From IMG/VR virus record IMGVR_UViG_3300042880_001026, positions 1 through 49,782 of that record: 49,782 nucleotides of DNA; one strand, written 5' to 3'. Positions 1 to 49,782 of the stretch are shown here, one piece after another (the stretch's first letter is position 1; each line of letters starts with the position of its first letter). The notes under the pieces are model-generated. The model saw only the letters and a program-made list of their open reading frames with translations, did no database searches and had not been told where the DNA came from. This DNA is from a virus. The position numbers were made by a program, and so were the translations under genes.

Positions 1-160
1 TTTTTTGGCGATTATTAAGGTTATCGCCTTGACCTTTTAAGTTGTAACCTTCTTTATCTTGCTTTGAACTGTTGAACTTCACAAAATTGGTGGAAGTAAG
101 GAAGTGGTTTGATTTGGTTGGTTGGTTGGTGTAGCCGCCTTTCGGAAGTAACTTTATAAA

Positions 161-187
161 TTTATACAATATTTTTTATCTTGTCAA
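161..187 (-). promoter_or_regulatory. Promoter reading off the left end (late capsid operon if circular)
   Basis: TTGACA occupies 187-182 on the minus strand. TATAAA lies at 166-161 (15-bp spacer) and TAAATT at 164-159 (17-bp spacer). Nothing lies downstream on this strand inside the window, so it only makes sense if the right end of the window (scaffold and capsid genes) follows. Confidence 0.5.
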
Positions 188-311
188 GAATATTTATGTA
201 AAAGACTTAAAAAGGGCTATTATATAAGGATTGTTTAGCTTGATTGTTTCTATTTAATCATGTTTTTTTGTATTTATTTTTTGTTACTATATATAATAGA
301 GTAAATTATAT

Positions 312-340
312 TTGACAAATGATAAAGATGTTACTATAAA
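312..340 (+). promoter_or_regulatory. Sigma70-type promoter for 373-937
   Basis: TTGACA (312-317), 17-bp spacer, TATAAA (335-340). The predicted transcript start near 347 leaves an AT-rich leader of about 26 nt without a Shine-Dalgarno site before the ATG at 373. Confidence 0.7.
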
Positions 341-372
341 ATTCAGATATTAATTAATATTAATAAATTACT

Positions 373-699
373 ATGTACTACTATAACACACCCAAAGAAG
401 CTGTAAATGAATTTAAAAAACTTGTTTATTTTTATAATTGCTCCCCAACAGATAAAGTTAAAAAATATCAAAATAGGGCTTGGTTAGAATTTACGCATAA
501 CTGTGAGATAAATTCTAAAAAAATGACTTTAGTTGTAAAATTTAAAAAAAACAGTGTCAAAACAATTGATCAACTACCAACAGTCAAAGCCGAGCGTGTC
601 GTGCCTCAATTTGTAGTTTTACCAGATGGAACTGAAAAAGAGTTTGAAACTTCCAAGCAACATTTTGTTTTTAAAAATAATACTTTTATACTTATTTAG
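373..699 (+). CDS. Hypothetical protein, 108 aa
   Basis: Not recognised. A basic, soluble-looking protein with alternating charged and hydrophobic segments and no membrane helix. It is the first gene after a near-consensus promoter and is followed by a 50-aa gene and a rho-independent terminator, so the two form a short early-type operon. It has no Shine-Dalgarno sequence. Position next to the control region suggests an early host- or phage-regulatory role, but nothing in the sequence proves that. Confidence 0.65.
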   Translation: MYYYNTPKEAVNEFKKLVYFYNCSPTDKVKKYQNRAWLEFTHNCEINSKKMTLVVKFKKNSVKTIDQLPTVKAERVVPQFVVLPDGTEKEFETSKQHFVFKNNTFILI

Positions 700-748
700 T
701 TTTCTTTTATAGTACTAACTACCGTCAACTGGTTTTTAGTGCTAAATA

Positions 749-766
749 AAGTAAATTAATTTACTT
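749..766. promoter_or_regulatory. 18-bp perfect palindrome
   Basis: AAGTAAATTAATTTACTT is a perfect palindrome lying between the genes at 373-699 and 785-937. It could be an operator or a small hairpin; no matching copy was noticed elsewhere. Confidence 0.4.
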
Positions 767-784
767 AAATTATTAAAAATTACT

Positions 785-937
785 ATGTTTTACTCCCTTA
801 ACCAAAAAACTTTTAACAAAACAGGTTATCAAGTTTTAGACTTACCAAAAGTTATCAATAATTTTTATAAACTAAATTTCAAAAAAAGAATTTGGTTTTA
901 TGATCAAGATTTAAATTTAATCACTTTTATAAACTAA
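785..937 (+). CDS. Small hypothetical protein, 50 aa
   Basis: ATG at 785, TAA at 935-937. The product is rich in aromatic and basic residues (starts MFYSLNQKTF) and has no recognisable domain. It lies 85 nt after the preceding gene and 8 nt before a clear terminator hairpin, which supports it as the last gene of the unit. The codon bias is AT-rich like its neighbour. Confidence 0.5.
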   Translation: MFYSLNQKTFNKTGYQVLDLPKVINNFYKLNFKKRIWFYDQDLNLITFIN

Positions 938-945
938 CCTTTCAG

Positions 946-966
946 AACCCCTTTTTAGGGGGTTTT
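946..966 (+). terminator. Rho-independent terminator
   Basis: AACCCC (946-951) pairs with GGGGTT (959-964) around a 7-nt loop, followed by T residues. It closes the 373-937 unit. Confidence 0.75.
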
Positions 967-998
967 ATAAAGATTTAGTCTTTTGATTTACAGTTATT

Positions 999-1316
999 TT
1001 AAGCTAATTCTAAACTTTTATTTCCATTAGTTATTTGTGCCAGCACAGTTTTACCCGCCGTCAAAAAGTGGGTATATGTACCGTCTCGATTGTCCACGGT
1101 TGACACAGCCGAGGTTATCACAGCACTGATTGCCTTTGATTTGGCTACCCCAGCGTTGGCTAGTAGTTCCGCCATATCCTTTGAGATGTAAAAGTGGTAC
1201 AGCTTGCCCGACCTGGTCACTCCATCTGGCTTGCGAGGGCTTAGCTCTTTTGCTCTTTGCTTGCGAGGCGACTTGTCTTTGCCTCTAGTTCGCCTTTGTG
1301 GTGTTTGATCTGTCAT
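999..1316 (-). CDS. Basic hypothetical protein, 105 aa, GC-richer than its surroundings
   Basis: The first 35 residues are very basic (Arg/Lys/Pro-rich, e.g. QRRTRGKDKSPRKQR), followed by a compact segment (KLYHFYISKDMAELLANAGVA) that could be a small DNA-binding fold. The coding sequence is visibly GC-richer than the flanking genes, suggesting acquisition by transfer. It has its own minus-strand promoter whose -10 box ends 7 nt before the ATG, predicting a leaderless mRNA. Function unknown; a nucleic-acid-binding role is inferred from charge only. Confidence 0.65.
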   Translation of the reverse strand: MTDQTPQRRTRGKDKSPRKQRAKELSPRKPDGVTRSGKLYHFYISKDMAELLANAGVAKSKAISAVITSAVSTVDNRDGTYTHFLTAGKTVLAQITNGNKSLELA

Positions 1317-1323
1317 AGCTAAC

Positions 1324-1352
1324 TTACTAAATTACTTTTTAAGTAATGTCAA
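1324..1352 (-). promoter_or_regulatory. Leaderless promoter for 999-1316
   Basis: On the minus strand TTGACA (1352-1347), 17-bp spacer, TAGTAA (1329-1324), then exactly 7 nt to the ATG at 1316. Transcription would start at or within a base or two of the start codon. Confidence 0.65.
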
Positions 1353-1392
1353 AATATTAAAACTAAATACTTACAAACATTAAACATATTAG

Positions 1393-1434
1393 TTGACAAA
1401 AGATTACACTTACTGTACTATAAATACAGTACAG
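1393..1434 (+). promoter_or_regulatory. Promoter with overlapping palindromic operator
   Basis: TTGACA (1393-1398), 17-bp spacer, TACTAT (1416-1421). The -10 box sits inside an inverted repeat, CTGTACT (1413-1419) and AGTACAG (1428-1434), separated by 8 bp. This is the geometry expected for a dimeric repressor site. The predicted start is near 1428, about 30 nt before a terminator hairpin. Confidence 0.6.
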
Positions 1435-1458
1435 TTTTTAGTAATTCTGTATCAAATA

Positions 1459-1480
1459 CCCCTCCTTTGAGGGGCTTGTT
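1459..1480 (+). terminator. Terminator/attenuator hairpin ahead of the HTH-terL operon
   Basis: CCCCTC (1459-1464), loop CTTT, GAGGGG (1469-1474), then CTTGTTTA. Only about 50 nt separate the upstream promoter start from this hairpin. It therefore either ends a short RNA or attenuates transcription into the packaging operon. Confidence 0.6.
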
Positions 1481-1481
1481 T

Positions 1482-1849
1482 ATAGCCGTGAACTGGTTTT
1501 ACCCTTGACAATACTATAGCCGTGAACTGATTATATGAGTATATGAATGTTTATAAAAGTTTTCACGATTTACCTTTTGATACACTTGACCCCGTAGCTT
1601 ATGCGGTCTTGTCTAAGCTTGTGGCAAGACTTACAAACAAAACTGATATTATCAAAGTTAATAATGAAGAATTAGACGCACTATTTAAAGGCAAAAAACC
1701 TATTGGCAGAGATAGGATTGATAAATATATTAATGAATTAGTAGCTGGAAAATATATCACTAGAGAACAAAAAAGAAATCCACAAGGGCAATTTGATTAT
1801 AATGAAATCAAGATAATAACTAATTTAGTAGAATAGCCGTGAACTGATT
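1482..1849. repeat. Three 17-bp direct repeats flanking the HTH gene
   Basis: ATAGCCGTGAACTGRTT occurs at 1482-1498, 1516-1532 and 1833-1849 in the same orientation. The second and third copies are identical and the first has one change. A diverged copy (TACCGTCAACTGGTT) is at 720-734. Copies 1 and 2 are 34 bp apart, about three helical turns. The third overlaps the stop codon of the HTH gene, just before terL. Possible binding sites for the HTH protein, or part of a pac site. Confidence 0.75.
1543..1836 (+). CDS. Winged-helix/HTH protein, possible small terminase or regulator
   Basis: 97 aa. The C-terminal half (GRDRIDKYINELVAGKYITREQ, then a basic RNPQGQFDY wing) looks like the recognition helix and wing seen in phage helix-turn-helix proteins. 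It sits directly upstream of the terminase large subunit, the usual place of a small terminase subunit. 17-bp direct repeats lie before and after it, including one across its stop codon. It may be TerS binding a pac region, or a repressor of its own operon; I cannot separate these from sequence. A TTATAT box ends 6 nt before the ATG, so it may be translated leaderlessly. Confidence 0.65.
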   Translation: MNVYKSFHDLPFDTLDPVAYAVLSKLVARLTNKTDIIKVNNEELDALFKGKKPIGRDRIDKYINELVAGKYITREQKRNPQGQFDYNEIKIITNLVE

Positions 1850-1854
1850 TTGCA

Positions 1855-3492
1855 ATGGACACAGAAAACCTAGACATCAATTATGAAATATCACCTGAAA
1901 AGTTAAAGGAATTAAACAAAACTTATAGATTAGTTAAAGTTTCACCAACTCAGTCAAGAGATATACAGTCTATTTTATCAAACAAATTTCCTCTTTGTTT
2001 AATCGCTGGGGCTAGAGACTCGGGTAAATCAGTGAGTTTGTATTTGGTTATTGCTTATATTCTTTTAGGGGGTTTAGGCAAATGGAAGGCTAATATTCTT
2101 TTGATGAGAAACACTAAAGAATCCGCTAAAAAAACTATTTTTGATGGTGTAGTTAAATCAGTTTTAGAGTTTTTACAAATTGATTATAACGAATTAAAAC
2201 AAAAAAGTTATGATAGAGGTAGAATTACAATCAATGGTCACCAAATCCGTATTGACTCCTTCGATGTGGACGCCAACAACTCGGCAAGATTAAAAGGTTA
2301 CAAAGATATTACTCATGTTTTTGTCGAAGAGTTTGCTGAAGTTATGCGTTGGGATATGTGGAATCAGCTTTGGCAAACAATCCCTAGGTTTTTTGATTTA
2401 ACTTGGCAAGAAACTGAAGCTTATCAGTCCACTACGATTGATCAAGTTACTGGTGAATCTTACACCCAAACCAAATACCGAAAAGTAACCAAAACCCAAA
2501 AATGGAGGGGTCAAGTTATTTGTGCTTTTAACACACCCCCTTCAAATTCTCCAATCTTAAATGATTTTTATGATTTAGAGCTTAGCGAATACGACGGGTT
2601 TTACCACATGAAACCTAAGTCTGGGGTAATTTTAGAAAAGGATTATAACACTGGTGAATTGTTTCCGCACCCTGACGGCTTGAAATACGAAGATTTAGGC
2701 TGGCACTATTCTTTTTCAACTGTTTATGACAACACAGTTTTGCTTAAAAAACTGAAAGAGGAAGGCGGGGAAAGGGCGGTAAAATTGTATTTATATCAGC
2801 AACATACACGATATAAAACGACTGACCCATATTATTATTTAACCAATACTTTAGGTTTGGTAGGCACTGGTCGGAGCGGTAGAGTCTTTAACAATTGGGA
2901 AAGTATAAGTTTGGAAGAGTACAAAAAGATTGAGGCTACTGAGTTTTACGGAATTGACTGGGGTTTTTCTGGCGAAGGCGACCCTTCCGCTTTGACTGCT
3001 GTCAAGCATGTTCCAGCTCAAAAACTAGATGAGTTGCCTTGTATTTACGTCAATAATTTATTGTACGAAAAAGGGCTGTCTTTACCTGATTTAGTCAAAA
3101 GAATAATGCAAAGTGTGCCAAATTATGCTAATGTTGACTTTTATATCGATCACATGCCAGTAGCTAAATCAGAGCTAATTGACAAAGGGTTTAGCCCTAG
3201 TTATATACATTTAGCTGACAAAGGTTCGGGTAGTAGGGCAACAAGTGTGAGCTATATTGCTGGTAATTTTAAAGTTTATTTTGTAGATAACAAAGTATTA
3301 CAAAAAGAAGTAGAAAAATATAGATGGTTACTAGATAGAGATGGCAGACCAACTGGTGAGCCTAGTGATGGTGACGATCACATAATTGACTCAATTAAAT
3401 ACCCAGTTTATACCAAATTACACCCTAAGCAAAATGAAAAATCAAACTGGTGGAAAGAGTATTATAGGCTACTTGCACAGGCAGAGGCTTGA
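1855..3492 (+). CDS. terL: Terminase large subunit
   Basis: 545 aa, full length for the family. It is the DNA-packaging motor that cuts concatemers and drives DNA through the portal. The N-terminal ATPase shows a Walker A motif near residues 51-59 (AGARDSGKS) and a Walker B-like segment near 154-160 (HVFVEEF). The C-terminal RNase H-like nuclease has Asp-bearing motifs near residue 363 (YGIDWGFSGEGDPSA) and near 515 (DGDDHIIDSIKYP). It starts 18 nt after the HTH gene and is followed by the portal 33 nt later. No SD sequence is visible; a copy of the 17-bp repeat lies directly upstream of its ATG. Confidence 0.95.
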   Translation: MDTENLDINYEISPEKLKELNKTYRLVKVSPTQSRDIQSILSNKFPLCLIAGARDSGKSVSLYLVIAYILLGGLGKWKANILLMRNTKESAKKTIFDGVVKSVLEFLQIDYNELKQKSYDRGRITINGHQIRIDSFDVDANNSARLKGYKDITHVFVEEFAEVMRWDMWNQLWQTIPRFFDLTWQETEAYQSTTIDQVTGESYTQTKYRKVTKTQKWRGQVICAFNTPPSNSPILNDFYDLELSEYDGFYHMKPKSGVILEKDYNTGELFPHPDGLKYEDLGWHYSFSTVYDNTVLLKKLKEEGGERAVKLYLYQQHTRYKTTDPYYYLTNTLGLVGTGRSGRVFNNWESISLEEYKKIEATEFYGIDWGFSGEGDPSALTAVKHVPAQKLDELPCIYVNNLLYEKGLSLPDLVKRIMQSVPNYANVDFYIDHMPVAKSELIDKGFSPSYIHLADKGSGSRATSVSYIAGNFKVYFVDNKVLQKEVEKYRWLLDRDGRPTGEPSDGDDHIIDSIKYPVYTKLHPKQNEKSNWWKEYYRLLAQAEA

Positions 3493-3525
3493 CATACCTA
3501 CAAAAAACCTAAAACTTGCTATTAA

Positions 3526-4992
3526 ATGGAGATAAGCACCCGAAACTGGATAGAAAACTTTAAAAAAGGGCAAATGTATGATAACGGATCTAGTTATTTT
3601 AGCACCTCAAACTATAGTTTTGATGTAAATAGCTATGGCGTACAAACCGATACAAGGTTTGATCCACAGACTGTCACTGCTCTTGCAATGGCTGAGCCTG
3701 TGTTCATCGGGATTTTTACCAAAATTGCTAATGCCATCAAAAGTTTAGACAAAAGTGTCTATGAAGTAGATGAAGTAGATAAATCTGGCGTACCCGTTAA
3801 AACTAAAAAAGCCAAAAAATTATACAAATGGCTTAAAGAAGCTGGAATGGAAAAAGTTTTAGAAAAAATGCTTGTCTCAGCTTTTGGCACTGGAATGGGA
3901 GGTGGGGTTTGTTTCCCAACTAAGAAAAACGGCAGACTGGTTTTTAGGTTTGAACCATATATTGTAGAAGGAAGGACAAGGGTTGGCTTTTATGGAGACG
4001 ATGGAATTAATAACGAAATCACAAAAGTTGTAATTTTAGATCAGTATGCACAAGAAATCCCGGACTATACTTTTGAAGGTTCGAGACTAAAGAAATATGT
4101 TTATCACTTTCAGTATGTCAACCCAAACGGGACTGAAGGTTTTGGATCAAATGGCTTGATTGGAGCAATGCGGGCAATGTCTTTAAGAAGGGCTTTTGAC
4201 CAGACTAACGAAGCCATGGCAAAAAATGGAATGAAGCAAAGCTTAATTGCTTCTTTAGATGGAAAAGCAATGAGTGAAGCTGGGTTAAGTCCAAAAGAGA
4301 TTGTAGATAGCCGAGTTAAAGCTAAGGAATTATTGCAAAATAATACAGGAATTAGAAATGCTGGCGGTGTGATGTTTATAGACTTACCATTAAATCTTAA
4401 AGAAATTTCCTTAAATAACTCACAAAACAGAACAATAGAATACAAAAAAGCAATTGAAGAGGATCTTTGGCTAACAATGGCAATGGATAAAGCAAACTGG
4501 CTTGGAGGGAATGCTAAATATTCTAACTTGGAAGAAATCTCTGACAACCAGTTAAAAGATTTAAGGTGGGTTTTAAAGTGTATTCATAATATGTTTGAGT
4601 GGTGCTTGTCTTTCCACCCAGAATACGAGGAAGGTCGATTTATTTTTAGGACAGCGAGAGAAGTTACAGCTGAAGAAATTAAAATAAGAGAAGCTAAATT
4701 AAAGGAACTAGCAATGTATGCTAATAATCTCAAAATTCTAAACGAAACCTTTAGCTCGCTTGGTCATAGTGTATTGCCTACCGAAGAGAAAATGGCAACT
4801 ATGCTTACTCAAGGCATGCTTTGGCACAAAACCTCAGAGCCTATAATTCTCAAGCCTGCCGACACTGACGGGGTGGCAGATGACTTCACCCAAATTACAA
4901 GTGCTGAGTCAATAAATCGTAGCAAGCCCGACTTTATGGACAATCTAAGAAAAAGAGTTAATAAAAGTTTTGAAAGTGTTTTAAATTCTTAA
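3526..4992 (+). CDS. Portal protein
   Basis: 488 aa. It forms the dodecameric ring at the capsid vertex through which DNA enters and to which the connector binds. Features match phage portal proteins of the HK97/SPP1 type: an N-terminal segment ending in an Ala/Glu-rich stretch (ALAMAEPVFIGIFTKIA), a central alpha/beta body, a run GSNGLIGAMRAMSLRRAFDQ resembling the portal stem region, and a helical C-terminus. The position immediately after terL is canonical. The capsid gene is not downstream but on the opposite strand at the other end of the window, which is unusual. Confidence 0.9.
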   Translation: MEISTRNWIENFKKGQMYDNGSSYFSTSNYSFDVNSYGVQTDTRFDPQTVTALAMAEPVFIGIFTKIANAIKSLDKSVYEVDEVDKSGVPVKTKKAKKLYKWLKEAGMEKVLEKMLVSAFGTGMGGGVCFPTKKNGRLVFRFEPYIVEGRTRVGFYGDDGINNEITKVVILDQYAQEIPDYTFEGSRLKKYVYHFQYVNPNGTEGFGSNGLIGAMRAMSLRRAFDQTNEAMAKNGMKQSLIASLDGKAMSEAGLSPKEIVDSRVKAKELLQNNTGIRNAGGVMFIDLPLNLKEISLNNSQNRTIEYKKAIEEDLWLTMAMDKANWLGGNAKYSNLEEISDNQLKDLRWVLKCIHNMFEWCLSFHPEYEEGRFIFRTAREVTAEEIKIREAKLKELAMYANNLKILNETFSSLGHSVLPTEEKMATMLTQGMLWHKTSEPIILKPADTDGVADDFTQITSAESINRSKPDFMDNLRKRVNKSFESVLNS

Positions 4993-4996
4993 TAAT

Positions 4997-5179
4997 ATGA
5001 ACTATAAAATATTAAAATATGCAAAAGTGCTTGGGGTGACTCCCGAAAGACTCCAAGAAATCATTGATGATATAAACTTTTTAAATGAACAAGAAGAGAA
5101 AAGTTTAAATCTTTCTATGAAATCACCAAAATCTAAACCAATGAATTCTGAGGAAATGATGAGTTGGTTGGAAAAATAA
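4997..5179 (+). CDS. Small hypothetical protein, 60 aa
   Basis: Starts 4 nt after the portal gene. Helical, charged protein (KYAKVLGVTPERLQEIIDDIN) with an HTH-like N-terminal helix pair; no membrane segment. Its place between portal and the MuF-like gene suggests a head-assembly accessory role, which is inferred from context only. Confidence 0.65.
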   Translation: MNYKILKYAKVLGVTPERLQEIIDDINFLNEQEEKSLNLSMKSPKSKPMNSEEMMSWLEK

Positions 5180-5187
5180 TTAAACAA

Positions 5188-6300
5188 ATGTTTCCCAAAA
5201 TCCAGTCCAAAGGTTTAAACAAAACTGTACTGATAAATTTACACAAAGATTTACTAAGTGAAGTTATAAATACCCGTGAACTAGAAATCAGTGAGAAGGT
5301 TTTAGCAAAATGTGCTGAGTTTTCTAGGTTACACAGCCAAACTATACTCTTTGGAGTGCCTGATTTGGGTGAAATTGATTCTAGCCCTAAGGCTTGCATT
5401 TATAGGAACTTTGACTATTCCTTTGACGGATTAAACGAATTTATAAAAAAAGAGGCTATAAATCGAAATGCTGAAGCCTTTTCTGATTGGCTTGTAGAAA
5501 AATTTGAGTTTGCTAGAGATTTTTTTATTCGTGCTACAGATCCAGAGGTTGCTGACGAAGTTGAGCAAAAATTCATTGATGTTTTGGATTTGCTGGAAAC
5601 TTTTTTACAAGCCGAATTTGCAAAAACTTTGTTACCACTTTTAGAAAAAATTGAAGATGAAACTAGATCAGAGCTTTTGAGAATTTATGGTTTAGAAATT
5701 AGCGATAAAGAAAAAAAGAATTTAGCTTTAAAATTTTTAAATAAAAAAGAAGTAGAAAGCGTGGATCTTTTCCAAGGTGAAGTTCAAAAGAAATTGAATG
5801 ATAAAACATTTGAGCAATTTTTAGCAATTTTAGTAATTTTAAATTTACCAAAACCCAACAAAGAAATCTTGGAATCTGAATTATCCAGAGCCAATTTTGG
5901 CTATCTCTCAAATATCAAAGGGTTTTTTTGGAACTCTTTTAGACAACTTGGTGAAAAAATGTTTGATAACCTTGCTTTTAAAAGATCTTTAGAAACTGAT
6001 CAGGTAGAAAATACGAGATTTAACAGAAATGATTTTAATCTTTCTGTGCTTGCTCATGCTAGAGCCTATTTTAGAGCTTTAGTGTATCAATCCAGCAAAT
6101 CTAAAACAGATAAGTTTAAATTGGTTGTAGCCCCAAGTTTATTGCCAAATCTAAATCCTTCAGGAATGACTAACAAATATTTAGGTCAAATAAAAACTTT
6201 TGATGAGTGGGCAAGGATAAATGGAACTGAAAATATAAATGTTGTAGCTGGTTTGGGATTGCACCATGGAAGCTTGGAATATTATTATCCTGTTATTTGA
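5188..6300 (+). CDS. Putative minor head protein (MuF/SPP1 gp7-like)
   Basis: 370 aa from the ATG at 5188, 8 nt after the previous stop; an in-frame TTG at 5164 would overlap that gene and is less likely. Mostly helical. The C-terminal part has an Ala/Arg-rich helix (SVLAHARAYFRALVY) and ends with a GLGLHHGSLEYYYP segment, reminiscent of the conserved His/Gly end of Phage_Mu_F head-morphogenesis proteins. Location after portal fits that family. Similarity is weak, so the call rests largely on position. Confidence 0.6.
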   Translation: MFPKIQSKGLNKTVLINLHKDLLSEVINTRELEISEKVLAKCAEFSRLHSQTILFGVPDLGEIDSSPKACIYRNFDYSFDGLNEFIKKEAINRNAEAFSDWLVEKFEFARDFFIRATDPEVADEVEQKFIDVLDLLETFLQAEFAKTLLPLLEKIEDETRSELLRIYGLEISDKEKKNLALKFLNKKEVESVDLFQGEVQKKLNDKTFEQFLAILVILNLPKPNKEILESELSRANFGYLSNIKGFFWNSFRQLGEKMFDNLAFKRSLETDQVENTRFNRNDFNLSVLAHARAYFRALVYQSSKSKTDKFKLVVAPSLLPNLNPSGMTNKYLGQIKTFDEWARINGTENINVVAGLGLHHGSLEYYYPVI

Positions 6301-6325
6301 CACAACCCCATTTTAACATTTTGAT
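6297..6325 (+). promoter_or_regulatory. Probable leaderless promoter for the tail spike
   Basis: TTGACA (6297-6302) overlaps the stop codon of the preceding gene. A 17-bp spacer is followed by TTTGAT (6320-6325), then 7 nt to the ATG at 6333, the same geometry as the other leaderless promoters here. The -10 box matches consensus at only 4 of 6 positions. Confidence 0.45.
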
Positions 6326-6332
6326 TTTATCA

Positions 6333-9287
6333 ATGCCTTTTCAAGCTCGATTATACAAGAATCAATCCCCACAAGCCTTATCTACTATTGCCGTTAGTCC
6401 AGGAGATACTTTTGAGCTTATTTTATGCGGTTTAACAAGCTTATATCAAAACGCTGTTCTAACCTTTTCTTGTAAGCCAGGAAGCTTTAAAAATAATTTA
6501 ACTGCTATAGCAAACGACCTCCCTGCTTTCCCCTCAACATCTAGTTTATCAATTACTTTACCATCTAGTTTTATTAATTCTCAATATACAATTGATTTAG
6601 TTCCGACTCAAACATCTGCACTCAGCTTAAACACTACTTACGCTTTAGAATTAGAATTTTTATTAACTACTGGAGAAATAGAAAGCTGGCAATTTGTTTT
6701 CAAAATAGGTCAAGATATTGTAGGCAATACAACTCCAGGAACGGCTGGTGTAAATAATCGTAGGAATTTGGGTAGTTTCTCAACTGCACCAAGTACAGCA
6801 GTCCAAGGTGATTCTTATTACAATACAAGCTCAAGTAAGTATTTTGAGAGAATAAATGGAGCTTGGGTTGAATTTGTTAACAACAGTCAAAGTTTAGAAT
6901 TCAATGTCAAAGATTATGGAGCAGTTGGCAATAATTCAACAGACGATACAACAGCAATCCAATCAGCTTTAAATGCTTGTAATACTGCTGGTGGCGGAAC
7001 AGTGTATTTTCCAAAAGGAATTTATATTGCTAATCCTAACACTGGTTTAAATGTTTATTCTAACACAATTATTAAAGGTGATGGGGCATCTACAATTAAA
7101 GTTAAAAACGCTACGAATCTTGATGGTAATCTGTTGCGAATTGAAAATAAAACAAATGTAAAAATTGAGAATATCGCATTGGACGGAAACAAAACAGGTC
7201 AAACTGGATCTACTAATTATGGTTTGTATTTGTCTGATTCTTTAAATTGTGTAGTCGATGATGTAACTACATTTAATTTTAGTGGAGTTGGAACCCAGAT
7301 TTATGATTGTGATGATTGTGTGGTAACTAATTCTACTAGTTATAGTAATGGTTATCATGGTTACGAAATTGAACAATGTAGAGCAACGGTAGTTACAAAT
7401 AATATAGCCTATAGTAATACTAGACACGGTTTTTACCTCGCACCTGGAGAAATTAGTGGAACTGGATCAAAACAATGTGTAATCTCTCATAATATTGCAC
7501 GAAATAATTCTCAGTATGGGATTTCTGTAGGTATTTCAGTTATTGGTAGTACTTATTTAACCCAAGGGTGTATTATTAATTCTAACCAAATTTATGAAAA
7601 TTCTCACTATGGAATTAGCCTTTACCAGCAAGATCAACAAATAGTACAAAATAATATTATTCGTAATAATGGTTTTTCTGGTATTTATTTATATCAATCT
7701 AGGTTAAATAAAATTGAAGGAAATTATCTCCAGAATAATTCCGCAAGTTTAAATAATGGATACGATGAAATTCAGATTGAAGGTGGAAATGACGGAACTG
7801 GAAGCCAAAACAATACAATAGCCTATAATACAATTATTACAAATAACGGATCTGCTAAAGCCAGATATGCAATTCGTGAAGCTCATGCTAGTGATAACAG
7901 CAATCAGATAGTCTATAACTCAGTTTTTGACTCTCCAGCAACTGGTAGATACCTGCTCAACTCGAAATATATTGAGTATTCAGGGAACTACATCAACACC
8001 AATACCCCTCTACAGACTAACTCTGGGGCTGGTCAAGCCGTACAATCTGGATTTGCTGGGATCGATGGAGAATTCGGGATCATGAGAGTGGTAAATAATA
8101 AGGGCAATACTCCTACTCAGTATGTCAACATAGGAACTGGTAACCAAGAATTTTTTATCAATGGAGCTAAAAAACTTGAAATAAACACATCTAATATTTC
8201 AGCAGAAAATAACCAGATTAAGAATTTAGGAACTCCAACACTTTCTACAGATTCAGCGACTAAAGGCTATGTAGATACAGGTCTTGGAACTAAACAAAAC
8301 ACTCTTGTTTCAGGCACAAATATAAAAACAGTAAATAGTCAATCTTTGCTAGGTTCTGGAGATATACTTATTTCTGGAGCGACTTGGGGCGGTATAACTG
8401 GTACTTTAGCAAGCCAAACAGATCTTCAAACTGCTTTAAATTTGAAACAAAATACTATTACAAACAGCGATTCAATTACTCAAGGTAGTACTAATTTATT
8501 TTTGACTACAGCGGAAAGAACTAAACTAAGTAATACAACAAATACTAATACTGGAGATGAAACCACTGGGTCAATTTTAAACAAAATTGGGAACGGAACG
8601 GTAATTAATGATAATTATATACCAAATACTGTAGCTAGAGACTCAGAAATTTTAACTAAAACTTTAGATACTACTTTTGTCCCTACAAATTCAGCTATTG
8701 TACTTGGCAACACAATTTTACAAAGTTTAGAAAAAGCTCAAGGGCAAATTAATAACAAAGAAAATACAATCACAGCGGGTACTACTAGTCAATACTGGCG
8801 AGGTGATAAAACCTTTCAAACTTTAGACAAAACAGCTGTAGGCTTAGCTAATGTAGATAACACAAGCGATTTAAATAAGCCAATTAGTACGGCTACTCAA
8901 ACAGGTCTTGACGCAAAGGCAAATATTGCAGGTCAAGTTTTCACTGGTAACATTCAAACCCCTCAAATAAATACTTCTAAACAAACTCTAACTCCAACTG
9001 GAACAACACAATCAATTAATTGGAATAATGGAAGTATAATTGACCTTGTATTAAGTTCGGCAACTGGCAACGTAACTCTTACATTATTGAACTCGCAAAA
9101 CGCAAGTAGCTATTTAATAGAAGTAACTAATGGTGCAACTCCAAGAAATTTAATTTTTCCAACAGGAACACTTCAATCTAATGGCGGTGGTAATGTTTAC
9201 GTTGGAATTGCAAATCAAAAAGACGTTATTGCGGTATTATGGGATGGGACTCAATTTTTAATATCTGTGTCACGAAATTATGCATAA
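6333..9287 (+). CDS. Tail spike/fibre with pectate-lyase-type beta-helix
   Basis: 984 aa from the ATG at 6333; an in-frame TTG at 6297 overlaps the previous stop. Residues 1-185 form a beta-rich attachment domain. A motif typical of pectate-lyase-superfamily spikes follows (DYGAVGNNSTDDTTAIQ, then GGGTVYFPKGIY), then many short Asn-rich turns (NNIIRNNGFSGIYLYQS) typical of a right-handed parallel beta-helix. The C-terminal third is fibre-like (KNLGTPTLSTDSATKGYVDT; repeated KQNT segments). It would bind and perhaps cleave surface polysaccharide of the host. Adjacent to a second, unrelated spike gene. Confidence 0.85.
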   Translation: MPFQARLYKNQSPQALSTIAVSPGDTFELILCGLTSLYQNAVLTFSCKPGSFKNNLTAIANDLPAFPSTSSLSITLPSSFINSQYTIDLVPTQTSALSLNTTYALELEFLLTTGEIESWQFVFKIGQDIVGNTTPGTAGVNNRRNLGSFSTAPSTAVQGDSYYNTSSSKYFERINGAWVEFVNNSQSLEFNVKDYGAVGNNSTDDTTAIQSALNACNTAGGGTVYFPKGIYIANPNTGLNVYSNTIIKGDGASTIKVKNATNLDGNLLRIENKTNVKIENIALDGNKTGQTGSTNYGLYLSDSLNCVVDDVTTFNFSGVGTQIYDCDDCVVTNSTSYSNGYHGYEIEQCRATVVTNNIAYSNTRHGFYLAPGEISGTGSKQCVISHNIARNNSQYGISVGISVIGSTYLTQGCIINSNQIYENSHYGISLYQQDQQIVQNNIIRNNGFSGIYLYQSRLNKIEGNYLQNNSASLNNGYDEIQIEGGNDGTGSQNNTIAYNTIITNNGSAKARYAIREAHASDNSNQIVYNSVFDSPATGRYLLNSKYIEYSGNYINTNTPLQTNSGAGQAVQSGFAGIDGEFGIMRVVNNKGNTPTQYVNIGTGNQEFFINGAKKLEINTSNISAENNQIKNLGTPTLSTDSATKGYVDTGLGTKQNTLVSGTNIKTVNSQSLLGSGDILISGATWGGITGTLASQTDLQTALNLKQNTITNSDSITQGSTNLFLTTAERTKLSNTTNTNTGDETTGSILNKIGNGTVINDNYIPNTVARDSEILTKTLDTTFVPTNSAIVLGNTILQSLEKAQGQINNKENTITAGTTSQYWRGDKTFQTLDKTAVGLANVDNTSDLNKPISTATQTGLDAKANIAGQVFTGNIQTPQINTSKQTLTPTGTTQSINWNNGSIIDLVLSSATGNVTLTLLNSQNASSYLIEVTNGATPRNLIFPTGTLQSNGGGNVYVGIANQKDVIAVLWDGTQFLISVSRNYA

Positions 9288-9290
9288 AAT

Positions 9291-10694
9291 ATGTTTGGTA
9301 ACGCTTTCTTTTTTTCATCATCGGGATTAATACTTGACGGATTAAATAGTGCTGCTGCGTATAGCTTACGAAAACTTCGCTCCGCTTATACTGGTCCAGC
9401 AATTCGTGTTCGCAGGTCGAGCGACAATGCGGAGCTAAATATTGGTTTTACGGCAAACGGTGATTTAGACACAACGGCGTTACTGGCGCACGTCGGATCG
9501 CAGAACCTGCTGCTGCGATCCCAGGAGTTTGAAAACGGGGTGTGGGAGGGGTTGGCAGGGTCAGCCGAAACCATTGCCGCGAACTCGGAAATAGCCCCCG
9601 ATGGCACACTGACCGCAGAGAGATGCACAGTGCTGGCATCAACGTCCGGCAGGTATCAAACAATCACGCTCGCTGCGGCGGGGCAGGTCACATGCTCGGT
9701 CTTTATCAAAGCCGGTTCAACTGGCACTTGGGCGCGTATCGGGTTTTTTGATACGGCAGTCGTCACCAACCAAGCCCGCTGCTGGGTGAATATGCTAACC
9801 GGCGCGATTGGCACTGTTTCGACAATAGGCTCTGGATGGAGTGGTGCAACTGCAAGTTCAACGCCTGTTGGCAATGGTTGGTATCGTATATCGCTCACCG
9901 CGACGTCAACGGTTACGGCAATATCTGTGATAAATACAGCCGCCGATGCGGATAATAGCATAAGCAGAACTATCGGGCAAAACCGCATTATCTGGGGCGC
10001 GCAACTGAATACGGGTGCGACCGCGCAAACTTACCAACAAACCGTAGCAACAGCAAACACAGGCAGCGGCTTTGTTACCACTTGGTATGACCAGTCGGGC
10101 AATGGTCGCAATGCCACGCAGACCACGGCAGGATCGCAGCCGCGCATTGTCAACGCTGGTGTACTTGATATTGCCAACGGCAAACCCGCTATCAGATTTA
10201 ACGGGTCAAATACGTTTTTCAGTGGTGTATCCCTTCCACTTTCTCAGCTTACCTTGTCATCTGTGCTAAATGACGTAACACAAGCACCAACTATTCGCTA
10301 TTCTATTGGGACTGGCAGCGGTTCCGTACCAAGGGGAATATTCAGCAGCTTTACTGGATTCTTTCCGCCAACCCCAAATGCCTCATTGGGATACATTCCA
10401 GACGCAGGGGTTCCAGTAGTGCAGACAGGCTTCTTTCCAACAATAGGACAGTCTTATGTTGTGAGCTTAACCACGACTGCGACAGAATCAAGCATTCGGG
10501 CAAACGGTGGCAATAATGGAACAGGTGGAAGAATCACCCTGAACCAACTTTTCATCGGTCAACGTGGTGACGGTTTTTGGTATTACGATGGACATAACTC
10601 AGAAACTATCGTATTCCCATCGGCACTCTCCACCACCGACCGCCAAAACATTGAGAGTAACCAAGGTGCTTACTTTACAATTTCAGTATTATAA
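9291..10694 (+). CDS. Second tail spike/receptor-binding protein, arabinofuranosidase-like N- and C-terminal blocks
   Basis: 467 aa, starting 4 nt after the first spike. The start (AAAYSLRKLRSAYTGPAIRVRRSSD) and a later block (FVTTWYDQSGNGRNATQTT, then NGKPAIRFNGSNTFF) are hallmarks of the arabinofuranosidase-B catalytic-like/LamG-like fold found in many phage fibres. A carbohydrate-binding-like module lies between them (residues about 70-255). The sequence is much GC-richer than the neighbouring genes from roughly 9.42 kb onward, with CTG/CGC-type codons, a strong sign of horizontal acquisition. The function would be host-surface glycan recognition. Confidence 0.75.
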   Translation: MFGNAFFFSSSGLILDGLNSAAAYSLRKLRSAYTGPAIRVRRSSDNAELNIGFTANGDLDTTALLAHVGSQNLLLRSQEFENGVWEGLAGSAETIAANSEIAPDGTLTAERCTVLASTSGRYQTITLAAAGQVTCSVFIKAGSTGTWARIGFFDTAVVTNQARCWVNMLTGAIGTVSTIGSGWSGATASSTPVGNGWYRISLTATSTVTAISVINTAADADNSISRTIGQNRIIWGAQLNTGATAQTYQQTVATANTGSGFVTTWYDQSGNGRNATQTTAGSQPRIVNAGVLDIANGKPAIRFNGSNTFFSGVSLPLSQLTLSSVLNDVTQAPTIRYSIGTGSGSVPRGIFSSFTGFFPPTPNASLGYIPDAGVPVVQTGFFPTIGQSYVVSLTTTATESSIRANGGNNGTGGRITLNQLFIGQRGDGFWYYDGHNSETIVFPSALSTTDRQNIESNQGAYFTISVL

Positions 10695-10714
10695 TTTAAA
10701 AATAGGGGATAGAT

Positions 10715-11041
10715 ATGAATAAATTTTTTATTATTACACCGGAAATTGCTAGGGCTCTCGAGATGGCAACTGGTATCAGTGCGGAGAAAGCTCGTCAGCA
10801 GGGATGCGAAGGCGTCACCTCATTTTGGTGGAGCGTTGTACGTCACCCAGACGGAGAGCAGGCCGCACTGGCAATACATGACGCACCAGAAGCAAGCGAG
10901 ATTGCAATCGGCGACCAATCGGCAGTGCCGAACATCGTGTATCAAAACGGCGACCTCGTTATCACGACCGACGATTTAATCGACGAGCTGCCAGCGGATT
11001 GGCATACGGTTGATCCTAGTGCAGATGCACCAAGGAGGTAA
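10715..11041 (+). CDS. Spike-associated hypothetical protein, 108 aa
   Basis: GC-rich gene downstream of the imported spike. It has a Shine-Dalgarno-like AGGGGAT about 9 nt before ATG, rare in this genome and consistent with transfer from an SD-using phage or bacterium. The protein begins MNKFFIITPEIARALEMATG and is acidic at the C-terminus; no membrane segment. It may act in fibre assembly or folding, by analogy with genes often placed after phage fibre genes. Confidence 0.65.
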   Translation: MNKFFIITPEIARALEMATGISAEKARQQGCEGVTSFWWSVVRHPDGEQAALAIHDAPEASEIAIGDQSAVPNIVYQNGDLVITTDDLIDELPADWHTVDPSADAPRR

Positions 11042-11142
11042 AACAACTATTCAAGAAGCTGTGGAAATGGATCATAGTTTATTTAATTTTACTTATTATA
11101 CTGTTTGAAATCCAGCCAATTGACCAAATTAAGATGGTGTAG
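11038..11142 (+). other. Open frame for a membrane peptide lacking a normal start
   Basis: After the GGAGG at 11034-11038 a frame is open to TAG at 11140-11142. It encodes KQLFKKLWKWIIVYLILLII followed by a short polar tail: a basic amphipathic start plus one transmembrane helix. No ATG, GTG or TTG lies at the expected distance, so it is either a degraded gene brought in with the spike cassette or uses an unusual start. Confidence 0.3.
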
Positions 11143-11158
11143 GCTATGAATAGTTGTT
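11042..11158. repeat. 11-bp inverted repeat
   Basis: AACAACTATTC (11042-11052) and GAATAGTTGTT (11148-11158) are perfect inverted copies 95 bp apart. They bracket the membrane-peptide frame at the end of the GC-rich cassette, and sit between the convergent + and - operons. Confidence 0.55.
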
Positions 11159-11174
11159 GTGAGATGGACATAGG

Positions 11175-11489
11175 TTATTTATTACAATTTTCAATAAATC
11201 TTTCTAACTCTTCTTTTGCTCCAATTATAGCTTTTTCTAAATCTCTGTCATCAAACCACATAGGCTTTTCTGGCAGTGAAAAAGATCCGTCAAAAACATA
11301 TCTAGTCCTCCAAAAACTGTGTGGAAAATCTGGATAGTTTTGTCTGCCTTCATAGTGGTCATCAGACTTTTCAATTACTAATTTAAAATTATAAATAGAA
11401 TAATGTGGGGTTGTGCAATATTTGCAAGGGCAAGGGGTTTTAATTCTTGCTTGAATTGTTGCGGGTGCTAGGGTGTTGTAATTGGGCAT
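11175..11489 (-). CDS. Hypothetical protein with CPCKYC cysteine cluster, 104 aa
   Basis: Last gene of the minus-strand early region, convergent with the spike operon. It has a Cys cluster near residues 20-25 (CPCKYC) that could bind a metal ion, followed by an aromatic-rich beta-type region and a helical, acidic C-terminus (DLEKAIIGAKEELERFIEN). No family recognised. Confidence 0.6.
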   Translation of the reverse strand: MPNYNTLAPATIQARIKTPCPCKYCTTPHYSIYNFKLVIEKSDDHYEGRQNYPDFPHSFWRTRYVFDGSFSLPEKPMWFDDRDLEKAIIGAKEELERFIENCNK

Positions 11490-11609
11490 AATTTAAATTT
11501 TTAAATAAGCTATAAAAGCCATAGTGTCATAAATTTGGCGTTTGTTTGTGTGGCGTGTGCTGGTCGCTACCTCAATCTTTCGCAAAATCTAAATGTTCAA
11601 GTAACTCTT

Positions 11610-11888
11610 CTAAGTCATATCGATCAACATCTTATTTAAAATTTCTTCTTCAATAATTACACAAAGCCGATCCCAAACAAAACATAAGCTAAATTCCCAT
11701 TCTCGGAATCCAAAGCTTTTATGCACGGGAATATGTCCCGACATTCCAAACCAACTTGGAATAAATTGAAAATCAAACCAATATACATTGTCGATGTAAC
11801 CAACATAAGTTAATCTCTGATTGTAATAAGTTACTTTATTGATTTTAAAGCAAATTTCCCTTCCAGTTTCTTTGTGGTTGTTGAGCAT
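11610..11888 (-). CDS. Hypothetical protein, 92 aa
   Basis: Aromatic-rich, mostly beta-type sequence (INKVTYYNQRLTYVGYIDNVYWFDFQF). It ends 2 nt after the lytic transglycosylase gene in transcription order, so it is probably co-transcribed with it. A single short frame continues past its stop in another phase, but has no start codon. Function unknown. Confidence 0.6.
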   Translation of the reverse strand: MLNNHKETGREICFKINKVTYYNQRLTYVGYIDNVYWFDFQFIPSWFGMSGHIPVHKSFGFREWEFSLCFVWDRLCVIIEEEILNKMLIDMT

Positions 11889-11889
11889 A

Positions 11890-12792
11890 TTATAAATAAG
11901 GTTTTACATGTTTAAGGTATGCTACCCAAGGTTGAAATCCTTGCTCTCGGTAGATGTCTTTGATAATACTGATCTGATTATCAATGTTATGTAGCCAAGT
12001 AATTTTCTTTACATTACAAGGGTCTTTAGGATTTTTAGAGTCTGCAAAAGTGCAAGCTTCCCCTCCTAATTTTGTGATCCGATTTGCTTGGTAAAATGTA
12101 TTTATCATAAACAAACCTGCGTCCACGCCAGCGGAATTATCGCTTGCATAATCACACTGTCTAGCTTGAGCTTGTTTAGCATTAGTTGACCAACAAGGGC
12201 TAACTGCATTAGTGATATAATCACCACCTACAACGCCGTTTTCATGATTAAGAGTTACGCAAGCTATAACTTGTGCATCTGCTCCAAATTCTGCAAAGGC
12301 TTCGATAAATTTCTTACCAACTTCTTTGGAGTTACAAATATCCCAGTGGGTTTGACCTGTTTTATTATTGAACCATTTGTCTAGGTATTTTGACCTTTCT
12401 ACAACAGGTTTTGGCTCTTCCTTAGGCGACTCTGTTTTGTCGTCCTTAACAGGTTCTACAACCAGCTCTTTCTTAGTTTCTACTGCTTGAACTGGTTGGT
12501 TATCTTTTAAACCAGTCTCTAGCTCATCAATTTTAAATTGGATTTCAAGATTTTTGATTTCAGTTTCCTTACTTTCTTTTTTGAGTTTGTTTATCTCATC
12601 TTGCTTTTTCAAATCGTCAAGCTCTTTTTGCTTTTCTGATCTAAGATCTTCAAAATTTGCTTCGGCTTTAATAGCTAACTTGTTTTGGGTTTGTTTTGTT
12701 TGTTCTGAGTAATTTGCAAAGGCAAGCATTGCGATTGCTCCTACGATACAGATTATTATAGTTGTGTTTTTGTTTAATGTTATTTTGGACAT
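11890..12792 (-). CDS. Membrane-anchored lytic transglycosylase-like enzyme
   Basis: 300 aa. Residues 10-28 form a signal-anchor helix. Residues 35-95 are a charged coiled coil and 95-135 a Lys/Pro/Glu-rich linker. Residues 136-300 are a lysozyme-like domain with a likely catalytic Glu at 184 (TLNHENG), then GLFMINTFYQ and four or more Cys that may form disulfides outside the membrane. It would cleave peptidoglycan from a membrane-tethered position. It lies in the minus-strand early region rather than with the late lysis genes, so it could act in host-wall remodelling as well as lysis. Confidence 0.7.
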   Translation of the reverse strand: MSKITLNKNTTIIICIVGAIAMLAFANYSEQTKQTQNKLAIKAEANFEDLRSEKQKELDDLKKQDEINKLKKESKETEIKNLEIQFKIDELETGLKDNQPVQAVETKKELVVEPVKDDKTESPKEEPKPVVERSKYLDKWFNNKTGQTHWDICNSKEVGKKFIEAFAEFGADAQVIACVTLNHENGVVGGDYITNAVSPCWSTNAKQAQARQCDYASDNSAGVDAGLFMINTFYQANRITKLGGEACTFADSKNPKDPCNVKKITWLHNIDNQISIIKDIYREQGFQPWVAYLKHVKPYL

Positions 12793-12830
12793 ATTTTTTT
12801 GTGTTTTTAGTTGGCTTTTGTTTGTTTAAA

Positions 12831-13460
12831 TTATACTTCCAAGTATTGTTTAAGCTCATCTTGGGAGAATTTTGCTAAGATTGTTTCGGCTGTGGCAAAA
12901 GACATCTTTTTATTGTCTGGGGTATTTCTTGAAATAGCCTCATCAAATTCTAAACAGCTTATTAGGTCTGGCACTGCAAACCTCCAAATTATATGTTTTT
13001 TGTCTTTTACATCTAAAGCATTCAACCTATCAATCTCATACTGAATTTCAAGCTGTTTTGAAAGCATTTTGGCTTTCTTTTCGGCTAGGTCGGGGTCTTC
13101 TGGTAGGAAGATTAGACCTTTATGTAAATCCTGGATAAACATTTCTTCGAACTTTACTTCGTCAATTTTTTTGTTGGAATACAGATCAGCAATAAGTAAA
13201 ATCTCTTGCCCTTCCTCCAGCCCACTAATTACACTTCCATCAGGTCGCTTTAAGATTTGGGGTTTTTCGTGTTTGATTTCAAAATCCTCTGGGCTTTCTA
13301 GCAAGTAGCTTTCTGTTGACTCTTGATCAACTTGCATAGGTTCTGGAGCGTTGCTACAATAACTATCTAAAGCTTCTTGAAATTCAGCAAAAGTAAAAAC
13401 TTTACCTTTTTTATAAAACCAAAAATTGGTTTTAAGTTTAATTGATTTAATTTTAGACAT
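12831..13460 (-). CDS. Hypothetical protein, 209 aa
   Basis: Start chosen at MSKIKSIKLK (13460), matching the common ATG-TCT context here; an upstream in-frame ATG would overlap the next gene. Acidic central section (EPMQVDQESTESYLLESPEDFEIK) and helical C-terminus (AETILAKFSQDELKQYL). Possibly a phage structural or DNA-metabolism accessory; no domain recognised. Confidence 0.6.
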   Translation of the reverse strand: MSKIKSIKLKTNFWFYKKGKVFTFAEFQEALDSYCSNAPEPMQVDQESTESYLLESPEDFEIKHEKPQILKRPDGSVISGLEEGQEILLIADLYSNKKIDEVKFEEMFIQDLHKGLIFLPEDPDLAEKKAKMLSKQLEIQYEIDRLNALDVKDKKHIIWRFAVPDLISCLEFDEAISRNTPDNKKMSFATAETILAKFSQDELKQYLEV

Positions 13461-13465
13461 AAATA

Positions 13466-13711
13466 TTAAAGATAAGTTACTGTTTTTTTGAAATCTCCCC
13501 AAAGTTGTAAGATTTGGTTTCTTTTTTTTTCAGCTTCGTCTTTTGAATTATAAACGATTGTTGCTATAAATTTTTGGTTAATAAAATTAATAAAAAAGCG
13601 ATAACCTGTTGGGTTTCCTTGCCTATCTGTACTTGATATTCTTATATCTGTTACAGATTTAATGTCTGCTAAAGAATAAGTATTGTTGTTAATTGAAATG
13701 AAATTAGACAT
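13466..13711 (-). CDS. Hypothetical protein, 81 aa
   Basis: Starts MSNFISINNNTYSLADIKSV, an opening shared in style with the 28-aa product at 17451-17537 (MSNTVTISNKTYTLTDLE), suggesting a small repeated gene type. The rest is a compact alpha/beta sequence with a helical, basic end. It lies 5 nt upstream of the 209-aa gene in the same operon. Unknown function. Confidence 0.6.
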   Translation of the reverse strand: MSNFISINNNTYSLADIKSVTDIRISSTDRQGNPTGYRFFINFINQKFIATIVYNSKDEAEKKRNQILQLWGDFKKTVTYL

Positions 13712-13713
13712 AG

Positions 13714-13821
13714 TTAGTTGTTTTGATTTTCAAAATCTTGTTTTGCTAGATTGTTTAAGTCGTCTGCTTCGACTGTGTTTGGTAGGATTACATCTAAGTA
13801 ATCGTCTGTGTATGAGAACAT
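13714..13821 (-). CDS. Small acidic protein, 35 aa
   Basis: ATG at 13821, stop TAA at 13716-13714; starts MFSYTDDYLDVILPN. It fits tightly before the next gene (2-nt gap) and is the first gene after the long structured leader at 13837-14071, 15 nt downstream of it. A real small gene or possibly a leader peptide. Confidence 0.5.
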   Translation of the reverse strand: MFSYTDDYLDVILPNTVEADDLNNLAKQDFENQNN

Positions 13822-13836
13822 ATTTGTTTTTGTTTT

Positions 13837-14071
13837 AGCTTAAAGGCTAAAGTCTGAGGTCTAAGGAATCTCACCTTAGAAATTAGTAAATGCTGGGTTT
13901 TCGCCAACCACAGTTTAAATAGTTCCAAACAGGCATTTACTTAAACTACTTTCTCAGTCAGGGGGTCTACTTTTCCAATATAACTGGAGAATACTCACGT
14001 CTCAAGTGTCGGGGAATCACAAACATAGTTTGCTTACCTTTACTTACTCCTCAGATTTTAACCTTCAAGCT
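13837..14071 (-). ncRNA. Long-helix tRNA-like structured leader (element A)
   Basis: Terminal arms 13837-13859 and 14049-14071 pair over 23 positions: 20 Watson-Crick, two G-U and one mismatch when transcribed from the minus strand; the other strand pairs less well. Directly abutting this helix, with no gap, is a 7-bp hairpin with a 7-nt loop (13860-13880, loop TGAGATT on the minus strand), as a tRNA T-arm abuts an acceptor stem. Inside are more hairpins, e.g. GTAAATGC/GCATTTAC. It follows a strong promoter and precedes the 13821-11175 operon; no terminator separates them. Not matched to any riboswitch I know. Confidence 0.55.
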
Positions 14072-14103
14072 GTTAAATTAATCAGAATTAACTGATACAT
14101 TAA

Positions 14104-14132
14104 TTAAACCACTACTTTTTAGTATTGTCAAA
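14104..14132 (-). promoter_or_regulatory. Promoter for element A and downstream operon
   Basis: TTGACA (14132-14127), 17-bp spacer, TTTAAT (14109-14104) on the minus strand, overlapping the 3' end of the upstream gene. Predicted start near 14097, 26 nt before element A. Confidence 0.7.
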
Positions 14133-14399
14133 TATATCTATGCCAACGCCTATTTGATCAAGCTTTTTAGCTATTTCATTTGCTTTCTTTTGTAACTGTA
14201 GATCAAATTTGTTTAAGTCATCAGAATAAGCTTTTTTTAGATTATTCATAACTTCAGATACTAAGTAATATCTTTCATGGCGTACTTTGATGTATTTAAG
14301 ATCTTTGATTGCCTTTGTCCAGAGCTTGTAATTAAAGTGTTCAAAAAAGGCGGTGTAGTTAATGTATTTCATACTATTTAAGATTTTTAATAATTTCAT
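14112..14399 (-). CDS. Hypothetical protein, 95 aa
   Basis: Helical, basic protein (FEHFNYKLWTKAIKDLKYIKV). Overlaps the start of the preceding gene's end by 26 nt, indicating translational coupling. Its last codons contain the -35 region of the next operon's promoter. No family recognised. Confidence 0.55.
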   Translation of the reverse strand: MKLLKILNSMKYINYTAFFEHFNYKLWTKAIKDLKYIKVRHERYYLVSEVMNNLKKAYSDDLNKFDLQLQKKANEIAKKLDQIGVGIDIFDNTKK

Positions 14400-14904
14400 T
14401 TACTTCCAACAACGCCTTTACAGGGTCTTTTTTAAATCCTGATTCAGGGTAGTCGTAGCAGTATTTTTGGTAGAGTGCTTCGGCTTGGGATTTTGGGAGG
14501 AAATAGTATCGCTCATAAGCTACTTCACAATCTTTACGCTTGCCTTTACTGTGAACCCACATATCAGCCCCCAATTTAAATGACCTACTAACTGGATTCT
14601 CCCCCAACTTCTCCTCAAAAGCTACAAAGATTTGTTTGAGCTGGGGTTCTTCTATTAATGTTATTGATTGAACAGAAACAACATTAAGCATTGTTTCTTG
14701 ACCAGAAATACATTTGTCCTCTTTGACACCGTGCGATAAAAACACACTTTCAAGGATTTGTTTATTAAAATTTTTGTGTTTAACAATACTAAACGTATAG
14801 TCTCCTGTTATCTCCACCTTCAAACCTAGCTCTTTGGCTTTGGCTTGTACGGTTTCGTGGAGTTGTTGGGTTGCTTGGTATTGGATTGCTTGGTGTTGGG
14901 TCAT
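14374..14904 (-). CDS. Hypothetical protein, 176 aa, possible paralogue of 19635-20066
   Basis: Begins with a Gln-rich helix (MTQHQAIQYQATQQLHETVQ), then KAKELGLKVEITGDYTFSIV. The 143-aa product at 19635-20066 has the same layout (TLHQTIHELL, then YGLKLEVESDTVIF), and both end in a helical EIIK-LK stretch. This points to a gene duplication in the minus-strand early region. Function unknown. Confidence 0.6.
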   Translation of the reverse strand: MTQHQAIQYQATQQLHETVQAKAKELGLKVEITGDYTFSIVKHKNFNKQILESVFLSHGVKEDKCISGQETMLNVVSVQSITLIEEPQLKQIFVAFEEKLGENPVSRSFKLGADMWVHSKGKRKDCEVAYERYYFLPKSQAEALYQKYCYDYPESGFKKDPVKALLEVNEIIKNLK

Positions 14905-14906
14905 AA

Positions 14907-15062
14907 TTATTTTTTAGTGATTGTAAATTCTTCAGATAATTGCTTGATTAAATCTTGCCACTCTTCAGGGTATAATTCTTGTAAACTTGCGTTTGTAATA
15001 CTACAAATAGTCGCTAATAGCTCCTCTGTACTTAATTGATTAGAGTCTGGTTTTTCGGTCAT
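14907..15062 (-). CDS. Small acidic helical protein, 51 aa
   Basis: ATG at 15062 to TAA at 14907-14909; starts MTEKPDSNQLSTEELLA and is Glu/Leu-rich throughout. It ends 2 nt before the next gene. Spacing and codon use fit the operon. Confidence 0.55.
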   Translation of the reverse strand: MTEKPDSNQLSTEELLATICSITNASLQELYPEEWQDLIKQLSEEFTITKK

Positions 15063-15081
15063 ATTTTAAATTATAGTTTTT

Positions 15082-15216
15082 TTAAAAAGTATCGTATTCG
15101 CAAATCAAAATAAATTGATCACCTTCACGCTTCCAGAATTGATAAACTACTCTAAAGACATTGTCTGTAGTTCCGTCACCAACTTTTTTTTCTGTTTTGT
15201 AGACTAGTTCTAGCAT
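15082..15216 (-). CDS. Small hypothetical protein, 44 aa
   Basis: ATG at 15216, stop at 15082-15084. Starts MLELVYKTEKKVGDGTTDNV and continues as a probable beta hairpin (VVYQFWKREGDQFILICEY). It lies 1 nt from the end of the upstream gene. Unknown function. Confidence 0.55.
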   Translation of the reverse strand: MLELVYKTEKKVGDGTTDNVFRVVYQFWKREGDQFILICEYDTF

Positions 15217-15217
15217 A

Positions 15218-15403
15218 TTATATATTACGATTATTATAAAGTTTGTTTATATCAGTATTAGGATTTATTGGTGGTAAGCTTTTGGAAAGTTCTTTTTGCT
15301 TGTTTAGAAAAGTATTTACTCTTTTATTTTTACTAAAAGATTTAAGACTTCTAGCTTTAAGCCATTTAAGGTAGCCGATGGGGTGGAGGATTTGTTGGAG
15401 CAT
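15218..15403 (-). CDS. Small basic protein, 61 aa
   Basis: Lys/Arg-rich, starting MLQQILHPIGYLKWLKARSL. A likely nucleic-acid-binding or structural small protein by charge only. Tightly packed between neighbours (1-2 nt gaps). Confidence 0.5.
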   Translation of the reverse strand: MLQQILHPIGYLKWLKARSLKSFSKNKRVNTFLNKQKELSKSLPPINPNTDINKLYNNRNI

Positions 15404-15405
15404 AA

Positions 15406-15645
15406 TTAATTTAATTTATATTTATCTTTTGCCCTTGCTTTTTTATATCTTTCACCTTCCTTTCTAATTCTAATTTTTTCAGCTAAGTCAATCATACCCT
15501 CAAATTGCTCAGCGTGATTTTCAGGGTCTAGGTTATTTAGTATTACCCATTGCTGGTCAATAAGCTTTTGGTGTTGATCTACAGTTTGGCTGTTGTAGTC
15601 AAGGTTGCTAAACTGGGTTTGTAGAGCTTGTAGTTGGTTGTTCAT
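15406..15645 (-). CDS. Small helical protein, 79 aa
   Basis: Gln-rich, probable coiled coil (LQALQTQFSNLDYNSQTVDQ) ending in a basic tail (KEGERYKKARAKDKYK). Part of the minus-strand operon, 1-nt gap to the upstream gene. Function unknown. Confidence 0.55.
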   Translation of the reverse strand: MNNQLQALQTQFSNLDYNSQTVDQHQKLIDQQWVILNNLDPENHAEQFEGMIDLAEKIRIRKEGERYKKARAKDKYKLN

Positions 15646-15646
15646 A

Positions 15647-15988
15647 TTATTGTTTAATAGACTCGATAAGCTCGAGCCAAGCTTTTGATTTGATCATGAC
15701 AATAGGGGTTGTAAAAGAAAATCTTATACCTGCTCCCTGATCAAAATATTTATTGAAAAAATCTAAATAGGTTTTTTTGTCTGATTTAAACACTTTGTAG
15801 GTTTGAACTTTTTTGTTTAATCCTAATTTAAAACCGTGGAAACTTGCTTTTTCTCTATTTATTATAATTGGTAAAAAGCCATTGTCTAGCAACAACCTTT
15901 CAGCCTCCCAATCAAAAGCCTGTGCCAAGTAATTTGACACACGACCTTTGGTTTTTTGAGATTCAAATAAATTATCAATTCCGATCAT
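15647..15988 (-). CDS. Hypothetical protein, 113 aa
   Basis: Alpha/beta protein (DNLFESQKTKGRVSNYLAQA; later TYKVFKSDKKTYLDFFNKYF). It follows the SSB-like gene by 2 nt, so it may be linked to DNA replication or recombination. The mixed charged pattern resembles small endonuclease folds, but no catalytic motif can be identified. Confidence 0.55.
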   Translation of the reverse strand: MIGIDNLFESQKTKGRVSNYLAQAFDWEAERLLLDNGFLPIIINREKASFHGFKLGLNKKVQTYKVFKSDKKTYLDFFNKYFDQGAGIRFSFTTPIVMIKSKAWLELIESIKQ

Positions 15989-15990
15989 AA

Positions 15991-16638
15991 TTAAAAGGGC
16001 ATTACGGTTGTGATTTCATCGACATTAATTTCTGGCATTTCTAAGTTTACACTTTTAGAAACTTCAGCTTGCAAAGATATTTCAAAAGGGTCTTTGTTTA
16101 ATTCCATAGCTTTTAAATTTACTGGTTTAGAATTAATAATTTCTAATTCTTCTTGTGTTAATTCTCTGTTGTCATCAGTTATTAACTGATAGTCAATTTT
16201 AGTTTTATTGCCTGTTTTTGTAGTAGTTTTGGTAATTTGAATGTCAAATTTAGTCCAGTCATTTTTAACTTTACCAGTTGCAATAGCAAACAAATTTTTT
16301 CTTAAAGTAGCTTGTGTAATTTCCCAAATTTGAACATCTTGGGTATCAATATTTAATATTTTAACAGCCCAAACTAATTTTATGGGGTTTTCATTTTCAA
16401 AAGTTACTTTTAATTTTAAATCTTTTGGAGCAGTTGGAATTGTTCCATCTCCTTTATCTTGTAAGATTAGTTTCTTGCTTTGACCTTCAGCTGGGTTTTC
16501 GATAAAGGCTCTAAAATATGTAAGAACTTCATTTTTAGGAGTTAAAATTCTAAAAACATAAGATCCGTCTTCTGAGAATTTTAAAAAGTTAGATTGTGCG
16601 GATGGTTCACGGTAGCCTGTAGCGAATGGGTTGGACAT
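15991..16638 (-). CDS. Probable single-stranded DNA-binding protein
   Basis: 215 aa from MSNPFATGYREPS (16638); an upstream in-frame ATG would lie inside the structured RNA. The N-terminus (NFLKFSEDGSYVFRILTP) and the acidic C-terminus (LEMPEINVDEITTVMPF) resemble phage SSBs that bind ssDNA through a beta-barrel and recruit partners through an acidic tail ending in a hydrophobic residue. Lying in the replication region beside helicase and initiator supports this. Its leader carries the tRNA-like array. Confidence 0.6.
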   Translation of the reverse strand: MSNPFATGYREPSAQSNFLKFSEDGSYVFRILTPKNEVLTYFRAFIENPAEGQSKKLILQDKGDGTIPTAPKDLKLKVTFENENPIKLVWAVKILNIDTQDVQIWEITQATLRKNLFAIATGKVKNDWTKFDIQITKTTTKTGNKTKIDYQLITDDNRELTQEELEIINSKPVNLKAMELNKDPFEISLQAEVSKSVNLEMPEINVDEITTVMPF

Positions 16639-16673
16639 AAAAATATGTAAAAATAAAAATTTAGCATTAAAAG

Positions 16674-16789
16674 CTAAAATCTGGAGGCAAGAGACTTGCA
16701 CTCTTGCAAAGAACCCACTCTAGATCTCGGTGCCGTTCTAGCATGTACGCCAGTTGCTTGTGTTTATATTTCACCACTCCAGATTTTAG
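16674..16789 (-). ncRNA. Long-helix tRNA-like element (element B)
   Basis: Perfect 13-bp arms CTAAAATCTGGAG (16674-16686) and CTCCAGATTTTAG (16777-16789), with weaker pairing beyond. Directly abutting is a 7-bp hairpin with a 7-nt loop (16687-16707; loop TGCAAGT on the minus strand, T-loop-like). The 5' part on the minus strand (GTGGTGAAATATAAACACA) resembles a tRNA-Leu D-arm that has lost its GG. The internal region does not form a normal anticodon arm. It shares flanks with element A (CAGCTTGAA...TAAAATCTG; AAGCAA[A]CT). Confidence 0.55.
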
Positions 16790-16806
16790 ATTTCAAGCTG
16801 TAAAGG

Positions 16807-16869
16807 TGGACAAGGCAGGAATCGAACCTGCGACCTCCCGTCGGTACTCTACCATTGAGCTACTTGTCC
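16807..16869 (-). tRNA. tRNA-like gene with truncated anticodon arm (63 nt)
   Basis: On the minus strand: acceptor GGACAAG/CTTGTCC, TA, D-arm GCTC-AATGGTA-GAGT, T-arm GCAGG-TTCGATT-CCTGC, discriminator A. These are all canonical. Only 14 nt (ACCGACGGGAGGTC) separate D- and T-arms instead of about 22-23, so a 5-bp anticodon stem plus 7-nt loop cannot be formed. A 3-bp ACC/GGT stem with loop GACGGGA is the best alternative, lacking U33. Amino-acid identity cannot be assigned. CCA is not encoded. Confidence 0.6.
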
Positions 16870-16876
16870 ATTTAGG

Positions 16877-16961
16877 TGAGCTGGGGAGGGGTCGAACCTA
16901 CACCAAAAGATTGCTTTTTATTTTCATCTTGCAAGAAGTGCTACCATTACACTACCAGCTC
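16877..16961 (-). tRNA. tRNA-like gene with aberrant anticodon/variable region (85 nt)
   Basis: Minus strand: acceptor GAGCTGG/CCAGCTC (7 bp), TA, D-arm GTGTAATGGTAGCAC, T-arm GTAGG-TTCGACC-CCTCC (one mismatch), discriminator A. The 36 nt between D- and T-arms match a type II (long variable arm) length, with AAAAG-CAAT-CTTTT as variable stem. The best anticodon arm (TTCTT/GAAAA, loop GCAAGAT) has a C-A mismatch and C at position 33, so decoding is doubtful. Identity not assigned. Confidence 0.6.
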
Positions 16962-16994
16962 ATAATTAGTTTAACGACTTTTGCGGTCGGCTAA

Positions 16995-17207
16995 TTAATC
17001 AGTTACAGGATTCCCAAGTAAAAAATCTAAAAAGTCACAACCATAAATAATAGTTTCTCCAGATTTATTCATTGTCATTGTTTGACCGATCATGAATTTC
17101 CAGAATTTCTGCATTTGTGCTTCGTCTTTGTTTAAATATTCAAAGATTTCTGCCTTAGTCCAATTTTTGTAATAGATTTCTTTTTTCTGTTGTTTGGTTA
17201 GGGTCAT
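16995..17207 (-). CDS. Small hypothetical protein, 70 aa
   Basis: Start at MTLTKQQKKEI (17207), with the upstream in-frame ATG overlapping the membrane-protein gene. N-terminal basic helix and a conserved-looking WTKAEIFEYLNKDEAQMQKFW segment. It is the last gene before the tRNA-like array and likely co-transcribed with it. Confidence 0.55.
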   Translation of the reverse strand: MTLTKQQKKEIYYKNWTKAEIFEYLNKDEAQMQKFWKFMIGQTMTMNKSGETIIYGCDFLDFLLGNPVTD

Positions 17208-17211
17208 AAAA

Positions 17212-17322
17212 TTAAATTTGAAAAATCCAAGGTAAATATAAAAAGAAAGCAAAAATACCAACTAAGATTAAAAAACTTAGTACATTAGTTGCCCATTCAG
17301 GAGGTGAAAATTTAAGATTCAT
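17212..17322 (-). CDS. Small membrane protein, 36 aa
   Basis: ATG 17322 to TAA 17212-17214. A short polar start (MNLKFSPPEWATN), then one transmembrane helix (VLSFLILVGIFAFFLYLPWI). It is 4 nt from the next gene. Could be a small host-membrane effector; no family assigned. Confidence 0.55.
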   Translation of the reverse strand: MNLKFSPPEWATNVLSFLILVGIFAFFLYLPWIFQI

Positions 17323-17323
17323 A

Positions 17324-17449
17324 TTATTGTTTTTTGGCTAAAATTTGCCCCCAAAGCCACGATTGAGGGTGATTAGTTGAATATTGACTCCAACTAGTTA
17401 TCAAATCGTTCCTTTCATAAATATTAAAAGGAAATGTATCTTGTAGCAT
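17324..17449 (-). CDS. Small hypothetical protein, 41 aa
   Basis: ATG 17449, TAA 17324-17326; starts MLQDTFPFNIYERNDLITSW and is Trp/Ser-rich. It is packed 1 nt before the membrane-protein gene. Unknown function. Confidence 0.5.
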   Translation of the reverse strand: MLQDTFPFNIYERNDLITSWSQYSTNHPQSWLWGQILAKKQ

Positions 17450-17450
17450 A

Positions 17451-17537
17451 CTATTGTTTTTTAAGATTATTATAAAGTTCTAACTCTAGGTCTGTTAATG
17501 TGTAGGTTTTGTTGCTGATTGTTACTGTATTAGACAT
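17451..17537 (-). CDS. Very small protein, 28 aa
   Basis: ATG 17537 overlaps the end of the upstream gene by 8 nt (coupled ATGTCTAA junction). The product starts MSNTVTISNKTYTLTDLE, similar in style to the start of the 81-aa protein at 13466-13711, and may be a shortened relative. Confidence 0.45.
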   Translation of the reverse strand: MSNTVTISNKTYTLTDLELELYNNLKKQ

Positions 17538-17835
17538 ACTTATTGATTGTTTTTAATAGATTTTTTTGGCTCTGTATAAATAATTGAATTTCTAAAATAG
17601 CTTCTTCAATTTCTACATATTCAGGCTTTGCCGATCTGTCAATTAACTCATCGTGAGTATAGCCAGCCTCACAAGTATAAGATTTGTATTGATAACCATA
17701 GCCTTGCTCATCTAGCTTTTCAAGTTGATTTGTTAATTGATCTAAAGTAGAATCCAAATCTGCTTCAACATCCTCAAAAAGAGTTTCAAGAGTTGAGGTT
17801 GGTTTTTGGTATTGTCTGAATGTTAGGTTTTGCAT
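17530..17835 (-). CDS. Coiled-coil hypothetical protein, 101 aa
   Basis: Start at MQNLTFRQYQKP (17835); upstream in-frame ATGs fall in the structured leader. Strong coiled-coil pattern (LFEDVEADLDSTLDQLTNQLEKLDEQ) and an acidic middle. First gene of the unit that follows promoter 18032-18004 and RNA element C. Confidence 0.55.
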   Translation of the reverse strand: MQNLTFRQYQKPTSTLETLFEDVEADLDSTLDQLTNQLEKLDEQGYGYQYKSYTCEAGYTHDELIDRSAKPEYVEIEEAILEIQLFIQSQKNLLKTINKYV

Positions 17836-17863
17836 ATTATTATTTACAATTTTAATTGTTTTG

Positions 17864-17961
17864 TAGCTTTTCACCTCCCTATCCCTAGAGTGGAATTGCT
17901 TTAACCGATTAGAGTTAAAACTAGAAAAGCTTGAGGGGTTAACCTGTAAGGTGATTAGCTA
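17864..17961 (-). ncRNA. Structured 5' leader (element C)
   Basis: Terminal arms TAGCTTTTCACCT (17864-17876) and AGGTGATTAGCTA (17949-17961) pair at 11 of 13 positions. An internal hairpin TTTAAC/GTTAAA and a CTAG/CTAG pair add structure. It begins about 36 nt after a strong promoter and ends 28 nt before the ATG at 17835. The outer AGCT-containing helix resembles that of elements A and B, but the T-arm-like hairpin is absent. Confidence 0.45.
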
Positions 17962-18003
17962 AGAAGTTTGGCTGAATCAATCTCTTACTGATTAAGTAAC
18001 TAC

Positions 18004-18032
18004 ATTAAAACAAACAAATTATTTTCTGTCAA
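18004..18032 (-). promoter_or_regulatory. Promoter for element C and 17835-16638 genes
   Basis: TTGACA (18032-18027), 17-bp spacer, TTTAAT (18009-18004). Identical -35/-10 boxes and spacing to the promoter at 14132-14104. Confidence 0.7.
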
Positions 18033-18056
18033 CTTATAAGTAGTGACTTAGTATAA

Positions 18057-18782
18057 CTATAAGTCTTTAATGCGATTAAATACAGTTTCTAGTATATCAT
18101 CAACTACATTTTTAGGATACTCTTTTAGCAAAATATGCCTTGCTTTTTGCAATTCTTTTTCGATTTTTTTCAAACTAATTCCGCTGTTGACTTCTTGCTT
18201 TTGTATTTTAGTTTCATAGACTTTCTTTTCTACTTCTCTTGTCTGGCTATACTGCGAAATAACCTCACCTTTACTTACATTACCAATTATAATACCGTTA
18301 CCTCCATTATCAAACAAATGTCGTGAAATTGGTATAAAAGCGTCACTACCCGCTAAAACAATAGTTTCTTGACCATTCTCTTCCGCTCCTCTTGGTTTAA
18401 AATCACAAGTTGTAGTTGTGTTAAGAATTGCAAATTTTCCAAAGCGGTCGTAGGGTTTTTTTTGATCAATCAAATAATTGTCCGCCATGAGATACATCTG
18501 ATCACCTCTGTTTTTGTCTAGGTAATCTCTGATCCAGTCAAAATGACCTTGAGCTACCTCGTCCATCTCAAACTTATTTATTCTGTCATCGTATTGCTTT
18601 TTTACTATTTCCTTGTCTGTAACGCCTGTAAATCTATTAAAAACCCACTCTTCAAATTCTGGGTAAGGTTTGTGGGTGTTTAAGAATATTTCTTTACTTT
18701 CTCGAGTGACTCGATTTTCGTAATTAAATTTCTCTCGTTTTTCTTTTTTGGTTAGTCTAGTTAGTTTTTTAGTTTTGAACAT
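18057..18782 (-). CDS. Hypothetical protein, 241 aa
   Basis: Start MFKTKKLTRLTKKEKREKF (18782), 1 nt after the preceding gene. Very basic N-terminus, then a mixed alpha/beta region with a Gly-rich turn (LFDNGGNGIIIGNVSKGEV) and a helical C-terminus. The pattern TTTCDFKPRG...TIVLAGSDAFIPISRHLF might be an enzymatic core, but I cannot place it in a family. Located between replication genes and small genes. Confidence 0.55.
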   Translation of the reverse strand: MFKTKKLTRLTKKEKREKFNYENRVTRESKEIFLNTHKPYPEFEEWVFNRFTGVTDKEIVKKQYDDRINKFEMDEVAQGHFDWIRDYLDKNRGDQMYLMADNYLIDQKKPYDRFGKFAILNTTTTCDFKPRGAEENGQETIVLAGSDAFIPISRHLFDNGGNGIIIGNVSKGEVISQYSQTREVEKKVYETKIQKQEVNSGISLKKIEKELQKARHILLKEYPKNVVDDILETVFNRIKDL

Positions 18783-18783
18783 A

Positions 18784-19029
18784 CTATTTTTTAATTTTAA
18801 GGATTTTAGCTTTAAAAAAAGTCTCTTTGTAAATTTTGGTTGATTCACTGCTAACCTCTAAATAGAGATTTTGAAACCAAGTTTTTTGCAACCAACCATT
18901 GTCAAAACAAGCCCAAACAGTTTTGCCTACAAAATGAGGTGACATATCTGATTCGATTTTGATGATTTTTGGCTGGTTGTTATTTATAATTAAATCAGGT
19001 GTGTTATTTGATTTTATTGTTATTTGCAT
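18784..19029 (-). CDS. Hypothetical protein, 81 aa
   Basis: Beta-rich small protein (starts MQITIKSNNTPDLIINNN; middle HFVGKTVWACFDNGWLQKTW) with a basic end. Spacing of 1 nt to both neighbours supports it as a real operon member. Function unknown. Confidence 0.55.
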   Translation of the reverse strand: MQITIKSNNTPDLIINNNQPKIIKIESDMSPHFVGKTVWACFDNGWLQKTWFQNLYLEVSSESTKIYKETFFKAKILKIKK

Positions 19030-19030
19030 A

Positions 19031-19315
19031 CTATTTTAAAAGATTTAAATTGTTATTTACCATAAAATGTTTGTGTGGTACTTTTTTGGCTTCACTGTAC
19101 CACGCTATAAGCATTTTTGAAAGTCTTTCAGCGTAAGTGTCTAGCTCCTTACTAAACTCCTCAAAATCCATAGCTAAATACCTTTGTTTTACTTCTGGGA
19201 ATTTTTGAAAATATTCGGGTAAGTATTTTTGCCAATCCTCTAGTATTTCAAAGTTTTGGCTGTCAATTAGTGAGTAGGTTTTAGTGGGGGTTGGCTGGGT
19301 TGTTATTTTGGGCAT
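19031..19315 (-). CDS. Hypothetical protein, 94 aa
   Basis: Helical protein (EDWQKYLPEYFQKFPEVKQRY and FEEFSKELDTYAERLSKML). No membrane segment or motif; likely a small accessory factor. Confidence 0.55.
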   Translation of the reverse strand: MPKITTQPTPTKTYSLIDSQNFEILEDWQKYLPEYFQKFPEVKQRYLAMDFEEFSKELDTYAERLSKMLIAWYSEAKKVPHKHFMVNNNLNLLK

Positions 19316-19325
19316 ATTTTACTTA

Positions 19326-19406
19326 TTACCATTTACAAATTCCTAGTTCACCAGTGTCTTTGTAGGTGATTAGGGCTTGTTGTTGGGTTGGGGTTAGTGG
19401 GTACAT
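19326..19406 (-). CDS. Possible micro-protein, 26 aa
   Basis: ATG 19406 to TAA 19326-19328 in the gap between two operon genes (2 and 10 nt spacing). Starts MYPLTPTQQQALITYKDTGE. Too short for homology by eye; called on spacing. Confidence 0.35.
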   Translation of the reverse strand: MYPLTPTQQQALITYKDTGELGICKW

Positions 19407-19408
19407 AG

Positions 19409-19633
19409 TTATTTAATAAACTTTATAAAATCATCTTTATTATTTGTTTTTAAACAGCCTAATTCTTCTTCTCTGTAATTTTTACCTTCTGTGTCTTTTA
19501 AAGAATAAATTAGCACATTTTTTTTATTTAGATAAAACTTAACAATTTCACATAATATAAGTTTTGCTTGCCGAGAGCCTGTTATTTTACGATAAATATA
19601 AACTTTATCACCAACTGCGTATTTATTATTCAT
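19409..19633 (-). CDS. Small SH3-like/KOW-like hypothetical protein, 74 aa
   Basis: The opening NNKYAVGDKVYIYRKITGSR, then a string of short strands, resembles small SH3-barrel proteins that bind nucleic acid or protein tails. The C-terminus is basic. It lies 1 nt after the 143-aa gene. Fold assignment is tentative. Confidence 0.55.
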   Translation of the reverse strand: MNNKYAVGDKVYIYRKITGSRQAKLILCEIVKFYLNKKNVLIYSLKDTEGKNYREEELGCLKTNNKDDFIKFIK

Positions 19634-19634
19634 A

Positions 19635-20066
19635 CTACTTCAACAATTCTTTAATAATTTCTATCAATTCCTGCAAAACTTGATCTGGTTCTCGGTCGAT
19701 GAGTGGCTGTAGTACTTTGCCATTTCCATCTTCAGCAAAACAAAGATTATTTTGTTCAAATTCATATATTTGCAATCCAAGGAGATTTTGCAAACCCAAT
19801 AAGATTTGGCGAATTTGTGGGGCTTGGATTTTAAAGCACCAATCGTCTGTAATTGTGGTTGCTATACATGCTCCAGTTCTGTCTAATGTCATCAATGAGC
19901 CAGTATCGCTGATATAGTTTTCATTATAATTTATTTTTGTTTCTTCGACGACATCTGTCATAAAAATAACAGTGTCACTCTCAACCTCCAACTTCAAACC
20001 ATATTTCTGGTTGAGTTGGGGTAAAAGTTCGTGGATTGTTTGGTGGAGGGTGTAGGTGTTAGACAT
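19635..20066 (-). CDS. Hypothetical protein, 143 aa, possible paralogue of 14374-14904
   Basis: Layout matches the 176-aa product: LHQTIHELLPQLNQKYGLKL, a beta-type middle, and a helical C-terminus (VLQELIEIIKELLK). Its start has the common ATG-TCT context. A promoter lies 18-46 nt upstream, so it heads its own transcription unit. Function unknown. Confidence 0.6.
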   Translation of the reverse strand: MSNTYTLHQTIHELLPQLNQKYGLKLEVESDTVIFMTDVVEETKINYNENYISDTGSLMTLDRTGACIATTITDDWCFKIQAPQIRQILLGLQNLLGLQIYEFEQNNLCFAEDGNGKVLQPLIDREPDQVLQELIEIIKELLK

Positions 20067-20083
20067 AAATTTGAATTGCTTTT

Positions 20084-20112
20084 AATAAGACACTACTTTA
20101 AAGTATTGTCAA
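20084..20112 (-). promoter_or_regulatory. Promoter for 20066 and downstream genes
   Basis: TTGACA (20112-20107), 17-bp spacer, CTTATT (20089-20084), or TTATTA with an 18-bp spacer. The spacer contains the perfect palindrome TACTTTAAAGTA, a possible operator. The related promoter at 14132 has the similar but imperfect TACTAAAAAGTA there. Confidence 0.55.
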
Positions 20113-20135
20113 ATCTTGCCTTGGCTGAGTAAGTA

Positions 20136-20252
20136 TTATATCAATTTACTTTTATCTGTTAAGATTTTAAAAATTATTATTGCTTGTTGTTTTAAGGTAA
20201 ATTTTCCTAAGTGTGGTAAAATTCTTTTTAACCTTGTTATTTTATTATTCAT
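20136..20252 (-). CDS. Small basic protein, 38 aa
   Basis: ATG 20252 overlaps the end of the helicase gene by 8 nt, suggesting coupling; stop at 20136-20138. Lys/Arg/Ile-rich (MNNKITRLKRILPHLGKFTL). May bind nucleic acid or helicase. Confidence 0.5.
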   Translation of the reverse strand: MNNKITRLKRILPHLGKFTLKQQAIIIFKILTDKSKLI

Positions 20253-21441
20253 AAGATTGGGTTGAAGGGTTGTAGCTTAATGATTCTTTTACAAAAAAGC
20301 CGAACATTCGGTCTTTTGCTAATTTTAACCACCTTTCGTTTTTACTGTTTTTGTAGATTAAAAATACTAAATCACTGTCTTGCTCTATGCTTCCAGATTC
20401 TCTCAAGTCTTGTATTTCAGGCTCTTCTCTAGTTAAAGAGGCTCTGCCTAACTGAGCTAAAATAATGATTGTTATTTTTAATTCTTTGGCTAATAATTTC
20501 AGTTCTCTTGTAATCTCTCCTATTTCGATATGGCGAGGTTTTGTGCTGTTTGTTTTGATCAATTGGAGATAGTCAACTAAAACAAATTTAAGATTGTTTT
20601 TAGTCTTTTCTTTTCTAATTGTAGTACAAATTTGAGCTAATTCAAACTGGTTATCTACCATTTTAAGATTTAGGCTATCCATTTTTTGACTTCCAATTGC
20701 GTATTTATCTGAGCTATATTTTGCTATTTTCTCTTGAGTTTCTGGGTTGCCTAAACTCATACAATCAATAAAAGACAAACCAGATAAACTGGATAAAATC
20801 CTTGCGGACATAGTGTAGTTGTCCATTTCCAAATTAAAAATTAAAGTTTGATTATTTTGACTTAGATTTTTGACTAAACTAAAAAGAAAAGTTGACTTTC
20901 CAATTCCTGAGTAGCCTCCTATTGTACATAATTGACCTTCGCTAAAACCACCAAAACTAGAATCAAAATTACTAAATCCTGTTTTTGTAAGTTTGTTTAA
21001 ATTTTGAGTTGAACTGGTTAAGCTACTTTCCACTACTTCTTGAATTGTCCATGGCGTTGTCTCGTCCAATATTTGGGCTTTTTCTTCAGCCTCTAGTATC
21101 TTTGCCTTGGCTAGCCTAAAATCTTTCAAATCTGCTATGTTTTGTGTGGTTCTAAGCAAATAATCTTCCTTCAAATGGTGTAACATTTCTTTTTCCTTGG
21201 TATAATGTACTGATTGAGCAATGCACCCAAGCAAATAATCTTGGCTATTTTCTAAGTTATCTAAATTTACAAAACTCCAGTCAACTACTCTATTTTGGCT
21301 ATTCTCATCTTTTATTTTTTGGATTATTTTTTGGTTAATATCAGTAAAAAATTCAGATAAAAGCCGACTACTAAGTGTTTTTTGTTTTTCAACCGTGTCT
21401 GCTAAAAGCAAGTTTCCGATTATTGTTTGTTCAATGTTCAT
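20245..21441 (-). CDS. dnaB: DnaB-type replicative helicase
   Basis: 398 aa. Hexameric 5'-3' helicase that unwinds phage DNA at the fork. Residues 1-100 resemble the helical DnaB N-terminal domain (starts MNIEQTIIGNLLLADTVEKQ). The RecA-like core has Walker A GGYSGIGKST at 175-184 and Walker B-type FVLVDYLQLI near residue 285, and continues to QLGRASLTREEPEIQDLRESG, a DnaB-typical region. It follows the initiator gene by 2 nt, a standard initiator/loader-helicase pair. Slightly short compared with cellular DnaB (about 450-470). Confidence 0.88.
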   Translation of the reverse strand: MNIEQTIIGNLLLADTVEKQKTLSSRLLSEFFTDINQKIIQKIKDENSQNRVVDWSFVNLDNLENSQDYLLGCIAQSVHYTKEKEMLHHLKEDYLLRTTQNIADLKDFRLAKAKILEAEEKAQILDETTPWTIQEVVESSLTSSTQNLNKLTKTGFSNFDSSFGGFSEGQLCTIGGYSGIGKSTFLFSLVKNLSQNNQTLIFNLEMDNYTMSARILSSLSGLSFIDCMSLGNPETQEKIAKYSSDKYAIGSQKMDSLNLKMVDNQFELAQICTTIRKEKTKNNLKFVLVDYLQLIKTNSTKPRHIEIGEITRELKLLAKELKITIIILAQLGRASLTREEPEIQDLRESGSIEQDSDLVFLIYKNSKNERWLKLAKDRMFGFFVKESLSYNPSTQSYE

Positions 21442-21443
21442 AC

Positions 21444-22301
21444 TTAATCAATTAAAATTACTTTCCACTGGGGGAAATACTCAGCATAATGGGCAAGCTC
21501 TCTTTGTAGCTCCTCTTCGGTTGCAAACTTACTCCTACTCATTCGATACACATTTTCAGGTTCTTGTTTATTTTCAACTTCACCTAAATTTAAAAGTTCT
21601 CCGATATAATCGCAGTCACCTTTCGAGTTTGACCTCCTAAACAAAAAGTCAAGCTTAGCTAATTCAGCTGGTTCACCATTCTTGGGTTTGTTTGCCCACC
21701 AGTTAGGGTGGTTTAGATTTCTAATTGCAGTTTTGATTTCGTCTAGGTTGTAGTGTGTCAACCAAAATTCAAAATTCTTTTTCCAGCCTACAGCGGTTTT
21801 GAAATTCTTAGAAAAAGTTTCGTTGTAGAAATTTAGTATTTCTTGAGCCTCCAAATTAACTTCTACACTCTTAACAGGTTTATCATTATTAACATTCTTG
21901 TTATTGGCGTGCTGTTTGATTGTTGTTTGATTGCTGTTTGATTGTTGTTTGATTTCACTATTGATTGCAATGCTAACTAACTCATCATAGTTATTTATTG
22001 ATATAATAAAGCCAAATGGCTGTCGATTGATTGCAATATTGATTGCTGAATTTTTATCGGAAAGTAATTTTAAACTTCTTTCTATTGTCGTTCTTGTAAA
22101 ACCAACATTTTTTAAATTTGAAGATAAAAATAAAGATTGCCCTCTTTTAAGTTGGTAAGAAATGTTTTTATTTCCGTGTCTAATAAATTCAGGATAGGTC
22201 ATATCCTCATTTCTTGCTCTTATCATTATTTCCATAAAAATAAGACGAGTTGCAGTGTCCATTTTAAGACACTCTGTTGTGATTGGTTGTTTCCAGTGCA
22301 T
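21444..22301 (-). CDS. Replication initiator / helicase loader (wHTH plus DnaD-like region)
   Basis: 285 aa. N-terminal third is a winged-helix DNA-binding region with a GFTRTTIERSLKLLSDKNS recognition-helix pattern. A Gln/Asn/Ser-rich linker follows (about residues 118-140). The C-terminal part (ILNFYNETFSKNFKTAVGWK, then NLDEIKTAIRNLNHPNWWAN and DFLFRRSNSKG) resembles DnaD/DnaT-like or phage replisome-organiser domains. It sits immediately upstream of the DnaB-like gene, so it probably melts the origin and loads the helicase. A cloverleaf-like hairpin ends 3 nt before its ATG. Confidence 0.75.
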   Translation of the reverse strand: MHWKQPITTECLKMDTATRLIFMEIMIRARNEDMTYPEFIRHGNKNISYQLKRGQSLFLSSNLKNVGFTRTTIERSLKLLSDKNSAINIAINRQPFGFIISINNYDELVSIAINSEIKQQSNSNQTTIKQHANNKNVNNDKPVKSVEVNLEAQEILNFYNETFSKNFKTAVGWKKNFEFWLTHYNLDEIKTAIRNLNHPNWWANKPKNGEPAELAKLDFLFRRSNSKGDCDYIGELLNLGEVENKQEPENVYRMSRSKFATEEELQRELAHYAEYFPQWKVILID

Positions 22302-22304
22302 AGG

Positions 22305-22367
22305 TGACGGTTTTACAGCTTTTAATTAGCTGAATGGAGTGTAGGAAAACTCTCAGGATAACCGTCA
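22305..22367 (-). promoter_or_regulatory. Cloverleaf-like RNA structure at the initiator start (element D)
   Basis: Outer helix TGACGGTT/AACCGTCA (22305-22312, 22360-22367) encloses a hairpin CAGCT-TTTAATT-AGCTG (22316-22332; 5 bp, 7-nt loop) and a second GAGT/ACTC hairpin. It ends 3 nt upstream of the AUG of the initiator mRNA, where it could control translation. Confidence 0.5.
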
Positions 22368-22420
22368 AGCCAACCCTCAAATTACCTACCCTCTATTCAA
22401 TTAACTAAAATCTACTTTCC

Positions 22421-22450
22421 TATAAAACTCTAATTATTTGTTTTTGTCAA
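22421..22450 (-). promoter_or_regulatory. Promoter of the replication operon
   Basis: TTGACA (22450-22445), 17-bp spacer, TTTTAT (22427-22422), with TTTATA at 18 bp. Predicted leader of about 115 nt to the initiator ATG at 22301, containing element D. Confidence 0.6.
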
Positions 22451-22468
22451 AAGTTTTATCAAAGCAAT

Positions 22469-22491
22469 AAAAAATAGCCCCTTTCGGAGCC
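22469..22491 (-). terminator. Terminator/attenuator upstream of the replication operon
   Basis: Minus strand GGCTCC-GAAA-GGGGCT (six pairs including two G-U, GNRA-type loop), followed by A and six Ts. It lies about 15-40 nt after the predicted start of promoter 22543-22515. Confidence 0.7.
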
Positions 22492-22514
22492 ATTGACATA
22501 ACGAGTCGATTCTT

Positions 22515-22543
22515 AAAATACGGTTTTATTTACTTATTGTCAA
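22515..22543 (-). promoter_or_regulatory. Promoter for a short transcript
   Basis: TTGACA (22543-22538), 17-bp spacer, TATTTT (22520-22515). Start predicted near 22508, giving an RNA of about 40 nt ending at the terminator at 22469. It contains a possible 21-codon frame starting ATG-TCA-ATG, but that frame runs through the terminator stem. Confidence 0.5.
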
Positions 22544-22560
22544 AAGCTGAAACAACCAGT

Positions 22561-22576
22561 TTAGTGATGTCACTAA
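22561..22576. promoter_or_regulatory. Near-perfect palindrome, possible operator
   Basis: TTAGTGATGTCACTAA: 7-bp arms TTAGTGA/TCACTAA around a TG centre. It sits 18 bp upstream of the -35 box of the 22543-22515 promoter. Confidence 0.4.
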
Positions 22577-22608
22577 TGTGGCTTTAAATAAAGGTTATTT
22601 AACATCAA

Positions 22609-22630
22609 ACAAAAAGCCCTCCGCAAAGGC
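22609..22630 (-). terminator. Terminator after the 52-aa gene
   Basis: Minus strand GCCTT-TGCGG-AGGGC stem-loop followed by TTTTTG. It ends the 22806-22648 unit, 18 nt after its stop codon. Confidence 0.65.
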
Positions 22631-22647
22631 AGAAGGTTAAAAAGGAG

Positions 22648-22806
22648 TTACAGATATTCACCGCTTCCTTTTTGTAGTAATTGTTCAGTTACAGCCCAAA
22701 CTAGAATAAGAGCTGTAGAGCCGTCTAGTTGATTTTTGTCATTGCCCACCTCTTTACAACTAGAAATTTTATAGGCTGGCAGAGCTAAAGTGGTATTTTC
22801 TAGCAT
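22648..22806 (-). CDS. Small hypothetical protein, 52 aa, in its own unit
   Basis: ATG at 22806, TAA at 22648-22650. Starts MLENTTLALPAYKISSCKEV; the middle (LDGSTALILVWAVTEQLLQ) could be a short amphipathic or membrane-associated helix. It has its own upstream leader and a terminator directly after, so it is expressed alone. A leader this long and structured before such a small gene suggests RNA-level control. Confidence 0.6.
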   Translation of the reverse strand: MLENTTLALPAYKISSCKEVGNDKNQLDGSTALILVWAVTEQLLQKGSGEYL

Positions 22807-22809
22807 TTA

Positions 22810-22960
22810 ACCCTTTAGGATATTATTACAAGCTTTATATGCCTAGTTACCCAGAACATAAAGCATAGGATAGAACCCTATTTACTTGTATGCTATAGAA
22901 TAATTTAAGGATTCAAACCTACGGCTAATCCAGACCGATACCCAGTGAATTCACCGTGTA
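22810..22960 (-). promoter_or_regulatory. Structured leader of the 52-aa gene (element E)
   Basis: Contains hairpins GCTTTAT/ATAAAGC (22832-22838, 22858-22864) and AGCAT/ATGCT (22862-22866, 22890-22894). The latter directly abuts a small hairpin AGG-ATAGAAC-CCT. A 10-bp palindrome GTGAATTCAC lies near 22946, and a T-arm-like TAGGTTTGAATCCT on the minus strand near 22920. Some features recall tRNA pieces, but no complete tRNA can be folded. Confidence 0.4.
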
Positions 22961-22970
22961 ATCTTTTTTA

Positions 22971-22998
22971 GTGTTAGTTAAAGTTGGTAATTTGTCAA
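22971..22998 (-). promoter_or_regulatory. Possible promoter for the 52-aa gene
   Basis: TTGACA (22998-22993) with a weak TAACAC (16-bp spacer). It lies back to back with the strong plus-strand promoter at 23021. Confidence 0.35.
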
Positions 22999-23020
22999 AA
23001 CTTCAATGCAAAATAATTAT

Positions 23021-23049
23021 TTGACATTACTTTATGTATATTGTATAAT
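23021..23049 (+). promoter_or_regulatory. Full-consensus promoter, leaderless geometry
   Basis: TTGACA (23021-23026), exactly 17 bp, TATAAT (23044-23049), then 6 nt to the ATG at 23056. It is the only perfect -35/-10 pair I found in the window. Transcription should begin at the start codon, so the mRNA would have no 5' leader. Confidence 0.85.
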
Positions 23050-23055
23050 CTTTTT

Positions 23056-23397
23056 ATGTCTAATATTACACATGGAGATGTTGACTTGCTTAAAGTCTCT
23101 TCAATCCCAAAAACAGCAAAAATTCAAAACATCAAAAATAACCACAAAAATGGTACTGCCATTGAGTATGGAGAACACACTGGCAACGCCCATGTAATTA
23201 CCCCTACTAAGGGTGGAATTGTTAACTTCTATTTTGACGATGTTAAGGCGACTCAATATGTAGAGGTCAAAGAAGCCCCAGCAGTTATTACGCATGAAGA
23301 GCATGCCCCTCTTGTAATTCCAATTGGAATCTACAAAAAAAAGATAGAAACGGAGTATGATCCATTTCTTAAAAAAATTAAAGAAGTCCAAGATTAA
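23056..23397 (+). CDS. Conserved protein of unknown function (HAH/HEEH type), partner of DUF6745
   Basis: 113 aa from MSNITHGDVDLLK (23056); an in-frame ATG 15 nt upstream lies within the promoter. Conserved-looking motifs: HGDVDLLKVSSIP, EHTGNAHVITP, and THEEHAPLVIPIGIYKKKIETEYDP. I recall similar small proteins with GHAHV and HEEHAP motifs in bacteria, often near DUF6745 genes. The His/Glu clusters may bind metal in a cupin-like barrel; inferred. It is the first gene after the strongest promoter, so it is probably an abundant early product. Confidence 0.75.
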   Translation: MSNITHGDVDLLKVSSIPKTAKIQNIKNNHKNGTAIEYGEHTGNAHVITPTKGGIVNFYFDDVKATQYVEVKEAPAVITHEEHAPLVIPIGIYKKKIETEYDPFLKKIKEVQD

Positions 23398-23407
23398 TTT
23401 TATTTTT

Positions 23408-24763
23408 ATGTCTAAAATTGAAAAATTAACGCCACAACAAGAAGCACAACTTAGTATTCATAAGAACAAGTGGCTTGATAAAATTTTTAACCAAAAATCA
23501 AAAAAAATTAATAAACAAAAAATGATTGAAGCTAATAATTGGCTTTATGAATTTTCTGGCTTAAAGCCACCTATAACAATAGTGGTGGACTCGCCTTTTG
23601 CTTGTCAGGTGGCTGCAAACATTTTAAGTAGGAATCAGGTTAGGAATCAGGTTGGGGATCAGGTTTGGGATCAGGTTGGGGATCAGGTTGGGGGTCAGGT
23701 TGGGAATCAGGTTTGGGATCAGGTTTGGGATCAGGTTGGGGATCAGGTTGGGGGTCAGGTTTGGGGTCAGGTTAGGGATCAGGTTGGGGATCAGGTTAGG
23801 GATCAGGTTAGGGATCAGGTTAGGGGTCAGGTTGGGGGTCAGGTTGGGAATCAGGTTTGGGATCAGGTTGTGGATCAGGTTGGGGATCAGGTTGGGGGTC
23901 AGGTTTGGGGTCAGGTTTGGGGTCAGGTTTGGGGTCAGGTTAGGGATCAGGTTGGGGATCAGGTTAGGGATCAGGTTGTGGATCAGGTTGGGGGTTTAGA
24001 TTATTTCTCTTTTTCTGATTATGGAAATTATTCTGATTTTGGGTGGTTATCTTTTTATTCATATTTTTTAAATAATTTTGATTTTTATACAAAAAGCCAA
24101 AAAGAAAATTTACAAAAAATGATTGATTATATAAATATTGGTGTTTTCATGTCGATACAGTTAAGGGGGTTTTGTATTGTTTGCCCAGTCCCTATATTAA
24201 TGAAACGAAATAATGCTAACGACCTACATTGTGAAGATGGCTATGCTTGTCAATTCAGCGATGGTTACGGATTTTATGCCTTAGATGGTGTTAGGTTCAG
24301 ACCAAAGCACGAAAAATTATACTGGAAGATAGTTAATCATGAGTTAACACTACCCGAGATATTAGCAATTGAAGATATAGATGTAAGAGCAATTTCCTTG
24401 AAATATTGCAACGCTCAACAAATTATTGACGATTTAGGCGATAATGCTGAGTTGCTAGATGAGGCAACCAAAGAAGCTGAATACTTAGAACGAAAAGCCG
24501 TGTCGATTATAAATGGGGTAGCGACTATTAATTTTGACAAGAAAGTTAAAAAAGTTTTATCTTACAAACTTTACAAAATTACGATTGAACATATTTTTGA
24601 CCAGCCTGAATATATGATTGTGTATCCACACGCTAGTTTAGACGGGCTTTCGTACTGGAAAGGTGTACACCCAGATATTGCAAAAGACGGAGCTTTGGCA
24701 AGTATCGCTAATAATCATAACATGACAACAGAAGAATATTTATCAGCAACTTCACAATCTTAA
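23408..24763 (+). CDS. DUF6745-like protein with 30 tandem QV-repeats
   Basis: 451 aa from MSKIEKLTPQQEA (23408). Residues 1-75 form a helical N-terminal domain. About 76-195 are 30 four-residue units of form [DNG]-Q-V-[GWRV]. The C-terminal part has LHCEDGYACQFSDGYGFYALDGVRF, resembling the conserved core of DUF6745 (C-DG...DGY.fYa..GV). Function of the family is unknown. The repeat may form a beta-solenoid or spacer rod whose length changes by slippage. It follows the 113-aa partner by 10 nt. Confidence 0.75.
   Translation: MSKIEKLTPQQEAQLSIHKNKWLDKIFNQKSKKINKQKMIEANNWLYEFSGLKPPITIVVDSPFACQVAANILSRNQVRNQVGDQVWDQVGDQVGGQVGNQVWDQVWDQVGDQVGGQVWGQVRDQVGDQVRDQVRDQVRGQVGGQVGNQVWDQVVDQVGDQVGGQVWGQVWGQVWGQVRDQVGDQVRDQVVDQVGGLDYFSFSDYGNYSDFGWLSFYSYFLNNFDFYTKSQKENLQKMIDYINIGVFMSIQLRGFCIVCPVPILMKRNNANDLHCEDGYACQFSDGYGFYALDGVRFRPKHEKLYWKIVNHELTLPEILAIEDIDVRAISLKYCNAQQIIDDLGDNAELLDEATKEAEYLERKAVSIINGVATINFDKKVKKVLSYKLYKITIEHIFDQPEYMIVYPHASLDGLSYWKGVHPDIAKDGALASIANNHNMTTEEYLSATSQS
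23633..23992 (+). repeat. 12-bp tandem repeat, 30 units, in frame
   Basis: 360 bp of imperfect 12-bp units of type GATCAGGTTGGG within the DUF6745 gene. Unit length is divisible by three, so copy-number change keeps the frame. Higher-order blocks of several units recur, indicating past duplications. Not a CRISPR array: there are no spacers. Confidence 0.9.
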
Positions 24764-24764
24764 C

Positions 24765-24896
24765 ATGTCTAAAATTAAATCAATTAAAATTCCTTTAGAT
24801 GTTTGGAGACAAATTATTAATCAAGCAAAAAATGAAAATAGAACAACCTCTAATCTTATTATTTATATTTTAATGCAATTTTATAAAAAAAACTAA
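24765..24896 (+). CDS. Small ribbon-helix-helix-like protein, 43 aa
   Basis: ATG 24765 directly after the DUF6745 stop. Starts MSKIKSIKIPLDVWRQIINQ; a strand (KSIKIPL) followed by two helices is the ribbon-helix-helix pattern of small DNA-binding repressors. Could autoregulate the 23056 operon. Confidence 0.55.
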   Translation: MSKIKSIKIPLDVWRQIINQAKNENRTTSNLIIYILMQFYKKN

Positions 24897-24916
24897 CTAA
24901 ACCATAAAAAATTTAT

Positions 24917-24945
24917 TTGTCAAAACCTCAAATCTGTGTTTTAGT
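24917..24945 (+). promoter_or_regulatory. Promoter for a short transcript / 25008 operon
   Basis: TTGTCA (24917-24922), 17-bp spacer, TTTAGT (24940-24945). The predicted start near 24952 is about 50 nt before a terminator. Confidence 0.45.
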
Positions 24946-24968
24946 GTTTTCGAGGGGTTTAACCTTGG

Positions 24969-25001
24969 TCGGAGTTTTATTACAATTTTACTCCGATTTT
25001 T
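24969..25001 (+). terminator. Terminator/attenuator ahead of 25008
   Basis: TCGGAGT (24969-24975) and ACTCCGA (24990-24996), a perfect 7-bp stem with a 14-nt loop, followed by TTTTT. It ends 7 nt before the ATG at 25008. Confidence 0.75.
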
Positions 25002-25007
25002 AAATTT

Positions 25008-25154
25008 ATGCCTAAAAAAACAAAAGCTATTCCAGTGATGACAAAAATTAAAGAAGAATATTTGCTTGGAATTTCGATTGAAAGTATTTGTGCAAAATAC
25101 AAAAAAACCAGAGAAGAGGTTTTTAGAATTGTTAATAATATAAATTATGACTAA
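25008..25154 (+). CDS. Small HTH-like protein, 48 aa
   Basis: ATG 25008; starts MPKKTKAIPVMTKIKEEYLL. The segment GISIESICAKYKKTREEVFRIV reads as a homeodomain-like helix-turn-helix. It overlaps the next gene by 8 nt. Because a terminator lies just before the ATG, expression probably depends on readthrough. Confidence 0.6.
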   Translation: MPKKTKAIPVMTKIKEEYLLGISIESICAKYKKTREEVFRIVNNINYD

Positions 25155-25503
25155 AATTTCAGAATTATTACAATTACCAAGAATTAATTTTAATAAATTA
25201 ATCTCATTACCTTTTTCAGATAGTAAATATTATAAAACTAAAGAATCTCTAATGTTTGATGTTTTAGAGGAGGTTAAATTAGATTATTATGTGGCCAATA
25301 TATCAATTAGAGAGCCGGACCAAACAATTCAAAGATTCTGGGCAGAAGCTTTTACTAGATCAGAAATAATTCAGATTATCGAAAACAATTTAAAGTTGTT
25401 AAAAAAAGTTGGTTGTTTTGACTTAGGTTATTCTGCATATTTTAAAATTTCAAAACAAGATTTTACTTACTCAAAACGAATTGAAAATATAAATTATGAC
25501 TAG
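25147..25503 (+). CDS. Hypothetical protein, 118 aa
   Basis: Starts with a helical SELLQLPRINFNKLISLPF segment and has a coil around FTRSEIIQIIENNLKLLKK. Both junctions of this gene carry the same 17-nt sequence AATATAAATTATGACTA, where stop and next start overlap. No domain recognised. Confidence 0.55.
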   Translation: MTKISELLQLPRINFNKLISLPFSDSKYYKTKESLMFDVLEEVKLDYYVANISIREPDQTIQRFWAEAFTRSEIIQIIENNLKLLKKVGCFDLGYSAYFKISKQDFTYSKRIENINYD

Positions 25504-26029
25504 CCCAACCTACACAATCGGAATTGACCCTGGTGTTACAGGAGCTTGGGTTTTGCTTGAAAATGGTAAATATTTTAAATCTGGCAAATTTCCAAAAAGA
25601 GAAGATGGCTTGATTGATCATTATACTTTATATGACGAAATAATTGACCGAGTAATTAAATATATTGTCACTCCTCCAACCTACATCGAAAAACCCTTTG
25701 CTTTATCTGTTAATGGAGGTGTAGAAACTATTTGGAGAAATTACCAATCAGTTTATTTGGCTTTTAGCCACAAAGGTGTTGACCCAACAGAAATTCTACC
25801 TAAAGAATGGCAAAAGATTTTAGCCTTTGATAAAATAGACAAAAAGATAAAAGGCAAGGAACGAAAACAATTAATCAAACAAAGAGCTTTAGACTTTGCT
25901 ACAAGGCAAGAACCGAAAATTAATTGGTACAACATAGGCAAAAAAGGCCAAACCCTTACTACAGTCAACGACGGGCTTGTTGACGCTTATTGTATAGCTT
26001 ATGCGGGGTATTTAATTAAAAGTTTATGA
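25496..26029 (+). CDS. RuvC-like Holliday-junction resolvase
   Basis: 177 aa. RNase H-like fold with acidic residues in RuvC positions: D11 in TIGIDPGVTGAW, E65 in TYIEKP, and D159/D163 in NDGLVDAYCIA. Such enzymes resolve branched DNA in phage recombination and before packaging. Overlaps the preceding gene by 8 nt. Confidence 0.85.
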   Translation: MTSPTYTIGIDPGVTGAWVLLENGKYFKSGKFPKREDGLIDHYTLYDEIIDRVIKYIVTPPTYIEKPFALSVNGGVETIWRNYQSVYLAFSHKGVDPTEILPKEWQKILAFDKIDKKIKGKERKQLIKQRALDFATRQEPKINWYNIGKKGQTLTTVNDGLVDAYCIAYAGYLIKSL

Positions 26030-26226
26030 CATGGTTTGACAATTTAATCTGCAACACAACTTTTGAATTTTTATTAAACAAAAATGAATTTGAAAAATGG
26101 CTTAAATCTTTATCTGGTGAAGATTTAAAGAAATTATACACTTATCACACTAACCAAGAAGTATTTAGGCTGTTTATGCACTATGTTAAACCAAGTCAAG
26201 ATTATTTTAAGAAAAATAAAAGTTAA
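26026..26226 (+). CDS. Small hypothetical protein, 66 aa
   Basis: Overlaps the resolvase stop (ATGA). Helical, charged; contains KNEFEKWLKSLSGEDLKKLY. Possibly a resolvase partner by coupling; otherwise unknown. Confidence 0.55.
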   Translation: MTWFDNLICNTTFEFLLNKNEFEKWLKSLSGEDLKKLYTYHTNQEVFRLFMHYVKPSQDYFKKNKS

Positions 26227-26232
26227 AAAAAT

Positions 26233-26493
26233 ATGACTAATTTTAAAAAACTCAAAACTGAGTTAAAATCAAAAACAGAGCTTTACACCCATTACAAAGA
26301 ACTTTACTATACCTCTTTAGGAGAGTTAAAGTTTGAAAAAACTCAAGTTGATTTTTTAGTAAATTCTTTAAGAGAAATTGAACAGCTTGCAGAACAAAAA
26401 GTCAATCCTATTTTGATTTCTAAAGTTATAAATAATAGTTTGGAAAAACATTATTACAATAAGCTAATTCATACAGATTTACTTTTTAAATAA
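26233..26493 (+). CDS. Hypothetical coiled-coil protein, 86 aa
   Basis: Lys/Glu-rich helices (KKLKTELKSKTELYTHYKEL). Follows the previous gene by 6 nt. No recognisable family. Confidence 0.55.
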   Translation: MTNFKKLKTELKSKTELYTHYKELYYTSLGELKFEKTQVDFLVNSLREIEQLAEQKVNPILISKVINNSLEKHYYNKLIHTDLLFK

Positions 26494-26494
26494 T

Positions 26495-26707
26495 ATGACA
26501 GTACAACCCAACAAAGGCACAATCTGGTTTGATAAATTTGTGGAGGAACACAAACAAGAAATTTTAGAATACGGCAAAAAATTAGACCAGCAAATTGTCA
26601 AAAAAGGGAAGCTAAGTTTTAGCTTAAAAGACAAGATTTTTGATTGGAAAATTAATTGGAAATCAAAGCCTAAAAAGTTGCCTAAGTTTAAAAGTTTAAA
26701 GAAATAG
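26495..26707 (+). CDS. Small basic protein, 70 aa
   Basis: A helical N-terminal half (WFDKFVEEHKQEILEYGKKL) and a very basic C-terminus rich in Lys/Pro. Likely nucleic-acid binding by charge. Last gene before the 26708 promoter. Confidence 0.55.
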   Translation: MTVQPNKGTIWFDKFVEEHKQEILEYGKKLDQQIVKKGKLSFSLKDKIFDWKINWKSKPKKLPKFKSLKK

Positions 26708-26736
26708 TTGACACACTTTGTTTAAAGTGCTTTAAT
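26708..26736 (+). promoter_or_regulatory. Leaderless promoter of the membrane/secreted cassette
   Basis: TTGACA (26708-26713), 17-bp spacer, TTTAAT (26731-26736), then exactly 6 nt to the ATG at 26743. Same geometry as the promoter at 23021. Confidence 0.75.
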
Positions 26737-26742
26737 GGTTTT

Positions 26743-27213
26743 ATGTCTCAAGCAAAACCTATAATCACTTTTATTAGTTGGTTTCTATTAGCAACCGTAG
26801 CAATATTTATTTTAAGTATTATTTTGTCAGCTTTTAAGTTAGTCAACCTTCCTTTTTATCAATTCAATAGAAATATTGATAGAAATGTTGGAATTATTGA
26901 TCGTGTAAATAATCCTGACAGATGTTTAGCAATTAATAAAGAATTTCAAGAGCTTAAAACTGATATTTTACAAGTTAGAGATACCCAAATTCCTAACAGT
27001 CAAATAGCTTTAGAAAGCTTTAAAAAAGGCTTGCCAGAAGATCGTACTAAATGGGATTTCCCAACCTCTCAAGGTTATAACCAACTAAACAGCCAATTAC
27101 TTGGTCAACAGCAATATTTATCAACTTTACAAGGCAAATATGAAGCCTTTCTCAAAAGAGAAGACACCGCACCTTGTAGAGATAATTTACCCTTATTTAT
27201 AAATCTAAAATAA
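26743..27213 (+). CDS. Membrane-anchored extracytoplasmic protein, 156 aa
   Basis: One transmembrane helix at about residues 9-30 (ISWFLLATVAIFILSIIL), then a soluble helical domain with two Cys (DRCLAIN, APCRDN). The rest has a coiled pattern (EFQELKTDILQVRDTQ; NSQLLGQQQYLSTLQG). It heads a three-gene envelope cassette with its own promoter. Might change the host surface or block superinfection; inferred from location only. Confidence 0.6.
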   Translation: MSQAKPIITFISWFLLATVAIFILSIILSAFKLVNLPFYQFNRNIDRNVGIIDRVNNPDRCLAINKEFQELKTDILQVRDTQIPNSQIALESFKKGLPEDRTKWDFPTSQGYNQLNSQLLGQQQYLSTLQGKYEAFLKREDTAPCRDNLPLFINLK

Positions 27214-27223
27214 TTATTTTTTT

Positions 27224-27838
27224 ATGTTCAAAAACAACTCAACCAAACTTATTGCATTTATTTTACTAATTGCTTTAGCTATTACTTCACCCTTGCCAAG
27301 CCAAATCAAAACACTCTTACAGCCAATTCAAGTTGTAGCTGGTAGCAATGATAAGCCAAGCAACCAAAGCACTCAAACTCAAGAGGCTACAGCGACAGAG
27401 GAAAACCAAAAAAGACTTACTCAGTCAGTTCCGCCTCCAGTCTTGCAGGATTCAATCGAAAGACGAAACCTAAAAGAAAGATTAAACAGAAATAACAAAG
27501 CTGATAAAATAGGCTATGTGTTCTTGCTTAGTGATGCTGGTTCAATAATTACTAGCTACACAATTAAAGGTAAAGTAAGCTCTCTTAACAGCTTATTGAC
27601 AACCCCTCAACAGTTAGTAGCTGATAACTGGTGTCAAAATAAAAAAGGGAGTAACACAGCTTGTCAAAGTCAAGTTGTAGATAGCCCAGATTTTGATGGG
27701 TCTTACGGTAAAAATCCAGATGGGGTTTTCTTTTTTACTACTGACGGAAATATGGTCGAGTGGTCTGGTAAATACCTTTACTCAGAGCAACCAATGACTT
27801 TAAGTTCTGCCCCAGTTTTAACTTACCAAGTAAAATAA
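27224..27838 (+). CDS. Secreted protein, 204 aa
   Basis: N-terminal signal peptide (KLIAFILLIALAITSPLPSQ) with a probable cleavage site near residue 40 (VVAGS). Then a Ser/Thr/Gln-rich stretch, a basic segment, and a globular domain (KIGYVFLLSDAGSIITSYTI; CQNKKGSNTAC, a possible disulfide; DGVFFFTTDGNMVEWSGKYL). It may act outside the cell membrane. Overlaps the next start by 1 nt (TAATG). Confidence 0.65.
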   Translation: MFKNNSTKLIAFILLIALAITSPLPSQIKTLLQPIQVVAGSNDKPSNQSTQTQEATATEENQKRLTQSVPPPVLQDSIERRNLKERLNRNNKADKIGYVFLLSDAGSIITSYTIKGKVSSLNSLLTTPQQLVADNWCQNKKGSNTACQSQVVDSPDFDGSYGKNPDGVFFFTTDGNMVEWSGKYLYSEQPMTLSSAPVLTYQVK

Positions 27839-28185
27839 TGTCTTTAATCCTTAATATTTTACATTATTCAATTTATTTTATCAGTTTTTTTGCTTTAATA
27901 TCAATAATTTTTAAAGGTAACAAAGCAAAATTAGAAAGTTATTATATTGCCAGTTTTTTATTAATCCAGAGTATTTATAATGGTTGCCCAATTACAACTA
28001 TACAAAATTACTTTTGGGTTCAAGAAGGTTACAACCCAGCAAAAAACGAGTTTATTTTAACTAGCTTATATCCTGAAAATGTTAATTTATTGCGAATTAT
28101 TACTCTTGCTATTTCTTTATTTTTGATTTTTAATGTCTCTAAAACACCCACAACCACACATACGCAAACAGCTTTACCTAGCTAA
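27838..28185 (+). CDS. Integral membrane protein, 115 aa (DUF2784-like feel)
   Basis: Helices near residues 5-24, 36-48 and 88-105. The central motif NGCPITTIQNYFWVQEGYNP resembles the NG-CP-T--EN signature of some small membrane proteins such as DUF2784; similarity is judged by eye only. It ends the envelope cassette, and a further gene starts within its 3' end. Confidence 0.55.
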   Translation: MSLILNILHYSIYFISFFALISIIFKGNKAKLESYYIASFLLIQSIYNGCPITTIQNYFWVQEGYNPAKNEFILTSLYPENVNLLRIITLAISLFLIFNVSKTPTTTHTQTALPS

Positions 28186-28291
28186 AAATGATGTCCTAAA
28201 AGTAGTAAAATATTTAAAGTCAATTAACTTAAAGTTTTCAACTTGGGTAGCTTTAAAGATTAAAGAATTGATCAAAGAAAAGAATCTGTAA
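28133..28291 (+). CDS. Small basic protein, 52 aa
   Basis: ATG 28133 in the standard aATGTCT context, overlapping the membrane gene by 53 nt in another frame; TAA 28289-28291, 1 nt before the next gene. Starts MSLKHPQPHIRKQLYLAKND. Strand-helix-helix pattern, Lys-rich. Confidence 0.5.
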   Translation: MSLKHPQPHIRKQLYLAKNDVLKVVKYLKSINLKFSTWVALKIKELIKEKNL

Positions 28292-28292
28292 T

Positions 28293-28499
28293 ATGTCCAA
28301 CCCTTTTGAAGAGCTTTTTGGCTCGCTAAACACTCAAAAACCCATTGAAATACCTAGCCAAAACAAGTTAGCAGATATGATCAAAAAACTCAAAGAAATG
28401 CCTACAAATACCCCAAAAGAAAGGCAAAATAAAATTGAGTTTATGATTGAGATTGGGAATTATGAAAAGAGTTTATATTCGACAAAAAGCAAAAATTAA
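28293..28499 (+). CDS. Small hypothetical protein, 68 aa
   Basis: Starts MSNPFEELFGSLNTQKPIEI; helical, basic C-terminal half. The opening MSNPF is shared with the SSB-like protein but the rest differs. Unknown. Confidence 0.55.
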   Translation: MSNPFEELFGSLNTQKPIEIPSQNKLADMIKKLKEMPTNTPKERQNKIEFMIEIGNYEKSLYSTKSKN

Positions 28500-28513
28500 A
28501 TGTATAAAAATCT

Positions 28514-28804
28514 ATGCAAAAAATGCTTAAAACTGACAGGCAAACTCGACCAAACATTCAAGAAAGCCAAACCCTTAAAAGGCTTAGAAAAATGCCTCAA
28601 AATGATTTTGTAAAATATGTTAAAGAGTCTTATTATGACTACCAAGCTAATAAACATTTAGATAAATCAAAAACCCCTGCTAACTGTAAATGCAGAGGTG
28701 GAATATTATATAAAGGTTTTGGTAAAACCCCTAATGGTAAAATAGTTTATTACGATCATGCTGACCCAAATTGTCCAGTTATACCTCAATTTCGAACTAA
28801 ATAA
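28514..28804 (+). CDS. Hypothetical protein with possible Zn site, 96 aa
   Basis: The C-terminal region has CKCRGGILY...YYDHADPNC, a Cys2-His-Cys arrangement that could bind zinc. N-terminal half is basic and helical. It lies 1 nt before the RNA ligase gene, so a role with RNA repair is possible but unproven. Confidence 0.55.
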   Translation: MQKMLKTDRQTRPNIQESQTLKRLRKMPQNDFVKYVKESYYDYQANKHLDKSKTPANCKCRGGILYKGFGKTPNGKIVYYDHADPNCPVIPQFRTK

Positions 28805-28805
28805 T

Positions 28806-30086
28806 ATGTCCCGCAAACTAGCAACAATCCAAACAATCAAAGAACTTTTACCAATTCCAGGAGCAGACTCGATCGAGCTTGCAACCTTCGAAAATATAGG
28901 CTGGAAATGTGTAGTCAAAAAAGATGAATTTCAGATTGGAGACAAAGCCGTTTATTTCGAAATTGACAGTCTTTTACCCTTGACTCCAACCTTTGAGTTT
29001 CTAGCTAAAGGAAATACCCCTAAAAAAATGACTTTAGACGGCGGGGAAGTTGTAGAAGGTTATAGGTTAAAAACTGTTAAACTTAGAGGGCAACTTAGCC
29101 AAGGTTTGGCTTTGCCTATTGCTAGAGTATTTTTAAGTAACCACAAATACGAAATAATAATCAAAGAAAGCCTAGCAAAACCTAGAATTACAGTTACCCC
29201 AGATAGAGTAACTTTAAAGTTCCAATCTGAAGAGCAAAGAAAGCAAAAAGAGTTTATAGCTTTAGGCTTTGTAGTAGATATTTTAGCAAATAATAAAGTT
29301 TTACAATCATATAGAAAAGCGGACGATTTTGATGACTCTGAAATAGTTTTATTTTCTGATAAAAACGATAAGCATATCCACGCCACAAACTTTTTTCAAG
29401 ATAACAACGAGGATTTATCCGAAATTTTAAACATCTACAAATACGAGCCACCTATCAGCCCAGAGCTAGCAGGAATTGCAAAAGGCAACTTCCCAAGTTT
29501 TATACCCAAAACAGATGAAACTAGAATACAGAACTGTTGGAATATGGTGCAAAAATACAAAGATTTAAGTTGGTATGCAAGCATAAAATATGACGGCACT
29601 TCCGCTACTTTTTACAAAAAAGATGGTGAATTTGGAGCTTGTAGCCGTAATTTAGAGCTAAAAGAAACTGAGTCAAATACATTTTGGCAAATTGCAAACA
29701 AGTTTGATCTAAAAAACAAGCTTCCTGAAGGTTTTGCAATTCAAGGTGAGATCTACGGCGAGGGAATCCAAAAAAACCCACACAAAATAAAAGGTACTGA
29801 TTTTAGGGTGTTTAATGTTTATGATATAAATGAAGGAAAGTATTTGGATTTTCAAGATATTCATAAATTTGTAGAAAAAATTGGAGTAAAATTTGTATCT
29901 AGGTTTTATTGTACAACAGGCATTTCCCCTGACTTATCAAATTTAACCATGCAAGAGTTGCTAGATTTAGCAGACGAAACAGAGCTTGAAGGTTTAGTTT
30001 TTAGACCATTACAAGAAATAAATGACCCAAACTTTGGTCGGGTAAGTTTTAAAGTAATTTCAAATAAATATTTGCTTAAAAATTAA
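28806..30086 (+). CDS. RNA ligase, DraRnl (Rnl5)-like
   Basis: 426 aa from MSRKLATIQTIKELLPIPGA (28806). Residues 1-105 form an OB-type N-terminal module typical of the Deinococcus-type RNA ligase family (GADSIELATFENIGWKCVVK). The nucleotidyltransferase domain has the adenylated Lys at about 261 (SIKYDGTSATFY), then QGEIYGEG, LEGLVFRP and SFKVISNKYL, matching ligase motifs I-V. These enzymes seal 3'-OH/5'-phosphate RNA nicks. Between the two domains (about 108-205) is an extra segment of roughly 90 residues. May repair cleaved tRNAs. Confidence 0.82.
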   Translation: MSRKLATIQTIKELLPIPGADSIELATFENIGWKCVVKKDEFQIGDKAVYFEIDSLLPLTPTFEFLAKGNTPKKMTLDGGEVVEGYRLKTVKLRGQLSQGLALPIARVFLSNHKYEIIIKESLAKPRITVTPDRVTLKFQSEEQRKQKEFIALGFVVDILANNKVLQSYRKADDFDDSEIVLFSDKNDKHIHATNFFQDNNEDLSEILNIYKYEPPISPELAGIAKGNFPSFIPKTDETRIQNCWNMVQKYKDLSWYASIKYDGTSATFYKKDGEFGACSRNLELKETESNTFWQIANKFDLKNKLPEGFAIQGEIYGEGIQKNPHKIKGTDFRVFNVYDINEGKYLDFQDIHKFVEKIGVKFVSRFYCTTGISPDLSNLTMQELLDLADETELEGLVFRPLQEINDPNFGRVSFKVISNKYLLKN

Positions 30087-30122
30087 TATGTCCACACTTC
30101 CAACCCCAAAATTAATTAATAT

Positions 30123-30380
30123 ATGTTTTTTAAAAAAAGATCTATTATTGATCAAGAAATCTTAAAGCTTCATGATTATATTTTAGCTAACGGAAGTGAC
30201 AATATAAGTCTTTACAATGGCGATCATGTTGAAATTGCAAAACGCTTTTATGTTAAAATCTCGAAAGAAGAACATGATATTTTACAATCTGCAATAGACC
30301 AATTTAATGAAAATAATTGGCAAGATTTGGCTCATAAAAAAACCTTAATTAAAGGTTTAAAATATTTAAAAATACTATAA
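30123..30380 (+). CDS. Hypothetical protein, 85 aa
   Basis: Basic, helical protein beginning MFFKKRSIIDQEILKLHDYI; contains SLYNGDHVEIAKRFYVKISK. It follows the RNA ligase by 36 nt. No domain recognised. Confidence 0.5.
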   Translation: MFFKKRSIIDQEILKLHDYILANGSDNISLYNGDHVEIAKRFYVKISKEEHDILQSAIDQFNENNWQDLAHKKTLIKGLKYLKIL

Positions 30381-30382
30381 TT

Positions 30383-31006
30383 ATGTCACACCTCTCATAC
30401 TCAGAAATCCTAAAAAACATTGAAAACGGCAATATAATTGCTGACGGTGTCAAACCAGAGCAAATCAAAGATCAATCAATTGATGTTAACCTTGGTAGGT
30501 ATATTTTTATTAGAGAAGAATCAGTAAAATTTAGCTTTAAATTTTTTAAACAATATCTTTGGTTAATTTTTGTTGCTAAAAGAATTGAATTTAAAGGTTT
30601 AGAATATTTTATGATTGAATTAAATCATAATAAACCATTTTGGGCAATTCCTGGAATGTTTATTTTAGCATACACAAACGAGTTTATAGGCACTGTTGGA
30701 GGCTCTAACCTACAGCCGTCTTTTAAACTTAAATCTACAAGTGCTAGGCTAGGAATACAACACCCTTTAGCTGGTCTTGGTGAAGTTGGTTTTTTCAATC
30801 GCTGGTGTTTGGAGTTGACTTTTGCCGTGCCTGTAGAGTTACGACATGGCGACTTAATTGGTCAAATTTATTTTGATACAGTTATTGGCAAGCCAAGTGA
30901 TTATGCGGACAAAGGAAGCTATCAATCAATTTCAGATTTAAAAAAGCTAAAAGCTGAATGGCAACCTGAAGACATTTTACCAGGTAATATTAAAAATGTT
31001 TTATGA
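30383..31006 (+). CDS. dcd: dCTP deaminase/dUTPase-superfamily enzyme
   Basis: 207 aa. Core motif PSFKLKSTSARLGIQHPLAG (Ser and Arg of the nucleotide site), followed by GEVGFFNRWCLELTF with the expected catalytic Glu near 144. These match dCTP deaminases, which make dUTP from dCTP and keep nucleotide pools balanced. A 25-residue hydrophobic insert (FKFFKQYLWLIFVAKRIEF) near residues 52-70 is unusual. Starts 2 nt after the preceding gene. Confidence 0.75.
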   Translation: MSHLSYSEILKNIENGNIIADGVKPEQIKDQSIDVNLGRYIFIREESVKFSFKFFKQYLWLIFVAKRIEFKGLEYFMIELNHNKPFWAIPGMFILAYTNEFIGTVGGSNLQPSFKLKSTSARLGIQHPLAGLGEVGFFNRWCLELTFAVPVELRHGDLIGQIYFDTVIGKPSDYADKGSYQSISDLKKLKAEWQPEDILPGNIKNVL

Positions 31007-31218
31007 CCGAAATTTATGTGTTACAATACGAACCTTTTATTAATTGGCTCAAAAAAAGAAATACGAAAATAAGCAAAAAGTGTCTTAAAAAAATATACAA
31101 TAATGAATTTGAATTTTGTGCTGTCGATAATTTCCTTTCTGTTATTACAAGATATTCACCTTATGCAACTCCAGATTATTTTGAAAACCAAATTAATATT
31201 TTTAATAAAAACAATTAA
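31003..31218 (+). CDS. Small hypothetical protein, 71 aa
   Basis: Overlaps the deaminase stop (ATGA). Basic, with EPFINWLKKRNTKISKKCLK. Unknown function. Confidence 0.55.
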   Translation: MTEIYVLQYEPFINWLKKRNTKISKKCLKKIYNNEFEFCAVDNFLSVITRYSPYATPDYFENQINIFNKNN

Positions 31219-31227
31219 AAACATTTT

Positions 31228-31491
31228 ATGATCAAACCTACAATCAACACAACCAGCGTTTTCAAGCCTGTTGAGTTTCACACCCCTGAATCTTTTTTAA
31301 CTGCACAAGAATCAGTTAAACTGAACAAACTTGGGTTTAAAATAGCAGAAATGGCAAATAATATTTCAGCAAAAATTGAAATCAAATTTAAAGTTGTAAT
31401 TAAACCAAAGCCAAAATACATGCCAAGGTTTTTGTATAATTGGCTAATTAAAGAACTAATTTATATCAAGCGTAAAGACAATATTTTATGA
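31228..31491 (+). CDS. Hypothetical protein, 87 aa
   Basis: Contains ESVKLNKLGFKIAEMANNIS and a basic end; overlaps the next gene by 4 nt (ATGA). No family seen. Confidence 0.55.
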   Translation: MIKPTINTTSVFKPVEFHTPESFLTAQESVKLNKLGFKIAEMANNISAKIEIKFKVVIKPKPKYMPRFLYNWLIKELIYIKRKDNIL

Positions 31492-31790
31492 CCAAACCCA
31501 CAGTTGGTATTTCCTATACTACAGAAATCCCCTACAATGACAGAACCTACAAACTAAACCACCCCTTGAAAATCTTTGTAATCGTCGGAAAAGATGGTGT
31601 CAATCTTTTTAGCTGTAAAGAGCTAGACATGACAGCTCACGGCGACAGTTTTGAATCCGGAAGAGAAGCTTTTTGTTTTACCTTTGACGCTACTTACAAA
31701 AACTATGCGGAAGAATCTGATGAGAAATTGACTACAAAAGCTAAAAAACTTAAAAAGAAATTACTAAAACTTATTAAAGAAATTTTATGA
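31488..31790 (+). CDS. Hypothetical protein, 100 aa
   Basis: Beta-rich N-terminal two-thirds (VGISYTTEIPYNDRTYKLNH) with a Lys-rich helical tail. ATGA overlaps on both sides show tight coupling in this small-gene run. Confidence 0.55.
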   Translation: MTKPTVGISYTTEIPYNDRTYKLNHPLKIFVIVGKDGVNLFSCKELDMTAHGDSFESGREAFCFTFDATYKNYAEESDEKLTTKAKKLKKKLLKLIKEIL

Positions 31791-32170
31791 TCCAACCCAG
31801 CCAAAAAATGTTAAACGATGTAGCACAAAAATTACATGGCAGACAGTACAGAGATGAAACAACCAAAGAAATTGAAGAGTACTGTGCCTTAAACAACATT
31901 GTTATACTGTTTGGAGCCTCTGATGACCTCGCAGAATTTAGAGGAGCTGTAGATGACGAAATTGGTTGTTTTGACGGCGGAGAAATAGCCGAAAATCCTT
32001 TTATTGAAGCAATTTTTGCACCAGAAAATAAACCTGAACAAACTTGGGTTTATAAACTCCCAGAAGATCTTATAAACGCTACTTTTGATATATTTAGAGA
32101 TGACGAAGTATATTGTACAGGGGTGGTATTTTTTAAACCTACAGATTTTAAATCAAAAAATGAAAATTAA
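31787..32170 (+). CDS. Acidic hypothetical protein, 127 aa
   Basis: Contains IVILFGASDDLAEFRGAVDD and KEIEEYCALNN; net negative charge. The acidic make-up could suit a DNA-mimic type inhibitor, but this is speculation from charge. No family recognised. Confidence 0.55.
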   Translation: MIQPSQKMLNDVAQKLHGRQYRDETTKEIEEYCALNNIVILFGASDDLAEFRGAVDDEIGCFDGGEIAENPFIEAIFAPENKPEQTWVYKLPEDLINATFDIFRDDEVYCTGVVFFKPTDFKSKNEN

Positions 32171-32179
32171 AAATATTCT

Positions 32180-32311
32180 ATGACCGAATCCTACACCCCA
32201 CCATACCAACCAAAAATCGAACTAGAGGCAATTGACCTTTTAACTGTTCAAGTCGAAAAGCTTAAACAGTCTAGGGAAGGTTATAGTAATTTAGAGGTTG
32301 GGAGTGTATGA
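32180..32311 (+). CDS. Small hypothetical protein, 43 aa
   Basis: ATG 32180 to TGA 32309-32311, overlapping the methylase start (ATGA). Starts MTESYTPPYQPKIELEAIDL and continues as a short coiled helix. Its coupling to the methylase supports it as real. Confidence 0.55.
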   Translation: MTESYTPPYQPKIELEAIDLLTVQVEKLKQSREGYSNLEVGSV

Positions 32312-33183
32312 TTGGTATCCCCTACATGGGAAGTAAAAGAAAATTAGCAAATAAAATTGTTGATTATATTTTAACTCACAACCCACAAACAAAATATATT
32401 TACGATGTTTTTGGTGGAGGTGGTGCTATTAGCTTTGAATTTATACAAAGAAAGCAAATTAAACAAGTCTATTATAATGAATTAAATACTGTGGTTTGTA
32501 ACCTACTCAAAAAAATACAAAAAGACGGAGTTACAGATGAGTTTTACAATTGGATAAGTAGAGAAGAATTTTTAGAGCTTAAAGACGGTACAAATTGGAA
32601 GTCGGGGCTTGCTCAAACCTGCTGGAGTTTTGGAAATAACCAAAAAGGCTACCTTTTCGGAAAAAATATTGAAGAAATAAAAAGACAAGCCCATGAATTT
32701 TTACTCGCAAATGGTTATTTAGAAAACCCAAATAAAAGAATAGAATTAATAAATAAGTTTAAACAAATAGCTAAAATAGAGGGTAGGTTTGAACTTCAAC
32801 AACTTGAACGACTTCAACAACTTGAACAACTTGAACAACTTGAACGACTTGAACAACTTGAACAACTTGAACGACTTGAAATAACAAACTTAGATTATCA
32901 ACAAGTAGAATTTACCACCCCAAAAAATGAAACTATAATCTATTTAGACCCTCCTTATATTGACACAGCTAAATACCAAAAAGGGCTAGATTATGATCAA
33001 ATGTATAGTTGGATTGATAAATTAACCAAAGAAGGCTACAAAATATATTTATCGAGCTACAAAAGCCCACTTATAGAAGTGGAACAATATGTACATAGAA
33101 GTATTTTATCGGCAAAATCAAATAATCGGGTGTGCGAAAAACTTTTTACAAACTTGCCAGATGAAAATTTAAAACTTTTATGA
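32308..33183 (+). CDS. Dam-type adenine-N6 DNA methyltransferase with internal repeat
   Basis: 291 aa, D12-class. Motif X-like IPYMGSKRKL at the start, SAM-binding motif I DVFGGGGAIS at 33-42, and catalytic motif IV DPPY near 214. Between them (residues 162-191) is a 30-residue run of LQQLERLEQ-type units encoded by a 9-bp tandem repeat; this would form a helix between target-recognition and catalytic parts. It could protect phage DNA from host restriction or regulate transcription. Confidence 0.85.
   Translation: MIGIPYMGSKRKLANKIVDYILTHNPQTKYIYDVFGGGGAISFEFIQRKQIKQVYYNELNTVVCNLLKKIQKDGVTDEFYNWISREEFLELKDGTNWKSGLAQTCWSFGNNQKGYLFGKNIEEIKRQAHEFLLANGYLENPNKRIELINKFKQIAKIEGRFELQQLERLQQLEQLEQLERLEQLEQLERLEITNLDYQQVEFTTPKNETIIYLDPPYIDTAKYQKGLDYDQMYSWIDKLTKEGYKIYLSSYKSPLIEVEQYVHRSILSAKSNNRVCEKLFTNLPDENLKLL
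32791..32880 (+). repeat. 9-bp tandem repeat, 10 units, in frame
   Basis: Ten units of CAACTTGAA with variants CGACTTGAA and CAACTTCAA-type, all in frame inside the methyltransferase gene. Copy-number change would lengthen or shorten a helix without a frameshift. Confidence 0.9.
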
Positions 33184-33410
33184 TCCCCATAACAGTCTTT
33201 TTTAAAGTAATAAACAACAAATCTGGCAAGGTTGTAATTCACGAGTGCGTAACCTTCAAAAACTACGAAAATGTCCCTAAGATTTTACCTATTTATTTGC
33301 GGGAGAAGTATTTTGTTGATCTACATTTTCACACTGTTCAGACTTATGATTGGTGGTGCAATCCTGAGCATAGAGAGTTTCTGCTATCAAAAATTCGAGC
33401 AAAGTCATAA
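33180..33410 (+). CDS. Hypothetical protein, 76 aa
   Basis: Overlaps the methylase stop (ATGA). Contains HFHTVQTYDWWCNPEHREFL. Last gene of the plus-strand early region; its end overlaps the convergent late operon's last gene by 6 nt. Confidence 0.55.
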   Translation: MIPITVFFKVINNKSGKVVIHECVTFKNYENVPKILPIYLREKYFVDLHFHTVQTYDWWCNPEHREFLLSKIRAKS

Positions 33411-33698
33411 TTTTTTAACTCTTTCTAGGATTTCATCTATTTTTTTTGTTTTTCTAGTTGCCATTGCAAGATCATAAATGGCTGTAGTTAGGTTATCAAT
33501 TTTTATATTTCTTTCTTGGATTTCTATTTTTAGTTTCTCATTTTCTACTTCAAGGCTAGAAATCCTGATTTTCATTTCTTTTATCTGTTCCTCAATAAGT
33601 TTTTTTACAAAGTTACTAATCACTATTACAGCTCCCCACAAAATTCCTATTGCGGTTGCCAACCCACTTATTGCTACAATAAAATATTCTACAGTCAT
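33405..33698 (-). CDS. Membrane-anchored coiled-coil protein, 97 aa (lysis module)
   Basis: One N-terminal transmembrane helix (YFIVAISGLATAIGILWGAV), then a long heptad-type coil (ISSLEVENEKLKIEIQERNI). Three consecutive genes at the end of the late operon are of this small-membrane type, next to a lysin, so a holin or spanin-like role is likely. Last gene of the late operon. Confidence 0.6.
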   Translation of the reverse strand: MTVEYFIVAISGLATAIGILWGAVIVISNFVKKLIEEQIKEMKIRISSLEVENEKLKIEIQERNIKIDNLTTAIYDLAMATRKTKKIDEILERVKKL

Positions 33699-33699
33699 T

Positions 33700-33930
33700 T
33701 TATAAGGTATTTAATTTAGCTAAAATTTGGTCAAGTTTTTTTGTTTGAGTCTTATCAATCTTATCGACTCTATTTTCTAAATGTTCCATTGTTTGAACTA
33801 AAATATTATTTTGAGCGTTAAGTTCTAGTGTGTTTTTTGCATTATCTCCTAACTCAACCCACACTACAACTAAAAAAAATGTAAAAAAGGTCAAAGGTAG
33901 CGATAAATATAGTCCAAAAAAAACAGGCAT
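33700..33930 (-). CDS. Membrane-anchored coiled-coil protein, 76 aa (lysis module)
   Basis: N-terminal membrane helix (LSLPLTFFTFFLVVVWVELG) followed by a coil (MEHLENRVDKIDKTQTKKLD). Spacing of 1 nt to both neighbours. Similar in design to the 97-aa protein; possibly a spanin or anti-holin analogue. Confidence 0.6.
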   Translation of the reverse strand: MPVFFGLYLSLPLTFFTFFLVVVWVELGDNAKNTLELNAQNNILVQTMEHLENRVDKIDKTQTKKLDQILAKLNTL

Positions 33931-33931
33931 T

Positions 33932-34162
33932 TTATTTCTTTAAAAATTTTAAAAATCTCAAAACCATAACAAAAAGAGCGGTTGCCCAAAGGTTAAGGCT
34001 TGTCATTAGTATATAATACATTAAAGTCGTTGGTTCGGTATATTTTCCATAGATCAAAACAATAATAGGGTTTAAAAAGAAAAAAACAACTACAAAAGAA
34101 ATAGTAAAAGGGCTGTCCGTTCTCGGAAATTCGTGTGTGAAAAACTCTTTTACTTTGTTCAT
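33932..34162 (-). CDS. Holin-like protein, 76 aa
   Basis: Two hydrophobic helices (TISFVVVFFFLNPIIVLIYG and YYILMTSLNLWATALFVMVL) with charged ends, the topology of small class II holins. Overlaps the lysin gene start region by 4 nt. Assignment rests on topology and position. Confidence 0.6.
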   Translation of the reverse strand: MNKVKEFFTHEFPRTDSPFTISFVVVFFFLNPIIVLIYGKYTEPTTLMYYILMTSLNLWATALFVMVLRFLKFLKK

Positions 34163-35241
34163 ATTTTCTTTTCTGCTTCTTTCCTGTTATTTTTAGCTTG
34201 CTCTTGCAAGTAACCAGCCAAAACAACCCCAGCTGAAATTGCTAATTTGCTAAAGGATTCCTCGCTAAAATCTCCAGTTGCTAGATAAATTTGCACCATT
34301 TCCCAGACTCCAGTGCTAGCAAGCACACCTGCAAGGGCATAAGTTCCAGATCTAGCCGTGTCAAAAAATGATCTTTTCCAGATTGGTAGGGGTTGGGCTG
34401 GTTGAAGGGTGTCTATACTATGTACATCCTTTGAGGGTTTATTTGCTACAAGCAACATTTCAGTCAAACTTTTATTTTCCTTTTCTAAAGAATCTAATTT
34501 ATTTTGCAACTCCACATTAACAGGATTGGCTATTTCAACAGTTTTTGGCTCTTTTTCTAATTCAGCTTGTAACCTAGCTATTTCTTGGTTTGCTCTGTCC
34601 AAATCATCTCTTGGAGCTTTTCCAGCAAAGGTTAGCAAATAACTTGCATCTTCGTTATTTACACTTTGTAAAAGCATGTTTTGAGTTGTTGGGTCAAATC
34701 CTATGGTTGGGATTGTTTGAGTTAGTTTGTCTTTAAACATATCGGTTTGGGGTTGTGTAATAATTTTTCTTAATGCTCCGACAAAGGTTGAGTTGTTGTA
34801 GTTTGACCACCAAAAAGCTGGTGATTTAGGATTTGCTCCGTTTTGATCAAATAACTGAAAAGTATTTACAATACTGTTATCTCTACCAACAAAAACTCCT
34901 ACATGTCCATATTGGTTAGTTCCAGTTGTAAAAACAACATCACCTCTTTGCACCTCGTTTAAGTTTGAAATGATTTCTATTTTGTATGATTGTCCGTCAA
35001 AATCTGCACCCTCTCTATTTTCTACAACCGAAATATAGCCATCTTTAAAAGAGTAAAAGCCATCTAAAACCCCGTCATCTCCGTATTGTCCATTGCCAGC
35101 ATAAGGTTTAAACCAAGCTGATTTTATCTTCCAACTTTTCTCAATATATTCTCTAGCTCCGTCTGCACATTGCACACCAGCATAGCGATCAAAGTCAATT
35201 GCTTTTCCTTTGTATTCCTCTTGAAATTGGTCAATATTCAT
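34159..35241 (-). CDS. CHAP-type endolysin fused to a C-terminal holin-like segment
   Basis: 360 aa. Residues 1-165 resemble a CHAP amidase/peptidase: catalytic Cys25 in GVQCADGAREYI and His113 in NQYGHVGVFVG. A linker and coiled coil follow (about 200-265, EIARLQAELEKEP). Then a C-terminal region has two hydrophobic stretches (GTYALAGVLASTGVWEMVQI; SKLAISAGVVLAGYLQ) like a phage holin of two helices. Cleaves peptidoglycan cross-links. The fusion of lysin and holin-like membrane segment is unusual. Confidence 0.7.
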   Translation of the reverse strand: MNIDQFQEEYKGKAIDFDRYAGVQCADGAREYIEKSWKIKSAWFKPYAGNGQYGDDGVLDGFYSFKDGYISVVENREGADFDGQSYKIEIISNLNEVQRGDVVFTTGTNQYGHVGVFVGRDNSIVNTFQLFDQNGANPKSPAFWWSNYNNSTFVGALRKIITQPQTDMFKDKLTQTIPTIGFDPTTQNMLLQSVNNEDASYLLTFAGKAPRDDLDRANQEIARLQAELEKEPKTVEIANPVNVELQNKLDSLEKENKSLTEMLLVANKPSKDVHSIDTLQPAQPLPIWKRSFFDTARSGTYALAGVLASTGVWEMVQIYLATGDFSEESFSKLAISAGVVLAGYLQEQAKNNRKEAEKKI

Positions 35242-35309
35242 TCAACCCCATTATTACCACTAAAGGCTAAAACTTGTCAATTGATTAAATATAGTTTAGG
35301 TCTTTTTGT

Positions 35310-35420
35310 ATGTCTATTTTATTACAAGCCCTTATTGAATGCTTGCCAGCGTTGTTTTACACTTTAGCAATTTATTTTTTAGGAGTATTTGTTGGTTGGA
35401 AGTTTGCTTTTAGGCGTTAA
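35310..35420 (+). CDS. Possible small membrane protein on the strand opposite the late operon, 36 aa
   Basis: ATG 35310 in the common ATG-TCT context, TAA 35418-35420. A single transmembrane helix (LFYTLAIYFLGVFVGWKFAF) with a basic end. It lies in the only sizeable gap of the late operon, antisense. A TTGTCA-17-TAGGTC promoter-like pair sits 7 nt upstream, with leaderless geometry but a weak -10. Confidence 0.4.
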   Translation: MSILLQALIECLPALFYTLAIYFLGVFVGWKFAFRR

Positions 35421-36510
35421 CCGAAGCAAAAGTTGCTCCTTGCCCAAAGTAGGTCAAAGTTCCGTCAACGGCAAATTGTAAAGGGGCTGGAATAAGTATT
35501 GCAGGGTTTTCAATTGCATAAACAGATGTAGCGTTGGGATTTGTTGTCCAGGCTAAAGATATAGTTGCTACTGTTGCAGTGTTACTTGTAATTATTCTTG
35601 TTTGCCCAGCTCCTGTTCCTGAAATTATTCTAAGATTAAAATTTGTCCATTGGTTTGTTACCCAAGCTTGGGTTGTATCTGTAAGAGTTGTAGCTCCACC
35701 AGAAGTTGCTGTGCTGTTAACATAAGGAGCATATCTGCTTTTAAAAAGCTCATCAAAATGTAATTTATTATTTCCTGTTAGCAAGTTATAACTACCAAAA
35801 TCATAACCAAAAAAAGCGTAAATACCTAAATCTTGAACTAATAAATTATTATATTGTCGTAATGTTATTTGCTCGGGAGTAACATTAAAATTTGGGGCAG
35901 GAATTCCACCCCCAACATCAATTAAAGGTCTGATTGCAATATAGTTAGATAAATTTAAAGTTACAATCCTGCGGTCTAAACTATATGCTACGGTTGGATT
36001 TACACCGTCTTTTTGATGAGTTATAGTTATTTTTACAGAAATAAGCTCATCTCTATGTATTGAAAAAGAGTCTGGTTGTATTGCACTATCTGTATTTACG
36101 GCAAACAAACTTAAATAAAAATCAACACTGTAATTTGTGTCGGCGACAATAAAAGTAAAACCTTTTTGTTGCAGTAAAAAACTTAACCTAAGCAAAACAG
36201 TATTAACATTGTTTAGTTTATAAAAACTCGGATTTTGATTAAAATTTAAGAAAAACCCACCATCTGCTGGGTAATATCTGAAAGCATTTGGGCTTGCAAC
36301 TAAAGCTAAACTAGTTCCATCCCAAAATCTAAAACTAGCACTTGCATTGCCTGGAGAAGTCAAAACATTCCCTTGCAATTCTTTTTTAACCTGATCGAAA
36401 AACTGGCTTTCCTTGCTTTTTAAATTTACATCAGCGTTATCTAAGCTCACTAAAAACCCTGTTTTAGGATCTTTGGCTGGTTCTGGAGTTACAATATTTA
36501 TAGGGTTCAT
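35410..36510 (-). CDS. Baseplate/receptor-binding-type tail protein, 366 aa
   Basis: Beta-rich. The N-terminus (KDPKTGFLVSLDNADVNLKS) is helical-acidic and the body (SGTGAGQTRIITSNTATVAT) has the Thr/Ala-rich strands of fibre or baseplate proteins. It is the last structural gene before the lysin, where host-recognition proteins usually sit. Its 3' end overlaps the antisense small ORF at 35310-35420. Confidence 0.6.
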   Translation of the reverse strand: MNPINIVTPEPAKDPKTGFLVSLDNADVNLKSKESQFFDQVKKELQGNVLTSPGNASASFRFWDGTSLALVASPNAFRYYPADGGFFLNFNQNPSFYKLNNVNTVLLRLSFLLQQKGFTFIVADTNYSVDFYLSLFAVNTDSAIQPDSFSIHRDELISVKITITHQKDGVNPTVAYSLDRRIVTLNLSNYIAIRPLIDVGGGIPAPNFNVTPEQITLRQYNNLLVQDLGIYAFFGYDFGSYNLLTGNNKLHFDELFKSRYAPYVNSTATSGGATTLTDTTQAWVTNQWTNFNLRIISGTGAGQTRIITSNTATVATISLAWTTNPNATSVYAIENPAILIPAPLQFAVDGTLTYFGQGATFASVNA

Positions 36511-36511
36511 A

Positions 36512-37702
36512 TTAGTTTTGTATTACATCAAGGTCAAAAGTTACTCCATCTCCTTCTTTAAATATCATTGGCTGATTTAGTTGCAAAATAGAAGTTGTTA
36601 CACCGTTTATTTCTACAGTTCGATTAATATTTACAAAGCATTCATTGCCAGGCAAAAATACTCTTTTAAAACTTGTTATTTTTTGGCTCAAAGCGATTGA
36701 TTGTTTTTTGGTTCGCAAAAAGTCAACCCCTTCTTGATATATCTGTTGTGGTGTTAAAGATTGATTAACTAACTGATTGCCTCCAGAGTCTTCAGTATTA
36801 GAAGTTGCGTCAACTTTTAAAGTTTCATATTTGGCTGGATAAACTGGGGCAAAGTTATTTTTAATATACCAAACTGTTTTACCTCCAACCACAAAACTAA
36901 TCAAAGGAAAATCTGAGTTTTGTGCGACATTACTAGGATTGATGTTTATTTGAGAATTTACACCGTCAATTCCAGATGTTGAACTGTAGCAGTCCAAATA
37001 AGTGATATAATCACCAACTACAATTGGTTGAATCTCGGCTACAGCTTGATCAAGGCTATTATTCGTAAGCTCATCACTAATTGTCAGCCCTTTGCACTCT
37101 AATCTGTTATTTGGATCAGTTCTGTAATAATCACCTATTTCAGCTATCTTGCCGTATAAAATTTGAGGCTTCAAAACATTTCCAACTTGTACAACTCCAT
37201 TATCTCGCCACTGATAAGCATTAGTAGCGTTTTTAAGTACTTCAAAATCGCTCAAATCTCTAGCAACTGTAAAGTTATACAAAGTTTTATCAGTGTTTAT
37301 TTTAGTATAAACAAAGGCTTGATTTAAATTAGCCAAAAGCCCACTCAGTTGCCCGTTAAAAATCTGATTTGGAAAACTTTTGGTGTATTGCAAAAAATAA
37401 CTCATGCTTGCAAACTTGATTTTCATGATTCCAGTTTGACTGTTTATTTCGTAGGCTGGGTCTTTTTGGCAAAATGGGAGTGTTAAATAATCAGTCTCTA
37501 CCATTACCCCAAATTTTCTATTTGGGTCTTGAAACATTCTCCAAGCCGTGCTTTGTGGGGTGATTTCCATTTCTAATTCGTGGAAACTATCCAATCTCAA
37601 TTTTAGCTCTTTTTTTGTGATGTGAGCGTTATCTATCACACTACGGCGTACTATCCCAAAAGTTGGGTCAAAAGGGTCTATAACATTGATTACTAATGGC
37701 AT
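36512..37702 (-). CDS. Tail hub/tail-associated protein (Gp37-like)
   Basis: 396 aa. The start (INVIDPFDPTFGIVRRSVID) and the segment HELEMEITPQSTAWRMFQDP resemble the opening of siphovirus tail-associated baseplate hub proteins such as the ReqiPepy6 Gp37 family, which define an initial beta-barrel. Located two genes before the lysin, after the tail proteins. Forms the tip of the tail tube. Confidence 0.6.
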   Translation of the reverse strand: MPLVINVIDPFDPTFGIVRRSVIDNAHITKKELKLRLDSFHELEMEITPQSTAWRMFQDPNRKFGVMVETDYLTLPFCQKDPAYEINSQTGIMKIKFASMSYFLQYTKSFPNQIFNGQLSGLLANLNQAFVYTKINTDKTLYNFTVARDLSDFEVLKNATNAYQWRDNGVVQVGNVLKPQILYGKIAEIGDYYRTDPNNRLECKGLTISDELTNNSLDQAVAEIQPIVVGDYITYLDCYSSTSGIDGVNSQININPSNVAQNSDFPLISFVVGGKTVWYIKNNFAPVYPAKYETLKVDATSNTEDSGGNQLVNQSLTPQQIYQEGVDFLRTKKQSIALSQKITSFKRVFLPGNECFVNINRTVEINGVTTSILQLNQPMIFKEGDGVTFDLDVIQN

Positions 37703-37705
37703 TTT

Positions 37706-38230
37706 TTAAATCAAACCTTTCTTTTTAGCTTCCAGCCTCAAATCGTCAAAAGTTTCGTTATCAGATTTCATTTCTTTAATCTCTCGGTTTGTTTTTTCGA
37801 TGTCGGTTTCTTTTTCAACTATTCTTTGTTTAACTTCTTTGATGTAATTTTCCAAACCTTCTACAAAAGATCTTTTTTGATTAAAATCTAAATCACTAAA
37901 TTTTGGGTTTATTTCTCCAGTAAAATTGTCTACATAATTTTGAAGTGCTATTACTAAATCTTTGTTATCTTTCATGTCAAAATAAGCTTCCCAAGTATCA
38001 GTACTTTGATTATAAGCTCCTTCGATGTAATTTGAATGATTTACAACGATTTCTCTTTCAGAGTCAAACTCATTTATATTTGCATTTTTATCACGAATTT
38101 TCATCAAAAAATTTATACCTACTTTGTCGCCTACAAGACGAATATCTTGTAAAAAAGGCAAAAGCTCTGGGTAGCTTTCAGGATTTAAATTGATTGATTT
38201 AAAAAGCGTAGATTTGAATTGATTGAACAT
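37706..38230 (-). CDS. Coiled-coil tail protein, 174 aa
   Basis: The C-terminal half is a continuous coiled coil (EGLENYIKEVKQRIVEKETD), the N-terminal half mixed. In the baseplate block; could be a tail-tip trimerisation or assembly factor. No family assigned. Confidence 0.55.
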   Translation of the reverse strand: MFNQFKSTLFKSINLNPESYPELLPFLQDIRLVGDKVGINFLMKIRDKNANINEFDSEREIVVNHSNYIEGAYNQSTDTWEAYFDMKDNKDLVIALQNYVDNFTGEINPKFSDLDFNQKRSFVEGLENYIKEVKQRIVEKETDIEKTNREIKEMKSDNETFDDLRLEAKKKGLI

Positions 38231-38274
38231 AATTTTAAAATAAATAAAAGTTTGGAATTTGGCAACTAAAAAAA

Positions 38275-39102
38275 TTAGACCATAGTAATATAAAGAACCT
38301 TGCTAAAAATATTTGCTCCCGCATTAACTATAAATCTAAAATCTAAAACATCACCAGCTGTTAAATATACTCCTGAGCTAAAACTAAAAAATTCAACTGT
38401 TCTAACATCAAAACCTAATATAGGAGCTGCAACACCATTGATAAAAGGTCTAAATTCCCAATTTAAACCACCTGTAAGATCGATAAAATAATTATAATTA
38501 TAATAACCCGTGTAAAGTGCTGTATATGCACTTGTTCCTGTATTCCACAAAGAAGCGGGGTTTGAAATTACTGTAGTTGCAGTTAAAATGGTTGAACTAG
38601 TTGCAATAGCTTGTAGACCTCCGCTAACTCTAACAGAAAGCAGATCTTTTGGAAAATTTACAATCTTAATATCCCAAAAATTAACCAACTTATTCGGAAT
38701 TACCCAAACCGTTTGACCAGGTAACCTCAAAGTATAAGTTGTGTTAACTGGAGCTGTGCTATAATTCCATGGGTCATTGATTGTATCAGTACCTGCTCTT
38801 TGAATTGTTTTTACGGCATAGTTATTTGTAGTTATCAAAATTGGCGGGTGGTTAGCACTCCAAGCGGGCAATTGAATTGTTTGAGCTGTAGCCCTCCAAG
38901 CATTTACTCGGATTGTAGAGTTGGCTATACAAGTAATAGTTGCACTGCTAGAATCTGTAATTTCGTCTTTACCTGCAAAGGCGGTGACTATATCTACAAG
39001 ACCTCCGCTATTTCTGGTTTGCCTGTTCACGCTGTCCGCTGTAATTAAGTCAGCTGGGTTTGTTTGAGTTGCTAATGCTAATGCTGGTGAAAGTTGAGAC
39101 AT
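38275..39102 (-). CDS. Beta-rich tail/baseplate protein, 275 aa
   Basis: The first residues are Ala-rich (SQLSPALALATQTNPADLIT), followed by strands with many Thr/Ser/Asn (ATITCIANSTIRVNAWRATA). Likely part of the distal tail or side fibre. Position between Dit-like and coiled-coil proteins is the main evidence. Confidence 0.6.
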   Translation of the reverse strand: MSQLSPALALATQTNPADLITADSVNRQTRNSGGLVDIVTAFAGKDEITDSSSATITCIANSTIRVNAWRATAQTIQLPAWSANHPPILITTNNYAVKTIQRAGTDTINDPWNYSTAPVNTTYTLRLPGQTVWVIPNKLVNFWDIKIVNFPKDLLSVRVSGGLQAIATSSTILTATTVISNPASLWNTGTSAYTALYTGYYNYNYFIDLTGGLNWEFRPFINGVAAPILGFDVRTVEFFSFSSGVYLTAGDVLDFRFIVNAGANIFSKVLYITMV

Positions 39103-39103
39103 A

Positions 39104-40252
39104 TTATATTGTGTGGTAAGTTTGTAAAGCCTCTATTTTTACAGTGAGGTTGCCTGTTGTGTTTTTTGTCAGAGTTAAACTCTCTGGGTTTATATTAATA
39201 GTCATATTTTGAGTTGCTAAAGGGCTAAAAAATAATGGTCTTTTGCTAGGATAAATAAAACTATAAAAAGTAGGGTCAATCTCAGCTTTTGTAGCTGTAT
39301 TGTACCAACTATTTTTAATAGAATTATAACTAATAGTAGTAGGACTTGCTACACTATTTAACCAAGTTATTTGTAAATCAGAGCCGTTACTTGTATTTTG
39401 AATTCTTAGAGATTGACCTTGACTCAAACCACCCATTTCTATTAAATAAGCCTCGTTGTTCGCTGTTGTGCCGTTAAAGAAGCTGGTTAAAAGTATATTT
39501 GTTGGGGTATTGCTAGTTAAAGTTGTATTTAGCACGGCTTGGCTTGTATCTACAGTAAGATCAGACAAATCAAATATTTTATCGGTATAAACTATTGCAT
39601 TATCAGGTTGTAATTGATCAACAAAAAGGGCTAATTTTTGATCCAAAGTAAGTGAGCTAATCAATACCGTAGCAGTAGTAATTCCTTGATCATATACTAC
39701 AGTTGAGTTGTAATAAGAAGCCCCATCATCAGTCGCAAGCAAAACATATCTGGGTATAAATTGACTAAGAGCATTTTTATCAAAATAAGCTACACTTGGC
39801 TTGCATTTGTAAATAAAAGGCGGGCAAGCAAAGCTGACAGTTTTTACAAAAGTTGTTTGCCCTAAATTTTCTACTGATTGATTCCCAGTTTCAGGAATTA
39901 AAGTTGGGTCACAGTTGGGTTGAAAATAAAACTCTAAATTATTATTTTTATCTAAAATAGAATAAAATAATTTCTTTTCAGAGGTATTAAAAGCTTGTTG
40001 AACATAATTTAAATCAAAATAATCTGTTATTTTTACCAAAAAATTTACTGCCATTTCTTGTTTAGTTTTTTTGTTTCGAACGCCTACATTAATTTTAGTA
40101 AATCCATCCTCAGAAAAGCTTTCAAAATGATTTGTTTTTAAGCTTATTTTTGAAATATTTTTAAGTTCAGCTTTGTTAAAAATATAATAGTTATCATTAA
40201 ATCCATTTCCAAATTGATATAGTACTTGTTTTATTTGTGGTGACAAAGACAT
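39104..40252 (-). CDS. Distal tail protein (Dit-like)
   Basis: 382 aa. Directly downstream of the tape measure gene, the canonical Dit position. The N-terminal domain (residues 1-150, e.g. YNFGNGF-like turns and a FLVKITDYFDLNYVQQAF strand-helix) is compatible with the hexameric Dit ring; the rest is a beta-rich galectin- or CBM-like extension. Connects tail tube to baseplate hub. Confidence 0.6.
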   Translation of the reverse strand: MSLSPQIKQVLYQFGNGFNDNYYIFNKAELKNISKISLKTNHFESFSEDGFTKINVGVRNKKTKQEMAVNFLVKITDYFDLNYVQQAFNTSEKKLFYSILDKNNNLEFYFQPNCDPTLIPETGNQSVENLGQTTFVKTVSFACPPFIYKCKPSVAYFDKNALSQFIPRYVLLATDDGASYYNSTVVYDQGITTATVLISSLTLDQKLALFVDQLQPDNAIVYTDKIFDLSDLTVDTSQAVLNTTLTSNTPTNILLTSFFNGTTANNEAYLIEMGGLSQGQSLRIQNTSNGSDLQITWLNSVASPTTISYNSIKNSWYNTATKAEIDPTFYSFIYPSKRPLFFSPLATQNMTININPESLTLTKNTTGNLTVKIEALQTYHTI

Positions 40253-40254
40253 AA

Positions 40255-42438
40255 TTAAAAATCGTATTGTAAAGAATTATTGCCAAAAATGTACTGAGTG
40301 ACATTGTTCCCACTATTGATTTGTCGGTTGTCGATCTGGCTTTGGTTTAAAACTTGTCCTTTGTTTCCAGGTATCATGTACTGTCTGCCATTCATCATAA
40401 GTAATTCGGCTCTGTTGTTTTCTCCTACTTCGTAGAGTTTACCTGGATCTACAGGACCACCGTTTGCTTTTGGACCGCCAAAAAAACTTCCGATTTTATT
40501 AAAAAATCCTGTTGCCATATCTGCCCTTTGCCCCTCAACTGCAACAACAGCTTTAAAGCCGTCACTATTTACAAATTGTGAAACTTTTTGTGCTGCAATA
40601 ATAGTCCAATTGACAACTGCTTCAATCGCTCCTGCAATCGCCCAAAATAACTTCGCATATTTATCTAGCTGTGCTTGAGTTTCTGGTCTTGCTAAATATT
40701 CCTGGAGTTCTTGAAATTTCTTTTTTGCGTCTGGATAAACAACATCTTTAAAATAAGTGAACCCTTTTACTATTTCCTGCCACCCATTTTGCATAAAACT
40801 TTTGATAGCTTCTTTTCCACCATTATTAAACCAGTCTTGAAGGTCTAAAAGAACTGGCTGTACCATATTAGTCCAAGCCATCTGCATTCCTTCTCCAATT
40901 TTGGTAAATACAACACTTCCCCAATTACCAATTGTTTCACTATTAGCTTCTAGCCACATTTGGAATTTTAAAGCTTTATCCTGTGCCAAATCAAAAAACC
41001 CGCCTTGCTTTATATCTCCAGTATCATCAACCCCCATAAATTTAAGCACTACGCTTTCAAAAGTATCTTGAATGTTGCTCAAAGCTCCCTCAAAAGTTTT
41101 TGATTTTTTACCCATAACATCAAAAGCAATTCCACCTTTAGATGTCATTTCAGTTAAAACTTTATCGATATCCTCAAAATCTACTTTTATTTTTTGGGTG
41201 TCTATTCCTCTTTGGAGTTCGGCTACAGTAATGCCCATGTTTTTAGCTAGTTTTTCCCAAATAGGAATACCTTTGTTGCTAAACTCTCTTATATCTCTTG
41301 TCAACGCTCTGTTGCCAGCTCTAATTTCTCCATAGTTAGTAATTATATTTTGCAAAGGGGCGTTAAATGCTGAGGCAACATTTCCTAACTTATTTAAAGT
41401 CCCAATCATGTCTTTTTGGGCTATCCCTGCACCTGTTAGTTGTTTAGCATAGTCAAAAAGCTCTAACCTGTTAAAAGGTGTTCTTTTGGCAAAAGCTGTG
41501 ATTTCCTTCATTAAGCTTTTAGCATTTTCGGCACTGCCAAGCATGGTTTCTAGCCCAATGCGGGTACCTTGGATTTGGCTTGCTAGGTTAAGACCAAAAG
41601 CACCAAGCCCTGCAAGCCCTCCAGCAGTTCCAACCCCTGCAATTGCTCCTCCAAAAAGTCCCGCTTTGGCAATTCCTCCGACTCCTCCAATTGCACTTTC
41701 GGCTAAATTTTTACCTAAATCTAAAATCCCTTTACCAGCACCAGCAAGTGCGTTTCCCAGCCCTCCTGCTATGGACGAAGCCATTTTACCAAACCCACTA
41801 ATTCCTTGCGAGGTTACACCTCCTAAAACTGACCCAAAATTTCCAAGATTTTTGATTCCTCCTTGAATTGCTGAGCTAAAACCACCAAGCCCACTAAAGA
41901 CCTTATTAAGGTTTAGGTTGTACAAAACACTAGGTAACTGTTTTAAGCTTTCAAACGCTCCTGAAGCAAACCCTTTAAAGTTATTAAATACTTGCTTAGT
42001 AAAAGCTGGAAAATCTTTGTAAATTAATTTATTTAAATCAAAATCTAAAATATTCTTTTTTACCCAAACTAAAGAATCTCCAATCTGTGAAGGTATTTTT
42101 TTGATATTTTCAATTATTTTGGCTGTAGTGCTTTTTGTATTTTCTACGAGGTCTTTCAGGCTAGTTTCTCCGATTTTATCTAATCCTAATTTTAAGTTAT
42201 TTTTAATTTTTTTGTTTAAATCTCCAAAAACACTTTCTATTTTGCTTTGTTCAAGACCTTTTTTAAACCCTTTAGAATAACTTTTACCCGCTTTTTCTCC
42301 TTGTTTTTCAGCTTCCTTGTCAGCTTTTTCTAAGGCACTCTTTATCGCTTCGATTCCTTTTTCGAGGCGAATTAGTACATCGTATGTGAGTTCTCTAGTT
42401 GCCACAGGTTGGTTATTAACCGTCGCACCCTGTATCAC
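40255..42438 (-). CDS. Tail tape measure protein
   Basis: 727 aa from GTG 42438; the next start options are internal. Long helical protein with a Gly/Ala-rich hydrophobic middle (residues about 190-280, repeated GLAGLGAFGLNLAS-type segments) and a TMP-like ATLNKLGNVASAF section (GTLNKLGNVASAFNAPLQNI). It sets tail length and may enter the cell during DNA ejection. At roughly 0.15 nm per residue the tail would be about 110 nm. It starts 15 nt after the chaperone frameshift product. Confidence 0.82.
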   Translation of the reverse strand: MIQGATVNNQPVATRELTYDVLIRLEKGIEAIKSALEKADKEAEKQGEKAGKSYSKGFKKGLEQSKIESVFGDLNKKIKNNLKLGLDKIGETSLKDLVENTKSTTAKIIENIKKIPSQIGDSLVWVKKNILDFDLNKLIYKDFPAFTKQVFNNFKGFASGAFESLKQLPSVLYNLNLNKVFSGLGGFSSAIQGGIKNLGNFGSVLGGVTSQGISGFGKMASSIAGGLGNALAGAGKGILDLGKNLAESAIGGVGGIAKAGLFGGAIAGVGTAGGLAGLGAFGLNLASQIQGTRIGLETMLGSAENAKSLMKEITAFAKRTPFNRLELFDYAKQLTGAGIAQKDMIGTLNKLGNVASAFNAPLQNIITNYGEIRAGNRALTRDIREFSNKGIPIWEKLAKNMGITVAELQRGIDTQKIKVDFEDIDKVLTEMTSKGGIAFDVMGKKSKTFEGALSNIQDTFESVVLKFMGVDDTGDIKQGGFFDLAQDKALKFQMWLEANSETIGNWGSVVFTKIGEGMQMAWTNMVQPVLLDLQDWFNNGGKEAIKSFMQNGWQEIVKGFTYFKDVVYPDAKKKFQELQEYLARPETQAQLDKYAKLFWAIAGAIEAVVNWTIIAAQKVSQFVNSDGFKAVVAVEGQRADMATGFFNKIGSFFGGPKANGGPVDPGKLYEVGENNRAELLMMNGRQYMIPGNKGQVLNQSQIDNRQINSGNNVTQYIFGNNSLQYDF

Positions 42439-42452
42439 ACAAATTTAAGCTT

Positions 42453-42740
42453 TTAAGCTTTGCTTTTGTCAACTTTAAGCAAATAAGGCACTGAAGCTAT
42501 GTAGATATCTTCACCTTTAGCATTTTTTCCGTTTTTATATTGAAAGCCTTTGTCATTAAGGTGCAATAAATACATTTCATATTGTTCTCTGACACTATGG
42601 GGTTTTACATAATCCAGGTCTTTGTATATTTTCATGCATAATCTAAAAATATCAGGCAAAAAAGACCAAGTAAGATATTGCCCTCTGTTTGGGTCTTCCC
42701 CTGCAGTTTTTTCTAATTTTGAATACTCAGGGTTTTTACG
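42453..42740 (-). CDS. Frameshifted extension of the tail assembly chaperone (T part)
   Basis: Read by -1 frameshift from the 42713-43459 gene at a T-TTT-TTC slip site. After the slip the frame continues RKNPEYSKLEKTAGEDPNRG and runs open to TAA at 42453-42455, adding 95 aa to the first 240 residues (335 aa fusion). No independent start is needed. G/GT-type chaperones bind the tape measure protein and tail tube subunits during tail assembly. Confidence 0.75.
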   Translation of the reverse strand, partial: RKNPEYSKLEKTAGEDPNRGQYLTWSFLPDIFRLCMKIYKDLDYVKPHSVREQYEMYLLHLNDKGFQYKNGKNAKGEDIYIASVPYLLKVDKSKA

Positions 42741-43459
42741 AAAAAATCTGTAATAGAACTATCTAAACCGTTTTCAGGCTCTTGGCAGATTCCTACACAG
42801 AGAACTTTAAACTTGCTAATAGTCATTTTCTTTCTGATCGCTTCAACTTCCTCTTTTGTTTTGTCGTGACCTTCAAAAAAGTACTTAACAATTTTATTTT
42901 TTAAGATAGCTTCTTTCCCTTCGGGGTCTATTTCTTTATACTCAGTCACCGTGTTATCCGCAGCCATAAAGCCTAAAACTAATTTAGCTAATTTAGGAGT
43001 AGCTAATAATTTTTGAGTATCTTTAGTATTTTCAATCTCTTTAAAAAAAAGATCATTTCTTAAGTTACTTAATTCTAATTCTATTGTTTCTAATCTTTTT
43101 ATATTTTCAGTTTGCTTTTCTTTTGGAAGGGTTGGGTTGTTTTTTAAAATATTTTCTAAAGTTTCTTTTTCTTCTTTTAAGGTATTATAATTTTCTGGTT
43201 TTTCTGTATTAGCTAAAAATTGCTCCACCTCTTCTATTTCGTTGGTTATAAAATTTATAAGCTCAGCTTGTACTTTATTATCTACATTTTTAGTAGCCTT
43301 AAAATTTTCATAGTTCAAACGATACTCTACTACAAGACTAACTGCTTTATTATCTATCGAATAACAAACAAAATCAGGTATTTTAAATTCTTTTAAAAAA
43401 TCAGTTTTGGCTTTTAAAAGGTTATTTTCAACTTCAACAGTTAAAGGGGTGTCGTTCAT
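42713..43459 (-). CDS. Tail assembly chaperone (G part)
   Basis: 248 aa, zero-frame product. Acidic and helical (EEVEQFLANTEKPENYNTLK; NIKRLETIELELSNLRND), located between the tail tube and the tape measure as expected. A fraction of ribosomes is predicted to shift -1 near its end to make a 335-aa fusion. The short form probably outnumbers the long one, as in other siphoviruses. Confidence 0.78.
   Translation of the reverse strand: MNDTPLTVEVENNLLKAKTDFLKEFKIPDFVCYSIDNKAVSLVVEYRLNYENFKATKNVDNKVQAELINFITNEIEEVEQFLANTEKPENYNTLKEEKETLENILKNNPTLPKEKQTENIKRLETIELELSNLRNDLFFKEIENTKDTQKLLATPKLAKLVLGFMAADNTVTEYKEIDPEGKEAILKNKIVKYFFEGHDKTKEEVEAIRKKMTISKFKVLCVGICQEPENGLDSSITDFFVKTLSIQN
42740..42746 (-). 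promoter_or_regulatory. Programmed -1 frameshift slippery site
   Basis: Minus strand heptamer T-TTT-TTC in the correct phase (X-XXY-YYZ), 27 nt before the zero-frame stop. It connects the two overlapping frames of the tail assembly chaperone genes as in lambda G/GT. Confidence 0.8.
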
Positions 43460-43498
43460 ACACCCCTATCATATAATTAGCTTTATTTTTTAGTCAAG

Positions 43499-44782
43499 TT
43501 AGCCTTGGTAGCCTTCTGTGTAGTAGCTATCACTTGCATTATCAAAGTATGCAAAGAATTTAGTACCTACAGTATCTACATCGCCAGCAGACTCAGGTTC
43601 AATCATTGGTTGGGCTTTAGGCATTACCACGATTTTTGTGATTCCTTGTTTGGTTTTTCTATTAAAAGTTAATTCTCCAAGAGGTGCTAATTTCAAAGCT
43701 TTTCTCTTTCTTACATTCATGATTGCCGAAACTTTAGTCTTAATGGTCAAAATTTGTCCTGTAGCAATTTGAGTGGTGTTGGTGGTTAGAGTAGTACCAG
43801 TGTAGTGAAAACCATTTACAGGAACATTAGTAGCACTTTCTACCTTTGCTAGTTTTATGTCGCCATAATATACATTTACAATATCCAATCCAGAGTCAAT
43901 AGTTGTTACCCCAGTACTTACAGCACGCCTTCCAATTGTAGGACTGTTATAGGTTATATCATAGTAATGCCTGTCTTGTACTACTACTTCTCCAGTTCTC
44001 AAAGCCATAGCCTCAGGATCTTCAGTTTGAGATTTTACAACAACCGAAACTGTGTCAGTGGTTGGAATTTTACCCTCAACTTTTTGTCCACAAAGAATAT
44101 CAGCAGACTCCATAGCGTCTTCCATTTCAGCTTCACTAATACAACCAAATTCTATATTTGGCTGGTAACCTATCAACTGTTGAACAGTATTTGCAGTCTG
44201 TACAAAAGCTACATCAATTGAAGTACTTACAGTATCCAGAGTAAATTCAATTTCAGTAATGCTTGCCCATACAGGATCTCCACCAGCACCAGCAACCCCG
44301 TCAACCAAATTTTGGAAATTGAAGTTTGCCCAGCCAGTTCCAGCAGTCGTAAAGCTAAAAATTCTTTCGTTAGTTCCACTTGATCTAAGCTTAAATTTAC
44401 CAGCTACAGAGCTTCCTCCTACTTGTCGAATAGTAATAGAACTCCAATAATCCAAGCTTAAATTCCTTGAAAAATTAAATTTAATTGGAGAAGTCGCGGT
44501 AGCTCCATTTGCAATTCTGTAATAAGGTGGGTTATTTCTACCTGTCAAAGGTTTGTTGCTAGGGTCTTTACTAGAATAAACAATTTCTCCTCCTTTTGGC
44601 CCGTCAACAGTTCTAAGAGTTGCGGTAGCAGTTCCTGAAACTGTAGGAGTCGCTAAGGTAGAGCCATCTAAATATAGATAGTTGCTTACAACATCATCTT
44701 TGTATTGCCAGTATCGGTAAGTTGCGTTATACTGTGCGGCTCCTCCGTGGTTGAGTTTGGGTGCGTAGTTTATGTTGGACAT
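43499..44782 (-). CDS. Major tail tube protein
   Basis: 427 aa, long for a tube protein, suggesting an added domain: residues about 35-190 are a beta-sandwich/carbohydrate-like segment (SSVAGKFKLRSSGTNERIFS). The C-terminal half (IGYQPNIEFGCISEAEMEDA, SQTEDPEAMALRTGEVVVQD) is tube-like. Located upstream of the chaperone as in other siphoviruses. Confidence 0.7.
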   Translation of the reverse strand: MSNINYAPKLNHGGAAQYNATYRYWQYKDDVVSNYLYLDGSTLATPTVSGTATATLRTVDGPKGGEIVYSSKDPSNKPLTGRNNPPYYRIANGATATSPIKFNFSRNLSLDYWSSITIRQVGGSSVAGKFKLRSSGTNERIFSFTTAGTGWANFNFQNLVDGVAGAGGDPVWASITEIEFTLDTVSTSIDVAFVQTANTVQQLIGYQPNIEFGCISEAEMEDAMESADILCGQKVEGKIPTTDTVSVVVKSQTEDPEAMALRTGEVVVQDRHYYDITYNSPTIGRRAVSTGVTTIDSGLDIVNVYYGDIKLAKVESATNVPVNGFHYTGTTLTTNTTQIATGQILTIKTKVSAIMNVRKRKALKLAPLGELTFNRKTKQGITKIVVMPKAQPMIEPESAGDVDTVGTKFFAYFDNASDSYYTEGYQG

Positions 44783-44816
44783 TAAATAACAGTAGTTAAA
44801 TTAGCGTCGCACCCAA

Positions 44817-45401
44817 TTACTCTTTAACTATACTAAAAAGAATGTTTGTTAATCCTGTCAAGTAATTACCTGTGTTTCCATTGATCTGACTAATAAAATA
44901 TTGTGCATTATTATCAGCTTTATTTAATTCTAAGTTATTACTAAGCACTTTGTTGTTGTCCAAAGTTACTTTGTAGTTTGGAGCAATTGGAGTGTTAAGA
45001 TCTGCGTTATGATTATCAGTAATAGCTAAAATCAAGGTTTCAAAAATTCTTTTAAATTCTACACCACTGTAATAATCTTCAGTATCTAAAATTTTAGTGT
45101 CCAAAGGCGTCATCAAAGCAATTTCAAAAACAACATCAGCATATTTACCTGTGTCATCAAATTTTTTAAGGAAATCTGCATTTCTAGGGTCTAATTTGTT
45201 TAGCTGAAATGAAAGCAAAAACTTTTTACCATCTAAATTTACATCTGTCATCAAAGCATAATTTATTTTAGTTTCGTTTTTTAAATCCAAATTACTTGAA
45301 TCTTCCAAGACATCACTTAAAAGACAAAAAACAAAGTTGTCTAAGTCACTCTCTAAAAGAGCGTCTGGATTTTTTGGGTTGTATTTATAATTACCGAACA
45401 T
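44817..45401 (-). CDS. Probable tail terminator/completion protein, 194 aa
   Basis: Between the gp10-like neck protein and the tail tube, the usual slot of the tail terminator. Acidic alpha/beta protein (SDVLEDSSNLDLKNETKINY). Function inferred from synteny. Confidence 0.6.
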   Translation of the reverse strand: MFGNYKYNPKNPDALLESDLDNFVFCLLSDVLEDSSNLDLKNETKINYALMTDVNLDGKKFLLSFQLNKLDPRNADFLKKFDDTGKYADVVFEIALMTPLDTKILDTEDYYSGVEFKRIFETLILAITDNHNADLNTPIAPNYKVTLDNNKVLSNNLELNKADNNAQYFISQINGNTGNYLTGLTNILFSIVKE

Positions 45402-45409
45402 ATTTAAAG

Positions 45410-45826
45410 TTAAAATTCACTATTTGCAATTTTTTCAAAGGTTTTTTCAGCTCCTTTTTTGAGCCAATTTCTCTCGCCGTATTTTTTGGAGGTTGACAAC
45501 CCAAGCAAAGGAAAAACAGCATAACCTCTAAGTTGCCCATCTCTTGAAGGTCTGTTGTTTGGGGTTTTAAATCTAATAACAAGATTTTTGTCACCAAAAA
45601 AAGAGTAAGCTTTAGTATCGGCTTTGGTTAGGCCAGTACTTTTACCTGGGTCATTGTCATAGTTAATAGGCGGGTTAAAAAGCCCAAACTGCTCTTTGAC
45701 AGTTTCAGTTGCCATTTTATCAATTTTAGGCTGACTTTTTTTTAATAAGCTAAAAAAGTCAGTAATTATTATATTTTCAGTTCCGCTTGCAAAACCAACC
45801 CAGTTTTTTTGTGTTAATATAGCCAT
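45410..45826 (-). CDS. Neck protein (HK97 gp10-like)
   Basis: 138 aa. Basic C-terminus (RNWLKKGAEKTFEKIANSEF) and a helix-strand layout fit the gp10 neck family that joins connector and tail. Position between stopper and terminator supports this; family match by eye is weak. Confidence 0.55.
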   Translation of the reverse strand: MAILTQKNWVGFASGTENIIITDFFSLLKKSQPKIDKMATETVKEQFGLFNPPINYDNDPGKSTGLTKADTKAYSFFGDKNLVIRFKTPNNRPSRDGQLRGYAVFPLLGLSTSKKYGERNWLKKGAEKTFEKIANSEF

Positions 45827-45834
45827 ATTTAGCT

Positions 45835-45993
45835 TTATTTAGCTTTTGCCTCTTCTGCGGGAGCAATATAGCCAAGACTTAATAAAAGCTCCAAATTACC
45901 TTTTTTTTCAAGCAAGTTTTCTAATTCAGACTGATTTTTTATTAAATCTTTTCTTACAATTTCGTATTTTGGTTGAGGTTTAGTTTGAGACAT
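45835..45993 (-). CDS. Small helical protein, 52 aa
   Basis: ATG 45993 to TAA 45835-45837. Starts MSQTKPQPKYEIVRKDLIKN and continues as a coil (SELENLLEKKGNLELLLSLG), ending in an Ala/Lys tail. Lies in the connector block with 8-nt spacing to the next gene; probably an assembly accessory. Confidence 0.6.
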   Translation of the reverse strand: MSQTKPQPKYEIVRKDLIKNQSELENLLEKKGNLELLLSLGYIAPAEEAKAK

Positions 45994-46050
45994 AAAAATA
46001 AGTTAAGTTGAGGGCTAAAAGGTGCGACGAGTATTAGCCCTCGATTTAAA

Positions 46051-46395
46051 TTACTGATTATCCGACATAAAAGTAGTTTCAAAAGTAAAACCAATTTCAG
46101 ACTCTTCGAAAGGTTCGGTAAAAAGGGCTTTCCCTTTAATTTCTAAACCGTTTATGTTTGTTACAACTCTTGAGTTTTGAGGTATAATTGGGTCTTGTTT
46201 TTTAGATAAAATAAAATACAAAGCCTGAGCATTTAGTCCATATTGTTTGTTAATTTGTAGGGTTTGGTAAGCTGGGTATCTGCCAACAACCATTCTTTTG
46301 TTATCAATTAAAACTGTAGATTGTTTGGTTGGGGTTTTTCCTACTACAACCTCTTTAATTTCTGTTATTGTTACTGGGTGTTTAGCAAAAGTCAT
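46051..46395 (-). CDS. Head-tail stopper-like protein, 114 aa
   Basis: Beta-rich small protein (HPVTITEIKEVVVGKTPTKQ; later ALYFILSKKQDPIIPQNSRV) directly after the adaptor, the normal stopper position. It would close the connector after packaging. Assignment by synteny. Confidence 0.6.
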   Translation of the reverse strand: MTFAKHPVTITEIKEVVVGKTPTKQSTVLIDNKRMVVGRYPAYQTLQINKQYGLNAQALYFILSKKQDPIIPQNSRVVTNINGLEIKGKALFTEPFEESEIGFTFETTFMSDNQ

Positions 46396-47100
46396 TTAGC
46401 AAATTGTACTTATTAGTTCATCACCAGCGTTTAGATAACTTCTAAAAATTGATTGAGTTTCTGGGTCGCTTAAAATATTTTTAGCTTCAGCGTTTTGTTT
46501 TTCAAGCATTTTTGGGTCAATTTCTTTTTCGACTGTTCGGTTTTTAATCCTAAAAGCAATACTACTCCCGCCATTTTCAGCGTTAGTTTGAGCTTGCCCT
46601 GCTAGATCTACAATTGCTTGAGCTAAAGCCACTTTAACATTGCTAGGGTAGCCAACTTGCCAGCCGTAAGTACCAGCCAATCTTAACCTTTCGTTATAGC
46701 TTAGATAATTGTTTATTAGTTTTACACCTGTTACAGGTTGGTTTATTCCAGGTATTTTCCCGCCAGTTTTGCCATAAAAAAACACATAATCAGTACCAAA
46801 AACTAAAGGAGTCTCAGTTAAAGTTGTACTTTCTGATTTATCTACACAGATTTTTTTGATTACCAAGGCTGTTGGTTGCCAAGCGGTAACTGACACAAAT
46901 CTAGTTCCATAAGTGTTGTAGGTTTGGTAGTTATAACAATTAGCTTCAGTAACCGTAGGAAGCGGACTGGCAAAAATATTTCTAAGTTGCAAATCCGCTT
47001 CTGTAGTTACAATTCCACTATAACTCTCCAAAAGACTATCGCTTATCTCACCGTCAATAGGGATTAAAGCTTTAATTTCAGAGAGAGTTAGAGATGGCAT
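46396..47100 (-). CDS. Head-tail connector/adaptor protein (gp6-like)
   Basis: 234 aa. The opening SLTLSEIKALIPIDGEISDS resembles the N-terminal helix of gp6/gp15-type adaptors, and helices near residues 140-165 (VALAQAIVDLAGQAQTNAEN) match. It binds the portal ring and the stopper. Adjacent to decoration and stopper genes. Confidence 0.7.
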   Translation of the reverse strand: MPSLTLSEIKALIPIDGEISDSLLESYSGIVTTEADLQLRNIFASPLPTVTEANCYNYQTYNTYGTRFVSVTAWQPTALVIKKICVDKSESTTLTETPLVFGTDYVFFYGKTGGKIPGINQPVTGVKLINNYLSYNERLRLAGTYGWQVGYPSNVKVALAQAIVDLAGQAQTNAENGGSSIAFRIKNRTVEKEIDPKMLEKQNAEAKNILSDPETQSIFRSYLNAGDELISTIC

Positions 47101-47103
47101 TGG

Positions 47104-47427
47104 TTAGTTAGTTTCTTCGACAAGAGTTGCGTCAACAGTCGCGGCAGTTCCGCCAACTTCAGATACAAAATTCAAGTGAACAAAGTTATCTGTAGCAAAT
47201 ACGGGTAAAGTGTAAGTACCGTTAGCAGTAATAGTATAATCAAAACTTCTACCTGTTACAGAACCGCTCGCTGTGGCAGCGTATTCAGCCCTTACTACTA
47301 AAGAAGTATTGATTGCTGCTACTACTACTCTATAGTGTCTGCTTGCAGCATAAGGAGAAAGCTTTAAGCCAGCTGTTACTCCAGGAGCAGTAAGTTGGGT
47401 TTGGGTTCGTCTATTTAGTTGAGCCAT
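47104..47427 (-). CDS. Head decoration or capsid-associated protein, 107 aa
   Basis: Small beta-rich protein (AASRHYRVVVAAINTSLVVR; ASGSVTGRSFDYTITANGTY). Located between capsid and connector genes, where decoration proteins are common. GC slightly above its neighbours. Confidence 0.6.
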   Translation of the reverse strand: MAQLNRRTQTQLTAPGVTAGLKLSPYAASRHYRVVVAAINTSLVVRAEYAATASGSVTGRSFDYTITANGTYTLPVFATDNFVHLNFVSEVGGTAATVDATLVEETN

Positions 47428-47429
47428 AA

Positions 47430-47774
47430 TTATTTAGTTATTTTGTTATCAACAACCTTATTATCAGCAGTTTCTTTTTCGGTTACTTTCTTTTCAGGAA
47501 GTTTATTATCTAAAAACTCAATTGAAGATTTAAAACCTTCAGAAACTTGAGTAAGAGCTTGAAGAAATTTCTCATCGCTAAAGTTAATGTTACTTTTACC
47601 TGTTTTTTTCTCAATAGCGTCCATAACCAAAGGTTTTGAGTTAGTAGCTAAAATTACAAGGTCATTGTAATTATAATCATCTGAATTATGTTCAGAGTTG
47701 ATTTTTAAAACAGTGCTTTTACCATCTTTGTTCAAAAGAACAACATTTTGGGCATTTACTTTAAATTGTGACAT
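47430..47774 (-). CDS. Hypothetical capsid-region protein, 114 aa
   Basis: Follows the capsid gene by 14 nt. Lys/Asp-rich with a basic, low-complexity C-terminus (KKVTEKETADNKVVDNKITK). Perhaps a minor capsid or head-completion factor. Confidence 0.6.
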   Translation of the reverse strand: MSQFKVNAQNVVLLNKDGKSTVLKINSEHNSDDYNYNDLVILATNSKPLVMDAIEKKTGKSNINFSDEKFLQALTQVSEGFKSSIEFLDNKLPEKKVTEKETADNKVVDNKITK

Positions 47775-47788
47775 AGTTATAGTTATTA

Positions 47789-49069
47789 TTATACAGTTAG
47801 TGAAAATTGTGAGAAAGAATCAGCAAATAAAGCTCCTCCATCTCTAGCCATCAACCAAGCAGATACGGCATTAAATACAGTACTTACAGTTTCAGTTGTG
47901 ATTTCGTTTCCAGATAAGTACTCCATTCCACCATTAGTAAATCTAATGTAGTCATTGAAGTCTCCAACAACAACTTTAGCAACTCCACCGGAAGTAGGCA
48001 TTACAGCGTTACTAACTACAATTACAGGTACACCAAATAATGTTGGGTTGTTTAGATTAATAGCATTTTGAGAATTTTGGTAAGCAATGTTAGTCAATGA
48101 AAGTTTTTCATAGACAGCCCAAGCTTCAGCATTCATAAATGCAGTTAAACTAAAAGCGTTATTTTTCATAACCTCTTTTTTAGCATTAGAGAAAGTCCCC
48201 ATTGCGTCAGTTCCAATTGTTGCACCAGTTCCAACTACAGTTACACCTAAGTCGTTAATACCAGTACCAGTCCCAGATAAGATTTGAAAAGCTTCGCCTC
48301 GCCCAAATTCCATTTCAGCAAATTTCATTTCGTCATTGATTACACTAGCAGAAATTCTCTTACCAGTTAACCAAGTTTTTCTAAATGCAACTCCAAATTG
48401 TTTTCCGACATAGCTTTCTTTAGTAATACCATTAGTAGCGTCAGTTAAATTAGCTACAGTGTCAGGGATACTTGCTCCTTCAGCCATGTAACCAGCTAAA
48501 CCATACTTGTTGTATTTAGTAGCGTCATAATTTCCGTAAGGAAGATTAATTTTCTTAACTTTAGAAACAACTTGATCAAATTTATCTACTCTATAAGCGA
48601 TAGATTGAGCAACTGTAGTCTGTAAAGTATTACCAGAACCAGGAGCGTCGGTTGATGTACCAGTAGCACGGGTATTAAGACCGTTCATTTTTTCAAACTT
48701 TTCTTGTTCAACCAAATATCTTGTAAATTCAGATTCACCAGCAGAGTGAGCAAAAGCACCATATCCAACAGGGGTTTCTGGTCTTAAAGCGTTTAATTCC
48801 ATTCTAACTTGTGGGTTATTATATAAATAGAAATCAACAGCAGCACCAGTATTACCTAGTTCTTTTTCGTATCTTTGATATTCACTAGCACCTTCTTCAG
48901 ATTTGCGATCTGCAAATTGTTTAAGGTCTCTTGCATGTTCTACAAATGCTCTTTGAGCGTCGTTACGAGTAGCAATAAATCTTTGTTCGTTGATTTTTTT
49001 AGCTTCATCAACTTGAAGTGTGTTTAATTCCTCATTTTTTAAAAATGGGTAATTGCGTTTTTCGAGCAT
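47789..49069 (-). CDS. Major capsid protein, HK97 fold
   Basis: 426 aa. N-terminal 1-115 is a charged helical region (FVEHARDLKQFADRKSEEGA) like the delta/scaffold domain. After about residue 130 the HK97-type body: QTTVAQSIAYRVDKFDQVVS, FGVAFRKTWLTGKRISASVI, and a C-terminal SAWLMARDGGALFADSFSQF. Forms hexamers and pentamers of the icosahedral head. The preceding gene is a probable scaffold, and connector genes follow. Confidence 0.85.
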   Translation of the reverse strand: MLEKRNYPFLKNEELNTLQVDEAKKINEQRFIATRNDAQRAFVEHARDLKQFADRKSEEGASEYQRYEKELGNTGAAVDFYLYNNPQVRMELNALRPETPVGYGAFAHSAGESEFTRYLVEQEKFEKMNGLNTRATGTSTDAPGSGNTLQTTVAQSIAYRVDKFDQVVSKVKKINLPYGNYDATKYNKYGLAGYMAEGASIPDTVANLTDATNGITKESYVGKQFGVAFRKTWLTGKRISASVINDEMKFAEMEFGRGEAFQILSGTGTGINDLGVTVVGTGATIGTDAMGTFSNAKKEVMKNNAFSLTAFMNAEAWAVYEKLSLTNIAYQNSQNAINLNNPTLFGVPVIVVSNAVMPTSGGVAKVVVGDFNDYIRFTNGGMEYLSGNEITTETVSTVFNAVSAWLMARDGGALFADSFSQFSLTV

Positions 49070-49077
49070 AATATTGT

Positions 49078-49701
49078 TTAAAATTTGTGCATTCCGCTAG
49101 TTATTGCAGTTTGCGTTTCTTCATACTTTTCAGCATAAATATCTTTTTGTTCTTCCACCTTAGGCTTTTCAGCTGAGTCAAGCTGGCGTTTCATATCGCC
49201 ACTTACTTGGCTTTCGGCTTCGTTTGGAATATCTGAAAGAGTAGTTTCATATTGTCTTTGCATTTCTGCTTCGGACTTGTCGGTTTCTGTTTTTGTTTGT
49301 CCAGCTGTTACCATGCTGTTCATTCTTTCGTTTATTTCACCAAAAGATCTTTCAAGCTCTCCTAATTTCTCAGAGATCATGGCTGGGCTGTCGTAACTTC
49401 TTTTAAGCTCTTTAATATACGATCTTACCTCGCTGTCGCTAAGCTCACCATCACCATTTTGATCGGCTTCGGCTGGAGCTGGTGGAGTTTCCTCGCCTTC
49501 CCCTTCTTTTGGAGCAGTATCAGTCCCTTCACCTGTTGGCTCTCCTACTTTAATCTCAATTTTTGATTCAGATCTTTGGAACTCTGGGGTTGCTGAGTCA
49601 GTTTCTGGGGTTTTAGTTTCCTCAGTTTCAAGTAAAGACCTAAGGTGTTCTTGAGTGATCTCGCCACTGGCAAGTGCTTGTTGTAATTGTTCTAAAGACA
49701 T
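49078..49701 (-). CDS. Probable scaffold protein with EF-hand-like loop, partial to window end
   Basis: 207 aa from MSLEQLQQ (49701), whose aaatATGTCT context matches other starts; a GTG at 49764 would add 21 aa, and the frame stays open to the window edge. Acidic, Glu/Lys-rich and coiled, just upstream of the capsid gene, as scaffolds are. Residues about 76-91 (ADQNGDGELSDSEVRSYI) match a calcium-binding EF-hand/dockerin loop, unusual for a scaffold. Ends 8 nt before the capsid ATG. May help capsid assembly with calcium control. Confidence 0.6.
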   Translation of the reverse strand: MSLEQLQQALASGEITQEHLRSLLETEETKTPETDSATPEFQRSESKIEIKVGEPTGEGTDTAPKEGEGEETPPAPAEADQNGDGELSDSEVRSYIKELKRSYDSPAMISEKLGELERSFGEINERMNSMVTAGQTKTETDKSEAEMQRQYETTLSDIPNEAESQVSGDMKRQLDSAEKPKVEEQKDIYAEKYEETQTAITSGMHKF

Positions 49702-49782
49702 ATTTGGTTGGTTGGTTTGGTTACGGGTTTGTTTCATACTACTGGTTGCTTGACCTGCAGACACTCTTGCGGGATTTTTAAG

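What the first reader, a model, noticed from the sequence alone, without database searches (positions are those of the whole stretch)
16807..16961. Two tandem tRNA-like genes with intact tops but abnormal anticodon domains
Both have perfect 7-bp acceptor stems, canonical D-arms and TTCGA-type T-loops. One has only 14 nt where the anticodon arm and variable region should be (63 nt in total). The other has 36 nt that form at best a mismatched anticodon stem with C at position 33. They could be decoys for host tRNA-targeting nucleases or synthetases, or degenerate tRNAs. Elimination of the very part that anticodon nucleases cut is notable beside the RNA ligase at 28.8 kb.
Basis: partly seen in the sequence, partly recalled or inferred. 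Interest (0 to 1): 0.75.

Follow-up and report, generated by a model that had tools for sequence, protein, structure and literature searches.

The report
Phage tRNA lacking its anticodon arm
This phage carries a miniature transfer RNA that keeps the parts needed to fold and be processed but has lost the arm that reads the genetic code, and the same odd design turns up in many unrelated phages with signs of natural selection, so it is probably a working RNA whose job is not decoding.

Summary
16807-16869(-) is a 63-nt tRNA with acceptor, D and T arms intact and only 14 nt between the D and T stems. It looks like a tRNA-Asn whose anticodon loop was cut out. 16877-16961(-) is different: its "36 nt" resolve into a nearly normal anticodon arm (C33, one mismatch) plus a class II variable arm, so it is a divergent or decaying tRNA rather than an armless one.

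The gap in the first gene is not a one-off. Pattern scans of IMG/VR gave about 150 distinct acceptor sequences on tRNA bodies with no anticodon arm, or only a short hairpin. The acceptor, which was not part of the search pattern, pairs 7/7 in 85 of 146 hits (shuffles 1.3). The tertiary pair 15:48 covaries (G:C 71, A:T 17, other 5), and this held in an independent scan. Linker lengths are bimodal, and homologous loci show compensatory changes. Neither random decay nor attachment-site remnants explain this.

Function is inferred: most likely a non-decoding acceptor-elbow mimic that engages tRNA-binding enzymes; transcript processing is the main rival. The RNA-ligase link is not supported. Whether the window's own copy is functional is uncertain: two phages 97% identical lack it.

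The parts
16807..16869 (-). Gene 1: 63-nt tRNA-like RNA without an anticodon arm (acceptor 16869-16863/16814-16808, D arm 16860-16846, linker 16845-16832, T arm 16831-16815, discriminator A at 16807)
   Evidence: Rfam tRNA 56.4 bits with the anticodon arm deleted; closest annotated tRNA found is a phage tRNA-Asn, 75% identical with a gap at the anticodon loop
16832..16845 (-). 14-nt linker ACCGACGGGAGGUC in place of anticodon arm plus variable loop
   Evidence: direct reading; alignment with Xanthomonas phage tRNA-Asn
16877..16961 (-). Gene 2: divergent class II tRNA-like gene, ARAGORN tRNA-Leu(AAG), with C33, one mismatch in the anticodon stem and one in the T stem
16668..16795 (-). Conserved structured RNA, cloverleaf-like: long closing helix (13 bp unbroken), a hairpin with loop UGCAAGU in the T-arm position, no GG in the D-like loop
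   Evidence: fold z-score -3.64; 157-nt stretch identical in a close relative except for one inserted base; no Rfam family
15991..16635 (-). Next gene downstream on the same strand, phrog_8542 (unknown function); no nucleotide match in either close relative
16995..17183 (-). Small ORF upstream on the same strand; most of it has no nucleotide match in either close relative
28758..30086 (+).
   Evidence: PF09414 and phrog_968; 7 of 50 records

Best explanation
Gene 1 belongs to a widespread, previously unnamed class of phage RNAs that are tRNAs without a decoding arm. Shown by sequence: the acceptor helix, D arm, T arm and the tertiary core are kept under selection in many phages, while the anticodon arm is absent or cut to a short hairpin. 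Inferred: the RNA is co-transcribed with its neighbours, trimmed by RNase P and RNase Z, given CCA, and works as a non-decoding tRNA mimic. It would occupy, or be charged by, enzymes that recognise only the acceptor and elbow, for the phage's benefit (decoy or competitor in host take-over or counter-defence). A subset carries the alanine identity set and could be charged by AlaRS, which does not need the anticodon. Gene 2 beside it is probably a decaying or fast-diverging class II tRNA.
For: Acceptor pairing 7/7 in 85 of 146 unique hits against 1.3 in shuffles, although the search patterns did not cover the acceptor. Levitt pair 15:48: G:C 71, A:T 17, other 5, p 2.6e-15; after clustering p 7e-13. 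Independent scan with another D stem: G:C 10, A:T 5, other 1. Bimodal linker, 8-11 and 18-21 nt with a valley between; hairpins of 5 bp or more in 38 of 61 of the longer class against 14.6 in shuffles, with loops of 3-6 nt rather than 7 in 46 of the 51 that reach 4 bp. Compensatory changes in homologous loci: L094/L131, L086/L154, L100/L166, L258/L278, L132/L184. CCA encoded in 21 of 171, about 8 times chance. G3-U70 in 13 of 91 armless acceptors against 4 of 296 non-Ala tRNAs. 67 of 107 loci of 8 kb or more have no ordinary tRNA.
Against: No expression, processing or charging data. Gene 1 is absent from the two known close relatives, its 15:48 pair is A-C (9 of 61 short-arm members share this), and its 14-nt linker lies in the sparse part of the length spectrum. 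Neighbouring genes in the class show no common theme that would name a target.
Confidence: 0.42

Rival explanations
1. Processing punctuation: the armless tRNA is only a cleavage signal. RNase P and RNase Z cut it out of a phage transcript, giving neighbouring mRNAs defined ends; loss of the anticodon arm keeps the by-product harmless.
For: Acceptor and elbow are what RNase P and Z need (established knowledge). Where flanking genes run the same way, the RNA is on their strand 44 times to 7. In the window all three RNAs lie between two same-strand genes with gaps of 7-35 nt. Acceptor sequences are almost free to vary.
Against: Ordinary phage tRNAs show the same strand bias (241 to 27). The excess of G3-U70 is unexplained. 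In L132/L184 changes pile up in the acceptor while flanks barely differ, which is not expected for a neutral signal.
Confidence: 0.28
2. Decay: gene 1 is a tRNA-Asn that recently lost its anticodon loop by a short deletion and has no function; gene 2 is likewise a pseudogene.
For: Closest to phage tRNA-Asn with a gap at the loop. Not shared by the two relatives; the relatives have a degenerate class II gene in the slot of gene 2. A15-C48 mismatch.
Against: All 16 stem pairs of gene 1 are intact. As an account of the class, decay cannot give covariation, the bimodal lengths, solitary copies or compensatory changes.
Confidence: 0.25
3. Attachment-site remnant: the element is attP of a phage that integrates into a tRNA gene.
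For: Plausible for the Lactococcus P335 group: an almost invariant mini-arm tRNA next to integrase or the end of the prophage record, followed by short direct repeats like integrase arm sites.
Against: The window has no tyrosine or serine recombinase match. 33 of 50 records with armless tRNAs have no tyrosine integrase, and in only 2 does one lie within 3 kb. Both acceptor halves are present, which an attachment core does not need.
Confidence: 0.03
4. Decoy for anticodon nucleases, repaired or protected together with the RNA ligase.
For: A phage RNA ligase is present at 28.8 kb.
Against: No link in the class: 7 of 50 records, 0 of 50 RtcB, 2 of 50 Rnl1-type. Several anticodon nucleases recognise the anticodon stem-loop, which is missing.
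Confidence: 0.04

Closest known systems
Phage-encoded tRNA genes
   Same: Acceptor, D and T arms, genome setting and strand behaviour
   Different: No anticodon arm, so it cannot decode
tmRNA, tRNA-like domain
   Same: Top half of a tRNA without an anticodon; alanine identity in a subset
   Different: tmRNA has an mRNA-like module and a reduced D arm (established knowledge); here the D stem is full and the RNA is about 57-63 nt. Abstract of PMC3985003 for tmRNA lacking an anticodon
Bacterial Y RNA (YrlA) tRNA-like module
   Same: tRNA mimic with D and T arms and no anticodon arm (from memory)
   Different: In Y RNA the ends form a Ro-binding stem; here the 5' and 3' ends form the acceptor and may carry CCA. 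No Rfam Y RNA family match on the window
Truncated or armless mitochondrial tRNAs
   Same: Minimal tRNAs missing an arm
   Different: They lose the D or T arm and keep the anticodon (PMC7609411); here the reverse
MALAT1 mascRNA
   Same: Small tRNA-like RNA of about 61 nt cut out by RNase P and Z (from memory)
   Different: Eukaryotic, unrelated; keeps a small anticodon-like arm
'tRNA-OTHER, Undet (NNN)' of Polaribacter phages Danklef_1-5
   Same: Annotated 58-nt gene of exactly this design, linker TTTAGGTC
   Different: Recorded only as an undetermined tRNA; no class or function described

Membership tests
Canonical tRNA | Acceptor, D and T arms with elbow consensus | tested here: met
   Gene 1 56.4 bits, gene 2 38.0 bits
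Canonical tRNA | 5-bp anticodon stem with 7-nt loop and U33 | tested here: not met
   Gene 1 has none. Gene 2 has 4 of 5 pairs and C33
Anticodon-armless phage tRNA class (defined here) | 7-bp acceptor, D and T arms, no decoding arm | tested here: met
   Gene 1: 7, 4 and 5 bp, 14-nt linker
Anticodon-armless phage tRNA class (defined here) | Levitt pair 15:48 complementary (typical of the class rather than strictly defining) | tested here: not met
   Gene 1 is A15, C48; 88 of 93 armless members comply, 9 of 61 short-arm members are A-C too
Anticodon-armless phage tRNA class (defined here) | Conservation or compensatory change in relatives of the same phage (evidence of function rather than strictly defining) | tested here: not met
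   Only two close relatives found; gene 1 is absent from both
tmRNA | mRNA-like module and tag peptide | tested here: not met
   Rfam lists no tmRNA at gathering score in the window; ARAGORN reports none
Bacterial Y RNA (YrlA) | Ro-binding stem formed by the RNA ends | tested here: inconclusive
   No Rfam Y RNA family match on the window; no dedicated search for a Ro-binding stem or a Ro60 gene was made
attP remnant | Integrase gene nearby | tested here: not met
   No PF00589 or PF00239 in the 49.8-kb record
Anticodon-nuclease decoy | Binds the nuclease | not testable with these tools
   needs a binding assay
Any processed tRNA-like RNA | Cleavage by RNase P/Z, CCA addition, charging | not testable with these tools
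   needs RNA from infected cells

The most novel reading that the evidence does not exclude
Phages of many lineages independently keep a selected class of non-decoding tRNAs, armless or with a 3-6-nt hairpin loop, as RNA effectors that trap or hijack host or defence enzymes recognising the acceptor and elbow. The alanine-type subset would be charged by AlaRS and withheld from decoding.
Probability: 0.33. Interest if true: 0.9.

Novelty: new variant of a known kind. Interest (0 to 1): 0.68.

Why it matters
tRNA finders discard these genes or label them undetermined, so a common type of phage RNA may have been overlooked. If they act on acceptor- and elbow-binding enzymes, they would be a new kind of phage RNA effector, and a natural test of which tRNA-directed enzymes and toxins work without the anticodon. 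Known isolates carry them (Polaribacter Danklef phages, Lactococcus P335 group), so the idea can be tested now.

Tried and rejected
Nucleotide relatives in INPHARED: none. Protein search with the neighbouring phrog_8542 gene and an exact DNA pattern of gene 1: nothing. A common neighbour gene for the class: none; PHROGs, PADLOC and Pfam hits are mixed. Integrase or attachment origin: rejected in general. RNA ligase link: rejected. Salmonella phage gmqsjt-1 hit to gene 1: by eye a degenerate tRNA in an unannotated gap, not a clean armless gene, set aside. Pattern hits without a paired acceptor, including tRNAs carrying a 121-nt match (L083, L123), were not counted. Some Bacteroidetes chromosomal hits have only short acceptor helices and may be something else. 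Literature: nothing on armless phage tRNAs in the open library, only one report of a phage tRNA with undetermined anticodon (PMC12933202). Subscription papers and preprints were not searched.

Full report
WHAT IS THERE. The window is a 49,782-base IMG/VR virus record of a tailed phage, with terminase, portal, tape measure and DnaB-type helicase and no near relative among 50,697 phage records. At 16.6-17.0 kb, on the minus strand between two same-strand genes, lie three RNAs in the order gene 2 (16961-16877), gene 1 (16869-16807) and a conserved structured element (16795-16668). Gene 1 is a 63-nt tRNA by the Rfam model (56.4 bits, cut-off 29), with acceptor, D and T arms perfect and the anticodon arm aligned as a deletion. 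The closest annotated phage tRNA by BLAST is tRNA-Asn, with a gap at the anticodon loop. Gene 2 scores 38.0 bits. ARAGORN resolves its 36 extra nucleotides into an anticodon arm with C33 and one mismatch, plus a class II variable arm.

CLOSE RELATIVES. Two IMG/VR contigs about 97% identical were found. They lack gene 1. In the slot of gene 2 they hold a different class II tRNA-like sequence with the same acceptor stem (GAGCUGG/CCAGCUC), read by ARAGORN as tRNA-Stop(UUA) and not scored by Rfam. The third element differs by one inserted base over 157 nt, although the genes on both sides are replaced. So the block is an island between swapped genes, and the window copy of gene 1 has no direct evidence of conservation.

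A CLASS, NOT AN ACCIDENT. I searched IMG/VR for D and T arms separated by too few nucleotides, leaving the acceptor out of the pattern. Among unique hits of the scans for the shortest gaps, 85 of 146 have 7/7 acceptor pairs, while re-dealing the 3' strands gives 1.3. Pooling these with the longer-gap scan gives 171 unique RNAs with at least 6 acceptor pairs and 151 distinct 5' acceptor sequences. The same kind of pattern in 84,980 bacterial and archaeal genomes gave 21 contigs, of which only about five have a paired acceptor, so the class is mainly viral.

SIGNS OF SELECTION. (1) Linker length is bimodal: 8-11 nt (no arm) and 18-21 nt, with few in between. In the longer group 38 of 61 form hairpins of 5 bp or more, against 14.6 expected; of the 51 that reach 4 bp, 46 have loops of 3-6 nt and 3 have the 7 nt of an anticodon loop. 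(2) The tertiary Levitt pair 15:48 covaries: 71 G:C, 17 A:T, 5 others; Fisher p 2.6e-15, and 7e-13 after clustering. (3) A last scan with a different D stem was used as an independent test and gave G:C 10, A:T 5, G:T 1, A:C 0. (4) Homologous loci show compensatory changes in the acceptor (L094/L131, L086/L154, L100/L166) and in a tetraloop hairpin (L258/L278). In L132/L184 several acceptor positions change on both strands, two pairs of them fully compensated, while the flanks and the rest of the RNA are nearly identical. (5) CCA is encoded in 21 of 171. (6) 67 of 107 loci of at least 8 kb have no ordinary tRNA. Decay of tRNA arrays does not give this picture.

HOW IT MIGHT WORK. Shown: folding of the acceptor-elbow body is kept, and decoding is impossible in the armless form. 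Inferred: processing by RNase P and Z, CCA addition, and engagement of enzymes that see only acceptor and elbow. A subset has G1-C72, G2-C71, G3-U70 and mostly A73. G3-U70 occurs in 13 of 91 armless acceptors against 4 of 296 ordinary non-Ala tRNAs in the same contigs. AlaRS needs no anticodon (established knowledge), so these could be charged. I favour a non-decoding mimic or decoy over pure transcript punctuation, mainly because of this excess and of L132/L184. Strand and position data do not separate the two, since ordinary phage tRNAs behave the same way.

WHAT IT IS NOT. It is not tmRNA and not an attachment site in the window. In the class, a tyrosine integrase lies within 3 kb in only 2 of 50 records (distances worked out from the two tables). 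In Lactococcus P335-group phages a mini-arm version does sit at what looks like attP, so that subgroup may be different. It is not linked to RNA ligases.

KNOWN TRACES. Polaribacter phages Danklef_1-5 carry an annotated 58-nt 'tRNA-OTHER, Undet (NNN)' of exactly this design. Lactobacillus phage JNU_P2 has, unannotated, a short-arm version at a locus where a related prophage contig has an armless one. One genome note reports an undetermined anticodon in Arthrobacter phage Windest (PMC12933202). No description of a class was found in the open literature searched, which excludes subscription journals and preprints.

VERDICT. Observation confirmed; interpretation partly supported. The finding leads to a broad and apparently undescribed class of phage RNAs. 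The window's gene 1 is a likely but unproven functional member (about 60% by my estimate), and gene 2 is more likely a divergent or decaying class II tRNA.

Noticed in passing
window 16668-16795 (-): Third structured RNA, cloverleaf-like with a long closing helix and a hairpin loop UGCAAGU; 157 nt differ by one inserted base in a relative although both flanking genes are replaced; no Rfam match.
   Followed up: partly
L005:7091-7180: Relatives carry in the slot of gene 2 a class II tRNA-like gene with the same acceptor and an anticodon read by ARAGORN as UUA (ochre); D loop short, T loop 8 nt.
   Followed up: partly
L132:2869-2926 and L184:2747-2804: Nearly identical loci in which the acceptor stem was exchanged with pairing kept; suggests diversifying pressure on the acceptor.
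   Followed up: partly
L315, L316, L317, L319-L326: Lactococcus P335-group phages keep an almost invariant mini-arm tRNA (GGTTCTT...AAGAACCA) beside what look like integrase arm sites; mostly unannotated.
   Followed up: partly
L109:1356-2052: A phage tmRNA (alpha_tmRNA / permuted) lies within 400 nt of an armless tRNA and a tRNA-Gly.
   Followed up: no
L120:1866-1965: An abiF RNA motif lies 4 nt upstream of an armless tRNA.
   Followed up: no
L061, L063-L068, L070, L073, L076, L078, L080: Bacteroidetes genome contigs with D and T arms joined by linkers like AACAGAAAAC and only 2-5 paired acceptor positions; possibly a separate chromosomal tRNA-like RNA.
   Followed up: no
L012:2052-2113, 3556-3610, 10701-10761: Three paralogous armless tRNAs in one 180-kb virus record, with compensatory acceptor changes (AGCGATG/CATCGCT to AACGATG/CATCGTT).
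   Followed up: partly
L083:11580-11700 and L123:754-875: tRNA matches of about 121 nt with a T-arm-like hairpin inside the anticodon region.
   Followed up: no
L312:4640-5515: Unannotated 870-nt gap of Salmonella phage gmqsjt-1 holds tRNA genes and degenerate tRNA pieces upstream of the major tail protein gene.
   Followed up: partly
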